NCBI GenBank assembly: GCA_022824205.1
Contig: JAJEAI010000101.1
Location: 1 to 33,322 of the forward strand
DNA length: 33,322 bases
Source: Candidatus Binatia bacterium
GTDB taxonomy: Bacteria; Desulfobacterota; Binatia; UBA9968; JAJDTQ01
Direction of reading: 5' to 3'
Part shown: positions 1 to 33,322 of the stretch, piece by piece
Numbering within the stretch: position 1 is the first letter of the stretch
Layout: the number at the start of each line of letters is the position of its first letter
The notes under the pieces: model-generated
Database searches by the model: none
Told to the model about the DNA's origin: nothing
Seen by the model: only the letters and a program-made list of their open reading frames with translations
Program-made: the position numbers and the translations under genes

Positions 1-132
1 CCCTTGAAATTCCAGTTGCTCCAAAATACACTCTGTCATCGTGGGACCTCGTTCCTCGACCCGCCAAGTCGTTGATATGATTACTTTATATCACGAACTG
101 AGGTCCCGCTCCCCACCCTTGGTGAAATATCC

Positions 133-881
133 GGGCTAGGCAAAGCTCGTAGATGTGCTTCTCGGTCCCGCAGAACTCCCGCCCGTTGTCGGTCAAACCG
201 CATTCATCTCCAGCTTCCGCCGGCGGTAGAACGGCAGCACGTCGTTGTACAGCACCGCCACCGCCGCCTCGGGCTGCTTCGGGACATGCCGGAAGCCGAA
301 GGCATAGGAGCCGTAGGTATCCACCACCGCGTGTAGGTACTGCCCACTCCCTTGAGGGAGTCCACAAAGAAGGTGTCGGCTGACAACAGCTCCGCTGACG
401 CGGAGTTCTCTACATGGCGCTCCCGGAAGCACGGATTGAACTTCTCCAGAAACGCCGTCTGCTCGGCCGTCAACTGCCAGCGTTCCCGGCGGGTGCTTAG
501 TCGTTGTCGTTGAGGATCTTCTGGATCGTGATCGACGACACCCGCCGTCCCTCCAACGACAGCATTGCCTCCAGCCGGTTGCACCCGTAGGACGGATGCT
601 CAAGCGCCAACTCCTTGATCCGTTCCACCGTCTCCGGTGGCGTCGTCTGGGGGTGGCCCTTGTGGATCGGTGGCAGGTCCTTCAGCCCGGCGAACCCGTG
701 GGTCTGAAAACGACGCCTCCACTCGTAGAAACTGGTCCGATCCAGACCCCTTCACCGGCACGCCTCGGTGACGTCGCCCAGTTCCCGTGCCAGTTCCAGA
801 ACACTCAGGCGATGGGCCGCCAGCTTCTCAGCCGCGTCTCGCTTTCGACCGCCTGTCGCTTTGTCTCGCAGCCTCGGCCAT
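133..881 (-). pseudogene. Decayed IS481/IS3-like transposase (DDE integrase fold)
   Basis: Minus-strand translation, joined across frames, reads as an integrase-type transposase. An N-terminal helix-turn-helix part contains LARELGDVTEACR and FYEWRRRFQ. The rve domain follows with LLSADTFFVDSLKGVG (first catalytic Asp), YLHAVVDTYGSYAFGF and LTDNGREFCGTEKH (second Asp). It is broken by an in-frame TGA just after EACR near 770, by frame changes near 500 and 345 and by a third near 202, just before LTDNG. Similarity stops near 133, before the region that should carry the catalytic Glu, so the C-terminal third is missing. The ATG at 881 has a strong GGAGG upstream, but that reading frame also closes early. 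Family knowledge: such proteins cut and join IS ends. This copy cannot be active. The exact IS family is uncertain. Confidence 0.8.
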
Positions 882-886
882 GACAT

Positions 887-920
887 CCTCCTTCCCGTGC
901 CTTATAGCACGGGAAGGAGG
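887..920 (-). promoter_or_regulatory. Perfect 14-bp hairpin enclosing the transposase RBS
   Basis: Bases 887-900 and 907-920 are perfect reverse complements of 14 bp with a 6-nt loop. On the minus strand the second arm carries AGGAGG, which ends 5 nt before the transposase ATG at 881. An RNA that reads through both arms would hide the ribosome-binding site. That is a known way for IS elements to limit transposase made from outside transcripts. Confidence 0.7.
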
Positions 921-952
921 TTAAGAGGGCAAACAACGTATGACTCACTGAC

Positions 953-2344
953 CTACCCGGGGTACGTGGCCTTCGCCTGCCGGCCGTGGCCCTTCTTTCC
1001 CACCACCTTGCCGTCGCGGTACACCGTGGTGCCGCGCACGAACGTGCGTACCGGCCAGCCCTTGAGCGTGCGCCCGGCGTAGGGGCTCCAGCCGATGAGG
1101 CTGAGCACGTCCTCGTCGCGGATCTCCTTCTCGGCGTTCAGGTCCACCAGCACCAGGTCGGCGTCGTAGCCCACCTCGATGCGGCCCTTGTTGTGCACGC
1201 CGAAGATGCGCGCGGGCAGGGTGGAGGTGGCCTCCACCATGCGGTTCAGCGGGATCTTGCCCTTGGAGACGGCGTCCATGAGCAGGCTCATGTAGTACTG
1301 CGCGGACGGCGTCCCGGTGTGCGCCTTCCAACCGTCCTCCCAGCCGATCTCCTTCTCCTCGCGCGTGTGCGGCGCGTGGTCGGTGGCGACGATGTCGATG
1401 GTGCCGTCGCACAGGCCTTCCCACAGGGCCGGCGAGTTCTTTTCCGGGATCCAGTAGGAGAGCGCGTAGGAGCCCAACCGCTCGATCTCGCTCCAGTCCG
1501 ACCCCAGGAAGATCGCCCAGGGGTTCACCTCCGCGGTCACCCGCTGGCCGGCCTCCTTGGCCCGGCGGATCATGTCCACGGTGCCCTCGGTCTGGACGTG
1601 CAGGATGTGCAGGTGCACGCCGGTGGCCGCCTGCAGCCGGATGAGGAACTGGATGGCGGTCTCCCAGATCACCCCGTCGTACGCGGCATAGGCCTTGGCG
1701 TAGGCCAAGCAGTCGCGCTCCCCCCGGTCCCAGTACTTCTTCTCGATGTAGTCCATGAGGGGCTGGTCGTGGGGGTGGACCATGAGCGGCACGTTGGCCG
1801 CGGCGCAGGCCTCCATGATCTCCATGAGCTTGCCGTGGTCGTGGACGCCGATGCCCGGCATGTGCGGGTAGTCCCGGCCGGTGTCCACCACCATGAACAC
1901 CTTGAAGGCGGCGATGCCTTGCTGCGCGAGCTTGGGGATCTCCTCCGGGATGGTGCCGGCGGGATTGACGTTGAAGTCGATGATGGCTTCGCGTTCGTAA
2001 ACCCCGAACAACTGTTCGAGGCGCGGCACCGTGTTGGGCGGCGGCGTCACGTTGGGCATGGCCACGGAGGTGGTGACCCCGCCGGCGGCGCACTGCATGG
2101 TCGCCGTCTGGATGTTCTCCTTGTAGGCGTAGCCGCCCGGCTCGCCGCCCTCGCGGTGGTGCGAGTGCATGTCCACCGCGCCGGGGATGAGCGCCAGGTT
2201 GGTGGCGTCCACCACCTCGGCGGCCTCGGGCGTGGCGCCGGGAGCGTAGATCCCGGCGATGGAGCCGTTCTGGATGCCCACCGAACCCTGGTAGCGGTGG
2301 TCGGCGGTGATGATGTCGGCGTTGGAAATAAGCACGTCCAGCAT
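953..2344 (-). CDS. Dihydroorotase/hydantoinase-family cyclic amidohydrolase
   Basis: A 463-residue TIM-barrel metal-dependent hydrolase of the dihydroorotase/allantoinase/hydantoinase superfamily, which opens cyclic amide or imide rings. The binuclear metal site is visible: D58-x-H60-x-H62 (DMHSHHRE), the Lys that would be carboxylated at K147 (AAFKVFM), H189/H191 (MVHPHDQ), H245/H248 (HILHV) and D321 (VATDHAPH). The length is typical. The ATG at 2344 is preceded by AAGGAG at good spacing. The HREGGEP loop differs from the HxREPG of true dihydroorotases, and no pyrimidine genes lie nearby, so the substrate could be a hydantoin or another cyclic ureide. It is followed upstream on the same strand by the ThrH-like phosphatase, with a REP-like repeat between them. 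Confident on family, not on substrate. Confidence 0.88.
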   Translation of the reverse strand: MLDVLISNADIITADHRYQGSVGIQNGSIAGIYAPGATPEAAEVVDATNLALIPGAVDMHSHHREGGEPGGYAYKENIQTATMQCAAGGVTTSVAMPNVTPPPNTVPRLEQLFGVYEREAIIDFNVNPAGTIPEEIPKLAQQGIAAFKVFMVVDTGRDYPHMPGIGVHDHGKLMEIMEACAAANVPLMVHPHDQPLMDYIEKKYWDRGERDCLAYAKAYAAYDGVIWETAIQFLIRLQAATGVHLHILHVQTEGTVDMIRRAKEAGQRVTAEVNPWAIFLGSDWSEIERLGSYALSYWIPEKNSPALWEGLCDGTIDIVATDHAPHTREEKEIGWEDGWKAHTGTPSAQYYMSLLMDAVSKGKIPLNRMVEATSTLPARIFGVHNKGRIEVGYDADLVLVDLNAEKEIRDEDVLSLIGWSPYAGRTLKGWPVRTFVRGTTVYRDGKVVGKKGHGRQAKATYPG

Positions 2345-2368
2345 GGAAGTTCTCCTTGGTTATGGTCG

Positions 2369-2416
2369 GCGCCCTTCGACGTGGCTGCGCTTGCGCTCCG
2401 CTCGGGACGAACGGCG
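2369..2416. repeat. REP-like palindromic repeat, family B (copy 1)
   Basis: Sequence of the type GCGCCCTTCGAC...GCTCGGGACGAACGGCGC, about 48 bp, in the gap between the amidohydrolase and the ThrH-like gene. Two further copies in opposite orientations occur at 22055-22183. The ends are partly complementary to each other. Dispersed elements of this form are common in large metagenomic genomes. Confidence 0.6.
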
Positions 2417-2429
2417 CCGTTGAAAACTC

Positions 2430-3026
2430 TCACTGTTGCCGCAGCAACCGCGACAGCGTCGCGTAATCGCGCGACACGGGAAAAGCCGGGTAGCGCTTGA
2501 CGATGGCCTCCGGCGGGTTGAACAGCACGCCGCGGTCGGCGGTGCGCAGCATGCTCAGGTCGTTGTAGGAGTCCCCCGCCGCCACCACGCGAAAGCCGAT
2601 CTGCTTGAACGCCTTCACGGCTTTGCGCTTGCCGTCCTTCTGGCGGAGGATGTAGTTTGCGATGTACCCCGACCGGCTCACCGTGAGCCAGTTGCACAGC
2701 AGCGTCGGGTTGCCGAGCTTGCGGATCAGCGGCATGGCGAACTCGTAGTAGGTGTCCGACAAGAGCACTACCTGGAAGTCCCGGTAGAGGTCGTCGAGGA
2801 AGTCCCCGGCCCCGGCGAGGGGCTCCATGCCCGCGATGACGCCCTGGATGTCCGCCAGCCGGATGCGGTTCTTCCGGAGCACCTTGAGGCGGTGCTGCAT
2901 GAGCTGGTCGTAGTCGGAGATGTCGCGCGTGGTGAGCCGCAGGTCGTCGTTGTGGAAATGCTCGGCCACCGCGATCCAGATTTCCGGCAGGAGGACGCCC
3001 TCCAGGTCCAAACAGCAGATTTGCAT
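2430..3026 (-). CDS. thrH: ThrH-type phosphoserine phosphatase / phosphoserine:homoserine phosphotransferase
   Basis: A 198-residue HAD-superfamily enzyme that closely matches the ThrH family, for example Pseudomonas ThrH. The start is MQICCLDLEGVLLPEIW, with the nucleophile D7 and E9 (DLEGV). VVLLSDTYYEF (motif II), the LRQKDGKR block and AAGDSYNDLSML (motif III) follow. ThrH proteins dephosphorylate phosphoserine and can pass the phosphate to homoserine. The open frame extends upstream to 3173, but the family N-terminus begins at the ATG at 3026. The RBS there is weak (GGGACG). In the same window serA and an aminotransferase provide the earlier serine-synthesis steps, but from a separate locus. 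No odd residues were seen. Confidence 0.9.
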   Translation of the reverse strand: MQICCLDLEGVLLPEIWIAVAEHFHNDDLRLTTRDISDYDQLMQHRLKVLRKNRIRLADIQGVIAGMEPLAGAGDFLDDLYRDFQVVLLSDTYYEFAMPLIRKLGNPTLLCNWLTVSRSGYIANYILRQKDGKRKAVKAFKQIGFRVVAAGDSYNDLSMLRTADRGVLFNPPEAIVKRYPAFPVSRDYATLSRLLRQQ

Positions 3027-3193
3027 GATATCGCTACGTCCCGGTTGAATTCCGAGCACCCGCGAGGGCGTCGGCACTGGGGAGCGGCCGGCGGGGCGCC
3101 GCAGGCCCGAAACGGCAGGGTAACACAACGCCCGACGGGAACAAAACCGCGGCCAGGTCGCGTCACAACTCACCGAGCAACGACGATCGAATC

Positions 3194-3479
3194 GTCACCC
3201 CCGCGAAACAGGCTGTGTCAGAACTCCACTCGGACATGAGTTGGCGCCCATGCCCCGAATCGTCATGATATGAATATAAAACTTGTTCAATGATTTCTGG
3301 GCGTTATGGAATCCCGCTACACCCCGATGAGTCATTCCCGCGGAAGCGGGAATCCAGGCGGGGTGGGGCCGGGCAATGAAGTCGCCACAACCCCTCCACC
3401 CGTGGATTCCCGCTTTCGCGGGAATGACGATTCGTAACTTCTCTGCCTCGATGGGTTGCCACAGCCTGTTCGCGGGAAC
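3194..3479. repeat. Nested inverted-repeat element, family A (copy 1)
   Basis: Fills most of the 592-bp gap between 3027 and 3618. The outer arms are 3194-3220 and 3456-3479; they are inverted versions of CCCGCGAAACAGGCTGTG. The inner arms, 3332-3355 and 3403-3428, are TCATTCCCGCG-type sequence read outwards, and each is itself a small hairpin (CCCGCGGAAGCGGG). The same nested layout recurs at 13319-13545. I see no gene in the gap. Confidence 0.8.
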
Positions 3480-3530
3480 TGTTCGGTAGCAGGACGTTCC
3501 GGGTTGGCGGCGCCCGCGCCGCGGACCCGT

Positions 3531-3561
3531 CCTTGACAGCTTCGCGGACCCCGTGTCAAGG
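3531..3561. promoter_or_regulatory. 8-bp perfect inverted repeat upstream of the dienelactone hydrolase
   Basis: CCTTGACA (3531-3538) and TGTCAAGG (3554-3561) are exact reverse complements separated by 15 nt, 57 bases before the ATG at 3619. The left arm contains a consensus TTGACA -35 hexamer, but no convincing -10 lies at 16-18 nt. It could be an operator overlapping a promoter. It lacks a T-tract, so a terminator is less likely. Confidence 0.4.
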
Positions 3562-3618
3562 AAAACTCTCGTCGACCCCATCGAAACCGAACGAAACAAA
3601 CCCGACAGGAGGAACACG

Positions 3619-4359
3619 ATGAGCATCGAAACCGCAACCGTGGACATCCCCGCCGAGGACGGCAAGGCCATGGGCCTCTACGTGGCCACGCCCGACGGCG
3701 ACGGCAGGAAACCGGCGCTGCTGGTGATCATGGAGATCTTCGGCGTCGACGCGCACATGAAGCACGTGACCGAACGCTTCGCCGACGAGGGCTACGTGGC
3801 CGTATCGCCGGATCTCTATTATCGCCTGGACGAGCGGGTCATCCCCAACACCGACCGTGACGCTGCCTTCGCTGCCCGCGGCACCCTCTACGACACCAAG
3901 ATCGTGGAGGACCTGAACCGCGCCATCGCCTACGCCAAGGGACGGGACGACGTGGACCCGGACCGGGTGGGCATCATCGGCTACTGCTTCGGCGGGCGGG
4001 TGTCGTGGATGGCGGCGTGCAACTGCCCGGGCTTGGCGGCCAGCAGCCTGTACTACGGCGGCCAGATCGCCGGCGGCCAGCGGGGCGAGAAGAGCCCGGT
4101 GGAGCCGATGACCCAGGGGAACAACATCAAGATCCCGATGCAGTGCGTGTGGGGCGGACAGGACCAGGGCATCCCGCAGGAGGCCCGCGACGCCATCGAG
4201 TCGACCCTCAAGACCAACAACGTGGACTACGAGTGGCACCTGTACGAGGACGCGGGCCACGCGTTCTTCTGCGACAACCGCCCGAGCTACCACGAGGCAT
4301 CCGCCAAGGACGTCTGGCCCAAGACCCTGGCGTTCATGGCCCGGCACCTGAAGGGGTAG
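3619..4359 (+). CDS. Dienelactone hydrolase family protein
   Basis: A 246-residue alpha/beta hydrolase of the dienelactone hydrolase (carboxymethylenebutenolidase) family. The Cys-Asp-His triad is visible: C123 in GYCFGGR, D182 in WGGQDQG and H214 in DAGHAFF. E39 in IMEIFG matches the Glu that holds the Cys in the resting enzyme. The ATG at 3619 has AGGAGG six bases upstream. An in-frame ATG at 3553 is rejected because it lacks an RBS and the family N-terminus. It is the first gene of the plus-strand block and lies 39 bp from the first hydratase/lyase, so co-transcription is likely. Dienelactone hydrolases act late in chlorocatechol or related ring-cleavage pathways, which suits an aromatic role. 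Many family members, however, act on other esters. Confidence 0.9.
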   Translation: MSIETATVDIPAEDGKAMGLYVATPDGDGRKPALLVIMEIFGVDAHMKHVTERFADEGYVAVSPDLYYRLDERVIPNTDRDAAFAARGTLYDTKIVEDLNRAIAYAKGRDDVDPDRVGIIGYCFGGRVSWMAACNCPGLAASSLYYGGQIAGGQRGEKSPVEPMTQGNNIKIPMQCVWGGQDQGIPQEARDAIESTLKTNNVDYEWHLYEDAGHAFFCDNRPSYHEASAKDVWPKTLAFMARHLKG

Positions 4360-4398
4360 GACCGGGTAGCAAGCAACCATCCAAGGAGGCACGCGCCA

Positions 4399-5235
4399 AT
4401 GGCAACCAAGGAATACAAGACCGTGCTGGTGGAGAAGGAGGACGGCCTCACCTGGGTCATCCTCAACCGTCCGGAAAAGCGCAACGCCATGAACCCGCAG
4501 CTCCACTTCGACATGTACGACGTGGTGACCGAAGCCGAGGGGGACCCGGAAACCCAAGTGATGGTCATCACCGGCGCGGGCAATAGCTGGTGCGCCGGCA
4601 TGGACCTCAAGGAGTTCTTCCGCGAGGGGGACCAGAACCCGGAGTTCCAGCGGCAGGTAGGATGGGCCAGCCAGGAGTGGCGCTGGCGCAAGCTCTTCAC
4701 CTTCCCGAAGCCGACCTTCGCCATGGTCAACGGCTACTGCTTCGGCGGCGCCTTCAGCCCCATGATTGCCTGTGACTTCGCCATCGCCGCCGAAGACGCC
4801 GTCTTCGGCCTGTCAGAGGTCAACTGGGGGATCCTGCCCGGCGGCCTCGTGAGCCGCGTGGTCACCGACGTGTTGAGCCTGCGGGACGGCCTGTACCACG
4901 CCATGACCGGTGACCCGTTCGACGGCAGGAAGGCGGCGGAGATGCGCTTAGTCAACTATGCGGTGCCGGCGGACCGGCTACGGGACGAGACCGTCAAGCT
5001 GGCCAGGAAGCTCATGGAGAAGAACCCCTGGACGCTGCGAACCATCAAGCAGGCCTACAAGCTGGTACGCAACATGGACTACACTCAGGCCGAGGACTAC
5101 CTCATGGCCAAGGAAGCCCAACTCAGGATGCAGGACCGGGAGGACGGTTACAACGAGGGCATCAAGCAGTTCATCGACGACAAGACCTACAAGCCGGGGT
5201 TCGGCCCCATGGCCCGCGTCAACAAGGGTTCCTGA
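4399..5235 (+). CDS. Hydroxycinnamoyl-CoA hydratase/lyase-like crotonase, paralog 1
   Basis: A 278-residue crotonase-fold protein whose whole length resembles p-hydroxycinnamoyl-CoA hydratase/lyase (HCHL/FerB/Ech), including ILNRPEKRNAM, the FGGAFSP oxyanion-hole region and FGLSEVNWGI. HCHL hydrates feruloyl- or coumaroyl-CoA and splits it to an aromatic aldehyde plus acetyl-CoA. The catalytic-type Glu and the Trp of HCHL (E143, W146) appear as E140 and W143. M68 matches HCHL Met70, but HCHL Tyr75 is Phe (F73) and Tyr239 is Met (M236). Those tyrosines contact the phenol, so the substrate may differ. AAGGAGG lies 10 nt before the ATG. The second paralog follows directly. HCHL numbering is from memory. 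Confidence 0.85.
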   Translation: MATKEYKTVLVEKEDGLTWVILNRPEKRNAMNPQLHFDMYDVVTEAEGDPETQVMVITGAGNSWCAGMDLKEFFREGDQNPEFQRQVGWASQEWRWRKLFTFPKPTFAMVNGYCFGGAFSPMIACDFAIAAEDAVFGLSEVNWGILPGGLVSRVVTDVLSLRDGLYHAMTGDPFDGRKAAEMRLVNYAVPADRLRDETVKLARKLMEKNPWTLRTIKQAYKLVRNMDYTQAEDYLMAKEAQLRMQDREDGYNEGIKQFIDDKTYKPGFGPMARVNKGS

Positions 5236-5256
5236 CGCCGCGGGTTCATTCGCGCC

Positions 5257-5285
5257 TTGACTCCGGCAACCCGACTGCATAGAGT
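5257..5285 (+). promoter_or_regulatory. Candidate sigma70 promoter upstream of lyase paralog 2
   Basis: TTGACT (5257-5262), a 17-nt spacer and TAGAGT (5280-5285) lie in the 96-bp gap between the two paralogs, 47 bp before the second ATG. The match is 5/6 for the -35 and 4/6 for the -10, with ideal spacing. It would let paralog 2 and the transporter genes be expressed apart from the upstream genes. Confidence 0.45.
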
Positions 5286-5331
5286 TGGCGGAATCTCAAT
5301 CACTTGAACGTTTCAAGGAGGTACACGTTTA

Positions 5332-6168
5332 ATGGCAACGAAAGAGTACAAGACCGTGCTGGTGGAGAAGGAGGACGGCCTCACCTGGGTCATCCTCAAC
5401 CGTCCGGAGAAGCGCAACGCCATGAGCCCGCAGCTCCACTTCGACATGTACGACGCGGTGACCGAGGCCGAGGGGGACCCGGAGACCCAGGTCATGGTCA
5501 TCACCGGTGCGGGCAATAGCTGGTGCGCCGGCCAGGACCTGAAGGAATACTTCCGCGAGGGCGACAAGAACCCGGCGATGCGCCGCCAGGCGAGCTGGTG
5601 CAGCCAGGAGTGGCGCTGGCGCAAGCTCTTCACGTTCCCCAAGCCCACCATCGCCATGGTCAACGGCTTCTGCTTCGGCGGCGCCTTCACGCCGCTGGTG
5701 GCCTGTGACTTCGCCATCGCCGCGGACGACGCCGTGTTCGGGCTGTCCGAGGTCAACTGGGGCATCCTCCCCGGCGGCCTGGTGAGCCGGGTGGTGACGG
5801 ACATGCTGTCGCTGCGCGACGGCCTCTACCACGCCATGACCGGCGATCCGTTCGACGGCAAGAAGGCCGCCGAGATGCGGCTCGTCAACTACTCGGTGCC
5901 GGCGGACCAGCTCCGGGACGAGACCGTGAAACTGGCGAAGAAGCTCATGGAGAAGAACCCGTGGGCGCTGCGCGCCACCAAGCAGGCCTACAAGCTCGTG
6001 CGCAACATGGACTACTCCCAGGCCGAGGACTACCTGGCCGCCAAGGGCGCGCAGATCAAGCTGCAGGACCGGGAGAGTGGTTACGACGAGGGCATCAAGC
6101 AGTTCATCGACGACAAGACCTACAAGCCGGGGTTCGGCCCCATGGCGCGGGTCAACAAGGCTTCCTAG
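5332..6168 (+). CDS. Hydroxycinnamoyl-CoA hydratase/lyase-like crotonase, paralog 2
   Basis: A 278-residue protein, the same length as its upstream neighbour and without gaps against it. The family landmarks are retained: NRPEKRNAMSP, FGGAFTP, E140 and W143 in FGLSEVNWG. At the HCHL substrate-contact positions it differs the opposite way from paralog 1: Gln68 for Met70, Tyr73 kept, Thr120 for Ser123, Ala236 for Tyr239. The first 200 bases of the two genes are nearly identical, including an identical run of about 60 bases, while later parts diverge more. That suggests a recent tandem duplication or conversion of the 5' end. AAGGAGG lies 10 nt before the ATG. The likely role is hydration and/or retro-aldol cleavage of an aryl- or acyl-CoA; the reaction is inferred. 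Confidence 0.85.
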   Translation: MATKEYKTVLVEKEDGLTWVILNRPEKRNAMSPQLHFDMYDAVTEAEGDPETQVMVITGAGNSWCAGQDLKEYFREGDKNPAMRRQASWCSQEWRWRKLFTFPKPTIAMVNGFCFGGAFTPLVACDFAIAADDAVFGLSEVNWGILPGGLVSRVVTDMLSLRDGLYHAMTGDPFDGKKAAEMRLVNYSVPADQLRDETVKLAKKLMEKNPWALRATKQAYKLVRNMDYSQAEDYLAAKGAQIKLQDRESGYDEGIKQFIDDKTYKPGFGPMARVNKAS

Positions 6169-6202
6169 CCGGCGCGACGGCAGGTGTCACAGTCATGAAG
6201 GC

Positions 6203-6238
6203 GGGGCATCGGCCCGGCGGCGCCCGGACCGATGCCCC
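6203..6238 (+). terminator. Strong hairpin between lyase paralog 2 and the receptor gene
   Basis: GGGGCATCGG (6203-6212) pairs exactly with CCGATGCCCC (6229-6238), and an internal CCGG/CCGG can extend the stem. No T-tract follows, so it may be a weak terminator or an mRNA-stabilising structure rather than a full stop. Confidence 0.45.
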
Positions 6239-6283
6239 AAGAGCCGGAAGACGGCAATCACAGACCCAAGGAGGGAGCAAGCG

Positions 6284-7369
6284 ATGAAGTCAACCTTACA
6301 CGTGCTTTCGACATGCGCCGTGCTGGTGCTCGCACTGCTGCTCGCGACGCCGGCGATGGCCGCGGACAAACCGTTCTATCAAGGGAAGACTCTGAGGCTG
6401 GTGATCGACTTCTCGGCGGGCGGCCCCACCGACATCGAGTGCCGTATCTACGCACGGCATCTGAAGAAGCACCTGAAGGGCGATCCTACCATCGTGGTCA
6501 TGAGCAAGCCGGGTGGCGGCGGCACGCTGGCCATGAACTGGATTTACGAACGCGCGCGCCGGAACGGCACGGTCATGGGCTGCCAGACCGCCAGCGGCCG
6601 CTACCAGGAGTGGTTTGTCGGCGATCCCAAGTCCGTCGGCCTGCGGGCCAACATGGAAGAGATCATTCCGGTCATGTTCACCCCCGTGGTGAGCGTGGGC
6701 GTGGTGTCGACCAAGCTCGATCCCCCGTACAAGCAGCTCGGAGACCTCAAGAAAGCCAAGAACCTGACCGTGGGCGGTTTTCGTGCCGACAGCAGCAAGG
6801 ACCTCAAGTTCCGCGCTCTGTTCGACCTGGCGAGCGTGAAGTACAAGTACGTCACCGGGTACCAGGGATCCGCCGGCCTCCTGTCCGCGTTCCTGCGCGA
6901 CGAGATCAACTACGTGGACGGCAGCACCCCGTTCTACCTGACGCGGGTCAAGCCCATCGCCGTCGACAAGGGCGAGGCCTCGCCCCTGTGGTATGGCAGT
7001 GACGAGAACATTCCCGCCATCGCTCCGGGAGTGCCCGCGCGGGATTTCGTCAAGCAGCTTTCCGGCAAGGACCCGGAGGGACCGTTGTGGCAGCTCTTCC
7101 AGATCCTGAGCAGCTACCGCCAGATCCTGGCCCCGCCGGGCGTGCCCCAAGCGGCCGTCGATGCGATGCGGACGGCCTTCGCGAGCATGAGCAAGGACCC
7201 GGAGTTTCTCGCGGAGTACAAGAAGACCGTGGGTATCGAGCCGCAGATGCTGACCACCCCCAAGGGCATCGAGAACGCCATGAAGCCGTGGACCACGGCG
7301 GGTGACGAGATGAAGCAGTTCCGGCTCAAGTACGTCGAGCAGGGCCGCAAGCAGGCGGGCTCGAAATAG
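6284..7369 (+). CDS. TTT transporter solute-binding receptor (TctC/Bug family)
   Basis: A 361-residue periplasmic binding protein of the Bug/TctC family. It has a clear signal peptide: positively charged start MKS, hydrophobic core VLVLALLLA and cleavage after AMA near residue 26. The family start of the mature chain is present (FYQGKTLRLVIDFSAGGPTD), as are VVMSKPGGGG and the later ILAPPGVPQ block. The receptor catches a carboxylated ligand and hands it to the TctA/TctB membrane pair encoded next. The ATG at 6284 has AAGGAGGG eight bases upstream; longer in-frame starts would spoil the signal peptide. It sits between the hydratase/lyase pair and an acyl-CoA synthetase, which suggests the ligand is a carboxylic acid that enters that pathway. 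The ligand itself cannot be read from sequence. Confidence 0.9.
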   Translation: MKSTLHVLSTCAVLVLALLLATPAMAADKPFYQGKTLRLVIDFSAGGPTDIECRIYARHLKKHLKGDPTIVVMSKPGGGGTLAMNWIYERARRNGTVMGCQTASGRYQEWFVGDPKSVGLRANMEEIIPVMFTPVVSVGVVSTKLDPPYKQLGDLKKAKNLTVGGFRADSSKDLKFRALFDLASVKYKYVTGYQGSAGLLSAFLRDEINYVDGSTPFYLTRVKPIAVDKGEASPLWYGSDENIPAIAPGVPARDFVKQLSGKDPEGPLWQLFQILSSYRQILAPPGVPQAAVDAMRTAFASMSKDPEFLAEYKKTVGIEPQMLTTPKGIENAMKPWTTAGDEMKQFRLKYVEQGRKQAGSK

Positions 7370-7381
7370 GCCATCCACCGC

Positions 7382-7417
7382 TTCCCGTTGCCGGACCGCA
7401 CGGTCCGGCAACGGGAA
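7382..7417 (+). promoter_or_regulatory. Perfect 16-bp intercistronic hairpin between receptor and permease
   Basis: Bases 7382-7397 (TTCCCGTTGCCGGACC) pair without mismatch with 7402-7417 across a 4-nt loop. The stem begins 13 bases after the receptor stop. No T-tract is present. A structure of this kind could protect the receptor mRNA end and reduce read-through, giving more receptor than permease. Confidence 0.65.
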
Positions 7418-7455
7418 CCACAACCCAAGCCACGCATGACCGAGGCTGACACGCA

Positions 7456-8934
7456 ATGCTAGAAGCAGCCCACCAGGCACTCCTGGGAATCTTGTCCTGG
7501 CCGGCCTTCGGCTATCTTCTGCTCGGCGTTGGCTTGGGCGTTTTCTTCGGCATGGTGCCGGGGCTGTCCGGGCTCTCGGGCATGGCCATCCTCTTGCCCT
7601 TCACCTTCGACCTCGGGCCCTACGAGGCCATGGCGCTGCTCATGGGCATGTACGCCATCACGTCCACCGCGGACACCATCTCATCGGTGCTCCTGGGGGT
7701 GCCGGGCACGGCCGGCTCCCAGGCCACCATCATGGACGGCTATCCGCTGGCCAAGAAGGGGGAGGCGGCCCGGGCCTTCGGCGCTGCTTACACGGTGTCG
7801 GCTTTCGGCGGGGTGGTGGGCGCCGTCCTGCTGGTCCTCTCGATCCCGATCCTGAGCCCGCTGGTGCTTTCCTTCGGCGCCCCCGAGTTCTTTCTCCTGG
7901 GTGTCCTGGGCATGGCCATGGTGGGTGCTCTGAGCGGCAACGCTCCGGCCAAGGGCATCCTCGTGGGGCTGTTCGCCCTGCAACTCTCCATGATGGGTTA
8001 TTCGCCGCAGGACGGCATCCCGCGCTACTGGTTCAATACCCCTTATCTCCTGGAAGGGCTCCCCATCGTTCCGTGCGTGCTGGGCCTTTTCTCGCTGCCC
8101 GAAGTCGTGGAGCTGGCGGTGCGCCGAGGCACCTTGGCCGAGGTGCCGGAGATGGGCAAGGGCATGTGGGACGGCGTGCGTGACGCGCTGAGGAACTGGT
8201 GGCTGGCGCTCCGGTGCGCGGTGATCGGTGCCTACGTCGGCTTTATTCCCGGCCTCGGTGCAAGCATCGTCGATTGGGTAGCATACGGCCACGCGGTGCA
8301 GTCCAACAAGGATCCCGAGGCCGAGTTCGGCAAGGGCGAGATACGCGGGGTGATCGCGCCGGAGAGCGCCAACAATGCCATGAAGGGCGGCTCACTGATC
8401 CCGACCATCGCTTTCGGCGTCCCGGGAAGCGCCACCATGGCGATCCTGCTGGGCGCCTTCTTGATCCACGGAATCTACCCGGGGCCGGAGCTCCTGAGCA
8501 CGCGTCTCGACGTTACGTTCTCGGTGATTTGGGCGTTGGTCATCGCCAACATCATTACCGCCGTCGTGTTGATGGGCTGCACCAACCAGTTGGCCAAGGT
8601 CACCACCATCCGTGGCAGCCTCATCATCCCCATCATCCTGGTGCTGGTGTTCATGGGCTCGTGGATGGCGACTCAGGATCTGGGGGACTGGGTGGTGCTG
8701 GTGTCCGCGGGGGCGTTGGGTTACCTCATGAAGCGGTGGGGCTGGCCGCGCCCGCCCATCGCCCTCGGGATCGTCCTGGGTCCCATCATGGAACGCTATC
8801 TCGACATCGCGGTCAGCCGTTACGGCTGGTCGTGGGTGTGGCAGCGCCCCATCGTCATCATCCTGATCCTCGTGACCCTGGCGACTGTGTTCTACGCGAC
8901 CAGGAGCCAGTCGCGCCAGCAGCAGGCCGAGTAA
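7456..8934 (+). CDS. TTT transporter large permease subunit (TctA family)
   Basis: A 492-residue polytopic inner-membrane protein of the TctA (DUF112) family, close to the usual 500 residues. The N-terminal half carries the family blocks GMVPGLSGLSGMAILLPFTF, MYAITSTADTISS and GVPGTAGSQATIMDGYPLAKKGEAARA. A related repeat, GFIPGLGASIVDW and ESANNAMKGGSLIPTIAFGVPGS, is in the second half. Around ten or more hydrophobic segments are evident. With the small subunit it forms the ion-coupled channel that takes substrate from the upstream receptor. It lies 86 bp after the receptor gene and 37 bp before the small subunit. The ATG at 7456 fits the family N-terminus, though no strong RBS is seen. Confidence 0.93.
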   Translation: MLEAAHQALLGILSWPAFGYLLLGVGLGVFFGMVPGLSGLSGMAILLPFTFDLGPYEAMALLMGMYAITSTADTISSVLLGVPGTAGSQATIMDGYPLAKKGEAARAFGAAYTVSAFGGVVGAVLLVLSIPILSPLVLSFGAPEFFLLGVLGMAMVGALSGNAPAKGILVGLFALQLSMMGYSPQDGIPRYWFNTPYLLEGLPIVPCVLGLFSLPEVVELAVRRGTLAEVPEMGKGMWDGVRDALRNWWLALRCAVIGAYVGFIPGLGASIVDWVAYGHAVQSNKDPEAEFGKGEIRGVIAPESANNAMKGGSLIPTIAFGVPGSATMAILLGAFLIHGIYPGPELLSTRLDVTFSVIWALVIANIITAVVLMGCTNQLAKVTTIRGSLIIPIILVLVFMGSWMATQDLGDWVVLVSAGALGYLMKRWGWPRPPIALGIVLGPIMERYLDIAVSRYGWSWVWQRPIVIILILVTLATVFYATRSQSRQQQAE

Positions 8935-8971
8935 GGATGCCTTGCGTGCGACAAGACCGTCGAGGTGCTTG

Positions 8972-9490
8972 ATGGCCACACCAAGGATTCGTGAACACTA
9001 CGTCGAAAGCCTCTTCATCCTCCTGCTGGCTGTGATTTTCGCCGCGGCGGTGTTCACGGCCAGAGGATGGCCCTGGAAGACCGCGTTGTTCCCCATGCTC
9101 ATCGGCGTTGCCGGCTGCATCATCGCCGCGGCCCTCGCGCTGTGGACCGGAGTGAAGGGAGGCGAGGCGCCCACACCCGGCGATACAGGAGGGGCCGCGG
9201 ACATCTTTCTCGACGTGAACCTGCGCAGCGGTGAAGCGCTCGTCCGTACCGCGGTCATCGCCCTGTGGATACTCGGGATCATCGCGGGCACGTGGCTCCT
9301 GGGCCAGATGATCGCCCTGCCGCTGTTCGTTTTTCTGTATCTGAAGCTGGGTTCCGGCGAGAGTTGGCCCATCTCCGTGGGCCTCACCGTATGCATTATC
9401 GCCTTTCTCTACGGCGTGTTCGATCAGGTGATCCACGCGTCGTGGTACGAAGGCGAACTGTGGCGCGCCCTGGGCATCGAGATGTTCTAG
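8972..9490 (+). CDS. TTT transporter small permease subunit (TctB family)
   Basis: A 172-residue membrane protein with about four transmembrane segments: SLFILLLAVIFAAAVF; LFPMLIGVAGCIIAAALAL; LWILGIIAGTWLLGQMIALPLFVFLY; VGLTVCIIAFLYGVF. This is the layout and length of TctB proteins, the small subunit of TTT transporters. The frame can be opened at TTG 8942, but ATG 8972 is preferred: GAGGT lies about 6 nt upstream and the protein then starts with a short cytoplasmic tail. It completes a TctC-TctA-TctB set. TctB sequences are poorly conserved, so position and topology carry most of the weight here. Confidence 0.85.
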   Translation: MATPRIREHYVESLFILLLAVIFAAAVFTARGWPWKTALFPMLIGVAGCIIAAALALWTGVKGGEAPTPGDTGGAADIFLDVNLRSGEALVRTAVIALWILGIIAGTWLLGQMIALPLFVFLYLKLGSGESWPISVGLTVCIIAFLYGVFDQVIHASWYEGELWRALGIEMF

Positions 9491-9530
9491 GAACCGGCCC
9501 GCGAGAAATCTTCCGGAAAGAACTGGATAC

Positions 9531-11612
9531 ATGACGACCGAAGCCACCGAGAGAACTACCATTCGTCCGGCCGCCGACCTGCTGCACGCGAAGAGCGTTG
9601 CCATCGTGGGCGCCTCGCCCAAGGGCAACTGGCCGAACCTGCTCTTCCACAGCCTCAAGGCCGCGGAGTTCCCCGGCAACGTGTTCCTGATCAACCCCAA
9701 CTACGAGGAGTTGTGGGACGCGCCGTGCTACCCGAGCCTGGAAGCGCTGCCGGAGCCCCCCGACCACCTGCTCATGCTGGTGCCGAGCCGGGCGGTGATC
9801 CCGACCCTCAGGCAGGCGGCGCCGCTGGGGGTCAAGGCCGCCACCATCTACAGCGCCGGCTTCGGCGAGGGCACCGATCCCAAGAGCCACGAGCGCGGGC
9901 GCGAGCTGGCCGAGTTCTGCGAGGAGAGCGGCATCGTCTGCTGCGGCCCCAACTGCATGGGCGCGGCGTCGGTGAACCAGCGCATGATGACCTACGCGCA
10001 GCGCCAGCCGCTGCTCAAGTCCGGTCCCGTGGCCGCCGTGTTCCAGAGCGGCGGCTCCCTGGGCAACTGGATGAAGGGGGCGGCCGAGCGCGGCATCGGC
10101 TTCAGCTACGCCATCTCCAGCGGCAACGAGGTGAGCCTGGACGTGGTCGACTACATGTCGTTCCTCATCGACAACGACGAGACCCGGATCATCGTGCTCA
10201 TGGTGGAAGGCATCCGCCGTCCGAGCATGTTCATGGAGACGGCTGCCCGGGCGCTGGAGGCCGACAAGCCCCTCATCGTGGTGAAGCTGGGCCGCTCGGA
10301 GATGGGCAAGCGCCAGGCCATCTCGCACACGGGCTCCCTGGCGGGGGACGACGAGGTTTTCTCCGCGGCGTGCGACCGCTACGGCATGGTGCGCTGCCAC
10401 AGCCTCGAGGACTTGACCGAGATGACTCTCGCGTTCCTGCCGGGGCGGCGCCCCCGGGGCGGGCGCGCCGCCATCGTGGTCAACTCCGGCGGCATGAAGG
10501 GCATCCTGCTGGACCACATCGAGGAGGTGGGCATCGATCTGGCCACCCTGAGCGACGCATCCAACCAGGCGCTGCGCCCGCTCATCCCCGACGACCTGGT
10601 GGTGGAGAACCCGCTGGAGTGCGGCGTCGCCGGCTTCGGCAACGAGAACACCTTCGCCGAGATCGTGCGCATCCACGCCGAGGACGACGGCGTGGACCTG
10701 CTGGCCATCCACGGCGAGCTGCCGCGCTTCGGCGAGAAGCGCAACCCGGACCTGCTGAAGAACATCTCCCGGAGCATCGACAAGCCCATCGTGGCCCACG
10801 CGCGCTCCACCTACAGCCTCATGGACGAGAGCCGCGCCTTTCAGGAAGCCTCGGAAATGCCGCACCTGCAGGGCATCAAGGCCACCCTGCGGGCGCTCAA
10901 CGGCCTCGGCGCCTACGGCCAGCGCCGGCGCCTGGGAATACCGGCGATGCCCCCCGCCGGCGGCAAGGCGGAGGACCTGGAAGGACCGGCGTGGCACCGG
11001 CAGTTGGCCGCTCACGGCCTGACGCCGCCGCGGGAGGCGGTGGCGGACAGCCCGGCGGAGGCCTCCGCCAGGGCCGGGGAGATGAGCTTCCCGGTGGTGC
11101 TGAAGCTCCAGTCGCCCGAGGTGGTGCACAAGACCGAGGTGGGTGGCGTGGTGCTGGGCCTCGATTCAGCGGAAAGAGTGGACCAAGCGGGCACGGAGCT
11201 GTTGGCCAAGGGGCCGGCCGGGTCGAAGCTGTTGGTGCAGGAGATGGTAGGCGGCACCGAGGTCATTCTCGGAGCCCGCGTGGACCCGCAATACGGCCCC
11301 TTCGTCCTGGTGGGCCTGGGCGGGATCTTCGTGGAGGTGCTGAAGGACGTGGCGTTGCGTCTCATCCCGGTCACTACCGAGGACGCGCAGGCCATGCTCC
11401 GCCAGCTCAAGGGCTACAGGGTTCTCGAAGGCGTGCGCGGGCAGGCACCCCGCGACGTCGACGCGCTGGTTCAGGCCATCACCGGCCTGTCCGATCTGTT
11501 TGCCGCGCACCGGGGACACCTCAGCGATCTGGAGATCAATCCGCTGATGGTGCAGGAGGCGGGCGCGGGAGTGGCCGCGGTGGACGTGCGCATCGTCCGC
11601 AGTTCCCAGTAG
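9531..11612 (+). CDS. NDP-forming acyl-CoA synthetase (FerA/AcsD type)
   Basis: A 693-residue fused acyl-CoA synthetase (NDP-forming). The order is an N-terminal CoA-binding Rossmann domain (VAIVGASPKGNWPN from about residue 23), two succinyl-CoA-ligase-like domains with the phosphorylated His at H266 (AISHTGSLAGDDEVF), and a C-terminal ATP-grasp domain with FPVVLKLQSPEVVHKTEVGGV and SDLEINPLMV. It makes an acyl-CoA from acid, CoA and ATP, via acyl phosphate and phosphohistidine. Sphingobium FerA, which makes feruloyl-CoA, is of this type and works with an HCHL-type lyase, as the two paralogs upstream suggest. The gap from the TctB gene is 40 bp. The RBS is weak (GGAAAG). The substrate is inferred from neighbours only. 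Confidence 0.92.
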   Translation: MTTEATERTTIRPAADLLHAKSVAIVGASPKGNWPNLLFHSLKAAEFPGNVFLINPNYEELWDAPCYPSLEALPEPPDHLLMLVPSRAVIPTLRQAAPLGVKAATIYSAGFGEGTDPKSHERGRELAEFCEESGIVCCGPNCMGAASVNQRMMTYAQRQPLLKSGPVAAVFQSGGSLGNWMKGAAERGIGFSYAISSGNEVSLDVVDYMSFLIDNDETRIIVLMVEGIRRPSMFMETAARALEADKPLIVVKLGRSEMGKRQAISHTGSLAGDDEVFSAACDRYGMVRCHSLEDLTEMTLAFLPGRRPRGGRAAIVVNSGGMKGILLDHIEEVGIDLATLSDASNQALRPLIPDDLVVENPLECGVAGFGNENTFAEIVRIHAEDDGVDLLAIHGELPRFGEKRNPDLLKNISRSIDKPIVAHARSTYSLMDESRAFQEASEMPHLQGIKATLRALNGLGAYGQRRRLGIPAMPPAGGKAEDLEGPAWHRQLAAHGLTPPREAVADSPAEASARAGEMSFPVVLKLQSPEVVHKTEVGGVVLGLDSAERVDQAGTELLAKGPAGSKLLVQEMVGGTEVILGARVDPQYGPFVLVGLGGIFVEVLKDVALRLIPVTTEDAQAMLRQLKGYRVLEGVRGQAPRDVDALVQAITGLSDLFAAHRGHLSDLEINPLMVQEAGAGVAAVDVRIVRSSQ

Positions 11613-11614
11613 CG

Positions 11615-11656
11615 GCGCCGTCTGGCGCTCCGTATCCGCGGGGCGCCGGACGGCGT
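11615..11656 (+). terminator. GC-rich hairpin after the acyl-CoA synthetase
   Basis: Immediately after the TAG at 11610-11612, bases 11615-11631 pair with 11640-11656 in a stem of about 16 bp with a few G-U or mismatched positions. There is no T-run, so termination efficiency is uncertain. It marks the likely end of the plus-strand catabolic operon. Confidence 0.5.
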
Positions 11657-11753
11657 CCATCCGTTTCAACAGAGCAGGCAGGTATCGAGGGAAAGTCGCG
11701 TCCGGCCGAAGGCCGGGGCGTGCACACGGCGGGGTGCACCCGTCACGGAACAC

Positions 11754-12002
11754 ATGACCCTTCTCGAAAAGCTCGCGGTGGCGTTGATGGCGGGCTCGTG
11801 GGCGATCACCGCCACGATCCTGCTCTTGCCCTTCGTGGACGTGGAGTACAACCGGCTGGCGGTGGCAGCCGGCATCTACTTTGCCAGCCAACTCGTCTTC
11901 TGGGCCGGCTGCGCCATCGGCGGGCGCGAGTTGGTGCGGCGCTACCGGGAACGGTTCCCGTGGCTGTCGTGGGCCAGCCGGCTCAAGAGAAGGGCCGAAT
12001 GA
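11754..12002 (+). CDS. Small two-helix membrane protein (transporter-suffix-like)
   Basis: An 82-residue protein with two hydrophobic segments, LAVALMAGSWAITATILLLPFV and LAVAAGIYFASQLVFWAGCAIGG, followed by a basic tail, RELVRRYRERFPWLSWASRLKRR. The pattern of a second helix containing QLVFWAG and ending GRELVRRYR recalls the short transporter suffix domain found alone or at the end of transporters. That comparison is from memory and is tentative. The ATG at 11754 has only a weak GGA upstream. The gene lies 141 bp after the acyl-CoA synthetase and converges on the LigA-like gene. The function is unknown. Confidence 0.6.
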   Translation: MTLLEKLAVALMAGSWAITATILLLPFVDVEYNRLAVAAGIYFASQLVFWAGCAIGGRELVRRYRERFPWLSWASRLKRRAE

Positions 12003-12035
12003 GGCTACGGCGTGCGCGGAGGCACCGGTGACCGA

Positions 12036-12347
12036 TCAGCTCTCGAAGTCCGGATATCCCACCGTGGCGGCCTTTTCCTTGTAGTCCTTGACCAGCTCCT
12101 CCCGGTCCATCTCGTGGCGCCAGATGGCCTCGGTGAAGCTCCACAGCAGGAACGGGTGCGCGCCCATGGCATACAGGCTGCCGTAGTCGCGCCGCTCCAG
12201 GGCGCGCCGCTCCTCCGCCGTGAACTCCAGGCGTTCGCCCTTTTCCCATTGGGCGACGAAGCCCGGCGGGTTCTCCACGTAGGCTTCTTCCGCGGCCTGG
12301 TTCATGTTGACCACGTGCATGAACTTGTTCACCAGGTACTTGCTCAC
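12036..12347 (-). CDS. LigA-like small subunit of extradiol ring-cleavage dioxygenase
   Basis: A 103-residue all-helical protein of the LigA (protocatechuate 4,5-dioxygenase alpha subunit) family: SKYLVNKFMHVVNMNQ, then FTAEERRALERRDYGSLYAMGAHPFLLWSF. LigA caps the active site of the LigB catalytic subunit. The preferred start is GTG at 12347, whose GTGA overlaps the TGA stop of the LigB-like gene, indicating translational coupling. An upstream ATG at 12377 would lie inside the LigB-like frame. Here the large subunit gene comes first, the reverse of the classic ligAB order. The physical pairing supports a ring-cleavage role for both, probably on a protocatechuate-like diol. Confidence 0.87.
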   Translation of the reverse strand: MSKYLVNKFMHVVNMNQAAEEAYVENPPGFVAQWEKGERLEFTAEERRALERRDYGSLYAMGAHPFLLWSFTEAIWRHEMDREELVKDYKEKAATVGYPDFES

Positions 12348-13204
12348 AGGCCCGCTCCCTCTTCCTTTTGCTCCCACGCGAAGAACGGCACCGCCGGGAA
12401 CCCCGCGTCCAGCCCCTCCGCGTGCGTGGGGGACGCCCCCTTGGCCACGCCCATGGCCATGAGGAAGTTCAGGAAACCCATGGTCATGTTGCCCGACGGG
12501 ACCATCTGCTCCAGGTTGCAGTCGCGCGCGGCCGCGTCGATGTCGCCGGTGGTGATCCAGCCCACGGCGCGGGCGTCGAAGTCCGCGTCCATCAGGCGCC
12601 GTTCGAACTGCTTGGGGCCGCCGACCTCAAGCGACAGGTGGCCGCTCACCAGGACACCGATGCGCTTGCCGTCGGGCAGGCTGTCGATGACGGAGCGGAT
12701 GGCCTGCCCGACTTCGTAGAAGCGCCGGGCGGTGGGCAGCGGTGGGGCGATGCAGTTGGTCAGGATGGGGACGATGGGGATGTCCATCTCCGGCCGGACG
12801 AACATCATCGGGACCACGATGGAGTGGTCCACCGTCAGCTCGCTGGAATAGGCGAAGTCCACGCCGCGCTGGTAGGCGCCCTCCAGGAGCCGGTTGCACA
12901 GCTCCAGGTCGCCCGCCAGGTCGCACTCCGGCAAGCCGAACTCCCGCACCTCGTCGTAGAAGGTGCCGTGGAAACGGTCCATCTTGCCGATCATGAATGC
13001 CGGCATGTTGTCCATGAAGAACTGGTGCAGGTGGTCGTTGCCGATGGTGATGAGCACGTCCGGCTTGTGCCGCGCCAGCTTCGCGCGCATCATCGCGATC
13101 CGTTCCCGCACCTTGGCCGCCCCCGGAGGCTGCTGCTCCTGCTGGAACAGCTTGGGCATGAACGGGTTGTGAGTGATGCCGAGCATGGTGACGAGTTGCG
13201 CCAT
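12344..13204 (-). CDS. LigB-like catalytic subunit of extradiol dioxygenase
   Basis: A 286-residue class III extradiol dioxygenase (LigB superfamily), which opens catecholic rings next to the hydroxyls using Fe(II) and O2. The expected metal and acid/base residues fit in position: H12 (ITHNPFM), H58/H60 (GNDHLHQF), E232 (CNLEQM) as the probable metal Glu, and H189 (VSGHLSLE) as the probable catalytic His. For comparison, Sphingomonas LigB has H12, H61, E242 and H195 (from memory). The ATG at 13204 has GAGGA upstream; the longer in-frame start at 13240 lacks that. It overlaps the LigA-like gene by 4 bp. Substrates of this family include protocatechuate, gallate and aminophenols, so the exact diol is open. 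Confidence 0.9.
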   Translation of the reverse strand: MAQLVTMLGITHNPFMPKLFQQEQQPPGAAKVRERIAMMRAKLARHKPDVLITIGNDHLHQFFMDNMPAFMIGKMDRFHGTFYDEVREFGLPECDLAGDLELCNRLLEGAYQRGVDFAYSSELTVDHSIVVPMMFVRPEMDIPIVPILTNCIAPPLPTARRFYEVGQAIRSVIDSLPDGKRIGVLVSGHLSLEVGGPKQFERRLMDADFDARAVGWITTGDIDAAARDCNLEQMVPSGNMTMGFLNFLMAMGVAKGASPTHAEGLDAGFPAVPFFAWEQKEEGAGL

Positions 13205-13318
13205 GGAGTCTTGTCCTCTCGTTTGGGGTATCCTGAACAAACTCGAAGATACAGGAAACTATCAGCCTGTCCTACTTGTGGCAATTCACGGATGAGAATC
13301 GGTGCCAACGCCTCGAAC

Positions 13319-13545
13319 TGTCATTCCCGCGGAACAGGCCGTGTCAAAGCTGCCCTCAAGCTGGAAACAGCACCTCCCCCCGAAACGTCATTCCCGCGGA
13401 AGCGGGAATCCAGGGGTGGAGAGGGGGCAAACGGGCGTATCCCCCATCTCGCCCCGCCTGGATTCCCGCTTTCGCGGGAATGACGTTTCGAAGGGGCTGT
13501 GCCTTGCGAGTTCTGACACAGCCGCGGAAGCGGGAATCCAGGCGG
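13319..13545. repeat. Nested inverted-repeat element, family A (copy 2)
   Basis: Occupies most of the 352-bp gap between the LigB-like and MDR dehydrogenase genes. The left outer arm, 13319-13347, carries CCGCGGAACAGGCCGTGTCA. The inner palindromic pair is 13384-13409 and 13457-13487 (AAACGTCATTCCCGC read inwards from both ends). The right outer part, 13508-13523, is the exact reverse complement of 16 bases at 3211-3226 in copy 1. An extra half-copy of the inner arm (GGAAGCGGGAATCCAGG) sits at 13526-13542, almost touching the stop of the dehydrogenase at 13557. Confidence 0.8.
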
Positions 13546-13556
13546 TGGAAGGGGTG

Positions 13557-14612
13557 TCAGCCCAACGTCGGGTCCAGCACAATCTTGCCGACGATCCCGC
13601 CCCGTTCCAGCAGCTCGTGCGCCTCTTTCACTCGCGCCAGCGGCATGGTGCGGTCGATGATGGCGCGGACCACGCCCCGGCCCGCCAGCGACAGGGCCAG
13701 CTCCACGTCCTTGCGGGTGGCACCGGGCTGCCCGGTGATGCGGATGCGCCTGAGGTAGAGCCGCTTCACGTCCAGCGGTACGGTGCCGCCGCCGTGGGCG
13801 CCCGCGGTCACCAGACGGCCGGCGAAGGCGAGGCTGTTGAAGGCCCCGGGCCAGAGGGTCGGGTCGGCGATGTTCTCGAACAGCACGTCGACGCCGTGGC
13901 CGTCGGTGATGCGCAGCACTTCCGTCTCCAGGTCCTGCTCCCGGTAGTTGACCGCGAACTCGGCGCCGTAGCCGAGGGCGCCTTCGGCCCTGGAATCGGT
14001 CCCGGCGGCGGCGATGACCCGAGCCCCCAGGTGCCGCGCGATCTGCACGCCGCAACTGCCCAGGGCGCCCGCGGCGCCCATGATCAGCACCCATTCGTCC
14101 TTCACGAGCCGTGCGTGGTTGACCAGCAGGTTGATGGCGGTGGGGAAGTGGCGCGTGACCACCGAGGCTTCACCGAAAGACAGGTTGTCCGGGATCGGGA
14201 ACACGTTCTCCGCGGGCACGGTCACGTACTCCGCGTAGCCGCCCCAGCGGTCCAGCCCCAGGTGCTTGCTGCGGAAGCACGAGTCTTCCCGGCCCATGCG
14301 GCAGAAGCGGCACTCGCCGCAGCGGATGGATGCCACTACCGCGACCCGCTCACCCGAGCGCGCCGACGCCACTCCGTCCCCCGTGGCCGCCACCACGCCC
14401 GCGGGGTCGGTGCCGAGCACCACCGGGAACCGGAGGTTGGTGCGATAGCGGCCTTGCCGCACCGCGATATCCAGTGTCTGATTGACCGAAACGGAGTGTA
14501 CCTTGATCAGCACCTCTCCCGCCGCGGGCGACGGGACGGGAAGCTGCTCCATCCGCATCACGTCGACGTCGCCGAACTCCCGTACGACAACGGCCTTCAT
14601 CGTAGTCTGCAT
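13557..14612 (-). CDS. MDR-family zinc-type dehydrogenase / quinone oxidoreductase
   Basis: A 351-residue medium-chain dehydrogenase/reductase. The GroES-like half carries the structural zinc site C98-x2-C101-x2-C104-x7-C112 (CGECRFCRMGREDSC). The nucleotide-binding half has MGAAGALGSCGVQIARHLGA. The catalytic zinc ligands appear to be absent: the usual GHE is GTD (LGTDPAGVV) and no early catalytic Cys is seen. That resembles NADPH:quinone oxidoreductase or enoyl reductase members that keep only the structural metal. The start may be ATG 14612 (AGGGG nearby) or ATG 14600. It is transcribed towards the LigB-like gene with a repeat between them. It may reduce an aldehyde, quinone or enone from the neighbouring catabolism, but this is inference. 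Confidence 0.88.
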   Translation of the reverse strand: MQTTMKAVVVREFGDVDVMRMEQLPVPSPAAGEVLIKVHSVSVNQTLDIAVRQGRYRTNLRFPVVLGTDPAGVVAATGDGVASARSGERVAVVASIRCGECRFCRMGREDSCFRSKHLGLDRWGGYAEYVTVPAENVFPIPDNLSFGEASVVTRHFPTAINLLVNHARLVKDEWVLIMGAAGALGSCGVQIARHLGARVIAAAGTDSRAEGALGYGAEFAVNYREQDLETEVLRITDGHGVDVLFENIADPTLWPGAFNSLAFAGRLVTAGAHGGGTVPLDVKRLYLRRIRITGQPGATRKDVELALSLAGRGVVRAIIDRTMPLARVKEAHELLERGGIVGKIVLDPTLG

Positions 14613-14837
14613 CCCGTGTGCCCCTGGTGTCGGGTGTCACGATACGCGCATGGGTTCGCGTGTTCGGTTGGCTCCCTGCGTGGTGACGTCGCCTCGAGAA
14701 CCGTTGGTGTTTATCGTGGAACGGCGCGGATACGCTCCGAGCCGCGCCGCGGTCGAGGAATCTACTATGAAACGCGCGCCGGTGGAAATCCGTGCTTTCG
14801 TTGACCGCCGGCGAGTTCCGTAGTATCCCCGCACCCC

Positions 14838-16022
14838 ATGAACACGCGAAGCGGCACCATTGAAGCAATACGAGCGGGCTTGGGAGCACCCGAGCTTCTC
14901 CTGGAGATGGACTGGGAGGGCTGGCTGGCCATGCCCGCGCCCTACCCGGAAACCGGGTTCACGAGCCGCGAGGTGACGGCGCGGTACGAGCGCAACGGCT
15001 ACGCGTGGGACATCCACGGCACCCTTTACACGCCGGAGCGGGAGGCGGACCCCGGCCGGGCCGTCGTCGTCTTCCACGGGGGAGCGGGCAGCGAACGCAT
15101 CATGGACACGACCCCGGACGGCCGCCCGGGACTGGCGCGGGTGCTGGCGTCCCAGGGGTTCGTCACCCTGGCCATGACCTATCCGGGGCACTACCCGCCG
15201 GGCGGCGTGTGGACCGAACCCGTGCCCGAGCGCATGCCGATCTATCTGCTGGACCGGAAGCTTCGCGTGAAGGAGATCCTGGACCGGAACCTCAAGTGCA
15301 CCTTCAACACGATCCTGCAGGGCGCCGGGCTGCTCACCGATACGCACCTGCCGGGACGGGACGTGCTCGCCTTCGGTCATTCCACCGGCGGGCCCATGGC
15401 CGCGCACCTGCACCGCTTCGTGCGGCGCGCCCGCATTGCCGGCCTGCTGGGCTTCGGTTCCGGCGGCCCGGACGGCTGGCGCAAGGAATGGCGCGAGCGC
15501 ACCGGCGCCGAGGAGTACAACGATGTCCCGGTGGAGCAGATCTCGCGGCGTTCGCCCGAGAGCTTTCGCGCGGCGCGCTACGAGGACCCGGAGGACCTCA
15601 CGCCCTGGGGTGGCCCCGAGGAGTACATGGCGTGGGCCAACCCCACGCGTTCCCAGATGAAGACCAGCCTGTGCGACAACCAGCACAACGCAGCGGTGGG
15701 GATTCTCGACCGCTACGTGGAACTGACGGGCTTGCCGCGGGAGGAGTACTACGATCATCTCCAGGACCCCGACCCCGAATGGCTCAAGGACGTCGGCGTG
15801 CTGCTGGTGGTGGGGGAGAACGACCGGGGACACTGGATCCGCGGAGAGCGCCTGGAGGACAAGCGCGAGATGTTCATGGGCGCGAAATACGCGGCCGCCG
15901 CCCGCGGCTGCCACGTGGTCCTCATCCCCCGCTACGGCCACGTGGGCTACGCCGAGTTGCACAACGAAAAGATCGCCCACCTGTGGCTGTGGGCCGTGAG
16001 GGACGGGTTCTTCAGCGGTTGA
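14838..16022 (+). CDS. Alpha/beta hydrolase
   Basis: A 394-residue alpha/beta hydrolase. The oxyanion region VVVFHGGAG is at about 76-84, the nucleophile elbow is GHSTGG with S182, a likely acid lies in LVVGENDRG, and the catalytic His is in IPRYGHVGYAE near the C-terminus. An extra N-terminal stretch of about 50 residues precedes the fold. No signal peptide is seen, so it is probably cytoplasmic. It is divergent from the MDR gene, with a gap of 225 bp, and convergent with the next hydrolase. Hydrolases in such a setting often split esters or ring-cleavage products, but nothing in the sequence fixes the substrate. Fold confidence is high, function low. Confidence 0.85.
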   Translation: MNTRSGTIEAIRAGLGAPELLLEMDWEGWLAMPAPYPETGFTSREVTARYERNGYAWDIHGTLYTPEREADPGRAVVVFHGGAGSERIMDTTPDGRPGLARVLASQGFVTLAMTYPGHYPPGGVWTEPVPERMPIYLLDRKLRVKEILDRNLKCTFNTILQGAGLLTDTHLPGRDVLAFGHSTGGPMAAHLHRFVRRARIAGLLGFGSGGPDGWRKEWRERTGAEEYNDVPVEQISRRSPESFRAARYEDPEDLTPWGGPEEYMAWANPTRSQMKTSLCDNQHNAAVGILDRYVELTGLPREEYYDHLQDPDPEWLKDVGVLLVVGENDRGHWIRGERLEDKREMFMGAKYAAAARGCHVVLIPRYGHVGYAELHNEKIAHLWLWAVRDGFFSG

Positions 16023-16051
16023 TGTTGCGTTTCGCGAAAACGTTGACGAAG

Positions 16052-16096
16052 ATGCGCGGGGATTTTTTGTCGTCGGCAAGGCGCGATGACTCCCGG
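16052..16096. repeat. Solo fragment of the MITE-like family C
   Basis: About 45 bp between two convergent hydrolase genes that match, with few changes, the reverse complement of the right-hand inner part of the element at 33133-33322 (core GTCGGCAAGGCG, then GATGAC). It shows that the element family is dispersed. Confidence 0.6.
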
Positions 16097-16131
16097 CCCC
16101 GCACTTGCACCGTGGGCCTCGTGCGGCGGCT

Positions 16132-17262
16132 TCACGCCGTGAGCTTCCGCTGCAGCCACTGCGCGAGCACGTTCAGCGCCGGTTCGTTGGACTTGCCCGG
16201 CACGCGGCCCATATGTCCTCCGTCCGGGATGATGAACACGTCCTTGGGGTCGCCGTGCTCCAGCAGCAGGTAGAAGTCGTCGATGGGATGCTGGTCGTCG
16301 AGCTTGCCGTTGATGAGCAGCAGCGGCGCGCAGGGTTGGTCGATGAGGCCCTGCGCGACCAGCGAGAGCGTCGGCGCCCGTCGCAGGATCTCGTCGAGGT
16401 CGCGGGTGCGGAAGATGTAACCGCGCGCATCCAGCAGGCTGGCGGGTCCCATGAGATACTGTTCCGCCCGCGTCGTGAGCGCCGGCCGCAACCACTCCTC
16501 CTGGAAGGTCAGGTGCACGCCGCCGCCCCAGTCGACGACGCCCCTGAGCCGCTGCGCTTCCACGTGGGCGACCTTGGCCGCCCAGTAGCCGCCGAAGCTC
16601 CCGCCCATGGCGCCCAGGCGCGACCCGTCCACGTCCGCCCGCGTCTCCAGGTAGTCCAGCGCCGCGGAGAAGGTCCGTTCCGCCTTGAGGTCGTTGGCGA
16701 GGAGAGGGTTCTCGCCGGCCCCGGGCATGTCGATGGTCATGGTCGCCAAGCCCAGCCGGTGAAACGCCTCGCTGGGGCGGCGCCGGTCCTCCTTCCAGCC
16801 GTCCACGCCGCCCCAGTGAAGCACCACCGGCGGCCGGTCCGCGCCGCGGGGGATCTGCAGGTAGCAGATGAGCGACTTGCCCTCGAACGGGATCTCGACC
16901 CGTTCCAACGGCGGGTCCATGTGCGGGGCGGCCTTGAGGAAGTTCCGCAGGGACGCCTCGTAGCAGGCCTGTTTGCCCGGCGTCGAGGCCACCGGATAGC
17001 GGCCGATGCGATAGTAGTCGTAGGCGAGGTAGTAGGACTCGCCGCAGGGCTCCCCGTTCTTCTCCTGTTCCTCTCCCAGCGCTTCGTAACGCGCGCCCAT
17101 GCGGCCCCATGCCTCTGCCCAGTGATCGTCCTCGGTGGATTCGAGCCATCCCACCACCTCCGCGGCGTCCTCCGGCTTGACCCATTCGAAGGGGTTGGCG
17201 CCACCGGCGCGGCGCAGGATCTCGGGTTTCAGTTCTTCCAAAGATCGCATTCTCGCTTCCAT
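16132..17262 (-). CDS. Alpha/beta hydrolase (FrsA/S9-like esterase)
   Basis: A 376-residue alpha/beta hydrolase with a helical N-terminal region of about 115 residues, as in FrsA-like and cocE/S9-type hydrolases. Motifs: VVLHWGGVDGW (oxyanion strand), nucleophile elbow GGSFGGYWA with S222, acid region LLINGKLDDQHP and catalytic His in PDGGHMGRVPG. The ATG at 17262 is chosen because GGAGG lies 5 nt upstream. The in-frame ATG at 17331 has no RBS and would add a low-complexity tail. It is convergent with the preceding hydrolase, and no partner gene shares its strand closely. The substrate is unknown; ester or amide hydrolysis is likely. Confidence 0.85.
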   Translation of the reverse strand: MEARMRSLEELKPEILRRAGGANPFEWVKPEDAAEVVGWLESTEDDHWAEAWGRMGARYEALGEEQEKNGEPCGESYYLAYDYYRIGRYPVASTPGKQACYEASLRNFLKAAPHMDPPLERVEIPFEGKSLICYLQIPRGADRPPVVLHWGGVDGWKEDRRRPSEAFHRLGLATMTIDMPGAGENPLLANDLKAERTFSAALDYLETRADVDGSRLGAMGGSFGGYWAAKVAHVEAQRLRGVVDWGGGVHLTFQEEWLRPALTTRAEQYLMGPASLLDARGYIFRTRDLDEILRRAPTLSLVAQGLIDQPCAPLLLINGKLDDQHPIDDFYLLLEHGDPKDVFIIPDGGHMGRVPGKSNEPALNVLAQWLQRKLTA

Positions 17263-17402
17263 CGCAGCCTCCGTTTCACGGTTCGCGTCCAAACGATTCC
17301 AAAGGGACGCCGTTGGCGGTCCTCCATTCACGCCGGCCGTTCGCGCTTCGTCCCGTCACCATGCAAGCAGCTTCGCTGGGGGACCTGGTCGCAGCGCCAT
17401 GC

Positions 17403-17954
17403 TCAAGCGAAGACCTCGTTCAGATGAACCGTCAAACCGGGGAGCAGCGGCGTCGTGAGCGCGTCGGCGTGGCTGTAGCGTTCGGTGGTGGTGAAGTGTC
17501 CGTCCGTCAGCCGCAGCACCTCGATGGACGCGGCCACCGGGTCCACGAGCCAGTATTCGGCGACGCCATAGCGGGCGTAAAGCTCGCGTTTGGCGCCGCG
17601 GTCGCGGCGTACGGAGGAGGGCGAGACGATCTCCACCACCAGATCCGGCGCGCCATGGATGCACCGTTCGGTGATGATGCCGGTGCGGTCGCCCGAAATG
17701 AACAGAACGTCGGGCTGAAGCACGTTGGTTTCGGACAGATAGACGTCCGTGGGCGCGGCGAGCACCTTGCCCGTGCCTCGGCTCTTGGCGAAGTTCCAAA
17801 GGATGTTGGACAGGTTCATTACAACGCTTTGATGCGGGACGGTGGGCGCCGGCTCGCGGATCAGCTCGCCTTCGATGAGCTGGTAGCGGATATCGTCGGG
17901 CGTCTTCAGATAATCCTGGTAGGTGGACCGCTTTTGGCTTGCCTCCATGCTCAT
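17403..17954 (-). CDS. Uma2 family protein (DUF820, PD-(D/E)xK nuclease fold)
   Basis: A 183-residue protein of the Uma2/DUF820 family. Family blocks: IRYQLIEGELI near the N-terminus, VLQPDVLFIS, APDLVVEIVSPSSVRRDRGAKRELYARYGVAEYWLVDP. The D...E-x-V...K arrangement (QPD, VEIV, then a downstream Lys) is the PD-(D/E)xK nuclease core. The biological role of Uma2 proteins is poorly known; they are common in cyanobacteria and large environmental genomes and are often lone genes. The ATG at 17954 has AGGAGGT upstream at ideal spacing, so the longer open frame to 18041 is rejected. No toxin-antitoxin partner is next to it. Confidence 0.9.
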   Translation of the reverse strand: MSMEASQKRSTYQDYLKTPDDIRYQLIEGELIREPAPTVPHQSVVMNLSNILWNFAKSRGTGKVLAAPTDVYLSETNVLQPDVLFISGDRTGIITERCIHGAPDLVVEIVSPSSVRRDRGAKRELYARYGVAEYWLVDPVAASIEVLRLTDGHFTTTERYSHADALTTPLLPGLTVHLNEVFA

Positions 17955-18173
17955 CGGTGTACCTCCTCGCGAGGGTGGACCGCGCCTTGTCTCACGCCCT
18001 AACGTCGGGCTCTTCGAGCGCCACGGACTGTACGGACTCATAATGCAGGCTTGTCAAAATGTCCAATCAAGCATCCGTTCGCCGGCACGCCAACGCGGCC
18101 ATGGAAGGTTTTCTCCCGGGCAGGAATGCGGTAGGGTCGGCCGTCTACACGCGCGGTCAAGCCGGCGAGGTGC

Positions 18174-19148
18174 ATGATGGAACAACGAAGAGTCGGAGTC
18201 GAGATTCCGGGAGCCAAGGTTCAGGAGGTGCTGGACGAGATCCGCGAGGTCGAAACCCTGGGCATCCAGGCCGCATGGCTGACCACCGGTAGCCCCAGGA
18301 CCGCCGACAACAACATCCGCCGCGACACCCCGAGCATCCTGGCGGCGGCGGCCATGTCCACCCGCACCATCCAGTTGGGCACCGCCATCGTTCTGACTTG
18401 GCCCCGCCACCCTCTTTCCTTCGTGGAATACTGCGAGTCCATGGCACAGCTCGCGCCGGGCCGGTTCCGCCTGGGCGTGGGTCCGGGCAACAAGGCCCCC
18501 ATCGAGCGGACCTACGGGTTCGCGTTCGAGCGTCCCTTGGCGCACCTGACCGAGTACGTGCGGATCGTGCGGGCGGTGCTGCGCGAGGGCGCGGTGGACT
18601 TCGAGGGGCGCTACTACCGCGCGCAGACCGCGGACAACGAGCCCGTGGACGTGCCGGTCATGATCTCGGCCGTGCGGCCGAAGTCCTTCGAGTTGGCCGG
18701 CCGGCTCACGGACGGCGCCATAAGCTGGTTGTGTCCCGGCGGCTACCTGCGCGACTTCGCCCTGCCGGCCATGGCCGCCGGAGCGGAGAAAGCGGGACAG
18801 CCCGTGCCCCCGCTCATCGCGCACGTGGGACTCAGCGTCCACGAGGACTGGGACGAAGTCGAGGCAGTGGCAAGGGAGCGTTTCGACTCGTACATGCGGC
18901 GGGATCCCTACGTAGAGATGTACCGTCTGGCGGGCTTCACGGAAGCGGACCAGCGCGTCTGGAGCACCCCGATGCTGAAGGCGCTGGTGATATCCGGCGA
19001 CGAAGCGGACGCGGAGAGGCGCTTGCGGGAGCTGTTCTCCTTCGGCGCTGCTGAGCTCATGGTCAGCGTGATTCCCGCCGGCGGCGACCCGGACGCCAGC
19101 CGCCAGCGGACCCTGCGGTTCCTCGGCGGGTTCGCGCGGACCCTGTGA
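18174..19148 (+). CDS. LLM-class (F420/FMN-dependent) oxidoreductase
   Basis: A 324-residue luciferase-like TIM-barrel protein. Blocks: VETLGIQAAWL, a strand with TRTIQLGTAIV, HPLSFVEYCESMAQLAPGRFRLGVGPG, and YVRIVRAVLREGAVDFEGRYY. This layout is typical of F420-dependent methylene-H4MPT-reductase-like or FMN-dependent monooxygenase-like members; cofactor choice cannot be decided by eye. The start is ATGATG: GAGGT is 3 nt before the first ATG (18174) and 6 nt before the second (18177), so the second may be the real one. It is divergent from the Uma2 gene (219-bp gap) and convergent with the SDR gene. The substrate is unknown. Confidence 0.88.
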   Translation: MMEQRRVGVEIPGAKVQEVLDEIREVETLGIQAAWLTTGSPRTADNNIRRDTPSILAAAAMSTRTIQLGTAIVLTWPRHPLSFVEYCESMAQLAPGRFRLGVGPGNKAPIERTYGFAFERPLAHLTEYVRIVRAVLREGAVDFEGRYYRAQTADNEPVDVPVMISAVRPKSFELAGRLTDGAISWLCPGGYLRDFALPAMAAGAEKAGQPVPPLIAHVGLSVHEDWDEVEAVARERFDSYMRRDPYVEMYRLAGFTEADQRVWSTPMLKALVISGDEADAERRLRELFSFGAAELMVSVIPAGGDPDASRQRTLRFLGGFARTL

Positions 19149-19175
19149 ACCCCACCGGTACGCGCGATATCCTCC

Positions 19176-20015
19176 CTACACCCCCGGACAAGTGGCGGTG
19201 ACGCCGCCGTCCACCGGCAGCATCACGCCGGTGATGTACTCGGCGTCGTCCGACGCCAGGAAAAGCGCGGCTTGGGCCACGTCCCAGGCGGTGCCGCCGC
19301 GGCCCAGCGGGACGATGCCGTCACGGGCCTTGCGGTATTCCTCCGCCGAAGTGAAACCCTTGTACTCGTAGCTCGGTTTCCCGCCCACGATCCGGCGGGT
19401 GAACGGCGTGTCGATGTAGCCCGGCAGCACGCAGTTGGCGCGTATGTGCTTGTCGGCGTACTGCAACGCCAGGTTCAGCGTGAGCTGGTTCACCGCGCCC
19501 TTGGCCGCGGAATAAGAGGCGGTGGGTACGTTGAGGTGGCGCATGCTGGCGATGGACGAGATGTTGACGATGGCGCCGCCGCCTTGGCGGATCATGATGG
19601 GGATCACCGCCTTGCAGGTGAGTAGCACCGAGGTCACGTTGCGCGCCAGCACGGCATCCCAGTCGTCGCGCTCGATCTCCAGGACCCACCGACCCGGCCC
19701 CTGGCCGCCGACGTTGTTGTGGAGGATGTCAATGCGCCCGAAGGTGTTCACGCAGGCATCCACCATGGCCTTGACGTCCGATTCCGAGGTCACGTCCGCG
19801 GCGTAGGTCGCGCAAGTGCCTCCCTCGGACTCGATGATGGTCCGGGTTTCCTCCGCCGCCTCCAGGCGGTAGTCCACGGCGAACACGTTCGCTCCCTCGC
19901 GTGCGTAGAGCACCGCCGCCGCCTTGCCGTTGCCCCACCCGGGGTCGATGGATCCGGCTCCCGCCACCAGCACCACCTTGTCCTTGACACGTTCGCCTCG
20001 CTTGACTGCTTCCAT
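19176..20015 (-). CDS. SDR family NAD(P)-dependent oxidoreductase
   Basis: A 279-residue classical short-chain dehydrogenase. The cofactor loop is VAGAGSIDPGWGNGKA, a variant of TGxxxGIG with an insertion. NNVGG follows at about 100-104, then Ser in NISSIAS and the catalytic Y168-x3-K172 (YSAAK). The C-terminus has the usual PVDGG. Family members oxidise alcohols or reduce ketones. GGAGGG precedes the ATG at 20015 at good spacing. It is the last gene of a minus-strand series after acetoacetyl-CoA synthetase, 59 bp away, so it may act on a hydroxyacyl or ketone metabolite, but this is inference. Confidence 0.9.
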   Translation of the reverse strand: MEAVKRGERVKDKVVLVAGAGSIDPGWGNGKAAAVLYAREGANVFAVDYRLEAAEETRTIIESEGGTCATYAADVTSESDVKAMVDACVNTFGRIDILHNNVGGQGPGRWVLEIERDDWDAVLARNVTSVLLTCKAVIPIMIRQGGGAIVNISSIASMRHLNVPTASYSAAKGAVNQLTLNLALQYADKHIRANCVLPGYIDTPFTRRIVGGKPSYEYKGFTSAEEYRKARDGIVPLGRGGTAWDVAQAALFLASDDAEYITGVMLPVDGGVTATCPGV

Positions 20016-20074
20016 GCTTCATCCCTCCGGCGCGTCATGCGCCCCGCGTGGTGTCACAATGCGCGCTTCTTTAG

Positions 20075-22009
20075 TCACGAACCTCGAATGCAGACCTCGA
20101 TTTCGTCCAGGGCCTCCGGATTTGCCAGGGCTTCCCGGTTCCGGACCGGCTCATGGTCGAGTATGGCGGAAACGGCCTTCTCCACCTTCTTTCCGTTCCG
20201 TGTCACCGGCACTTGGCTGATCTGTAGCACAACGGCGGGAACATGGCGCGGCGTGGCCTGGGCGCGGATGGCCGCGCGAATCGCGTCGGCCGTCTCCGGG
20301 TCCAGCGGCCGGTCCAGCACCACGAACAACGCGACCCTGGTTTCACCCTCGTGCCGGTAGCCCGCGACGATGCTGTCCTGGACGAAGGGGAGCCGTTCGA
20401 CGATTCGATAGATCTCCGCGGTGCCGAACCGGATTCCCGCGGGATTGAGCGTCGTGTCGCTGCGGCCGTAGATCACGAATCCCTGCTCGGGCGTGGCCTC
20501 CACGTAGTCCCCGTGACGCCATACCCCGGGGTAGGTGTCGAAGTAGGTCCCGCGGTAGCGGGTGTCGCCGGGATCGTTCCAGAAGCCCAGGGGCATGGAG
20601 GGGAACGGCTTCCGGCACACCATCTCCCCCTGTTCGCCCGCCAGCGGGCGTCCCTGTTCGTCGAAGACGGTGACGTCCACGCCCAGGGCGGGTCCCTGGA
20701 TCTGCCCCGGGTAGACCGGCGAGATGGGGTTTCCGAGTACGAAGCAGCCGATGATGTCGGTGCCGCCCGAGATCGAGCAGACCTGCGCGTCGGGCTTGAT
20801 GGCGTCGTGGACGTAGTGGAACTGGGAGGCTTCCAGCGGCGAACCGGTGGAGAGGATGGTGCGCAGGCCGTCGAGCCGGTAGTGGTCCGAAGCGCGGGAT
20901 CCGTTCTTCTCCAGGGTGGCGAGAAGCTTGGGGCTGGTGCCGAACACGGTGATGCCGTGGTCTTCCGCGAGGCGGAACAGCCGGTCCTCGGCCGGGTAGG
21001 TCGGACTGCCGTCGTACAGGACCACCGTCGCGCCCTGCGCCAGTCCGCTCACCAGCCAGTGCCACATCATCCAGCCGCAGGTGGTGAAGAAGAAGACGGT
21101 GTCGTCCGGGTCGACGTCCGTGTGGAGCTTGTGTTCCACGTGGTGCTTGAGAGCGGTGCCGCCGCCGCCGTGCACGATGCACTTGGGCAGCCCCGTGGTG
21201 CCGGACGTGTAGAGGATGTACACCGGATGGTCGAAGGGAACATCGGCGAATGTCGGTTCGGCGGGCTCGGCCTCGAGAAATGATTCCCACGTGGTGGCCC
21301 CGCCGGGCAGCCGCGCTTCCGTGTCCGAAACCACGACCCACCGTTCCAGGCCGGGAAGGGCGTCCACCAGCCGCTGGGTCTTCTCGATGCAGTCGTGGCG
21401 CTTGCCGTTGTAGGAGTAGCCGGCCGCGGACACCAGCACCTTCGGATGGATCTGGCTGAAACGGTCGAATACCCCCTGGAATCCGAAGTCCGCGGAGGTG
21501 GCGGTCCATACCGCCCCCAGAGATGCCGTCGCCAGCATGGCCACCACGGTCTCCAGCACGTTGGGCAGGTAGCCCGCGACCCGGTCCCCGGGCCCGACGC
21601 CGGCACGCTGGAGCGCGGCCTGGCAGCGGCCGGTGAGGGCATGAAGCTCCCGGAACGTCACCGTGCGGCATTGGCCAAGCTCGTTCTCCTCGATGATGGC
21701 CACGCGCTCGTCACGGTGGCGGAGAAGCTGCGCGGCGAAGTTGAAGCGGGTGCCGGGGAACCACACCTCGCGTTCCAGGCGTGCGGTCGGGGGCATGGCG
21801 CCGTCCGCCAGCACCGGTCCCACCGGCGTCCGTCCCGTGGCGTCCAGCCACGCCGCCCGCCAGAAGTCCTCCAGCCGCGACACGCTCCAGCGGTGCAGCG
21901 CCGCAAAGGAGTCGTCCGGAATGTCATGGGCGGCGCGCAGCCGCTCGCGGAACCGGTACAGGTGGGAATCCCTGATCTGCTGTTCCGTGGGGGTCCATAG
22001 GGGCGTCAT
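20075..22009 (-). CDS. Acetoacetate--CoA ligase (acetoacetyl-CoA synthetase)
   Basis: A 644-residue ANL-superfamily ligase with the length and landmarks of acetoacetyl-CoA synthetase. The N-terminus has WTPTEQQIRDSHLYRF, followed by FNFAAQLL and AVWTATSADFGFQGV. The P-loop is YTSGTTGLPKCIVH, the adenylate site is TDIIGCF, and the C-terminal hinge and lysine region are YGRSDTTLNPAGIRFG and PVTRNGKKVEKAV. It activates acetoacetate to acetoacetyl-CoA in the cytoplasm, feeding ketone-body or polyhydroxybutyrate metabolism. GGAG lies 7 nt before the ATG at 22009. It probably shares a transcript with the downstream SDR. A broader beta-keto-acid specificity is possible. Confidence 0.92.
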   Translation of the reverse strand: MTPLWTPTEQQIRDSHLYRFRERLRAAHDIPDDSFAALHRWSVSRLEDFWRAAWLDATGRTPVGPVLADGAMPPTARLEREVWFPGTRFNFAAQLLRHRDERVAIIEENELGQCRTVTFRELHALTGRCQAALQRAGVGPGDRVAGYLPNVLETVVAMLATASLGAVWTATSADFGFQGVFDRFSQIHPKVLVSAAGYSYNGKRHDCIEKTQRLVDALPGLERWVVVSDTEARLPGGATTWESFLEAEPAEPTFADVPFDHPVYILYTSGTTGLPKCIVHGGGGTALKHHVEHKLHTDVDPDDTVFFFTTCGWMMWHWLVSGLAQGATVVLYDGSPTYPAEDRLFRLAEDHGITVFGTSPKLLATLEKNGSRASDHYRLDGLRTILSTGSPLEASQFHYVHDAIKPDAQVCSISGGTDIIGCFVLGNPISPVYPGQIQGPALGVDVTVFDEQGRPLAGEQGEMVCRKPFPSMPLGFWNDPGDTRYRGTYFDTYPGVWRHGDYVEATPEQGFVIYGRSDTTLNPAGIRFGTAEIYRIVERLPFVQDSIVAGYRHEGETRVALFVVLDRPLDPETADAIRAAIRAQATPRHVPAVVLQISQVPVTRNGKKVEKAVSAILDHEPVRNREALANPEALDEIEVCIRGS

Positions 22010-22054
22010 TTCTCATCTCCGGGGAGGTTATGCGCGGTTCATGATGGGCGGGAA

Positions 22055-22183
22055 GGCGTCCTTCGACTTGGCGCCTCCTCCGACGAGTCCAGGACTCGCA
22101 ATGCTCGGGATGAACGGGCGAAGGCTGTCATAACCGTTCGTCCTGAGCGTAGCGGCGCGCAGCGTCGCGAAGTCGAAGGGCGC
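22055..22183. repeat. REP-like family B pair, head to head
   Basis: In the 177-bp gap before the lipoprotein stop, 22055-22118 (CCTTCGACTTGGCG...CTCGGGATGAACGGG) is an inverted relative of 22134-22183 (CCGTTCGTCCTGAGCG...GAAGTCGAAGGGCGC). Together they can form a long hairpin. A third, single copy is at 2369-2416. Confidence 0.7.
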
Positions 22184-22186
22184 ATT

Positions 22187-22891
22187 CTACTCCCCCTTGG
22201 AGTTCCTTCCCGCCACGGGCTCCGTGCCGGACCGGCCGGGCTTGGCGAACGGGCACAGGCGGTTCCCCATGACGATGGCCCGGTTGGGCTCGTCGAACCC
22301 GCTCCTCAGATCGAACGCGGCGTGCATGATCGAGTCGGGATCATCCGTATGCACGGCGCCGAACAGGTGCCCCATCTCGTGGATGATCGCCGCCGCGTCA
22401 TGGTTCAGCTCGCCGTTGTCATAGGTGAAGTCCTCACCCACGTGGCTCACGATGTAGTTGCCCAGCCCCTCGGTGCAGTCGCCGAAGCGGTCCGCGCGCG
22501 CGCGCCCGCCGCGATAGAAGTCGAGCGGCTGCTGGGTCAGGCCGATGACGACGTCGTAGGGCAGGTCGCCGCCCGCCCGCGGGTACGCGCGCTTGAGGCG
22601 GCGCATGAGCACCACCGAGGACGTCGTAGTGCCTTGGTCCGGCCACGCCTCGGCAGCCTCCAGTACAAGACGGACCCCGAAGTGTTCTTCGTAGTAGTCG
22701 GAGGCGGCCCGCAGCAACTCCCGGGCCGTATGGCGCCACCCCGCGTCCGCCCGCCGCAGCGCCGGGTCGGCCACGACCTTGACGCGCACCACCCGCACCG
22801 GCGCGGCCCCGCGCTCCGGGAGCGCGGCGGCGCACCCCGCCAGCACGAACGCGCTACAGGCGAACCCGATTATCCAGCGGTGCGTCCTCAT
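22187..22891 (-). CDS. Metzincin-like zinc metalloprotease lipoprotein
   Basis: A 234-residue predicted lipoprotein. The N-terminal signal ends in a lipobox, LAGC with Cys20, so the mature protein is likely anchored in the envelope. HEMGHLFGAVH at 171-181 is a full metzincin zinc motif (HExxHxxGxxH), and SIMH with M189 fits a Met-turn only 8 residues later. The central region YDVVIGLTQQPLDFYRGGRARAD resembles zinc-peptidase cores that precede the active helix. Its 5' end overlaps the end of the spermidine-synthase-like gene by 38 bp, so the two are probably translated from one RNA. The substrate is unknown. An archaemetzincin-like or M12-like fold is plausible. Confidence 0.82.
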   Translation of the reverse strand: MRTHRWIIGFACSAFVLAGCAAALPERGAAPVRVVRVKVVADPALRRADAGWRHTARELLRAASDYYEEHFGVRLVLEAAEAWPDQGTTTSSVVLMRRLKRAYPRAGGDLPYDVVIGLTQQPLDFYRGGRARADRFGDCTEGLGNYIVSHVGEDFTYDNGELNHDAAAIIHEMGHLFGAVHTDDPDSIMHAAFDLRSGFDEPNRAIVMGNRLCPFAKPGRSGTEPVAGRNSKGE

Positions 22892-23801
22892 CGGCGAGGG
22901 TCTCCACGTCGTCCTGCTCCAGCGGGCCCTTGTAGTAGCAGCGTCGAATCTTGCTGAGGGGTTGGGGGAACAGGTGGCGGCCGAGGTTGGTGGCCCGGCG
23001 CTCCATCTCCTTCACGCTCATACGCTTCGGGGCCTTGCTGGCCAGCACCACCACGTTCTGGATCTCGCCCAGGACGTGGGCGCGGTTGCCGAAGGTGGGA
23101 AAGGTGTAGACCTGCGGGAAGGCCCCTTCCAGCGTCTTGATGGCGGCCCGGACGAAACGGCTCTCGGGGCCGCGGAGGGCGCCGATGAGGTTGATCACCA
23201 GCGCCCCCTCGGCGCTCAGCTTGTCGCGCGCGGTGTCCAGGAACTCCCGGGTGATCAGGTGGAACGGCATGTTGTCCGCATAGTAGGCGTCCAGCAGGAT
23301 CAGGTCGAAACGGTCATCGGAGTGCGTGAGGAATGCGCGTCCGTCGCCACTGTGGACCCGCTGGCGCGGGTCCTCGCGGAAGTCGAAGAACTCCCGCGCC
23401 ACCGCGATGACCTCCGGGTCGATCTCGATGCTGTCGATGTTCATCTCCGGGAACGTCTGGTGGAACGTCTTGGCCATGGAGCCGCCGCCGAGCCCGATGA
23501 ACAGCACCTTGGCGGCGTCGGGCCTGAGCACCAGGCCCAGAGATGCGAAGCGCGAGTACACCAGCTCCAGGGAGGTGGGGTCCTTGCGGTTCATGGAGCT
23601 CTGCAAGGTGCCGTCGAAGTAGAGGTAACGCCGCTCCCGCGTCTCTTCGACGCGGATGCGGTGGTAACGCGTGTCCTTCTCGTAGAGGGTCGTGGACCAA
23701 CCGCGCCCCAGGGGCGCCAGCATTGCCGACATCAGGGCTCCCGGTGATACCGCCGACAGGGGCTTTCCGCACGCCGCGAGCCAGGCCAGAAGGCGCTGCA
23801 T
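22854..23801 (-). CDS. Spermidine-synthase-like SAM-fold protein
   Basis: A 315-residue protein of the spermidine-synthase-like family. It has the N-terminal beta part (LYFDGTLQSSM), then the Rossmann SAM/decarboxy-SAM site VLFIGLGGGSMAKTF (about 99-113), the acidic loop SIEIDPEV, GDGRAFL and LLDAYYADNMP. In true SpeE the last block is usually D-S/T-x-DP; here it is DAYYAD, so polyamine synthesis is not assured. Many such members are found in envelope or unknown contexts. No strong RBS precedes ATG 23801; ATGs at residues 24 and 27 are alternatives. The helicase gene ends 39 bp upstream and the metzincin lipoprotein overlaps its end. Confidence 0.83.
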   Translation of the reverse strand: MQRLLAWLAACGKPLSAVSPGALMSAMLAPLGRGWSTTLYEKDTRYHRIRVEETRERRYLYFDGTLQSSMNRKDPTSLELVYSRFASLGLVLRPDAAKVLFIGLGGGSMAKTFHQTFPEMNIDSIEIDPEVIAVAREFFDFREDPRQRVHSGDGRAFLTHSDDRFDLILLDAYYADNMPFHLITREFLDTARDKLSAEGALVINLIGALRGPESRFVRAAIKTLEGAFPQVYTFPTFGNRAHVLGEIQNVVVLASKAPKRMSVKEMERRATNLGRHLFPQPLSKIRRCYYKGPLEQDDVETLADEDAPLDNRVRL

Positions 23802-23840
23802 GGCGGTCAGGCGGCCAGTCGGGCGCCGCCGGCCGCGGCG

Positions 23841-25841
23841 TCACAGTTGACTGTACCAGGAGTCTTCATGGACCAGCGACATGGGCTCCAGCAGATCCTC
23901 GGGGATGCCGTCGATGAACTGGGAGGGACGCGAGAACACCATTCCCAGGTTCCGGTCGTACACCCGCGCGGGGTAGGAGAAGAACAGGTTCTCCTTGGCG
24001 CGGGTGGCGGCCACGTACAGCAGCCGCCGCTCCTCCTCGAGTTCCTCCAGGCTGTTGGTGTTGTAGTAGGACGGGAAGCGTCCCTCCAGCGTCCAGATGA
24101 TGAACACCGAATGCCACTCCAGCCCCTTGGCGGAATGTACGGTGGAAAGCACCAGCGGCCCTTCGTCCGGGTCTACCGGAAGGGTTTCGTCCACGCTCGC
24201 GGAAGGGGGCTCCAGGGCCATGTCGCTCAACAGCCGCTCGATGCTCTGGTAGCGCTCGGTGAGGCTCTGGAAGTGCTCCAGGTCGCGCAGCCGCTTGGGG
24301 TAGTCGTCCGCGTGCTTCCGCTTGAGGATGGGCAGGTAGTACTGCATCAGGTACTGGGCCATGTCCGCCGGGCGGGTGCGCTCGGCGCATTCCCCGAGGA
24401 CCCGGGCCAGGGTCTTGATCCCCTGGGCGGCGCGGCCGCGGGACTCCACTTCCAGCAAGCCGCGCCCAGGGTCTTCCATGGCCAGGATCCGGTCGATGAG
24501 CTTGCGGCTCATCTGCGGGCCCACGCCCTCCAGCAGCATCAGCACCCGGCCCCAGGACACCGCGTCGCTGGGATTGCTGAGGATCCGCAGGTGGGCCAGC
24601 ACGTCCTTGATGTGGGCGGTCTCCATGAACTGGAAGCCGCCGCGCTTGACGAACGGTATGTCGTTCCGCGCCAGCTCGATCTCGAGGTCGAAGGAGTGGA
24701 AGCTCGAGCGGAACAGCACGGCCATGTCCCACAAGGGCACTCCTTCCTCGCGTAGCTCCAGGATGCGCTGGCACACGAAACGCGACTGGGTGTGCTCGCT
24801 CTCCGCCTGCACCAGGAGTGGCACGTCGCCCTCGCTCTTGCGGCTGAAGAGCGTCTTTTCGTAGCGTTCCGCCGCGCGCGTGATGATCTCGTTGGTGAGC
24901 CGCAGGATCGGCTGGGTGCTGCGGTAGTTCTCCTCCAGCGGGATGAGGGTGGCCCCCGGGAACTGGTTGGGGAAGTCCATGATGTTGCGGAAGTTGGCGC
25001 CGCGGAACGAATAGATGCTCTGGGCGTCGTCGCCCACCGCCATGACGTTGTCGTGGGTGAAGGCCAGCCGGCGGATGATGTCGGACTGGAGCCGGTTGGT
25101 GTCCTGGTACTCGTCCACCATGATGAAGCGGAAGCGGTCGGACAGGCGCCGGCGCAGGTCTTCGTGGGAGTCCAGCAACTCCTTCAGGCGGGTGAGCAGG
25201 TCGTCGTAGTCCAGCAGCGACTTGTCGCGCTTGTATGCCTGGTAGCGTTCGGTGATGGTCACCAGCTCGTCCAGGTAGTCCGCCAGGTGCGAGTACTCGC
25301 GCTGCACCAGGTCCGCGAGCGGCACCTGGGTGTTGCGCGCCAGGCTGTGGATCTCGCCGATGGTCTGCTTTCGCGGAAAGCGCTTGTCGCGCTTGTCGAG
25401 GCCCATCTGGGCACGCAGGAGCTGGATCACGTCCTCGCTGTCGCCGCGGTCCATGATGGTGAAGCCCGGCGCCAGGCCCAGGAGCTGGCCGTACTGCCGC
25501 AGCACCATGTTGCCGAAGGAATGGAAGGTGCCGCCGGCGACGCGCTCGCAGCGGGAGTCGGTCAGAAGGCCGGCGCGCCGCAGCATCTCCTCCGCCGCGC
25601 GCCGGGTGAAGGTGAGCAGCAGGATGGAGCGCGGATCGATGCCGCGCTCGATGAGACGCGCCACCCGGTACACGAGCGTCCGGGTCTTGCCGGTGCCGGC
25701 GCCGGCGATGACCAGGAGCGGTCCGTCGAGGAACATCGCCGCCTGGCACTGCGCCTCGTTGAGCTCCTCCTCGTAGGCGATGGCGGATTGCGCGTCTCGC
25801 GGCGCCGTGTCGATGTTCTTCAGGACGTATTTTCGCGCCAA
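23841..25841 (-). CDS. UvrD/Rep/PcrA-type superfamily 1A DNA helicase
   Basis: A 666-residue SF1A 3'-5' helicase used in repair or replication restart. The motifs are complete: Q-motif LNEAQ, Walker A AGAGTGKT (about 46-53), motif Ia LLTFTRRAAEEM, Walker B VDEYQDTN, motif III GDDAQSIYSFRGA, motif IV LEENYRSTQPIL, motif V STVHSAKGLEW and motif VI RRLLYVAATRAK. The start is placed at TTG 25841: GGAG lies about 6 nt upstream, and ARKYVLK is, from memory, the family N-terminus. ATG 25955 gives a longer frame with a low-complexity tail and no RBS. It is shorter than E. coli UvrD and lacks an obvious long C-terminal tail. It is divergent from the GGT-family gene. Confidence 0.93.
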   Translation of the reverse strand: MARKYVLKNIDTAPRDAQSAIAYEEELNEAQCQAAMFLDGPLLVIAGAGTGKTRTLVYRVARLIERGIDPRSILLLTFTRRAAEEMLRRAGLLTDSRCERVAGGTFHSFGNMVLRQYGQLLGLAPGFTIMDRGDSEDVIQLLRAQMGLDKRDKRFPRKQTIGEIHSLARNTQVPLADLVQREYSHLADYLDELVTITERYQAYKRDKSLLDYDDLLTRLKELLDSHEDLRRRLSDRFRFIMVDEYQDTNRLQSDIIRRLAFTHDNVMAVGDDAQSIYSFRGANFRNIMDFPNQFPGATLIPLEENYRSTQPILRLTNEIITRAAERYEKTLFSRKSEGDVPLLVQAESEHTQSRFVCQRILELREEGVPLWDMAVLFRSSFHSFDLEIELARNDIPFVKRGGFQFMETAHIKDVLAHLRILSNPSDAVSWGRVLMLLEGVGPQMSRKLIDRILAMEDPGRGLLEVESRGRAAQGIKTLARVLGECAERTRPADMAQYLMQYYLPILKRKHADDYPKRLRDLEHFQSLTERYQSIERLLSDMALEPPSASVDETLPVDPDEGPLVLSTVHSAKGLEWHSVFIIWTLEGRFPSYYNTNSLEELEEERRLLYVAATRAKENLFFSYPARVYDRNLGMVFSRPSQFIDGIPEDLLEPMSLVHEDSWYSQL

Positions 25842-26047
25842 CTGATTCTCCGATGTGGCTCCGCTCTTTCCCGCACCGTGGATGGGAGCGGCCGACTCCC
25901 GTGGCCGGTTCGGCGGGTGCCGTGCGGGCGTCCCGGAGGCTCGCTCCGGGGACATTGGACAAAGGTAACACAACCCGGGTCGCCCGCAAAGATTTCCGCT
26001 TGCAAACGCGCCGCCGAACGACTAAACAGGCACGATCCTTCGACCGG

Positions 26048-27754
26048 ATGAGATCGAAGATGTCCGGCATCCCGACCCTCGCACTTCGTAACCGTTCCGT
26101 TTCCGCGGCGTTCGTCCTCGCGGTTGCCCTCCCTGTGATCTCCCTGGGATGGTCGATGTCCCTGGCCCAGACCCGCCTCGACGGAGTGGTGGTGGCGCAT
26201 CATGCGGCCGCGGTCCAGGCGGGCATGGACATCCTGGAGCAGGGGGGCAACGCGGTGGACGCGGGAGTCGCCACGGCGTTCGCCCTGGCCGTGCTTGATC
26301 CACCGTCTTCCGCTCTCGGCGGTGGCGGCGTCATGGTGTTCTACCGGGCCGGGGAGAAGCGGGTGCACGCGCTGGACTTCACGGAAGTCTCGCCCGCCGC
26401 GGCCACCCCCGAGTTGTACCGCAACGACGATGAGCGACAACCGCCGGACACCGGCGCGCTGGCGGTAGCAGTCCCGGGCACGGTGGCGGGCTTGGTCGAA
26501 GCCCTGAGTCGCTTCGGCAGCCTGCCCTTGGAGACCGTGCTGGCCCCGGCCATCCGCCATGCTGTCGGCGGAGTGCCGGTGACGCCCGGTTTCCGCAGGG
26601 TCATCGATGCGAACCTGGCGGCGTTGCGGCAACGCCCCAACTTTTCGCGCATTTTCCTCAAGGCTTCCGGCGCCGCCTACGAGGTGGGCGCCATGATCCG
26701 GCAGCCGGAGTTGGCGGAGACCCTGAAGGCCATCGCCAGGGAAGGGGCGGCGGCGTTCTACCAGGGGGCGGCCGGTCAGGCGTTGGCCGCCCGCGTCCAG
26801 CGCGACGGCGGCGCCGTGAACCTGGACGATCTCCAAAGTTACCGGCCTGCGTGGCGCCAACCCGTCATCGGAGGCTACCGCGGCCGGACGGTGTTGACGG
26901 CGCCGCCGCCCAGCCTCGGCGGAGTGGCCCTCGTGGGTTTGCTGAACGTCCTGGAGGGCTATGGAGCGGACCAGTTCCACCACAACTCGGGCGCGTATCT
27001 GCACCTGATCGCGGAGACGACCAAGGCCGGAACCGACGAGATGCTGAGGGCCCTGGGAGACCCGGATGCCGGTGAACTCCCGGTCCGGCGCTTCACCTCC
27101 GCGGAGCGCGCTTCCGCGGTGCGCCGGAAGATCTCCATGGAGCGGGCCGCGCCGGCGGCTCCGGCGGGCGCGGTGGCGGCGGCCCAGGCCCACGCCGCCA
27201 CCAACCACGTCGGCGTGCTTGACGGGGAGGGCAATGTCGTCTCCATGAGCCTGACTCTCGGCAACCCTTTCGGCGCCAAGGTGCTGGTGCGCGAGACCGG
27301 CATCATCCTCAACAACCGGATGCGCGATTTCTCGCTGGCCGGCGGCTCCGGTAATCCGGCCGCGAACGACCCCAACGCGCTCAAGCCGCGCACGCGGCCG
27401 GTAAACGGCATGACCCCCGTGATCCTGTTGCGGGAGGACCGGCCGGAACTGATCGTCGGCGGATCGGGAGGGGCGCAGACCACCGGGGCGGTGCTCCAGA
27501 CCATCCTCAACGTGGTGGACTTCCGCATGCCCTTGGCGGAGGCCGTGGCCGCGCCGCGCATTCACGCGGTGCCGGATGCGCAATGCACGGTGGTAGCGGA
27601 GGTTGGAGTGAGCGACGAGGCGGTGGCGTTGCTGGCGGGCAAGGGGCACGCGGTGCGGCGCGGCCGCCTTGAGGGCGCGGTTCAGGCCATCGGCGCGGAG
27701 GGGCGCGGCATCACCACGGCATCGGACCCGCGCAAGGGGAACACGGTGCGCTGA
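26048..27754 (+). CDS. Gamma-glutamyltransferase-family Ntn hydrolase, atypical
   Basis: A 568-residue exported protein with an N-terminal signal (hydrophobic AAFVLAVALPVISLGW, cleavage near SLA). The GGT landmarks are present: GGNAVDAGVATAFAL, SALGGGG, the autocleavage nucleophile T385 in ATNHVGVLDGEGN and the GGSGGAQ region. Several glutamate-binding positions differ from E. coli GGT numbering recalled from memory: DFRE is DFTE (T112 for Arg114), NNQMDDF is NNRMRDF (R424 for Gln430, Asp433 kept) and SSM is NGM. Self-cleavage is therefore likely, but the substrate may not carry a standard gamma-glutamyl group. No good RBS is seen for ATG 26048 or for ATG 26060. The stop lies 9 bp from the purA stop, in convergent orientation. 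Confidence 0.88.
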   Translation: MRSKMSGIPTLALRNRSVSAAFVLAVALPVISLGWSMSLAQTRLDGVVVAHHAAAVQAGMDILEQGGNAVDAGVATAFALAVLDPPSSALGGGGVMVFYRAGEKRVHALDFTEVSPAAATPELYRNDDERQPPDTGALAVAVPGTVAGLVEALSRFGSLPLETVLAPAIRHAVGGVPVTPGFRRVIDANLAALRQRPNFSRIFLKASGAAYEVGAMIRQPELAETLKAIAREGAAAFYQGAAGQALAARVQRDGGAVNLDDLQSYRPAWRQPVIGGYRGRTVLTAPPPSLGGVALVGLLNVLEGYGADQFHHNSGAYLHLIAETTKAGTDEMLRALGDPDAGELPVRRFTSAERASAVRRKISMERAAPAAPAGAVAAAQAHAATNHVGVLDGEGNVVSMSLTLGNPFGAKVLVRETGIILNNRMRDFSLAGGSGNPAANDPNALKPRTRPVNGMTPVILLREDRPELIVGGSGGAQTTGAVLQTILNVVDFRMPLAEAVAAPRIHAVPDAQCTVVAEVGVSDEAVALLAGKGHAVRRGRLEGAVQAIGAEGRGITTASDPRKGNTVR

Positions 27755-27763
27755 GGCGCCCGT

Positions 27764-30659
<2,896 letters not shown>

Positions 30660-30754
30660 GTCGCCTTCACTCCTGGTCAATTCCGCCGTCATGGGCGTCT
30701 TCATCAGGTTCCCGTAAAGGGGCGTCTCGTCCGCCTGCTCCCGAAGCTCTTCCA

Positions 30755-31900
30755 TCAATCCAGCGCCTCCATGAGGATCTCCTGGGCCGCGGCCACGCCC
30801 TTGCCGAGGGTGACCGGCAGATCGAATTTCCGAAACGCCATCTCCAGCGCGCTGATGGCCACGATCACGTCGAAGGCCCCCATGTGTCCTACGTGGGCGA
30901 TGCGGATGACCTTTCCCGACAGGTGATCCTGGCCTTCCGCCAGGGTGACTCCCATGTGCGCCCGCAGGTAATCGAGCAGCGTGTCGCCGTCGGAGCCGTC
31001 GGGGACGTAGAAACCCGTGGCCGCGGGGCTGGGGTTGTCCGGCGAGAGCAACTTGAGCCCCATGGCCGTCACCGCCGCGCGGGTGGCCCGGGCCATGCGG
31101 TCGTGGCGCGCGTAGACCCGCTCCAGACCTTCCTCGCGCATGAGCTTCAGGGCGGCGCACAGCCCGAACACCAGCGACACCGCCGGCGTATACGCGGTGG
31201 AGCCCTTGGCCTGTCCCTTGCGTTCGCTGTTCAGGTCGAAGTAGAAGCGCGGGGAACCGGTTTCGGCGGTCCTCTGCCAGGCGCGGTCACTGAGGCCGAT
31301 GAAGGCCAGACCGGGCGGCAGCATCAGCGCTTTCTGGGAGCCCGTCACCAGCACGTCGATGCCCCATTCGTCCATGGGCACGGACAGCACGCCCACCGCG
31401 GTCACCCCGTCCACCAGCAGCAGCGGCCCGTCGTCGCGTGTCAGCGCCGCGATCTCGCGCACCGGGTGGAGCGTCGTGGTTGAGGTCTCGCTGGCCTGGA
31501 TCAACACGCCCTTGACGTCCGGATTGGCCTGGAGCGCCCGGTCCACCGCGCTCACCTCCACCGCCGTGCCCCATTCCACCGGGATCTCCACGATGTCGAG
31601 GCCGTAAGCGCGGCAGATGCGCAGCCAGCGCTCGCCGAACTTGCCGCCGTTGACCACGACGACCTTGTCGCCTGGAGAGAAGAGGTTGGCCACCCCCGCT
31701 TCCATGGCGCCCGTGCCGGAGGAAGCGAAGATGATCACGTCGTTGGCGGTGCCGAACAGCGGCTTGAGCCCCTGACGGGCCTCCTCCAGGACCGCCGCGA
31801 ACTCCGGTGTCCGGTGGTGGATCATGGTCCGGGCCATGGCCAGTTGCACTTCGTTGGGAATGGGCGTCGGCCCCGGAGACAACAGGTATTGCTTGATCAT
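30755..31900 (-). CDS. Class V PLP aminotransferase (serine--pyruvate/serine--glyoxylate type)
   Basis: A 381-residue class V aminotransferase resembling serine-glyoxylate/serine-pyruvate/alanine-glyoxylate aminotransferases. Blocks: LLSPGPTPIPNEV at the start, FASSGTGAMEAGVANL (cofactor phosphate region), LLLVDGVTAVGVLSVPMDEWGIDVLVTGSQKALMLPPGLAF with the PLP Lys K190. Operon position before serA suggests that it supplies the missing SerC step (phosphohydroxypyruvate to phosphoserine) or links serine to pyruvate or glyoxylate. Such SerC replacement is inference. ATG 31900 fits the family; the open frame to 32089 runs through the leader repeats and terminator. It is first gene behind the riboswitch-like leader. 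Confidence 0.93.
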   Translation of the reverse strand: MIKQYLLSPGPTPIPNEVQLAMARTMIHHRTPEFAAVLEEARQGLKPLFGTANDVIIFASSGTGAMEAGVANLFSPGDKVVVVNGGKFGERWLRICRAYGLDIVEIPVEWGTAVEVSAVDRALQANPDVKGVLIQASETSTTTLHPVREIAALTRDDGPLLLVDGVTAVGVLSVPMDEWGIDVLVTGSQKALMLPPGLAFIGLSDRAWQRTAETGSPRFYFDLNSERKGQAKGSTAYTPAVSLVFGLCAALKLMREEGLERVYARHDRMARATRAAVTAMGLKLLSPDNPSPAATGFYVPDGSDGDTLLDYLRAHMGVTLAEGQDHLSGKVIRIAHVGHMGAFDVIVAISALEMAFRKFDLPVTLGKGVAAAQEILMEALD

Positions 31901-31928
31901 GGCGTCACATCCGATGCGTGAAATATAT

Positions 31929-31984
31929 CTTCGGCATTGGGTTCTTCGGTACTTACTTCTTCGGCATTCTATCTCTTCGGCATT
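31929..31984. repeat. Four-copy ~15-bp tandem repeat in the operon leader
   Basis: CTTCGG occurs at 31929, 31944, 31959 and 31975, three times as CTTCGGCATT, with a period of 15, 15 and 16 bp. It lies in the 5' leader of the aminotransferase, between the terminator and the start codon; on the RNA the unit reads AAUGCCGAAG. It could be an operator array or an RNA-binding array. Confidence 0.65.
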
Positions 31985-32033
31985 TCCCCGGCGATTCTTC
32001 CCATCGGGGGAGCGGACAAGCCGGGTTTTGCAC

Positions 32034-32072
32034 AAAAAAAAGCCTGAACCTCTCTGGCATAGAGACCCAGGC
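32034..32072 (-). terminator. Intrinsic terminator / expression platform of the leader
   Basis: On the minus strand, GCCTG and TCTCT pair with AGAGA and CAGGC (32072 down to 32042), followed at once by eight T residues (32041-32034). This is a textbook Rho-independent terminator placed 134 bp before the first operon gene. Its 5' arm uses the GCCTGGG bases that also form the 3' end of the riboswitch-like aptamer, so the two folds exclude each other. Confidence 0.85.
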
Positions 32073-32184
32073 GTTCGGCCTTCCATCAAGTCAGGTGTCG
32101 CGTCTCTTCATGAGCGCGTTCGCGAGACGCCACACTGGCACTCCCCTGTGGTGAACTCCACGTACACGCCAGTTGTGCGACTTT
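32065..32184 (-). ncRNA. Probable ZTP/ZMP (pfl) riboswitch aptamer
   Basis: The minus strand shows the pfl/ZTP consensus pieces in order: ACTGGCG (32173-32167), a short GTGG-AGTTCA-CCAC hairpin (32161-32148) and GGGGAG (32146-32141). CAC/GTG pairing around this core forms P1. A variable hairpin follows (GCGTCTC with GAGACGC), and then CGCCTGGGT (32073-32065), which matches the conserved CGCCUGGGC. ZTP riboswitches sense ZMP/ZTP, which builds up when 10-formyl-THF is short, and turn on purine and one-carbon genes. The downstream aminotransferase-serA-purA operon fits that role. Ligand binding here normally prevents terminator formation, giving an ON switch. The consensus is compared from memory. 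Confidence 0.8.
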
Positions 32185-32185
32185 C

Positions 32186-32214
32186 TTCGTAACCCGGACG
32201 GGCGGCTTTGTCAA
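32186..32214 (-). promoter_or_regulatory. Candidate promoter for the riboswitch-controlled operon
   Basis: Minus strand: perfect -35 TTGACA (32214-32209), 17-nt spacer, -10-like TACGAA (32191-32186; 3/6). A transcript would start near 32181-32179, right at the first aptamer stem, which supports the assignment. Confidence 0.6.
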
Positions 32215-32307
32215 TCAGACGGCAGTGACCGAGACACTGCCCGGGCGGCCGCCTCCGGGGTGGTCCCTTTCCATGTGTGCCGCGAGCATATAAGTTTCCA
32301 GTCCGTC

Positions 32308-33018
32308 ATGGCCAACACACCCAAAATCGTCTTCTTCGACCTCGACGGCACGCTGTTGCGCTCCCAGGAGGGCCACGTCGCCTTCAACGAGGCCATCCTC
32401 AAGACCTTCGGCGTCCCCGGCGACATCCGTACCATCCGCCCGGACGGCAAGACCGATCCGATCATCCTGCAGGAGATCTTCGACACCGGAGGCCACGACG
32501 CGGAATGGAAGCCGGAGGACGGGGTGACCTTCAGCGCGCACCTCAAGGAATGCTACACGCGCGCCATCTCCGAAGGCCCCACCCGGGTGCGCGCGCTCCC
32601 CGGCGTCCCCGAGCTGGTGCGCGAGTTGAGCAGCCTGCCGGATCTCTGCCTCGGCGTCGTCACCGGCAACATGGAGGTCACCGGCCGCCTCAAGCTCCAG
32701 GCCGCCGGCGTCGGCGAGCACATCGGCCCCGGCGCCTTCGGCAGCGACTCCGCCAACCGCAACGACCTGCCCCGCATCGCCATGGAACGGTGGAGCGCCC
32801 ATCTGAACCTCCCCGTTGAGCCGCGACACTGTGTCATCGTCGGGGACACCCCACGGGACCTCGAAGCCGCCCGCACCAACGGCATGAAATGCCTCCTCGT
32901 GGCTACCGGCCGCTACCATCCGCTGGAGGAACTGCGGGGCATCGAGCCGGATCAATTGCTGCCCGACTTCTCGGATACGCGGGCGGCGGTGGAGGCGTTG
33001 ATGGAGTTGTTCGGGTAG
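32308..33018 (+). CDS. HAD-family phosphatase (phosphoglycolate phosphatase-like)
   Basis: A 236-residue HAD hydrolase of the Gph/PGP-like group. Motif I is FFDLDGTLL (D11, D13), motif II is in GVVTGN, motif III Lys lies in the central region, and motif IV is VGDTPRDLEAA. A helical cap lies between motif I and II (about residues 18-90). It would remove phosphate from a small metabolite such as phosphoglycolate. The ATG at 32308 fits the family N-terminus; the open frame starts at 32173 but the extra 45 residues read as leader sequence. No RBS is visible before 32308. It is divergent from the riboswitch operon and is the last gene of the window. Confidence 0.87.
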   Translation: MANTPKIVFFDLDGTLLRSQEGHVAFNEAILKTFGVPGDIRTIRPDGKTDPIILQEIFDTGGHDAEWKPEDGVTFSAHLKECYTRAISEGPTRVRALPGVPELVRELSSLPDLCLGVVTGNMEVTGRLKLQAAGVGEHIGPGAFGSDSANRNDLPRIAMERWSAHLNLPVEPRHCVIVGDTPRDLEAARTNGMKCLLVATGRYHPLEELRGIEPDQLLPDFSDTRAAVEALMELFG

Positions 33019-33031
33019 GGTGGGGAAGGAA

Positions 33032-33072
33032 TTATAGGGAGTTTAGTCAGTTTATCGATTCCCTATAAACTG
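33032..33072 (+). terminator. Two overlapping hairpins after the HAD gene
   Basis: TTATAGGGA (33032-33040) pairs with TCCCTATAA (33060-33068), and CAGTTTAT (33048-33055) pairs with ATAAACTG (33065-33072). Both are perfect, but they overlap, so only one can form at a time. They lie 14 bp after the stop. No long T-run follows. Confidence 0.4.
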
Positions 33073-33089
33073 GGTTAAGCTTGCCAGCT

Positions 33090-33113
33090 ACACTATACTC
33101 GTGTACACTATAC
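33090..33113. promoter_or_regulatory. 9-bp direct repeat with internal palindrome
   Basis: ACACTATAC occurs at 33090-33098 and 33105-33113, 15 bp apart, with the palindrome GTGTACAC (33101-33108) between and overlapping. It resembles small-regulator operator sites. No gene that it would serve lies within the window; the next stretch is a palindromic element. Confidence 0.35.
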
Positions 33114-33132
33114 CAGCGTGATCTAGTGTGGT

Positions 33133-33322
33133 GTCTGGTTAATTCGCAGTATAATCTGCGGGTCTTTGTCGCCGTCGGCTGCGTTACGTCACCCCGGGCT
33201 TGACCCGGGTCTTCCTCGCGTGGTGCCCGCCACATGGGGCGACCGCGGGTCGCCCCTACGGGTCATCACGCCTTGCCGACAACGAAAAATCCTCCGCATA
33301 TTATGCTGCGAATTGACCAGAC
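33133..33322. mobile_element. MITE-like palindromic element (family C), reaching the window edge
   Basis: The left end, 33133-33161 (GTCTGGTTAATTCGCAGTAT and on), and the right end, 33294-33322, are inverted repeats of 29 bp with 3 differences. The complementarity continues inwards (TTTGTCG, GTCGGC, GTCACCC against its partner). The centre holds CCCGGG-type and GGGGCGACC/GGTCGCCCC hairpins. There is no coding capacity. A solo fragment is at 16052-16096. No protein gene was seen between 33019 and 33322. Flanking target duplication cannot be judged, since the window ends at the repeat. Confidence 0.7.

Follow-up and report, generated by a model that had tools for sequence, protein, structure and literature searches.

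Genes at the locus

The analyzed window is a stretch of 33,322 nucleotides from a genome that belongs to the Binatota and probably comes from a sponge symbiont. On its plus strand lies a single run of genes in the order DLH–HCHL1–HCHL2–TctC–TctA–TctB–ACD, with intergenic gaps of 37-115 nt. A first-pass annotation had described an aryl-acid catabolic island here; its genes are real and its ends, at the starts of DLH (3619) and of the LigB-like gene (13204), were placed correctly. The first gene of the run, DLH (3619..4359), codes for the dienelactone-hydrolase-family hydrolase that had been proposed (PF01738, 186 bits), with the cysteine nucleophile motif GYCFGG and an Asp and a His further downstream in the sequence, and is syntenic within the genus. 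It is followed by tandem copies of an HCHL-like crotonase gene, HCHL1 (4399..5235) and HCHL2 (5332..6168), which arose by duplication within the genus and whose products are identical at 244 of 278 residues. Each scores 395 bits against the NCBIfam equivalog profile PRK09120, above its cut-off of 276 bits.

The next three genes code for a TTT importer, as had been claimed. The large permease TctA (7456..8934; PF01970, 419 bits) passes the Pfam threshold, while the periplasmic receptor TctC (6284..7369; PF03401, 24.2 bits, cut-off 27) and the small permease TctB (8972..9490; PF07331, 27.4 bits, cut-off 29.1) score slightly under theirs; with the genes adjacent, we assigned the set as TctCAB. 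TctB has four hydrophobic segments, lies between TctA and ACD, and starts at the ATG at 8972, with an alternative TTG start upstream at 8942. An AF2 model of TctC (pLDDT 89) gave Z 23-27 against 11 TTT receptors of known structure, with the next group of structures at 14.8 or less, and predicts a TctC/Bug-family receptor fold.

The last gene of the run, ACD (9531..11612), codes for an NDP(ADP)-forming acyl-CoA synthetase with CoA_binding_2, Succ_CoA_lig and ATP-grasp_5 domains (PF13380, PF13607 and PF13549) and a phospho-histidine, His266, that is invariant across 47 aligned ACDs. The characterised feruloyl-CoA synthetase FCS1 has the same three-domain architecture and phospho-histidine (PMC6388921). 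The enzyme is thus FerA-type by architecture, as first proposed, with putative activity on ferulate or other hydroxycinnamates.

Downstream, also on the plus strand, is a gene for a small membrane protein of 82 aa (11754..12002) with two hydrophobic segments, which is syntenic within the genus and had no Pfam match. The minus strand carries genes for a LigB-like protein of a non-canonical subfamily (12344..13204; PF02900, 97 bits, cut-off 26.3), a LigA-like small subunit (12036..12347; PF07746, 22.1 bits, short of the 25.3 required) and, upstream of this pair, a zinc-binding-type dehydrogenase of the MDR superfamily (13557..14612; PF08240 and PF00107). The LigA-like gene overlaps the LigB-like gene by 4 bases, an overlap found identically in plasmid relatives. 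A scan for promoters and terminators gave a result no better than chance. Palindromic repeats flanking both ends of the island were dismissed as a special feature since the same pattern occurs about 680 times genome-wide.

Conservation and linkage of the putative operon genes

The plus-strand run recurs throughout the genus (Candidatus Binatia) at ~70-98% protein identity, and its gene order is kept in every readable member. Such recurrence indicates that the arrangement is not due to chance. Outside the genus, TctC genes reach a density of 0.074 per kb within 4 kb of HCHL genes, compared with 0.015 per kb at 4-10 kb, and 18 ACD genes were found within 4 kb compared with none at 4-10 kb. TctC and ACD are thus enriched beside HCHL homologues in other phyla, and both occur by the HCHL gene in ten alphaproteobacterial loci. 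The sister clade of the ACD in the synthetase tree (100/97) consists of ACDs that all adjoin HCHL genes. The synteny search that had been suggested for importer, synthetase and HCHL genes therefore bears out their grouping. It also overturns the suggestion that the combination with a TTT importer is unusual, as do published TTT-linked catabolic clusters. Counting against a one-operon reading, ACD orthologues in another family of the order do not adjoin HCHL genes; the clustering seen in the genus might therefore in part reflect history.

The HCHL-like crotonases

Both crotonases carry the catalytic Glu143. At positions 70/75/120/123/143/239 of the solved structure 2J5I, HCHL1 has M-F-G-S-E-M and HCHL2 has Q-Y-G-T-E-A. 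Residue 70 of HCHL works via its backbone. The solved structures closest to both copies are all hydroxycinnamoyl- or feruloyl-CoA enzymes (321 bits, compared with at most 152 for ordinary enoyl-CoA hydratases), yet the two copies fall in a clade separate from characterised HCHL/FerB (2J5I and a relative of 7XWC). We considered the loss of Tyr239 as decisive evidence against HCHL function and rejected it, as this residue is missing from 7XWC, the structure of a feruloyl-CoA lyase, as well. An aldehyde dehydrogenase gene was found within 5 kb in 0 of 65 Gln70-type relatives, compared with 5 of 14 Met70-type loci, which makes release of an aldehyde doubtful. Of the two lyases first annotated, membership in the HCHL family thus stands and identity as hydroxycinnamoyl-CoA lyases is not confirmed. 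These findings suggest that the annotation ‘p-hydroxycinnamoyl-CoA hydratase/lyase’ spans a large clade with other neighbours and other active-site residues, which probably acts on another substrate or with another outcome. If so, the clade is an enzyme family open to direct tests.

The LigB/LigA-like pair

LigB binds iron through a 2-His-1-Glu site (His12, His61, Glu242; PMC11926856) and has a catalytic His195. The LigB-like protein keeps four histidines (H24, H70, H139, H201), both iron-site histidines among them, but every aligned Binatia sequence has another residue in place of Glu242, as do nine relatives that belong to other phyla, and the position of His195 is taken by Leu204 (Asn in two relatives). 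The 2-His-1-Glu site is thus incomplete and the catalytic histidine absent. His201 is new and invariant, and the residue signature is common to rhizobial and actinobacterial relatives. The AF2 model of the protein had a pLDDT of 46.7. In rhizobia and Rhodococcus, the LigAB-like relatives adjoin genes for a CoA transferase, a citryl-CoA lyase and an amidohydrolase, and their annotated neighbours include neither HCHL nor TTT genes. The arrangement MDR-LigB-LigA is shared by a different family of the same order (loci L131, L133, L148, L157-L159 and others). A 99% complete congener (G001) keeps the operon and has no LigAB-like orthologue. Elsewhere, at about 95.9-97.2 kb of G000:C21, the genome encodes a canonical LigAB, and PcaHG lies at about 83-84.4 kb; the pair in the window was therefore rejected as the genome's protocatechuate dioxygenase.

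Because the LigAB-like pair lies on the opposite strand, has lost Glu242 and His195 and is missing from G001, MDR-LigB-LigA is a separate convergent unit and not an established step of the operon. For these reasons the ring-opening role first assigned to the pair is not supported; the LigB domain was rightly recognised, its small partner is a candidate LigA, the functional class of the pair is not confirmed, and the grouping of enzymes holds for importer, synthetase and HCHL without LigAB. We regard this non-canonical family as the more novel part of the locus. Tentatively, and with less than even confidence, we suggest from sequence comparison that the pair represents a metalloenzyme family that occurs widely, has gone unrecognised and has a rebuilt active site (four invariant histidines, 24, 70, 139 and 201, and neither Glu242 nor His195). 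Such a family may catalyse a reaction other than the classical extradiol cleavage of catechols, in CoA transferase/citryl-CoA lyase pathways in Alphaproteobacteria and Actinomycetota and with an MDR dehydrogenase in Binatota. The family carries the public annotation ‘extradiol ring-cleavage dioxygenase’ despite its missing key catalytic residues. If this and the reading of the HCHL clade hold, aromatic-degradation annotations need correction in many genomes, and these enzymes can be tested.

Proposed function and alternatives

Given the genes present, their order and conservation, the domain architectures, the key Glu and His residues and the receptor fold observed here, we consider it likely that the plus-strand run is one operon for the use of an external carboxylic acid through import, CoA activation and hydration or cleavage. 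Co-transcription from DLH to ACD and each of the following reaction steps are what we infer. A periplasmic acid would be captured by TctC and imported by TctAB, driven by an ion gradient. The ACD would then convert it with ATP to an acyl-CoA thioester, releasing ADP and Pi via phospho-His266. HCHL1 and HCHL2 would use the residue equivalent to Glu143 to hydrate the activated C2=C3 bond, a step that retro-aldol cleavage may or may not accompany, and a lactone or thioester product would be opened by the DLH-type hydrolase. The substrate is probably an aryl-substituted or alpha,beta-unsaturated acid. That it is aryl falls somewhat short of an even chance in our judgement, and ferulate is only one candidate. 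Counting against our overall reading, the TctC model matches malate, oxoadipate, nicotinate and terephthalate TTT receptors about equally, and known substrates of the ACD superfamily include acetate, hydroxyacids and DMSP.

An aliphatic pathway, in which an unsaturated or dicarboxylic C4-C8 acid is imported by the TTT system and activated by the ACD, with the HCHL-like proteins serving as plain enoyl-CoA hydratases, is possible though on the whole unlikely. Most characterised TTT receptors bind aliphatic acids (PMC8556258), the residues surrounding the substrate differ from those of HCHL, linked aldehyde dehydrogenases are absent, and a CaiB-type CoA transferase lies near some relatives; set against this is the relationship of the crotonases to hydroxycinnamoyl- and feruloyl-CoA enzymes at 321 versus at most 152 bits. 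We find it very improbable that the island carries out full Fer-type hydroxycinnamate catabolism, with import of ferulate or p-coumarate by the TTT system, the ACD as FerA, HCHL1/2 as FerB yielding an aromatic aldehyde and acetyl-CoA, and ring opening by the LigAB-like pair. The separate clade of the crotonases, the lack of linked aldehyde dehydrogenases in 65 Gln70-type loci and the loss of Glu242 and His195 all speak against it, and no VanA-type domain was found in the genome, so that the ferulate/vanillin route first read into the locus is not sustained. This is despite the equivalog scores of HCHL1/2, the FCS1-like architecture of the ACD, the lack of Tyr239 in 7XWC too, and the conversion of ferulate to vanillin in vitro by FerA and FerB pairs of the same type (PMC5863372).

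It is also improbable, if less so, that the LigAB-MDR unit and the operon form one pathway in which the LigAB-like pair converts the operon's product by an unusual, non-classical reaction. Most members of the genus have the LigAB-like genes next to the operon, and another family has five genomes (G011, G012, G018, G022, G032) in which ACD and LigAB lie on one contig within ~10 kb. The opposite strand of the LigAB-like genes, their own conserved MDR partner, their absence from G001 and the different neighbours of their rhizobial and Rhodococcus relatives argue against one pathway. Our reading of an uptake, activation and hydration operon thus tells a real, conserved unit apart from an over-read ferulate-LigAB account. 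The limited literature collection that we searched yielded no paper on aromatic catabolism in Binatota.

Comparison with known systems

The terephthalate TTT system TphC/TpiBA (PMC8556258) resembles the importer in receptor fold (Z 25-26) and in the catabolic genes that adjoin it, whereas TctC identity is only 17-19% and TctA and TctB are here complete within the operon. The LigB-like protein shares PF02900, a candidate small LigA-like partner and the equivalents of His12, His61 and His127 with the protocatechuate 4,5-dioxygenase LigAB (1B4U), but lacks its Fe ligand Glu242 and catalytic His195, has the invariant new His201 and keeps other gene partners. HCHL of Pseudomonas fluorescens (2J5I) and the crotonases have superfamily and, by sequence (321 bits), fold in common, with Gly120 and Glu143 kept. 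Characterised enzymes have Met70 and Tyr75 (and Tyr239 in 2J5I), from which HCHL2 deviates with Gln70, Thr123 and Ala239 and HCHL1 with Phe75 and Met239; the linked genes are not alike. In architecture and published description, a close parallel is FerA/FerB (Sphingobium SYK-6; FCS1, PMC6388921; FerA_B3/FerB_B11, PMC5863372): the synthetases share three Pfam domains and the phospho-histidine, and in both an HCHL-family crotonase shares an operon with an NDP-forming synthetase. Unlike in those systems, the crotonases here are duplicated, belong to another clade and are changed at residues 70, 75, 123 and 239, and the operon has no aldehyde dehydrogenase and includes a TTT importer.

Gene organization and conservation of the probable operon

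The window corresponds to contig C116 in a draft genome of 4.8 Mb (97% complete, 4.9% contamination), with close relatives in the named collection among Candidatus Binatia and 'Deltaproteobacteria' MAGs (L031-L035), whose isolate names suggest a sponge origin. On the forward strand, genes for a dienelactone-hydrolase-family hydrolase (DLH, 3619-4359), two tandem HCHL-like crotonases (HCHL1, 4399-5235; HCHL2, 5332-6168), the receptor and the large and small permeases of a TTT importer (TctC, 6284-7369; TctA, 7456-8934; TctB, 8972-9490) and an NDP-forming acyl-CoA synthetase (ACD, 9531-11612) are separated by gaps of 37-115 nt, followed by a gene for a small membrane protein (11754-12002). LigA-like (12036-12347) and LigB-like (12344-13204) genes, overlapping by 4 bases, and a gene for an MDR-superfamily dehydrogenase (MDR, 13557-14612) lie on the reverse strand. 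We consider it probable that this is a conserved operon for the uptake and CoA-activation of an acid, possibly an aryl acid, and for a hydratase/lyase step on it; the non-canonical LigAB-like unit beside the operon is separate.

The order HAD-DLH-HCHL-HCHL-TctC-TctA-TctB-ACD-small TM protein is kept in the readable genus members (L031-L035, L121, L122, L124 and shorter loci), with per-protein identities of ~70-98%. The operon genes are thus conserved together across these members; a lack of such conservation would have counted against the first-pass annotation. The LigAB-like pair directly adjoins ACD in five genus genomes (the window's own, G000, and G004, G005, G007 and G008) and lies ~5 kb from it in two (G002 and G006). 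The operon is also intact in G001 (4 contigs, 99% complete), but there a search for a LigB orthologue found none, the best match being 35% identical versus 91-96% elsewhere in the genus.

Divergent from DLH, genes for a dihydroorotase/hydantoinase-like amidohydrolase and a HAD phosphatase (953-3029, reverse strand) are syntenic in the genus. A dispersed palindromic repeat flanks the island on both sides (3331-3434 and 13385-13484); its core pattern has ~680 matches in the genome (353 forward, 330 reverse) versus 0 in a reversed control. Elsewhere in the window, a ZMP/ZTP riboswitch (RF01750; 32058-32186, reverse strand; 42.9 bits versus a gathering threshold of 39) has an aminotransferase-like gene directly downstream, then SerA-like and PurA-like genes, as named from their translations.

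Predicted uptake, activation and hydratase/lyase step

The profile score of TctC is slightly under the Pfam cut-off, and its fold was therefore predicted (25 aligned input sequences, pLDDT 89). The model matched 11 TTT receptors at Z 23-27, including TphC, Bug27, BugD, MatC and the oxoadipate receptor Rpa4515, with the next group at Z ≤14.8. The modelled fold thus identifies TctC as a TTT receptor and bears out the proposed importer. Terephthalate, nicotinate, malate and oxoadipate receptors nearly tie, and these match scores carry no ligand information.

The ACD consists of CoA_binding_2, Succ_CoA_lig and ATP-grasp_5 domains, the same three found in the active feruloyl-CoA synthetase FCS1, whose phospho-His267 (PMC6388921) corresponds to His266 of the window ACD. 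This histidine is invariant across 47 aligned ACDs. The sequence gives good support to the prediction that the ACD activates an acid with CoA. The label "FerA-type" holds for domains and phospho-histidine; for ferulate activation it is not well supported. The superfamily also includes acetate, hydroxyacid and DMSP enzymes.

HCHL1 and HCHL2 arose by tandem duplication within the genus; they are identical at 244 of 278 residues and split in the tree with 94/99 support. Their designation as hydroxycinnamoyl-CoA lyases is not confirmed. Both pass the NCBIfam cut-off for 'p-hydroxycinnamoyl CoA hydratase/lyase' and retain the Glu143 equivalent; their clade (97/80) is apart from that (100/99) containing the crystallised HCHL 2J5I and L174, a plasmid protein matched best, among solved structures, by the feruloyl-CoA lyase 7XWC. 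At 2J5I positions 70/75/120/123/143/239, 2J5I reads MYGSEY, HCHL1 MFGSEM and HCHL2 QYGTEA. The loss of Tyr239 is not decisive alone, since 7XWC lacks it too. Gene context separates the Gln70-type from the Met70-type group: an aldehyde dehydrogenase was found within 5 kb at 0 of 65 Gln70-type loci, using a profile sensitive to ProA-like sequences, whereas 5 of the 14 loci of the Met70 type have one (p 9e-5 by Fisher's test, with related rows treated as independent). A sixth case, L109, was left uncounted as it overlaps its own HCHL match by a few bases. Such a partner would be expected for an enzyme that frees an aromatic aldehyde, and we therefore infer that a hydratase outcome, or a different substrate, is at least as likely for HCHL1 and HCHL2 as vanillin formation.

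The LigB-like protein and ring cleavage

With 97 bits, the LigB-like protein clearly belongs to PF02900, but it falls well short of the NCBIfam cut-offs for class III extradiol enzymes (118 versus 290). In LigB, iron is bound by His12, His61 and Glu242, and the substrate is contacted by His127 and His195 (PMC11926856). In an alignment of the window protein with all 28 Binatia rows (two being the window's own gene and some representing one genome twice), His12, His61 and His127 equivalents are kept, Leu stands in place of His195, Glu242 is absent, and a new His201 and a new Glu205 are constant throughout (motif SGHLSLEVGGP). Eight plasmid relatives from Alphaproteobacteria or Rhodococcus, and one from Nonomuraea, share this four-His signature with both losses, two of them lacking Glu205, whereas the classical pattern is retained in five comparison proteins, among them the LigB encoded on contig C21 of this genome. 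The substitutions support a rebuilt active site; the structure model is poor (pLDDT 46.7). Judged by these residues, the protein belongs to the LigB family but lacks two features that define LigAB dioxygenases, and so should not be classed as one, contrary to the first-pass annotation.

Four relatives on rhizobial and Rhodococcus plasmids (L168-L171, around 9001-9861) have the LigB/LigA-like pair with a CaiB-type CoA transferase, a citryl-CoA lyase and, in most cases, an amidohydrolase and an IclR-type or other regulator; in Rhodococcus an MhpA-type hydroxylase also accompanies the pair. In many Binatia genomes an MDR gene is followed by the pair. A second LigB-like group (L152-L154, L092, L099) has His61 replaced by Gln (NDQ) and retains His195 and Glu242; in L092 and L099 it is within 10 kb of HCHL/ACD genes.

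Contig C21 carries a canonical LigAB-type pair (~95.9-97.2 kb) adjoining a TTT importer, and a PcaHG pair above equivalog cut-offs. The surrounding aromatic-acid region (~83-103 kb; L177, L178) holds both pairs together with three TPP enzymes, TTT importer genes and a 3,4-dihydroxyphthalate decarboxylase-like gene (195 bits, just under the cut-off of 200). Searches of the draft assembly found no VanA C-terminal domain and no PobA or LigK above cut-off.

The module outside the genus and comparison with known systems

We fetched 80 HCHL-family loci from a set of one genome per species (84,980 species), of which 75 were outside the genus. Around these 75, TctC density was 0.074/kb within 4 kb versus 0.015/kb at 4-10 kb, and 18 ACD genes were within 4 kb versus 0 at 4-10 kb; this near/far contrast guards against a bias from TctC-rich genomes, of which the window's, with 29 TctC matches, is an example, but the counts come from loci without phylogenetic independence. 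TctC and ACD occurred together at 10 loci, alphaproteobacterial where the tree output names them. In the ACD tree, the window protein together with its Binatia orthologues is sister (100/97) to a clade exclusively of HCHL-adjacent ACDs. In another family of the same order, ACD orthologues (62-65% identical) are situated away from HCHL, and in other Binatia-like genomes a CaiB-type CoA transferase is within 5 kb of an HCHL-like gene (L037, L038, L044, L046, L047, L049 and others). Thus, the CoA-activating partner of HCHL genes appears to be exchangeable.

The combination with a TTT system had been considered unusual. However, TTT importers next to aromatic-acid genes were already known from TphC/TpiBA (PMC8556258) and from arylmalonate decarboxylase clusters (PMC4996985), and the combination found here is therefore not unusual.

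Follow-up and report, generated by a model that had tools for sequence, protein, structure and literature searches.

The serine operon

The window, by which we mean the whole 33,322-nucleotide stretch of a Candidatus Binatia genome analyzed here, carries on its minus strand a class V aminotransferase gene (30755-31900), serA (29073-30656) and purA (27764-29062), preceded by a leader; the span from its promoter-like sequence through the aminotransferase ATG (31900-32214) is the one singled out in an initial annotation made from the letters of the sequence. SerA is a phosphoglycerate dehydrogenase (TIGR01327, 680.7 bits against a cut-off of 454), the sole one above cut-off in the assembly, and PurA is an adenylosuccinate synthase (NF002223, 641 bits, cut-off 402) whose gene starts 10 bases past the serA stop. 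The proposal that an aminotransferase-serA-purA operon lies behind the leader is thus borne out, with both enzymes above their NCBIfam cut-offs and the gene order conserved among relatives. On the operon strand, no terminator-like site and no strict sigma-70 match lies inside the operon, and the three genes may well be read as a single transcript.

The aminotransferase is harder to place. Its best NCBIfam match, BhcA, reaches 334.3 bits against a cut-off of 650, and it falls below the cut-off of every NCBIfam family listed; its nearest solved chain is 6pk1, a serine--glyoxylate aminotransferase (E 9.2e-64), and the SerC model TIGR01364 gives 19.7 bits against a cut-off of 443.6. Across 34 genomes, the window's own and 33 relatives of its order, neither serC_1 (the model used for SerC) nor serB has a match above cut-off. 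Given the lack of serC_1 matches in these genomes, the likeness to BhcA and serine-glyoxylate aminotransferase and the adjacent serA, the protein is probably a phosphoserine aminotransferase that may do the job of SerC without being a serC_1 protein. About 25 kb from the operon, the window also encodes ThrH (2430-3026, minus strand), of the bifunctional phosphoserine phosphatase/homoserine phosphotransferase family, with scores over both cut-offs. With the aminotransferase in the likely role of SerC and ThrH at hand, serine synthesis could be complete without the classical SerC and SerB.

The leader RNA

A cmscan of the whole window places the ZMP/ZTP riboswitch aptamer RF01750 at 32186-32058 on the minus strand, with 42.9 bits against a gathering score of 39 (E 5.6e-4). 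It is the only Rfam family above its gathering score in the window and the single RF01750 match above cut-off in the 4.82 Mb assembly. The initial annotation had recognized a pfl/ZTP-like aptamer on this strand and suggested a covariance-model search, which has now been run and returned this significant match. In the core of P1, GCAC (32178-32175) can pair with GUGC (32141-32138) around P2, as read from the sequence, the Rfam alignment and folding, and the P3 hairpin GGCCGAACGCCUGGGUC occupies 32064-32080 according to the sequence and the Rfam alignment. The P3 loop CGCC (32073-32070) is able to form a pseudoknot with GGCG (32170-32167) in the P1/P2 internal loop. In the Rfam alignment the window keeps the class core, namely ACUGGCG by P1, GGGGAG after P2 and CCG..CGCCUGGG in P3, and the conserved core columns are also present in an alignment of 23 relatives.

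P1 is short in the window and weak throughout the genus: GCAC and GUGC can pair, but the outer pairs are non-standard, and the register of the Rfam alignment shows three such pairs in the window. The score lies just 3.9 bits above the cut-off; the eight copies of the genus score 39.0-51.9 bits and those found elsewhere in the order 44.3-62.6 bits. A covariance model built from the 23 relatives breaks the window copy into two partial matches, owing to an insertion in its linker, and we therefore used the Rfam model for the window. Folded without constraints, the leader does not stand out from shuffled sequence (z -0.91, with 40 of 200 shuffles equally good), and its aptamer core is not favored. 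The case for a riboswitch is accordingly built on the covariance model and on the relatives, rather than on folding or terminator counts.

The insertion is a 46-base hairpin, CAGUGU...ACACCUG (32092-32137, minus strand), delimited by folding and by comparison with the leaders of the genus. Taken as a whole, the 57-base linker has a folding energy of -21.2 kcal/mol, a stability reached by 6 of 500 shuffles. The initial annotation had reported a long variable hairpin between the aptamer halves; the hairpin is indeed present, but it is confined to three of the eight genus leaders, being near-identical in two besides the window (G005 and G006), and a fourth leader (G003) has a shorter hairpin in its place. 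The other four (G001, G002, G004 and G007) lack it and have aptamers of 85 bases, and one member of the class, G035, has a different hairpin in its linker. Because the linker of the ZTP class is described as variable, in the relevant passage of PMC10085676, the window hairpin is a young, lineage-specific elaboration within a region known to vary. An alternative P1 pairing, AAGUC with GACUU beyond the inserted hairpin, is predicted in both constrained and unconstrained folds. With this pairing, the inserted hairpin might form a third arm within P1, but part of AAGUC would lie upstream of the expected transcription start and so be missing from the RNA. As for the origin of the hairpin, a mobile palindrome was considered and rejected: a search of the assembly for its 39-base core, allowing up to 3 mismatches, found it a single time and gave no sign of a repeat family there.

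The promoter-like sequence on the minus strand, another element of the initial annotation that is upheld, reads TTGACA (32214-32209), a 17-base spacer and TACGAA (32191-32186), from which transcription would be expected to start at about 32181-32178. Both hexamers recur at equal spacing in 8/8 genus leaders, which are close relatives of one another. A strict consensus scan listed no promoter in the leader region or the operon because it demands a T at the last -10 position. More widely, of 61 leaders examined, 56 have TTGAC no more than 75 bases upstream; the five without it comprise two for which fewer than 25 upstream bases are available, two that precede glyA (G076 and G082) and one sub-cut-off copy (G039:C199).

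The aptamer runs directly into an intrinsic terminator (32034-32072, minus strand) with a 12-pair stem at 32072-32042 (-14.2 kcal/mol) followed by U8, its tail reading TTTTTTTT. Its 5' arm is the aptamer's own GCCUGGGUC and is shared with P3 and the pseudoknot loop, and the stem overlaps the aptamer GCCUGGG; a terminator sharing the 3' conserved bases of the aptamer had been predicted and is confirmed. Overlapping terminators of this sort commonly serve the ZTP class as expression platforms. Near the leader, a terminator scan gives 2 sites where 0.6 (sd 0.9) are expected in 701 bases, and in a larger region of 4801 bases 3 sites against 2.4 in shuffled sequence. The remaining 133 bases between the terminator and the aminotransferase ATG (31900) hold 3.7 imperfect copies of a lineage-specific 15-base unit with the core ATGCCGAAGA (31928-31984, minus strand). 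Counted by eye, the repeat is present about four times in the window, twice in G006 and once in G005, and it is absent from G003. A genome-wide element made of TGCCGAAGA repeats was rejected, a close-spaced exact pair being found once in the assembly.

Conservation in the order and class

We sought RF01750 in 97 genomes, the window's own and 96 relatives. It exceeds the cut-off in 57 of them, 32/35 in the order and 25/62 elsewhere in the class, and in 38 nothing matches at E 0.05. These 57 genomes hold 60 copies, and we searched the sequence downstream of every copy with the window's proteins. An aminotransferase gene follows 52 copies, aminotransferase-serA 50 and the full aminotransferase-serA-purA order 44; among aminotransferase-type copies, contig ends explain the shortfall before purA in six and before serA in two. 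One further copy reaches a contig end at once. The six copies without any of the three genes precede glyA, for serine hydroxymethyltransferase (6/6 over the NF000586 cut-off), and these additional class copies strengthen the one-carbon logic set out below. A last genome, G041 (L095), has the switch followed by serA-purA, with a short open stretch between them that we read as resembling the start of the aminotransferase, to which the gene is seemingly reduced. The tally leaves out G039:C199 (37.6 bits), which is below cut-off, has a mismatched pseudoknot and precedes none of the operon's genes.

Within the genus, the switch is present in eight of nine genomes. The ninth, G008, has a class V aminotransferase match that begins at contig base 152, so its leader may lie off the contig. 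A HAD-family phosphatase gene (32308-33018, plus strand; all matches sub-cut-off, the best to phosphoglycolate phosphatase) stands divergent from the operon in the window. The eight switch-bearing genomes of the genus have it at the corresponding position, as do some others of the order.

Of the 52 aminotransferase-type leaders, 45 have a U-tract behind the aptamer (31/31 in the order, 14/21 in the rest of the class). It is missing in G047, G054, G061, G067, G074, G079 and G080, where the start codon comes roughly 20-60 bases past the aptamer, a distance seen too in some terminator-bearing leaders. These leaders might, at a guess, be translational switches. The loci L094, L098, L057, L064, L068, L069 and L056 keep the aptamer and the operon, have no U-tract terminator and may have changed to translational control.

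Covariance models hold no pseudoknots, and the RF01750 model, we take it, does not score the pseudoknot pair. This pair co-varies across the aptamers: among 90, one of its base pairs is G-C in 63, A-U in 26 and mismatched in one (the sub-cut-off G039:C199), as a count of sequences rather than of independent events. All 60 copies from the 97-genome set are G-C, and every A-U is among 29 copies from elsewhere.

More distant genomes and other target genes

The closest named loci to the aminotransferase are from 'Candidatus Binatia bacterium' (L101, 97%; L103, 90%) and 'Deltaproteobacteria bacterium' (L102, 90%); NCBI taxonomy places Binatia within Candidatus Binatota. With the relatives' covariance model, the switch is found in 14 of 80 genome loci around relatives of the aminotransferase, comprising nine of L101-L110 and five distant 'Deltaproteobacteria' loci (L120, L126, L128, L131 and L140). 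Behind the distant copies, serA is present in 5/5 and purA in 4/5, the contig of L128 stopping before the purA position could be seen; two of the five, re-scored with the Rfam model, reach 67.8 and 61.5 bits. At 26/80 loci, aminotransferase-serA-purA occurs without a detected switch (L102 among them has just 88 upstream bases), so the cluster extends to more lineages than its control by ZTP does. When 14 of the 80 loci from lineages without the ZTP switch (11 with aminotransferase-serA-purA and 3 with aminotransferase-serA) were scanned for other riboswitches, only tRNAs exceeded the cut-off.

Farther out, the switch exceeds the cut-off in at least 17 of 297 sampled genomes of the phylum, of which four belong to the class, the search filters being such that weak matches are lost. 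The 13 genomes outside the class hold 24 copies (L195-L218), of which three precede aminotransferase-serA with purA about 1 kb past serA. Apart from these three, the targets are monomeric NADP-isocitrate dehydrogenase (seven), rnfC (five), fhs (two), glyA (two) and, once each, dimeric NADP-isocitrate dehydrogenase, pntA, sucC, kup and benE. Twenty were checked by NCBIfam and three by BLASTP, and the 107-residue frame of L213 was judged by eye; among the NCBIfam cases, some frames truncated at the end of the locus score below cut-off. By a rough criterion, the pseudoknot strand is part of the stem preceding the first U-tract in 5/5 rnfC and 3/8 isocitrate dehydrogenase leaders. A search of the open-access literature found no ZTP riboswitch paired with isocitrate dehydrogenase. 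The five distant 'Deltaproteobacteria' copies and 21 of L195-L218 have the aptamer form ACUGACG...CGUCUGGG, which differs from the form in the window's class by a two-sided change of one pseudoknot pair and is presumably an ordinary variant of the ZTP class.

A predicted ZTP switch on serine synthesis

The ZTP riboswitch class was reportedly validated by Kim et al. in 2015. We posit, with high confidence, that the window leader is a transcriptional ON-type member of this class, its ligand binding and direction of control being predicted from sequence and comparison. When 10-formyl-tetrahydrofolate runs short, AICAR ribotide (ZMP) and ZTP would accumulate because PurH could not formylate AICAR ribotide. 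Binding of ZMP or ZTP would stabilize P3 and the pseudoknot during transcription, and a downstream 'invader' strand would then be blocked from pairing with GCCUGGGUCUCU, the segment common to aptamer and terminator; the terminator would fail to form, and RNA polymerase would continue into aminotransferase-serA-purA. Readthrough would raise serine and adenylosuccinate synthase, and GlyA would pass the side chain of serine into the folate pool. Tetrahydrofolate is charged by serine together with GlyA, and for this reason ZTP induction of serine genes makes sense. The genes for PurH, GlyA (SHMT) and formate-THF ligase (fhs) each occur once over cut-off in the assembly. The inclusion of purA is less obvious than that of the serine genes; PurA may pull IMP towards AMP when purine synthesis starts up again.

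Could the leader instead be a relic? In a degenerate ZTP riboswitch, the weakened P1 and the insertion would have cost the ligand response, leaving a constitutive attenuator in the genus. The genus scores, lower than those of most of the rest of the order, and the non-standard P1 pairs in the Rfam alignment would fit such decay, but a decaying element need not retain its core nucleotides, pseudoknot pair, terminator and promoter-like hexamers, all of which are kept in 8/8 genus leaders, and we regard this course as improbable. The aptamer might also sense something other than ZMP or ZTP, such as a different purine or a metabolite of the serine pathway, as the unusual target genes in the wider phylum could suggest. 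Against such a change of ligand, which we hold to be very improbable, the copies keep the class core sequence, and further copies precede fhs and glyA, both named as usual class targets in the relevant passage of PMC2864571.

A chance resemblance beside an ordinary terminator is scarcely credible. The window score is just over the cut-off and the number of terminator-like sites in the larger region is near that in shuffled sequence, both of which would fit chance, yet the switch recurs before one operon in 52/60 copies, and a chance match was rejected on this conservation across relatives.

In this uncultured class, an ON-type ZTP switch at this locus would link the ZTP alarm to the supply of the one-carbon donor and to the branch of purine synthesis that leads to AMP. 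The locus also marks an aminotransferase that is not a SerC as a likely phosphoserine aminotransferase, and offers a conserved operon in which to test that role. More tentatively, and with somewhat more doubt than conviction, we suggest that ZTP is a central one-carbon alarmone of Binatia and of further lineages in the phylum. It would act via riboswitches on serine synthesis together with GlyA and on the synthesis of AMP; in related lineages, NADPH/ferredoxin supply (NADP-isocitrate dehydrogenase, transhydrogenase and Rnf) would come under its control as well, and the window copy would add a hairpin arm inserted where P1 should close.

Relation to known systems

A search of the open-access literature yielded no description of an aminotransferase-serA-purA operon under a ZTP switch, no riboswitch mentioned with serA, purA and ZTP together and none mentioned with Binatia. 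Phosphoglycerate dehydrogenase does appear there beside the ZTP riboswitch, but, in the text concerned, for another motif. The closest precedent is a set of five tandem ZTP/glycine riboswitch pairs in Bacillus and Oceanobacillus, which, in the passage that describes them, stand before the gene starting serine synthesis (PMC9481103); the passage does not give its name, and we infer that it is serA. Like the window leader, these tandems are predicted to place a ZTP ON switch on the first step of serine synthesis from 3-phosphoglycerate. In the tandems, as described, a glycine OFF switch follows, whereas the window has no second riboswitch over cut-off, and the window operon, unlike the tandem targets given in that passage, also holds an aminotransferase gene and purA. 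Because a ZTP switch on the first serine step is already in print, as a sequence prediction in this passage of PMC9481103, novelty is lower; what is new here is the conserved attachment of a known switch type to a three-gene operon. RNA leaders act on serine-synthesis genes elsewhere too, in the serC motif and the glycine/T-box(Ser) pairs on serC, serA and serS (passages of PMC7266159 and PMC9481103), but these use other aptamers and signals, and no such family is over cut-off in the window.

Among ZTP-class RNAs, the commonest targets given in the relevant passage of PMC2864571 are purH, fhs, pfl, glyA and folD, and the aminotransferase-serA-purA target of the window falls outside that set. 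In architecture, the pfl RNA of Clostridium beijerinckii (RF01750) resembles the window leader: as described in part of PMC10085676, it has a P1-P2 half and a P3 half, a variable linker and an H-type pseudoknot, and a terminator that invades P3 and the pseudoknot. The window leader differs from it in its short P1 and in the 46-base hairpin in its linker.
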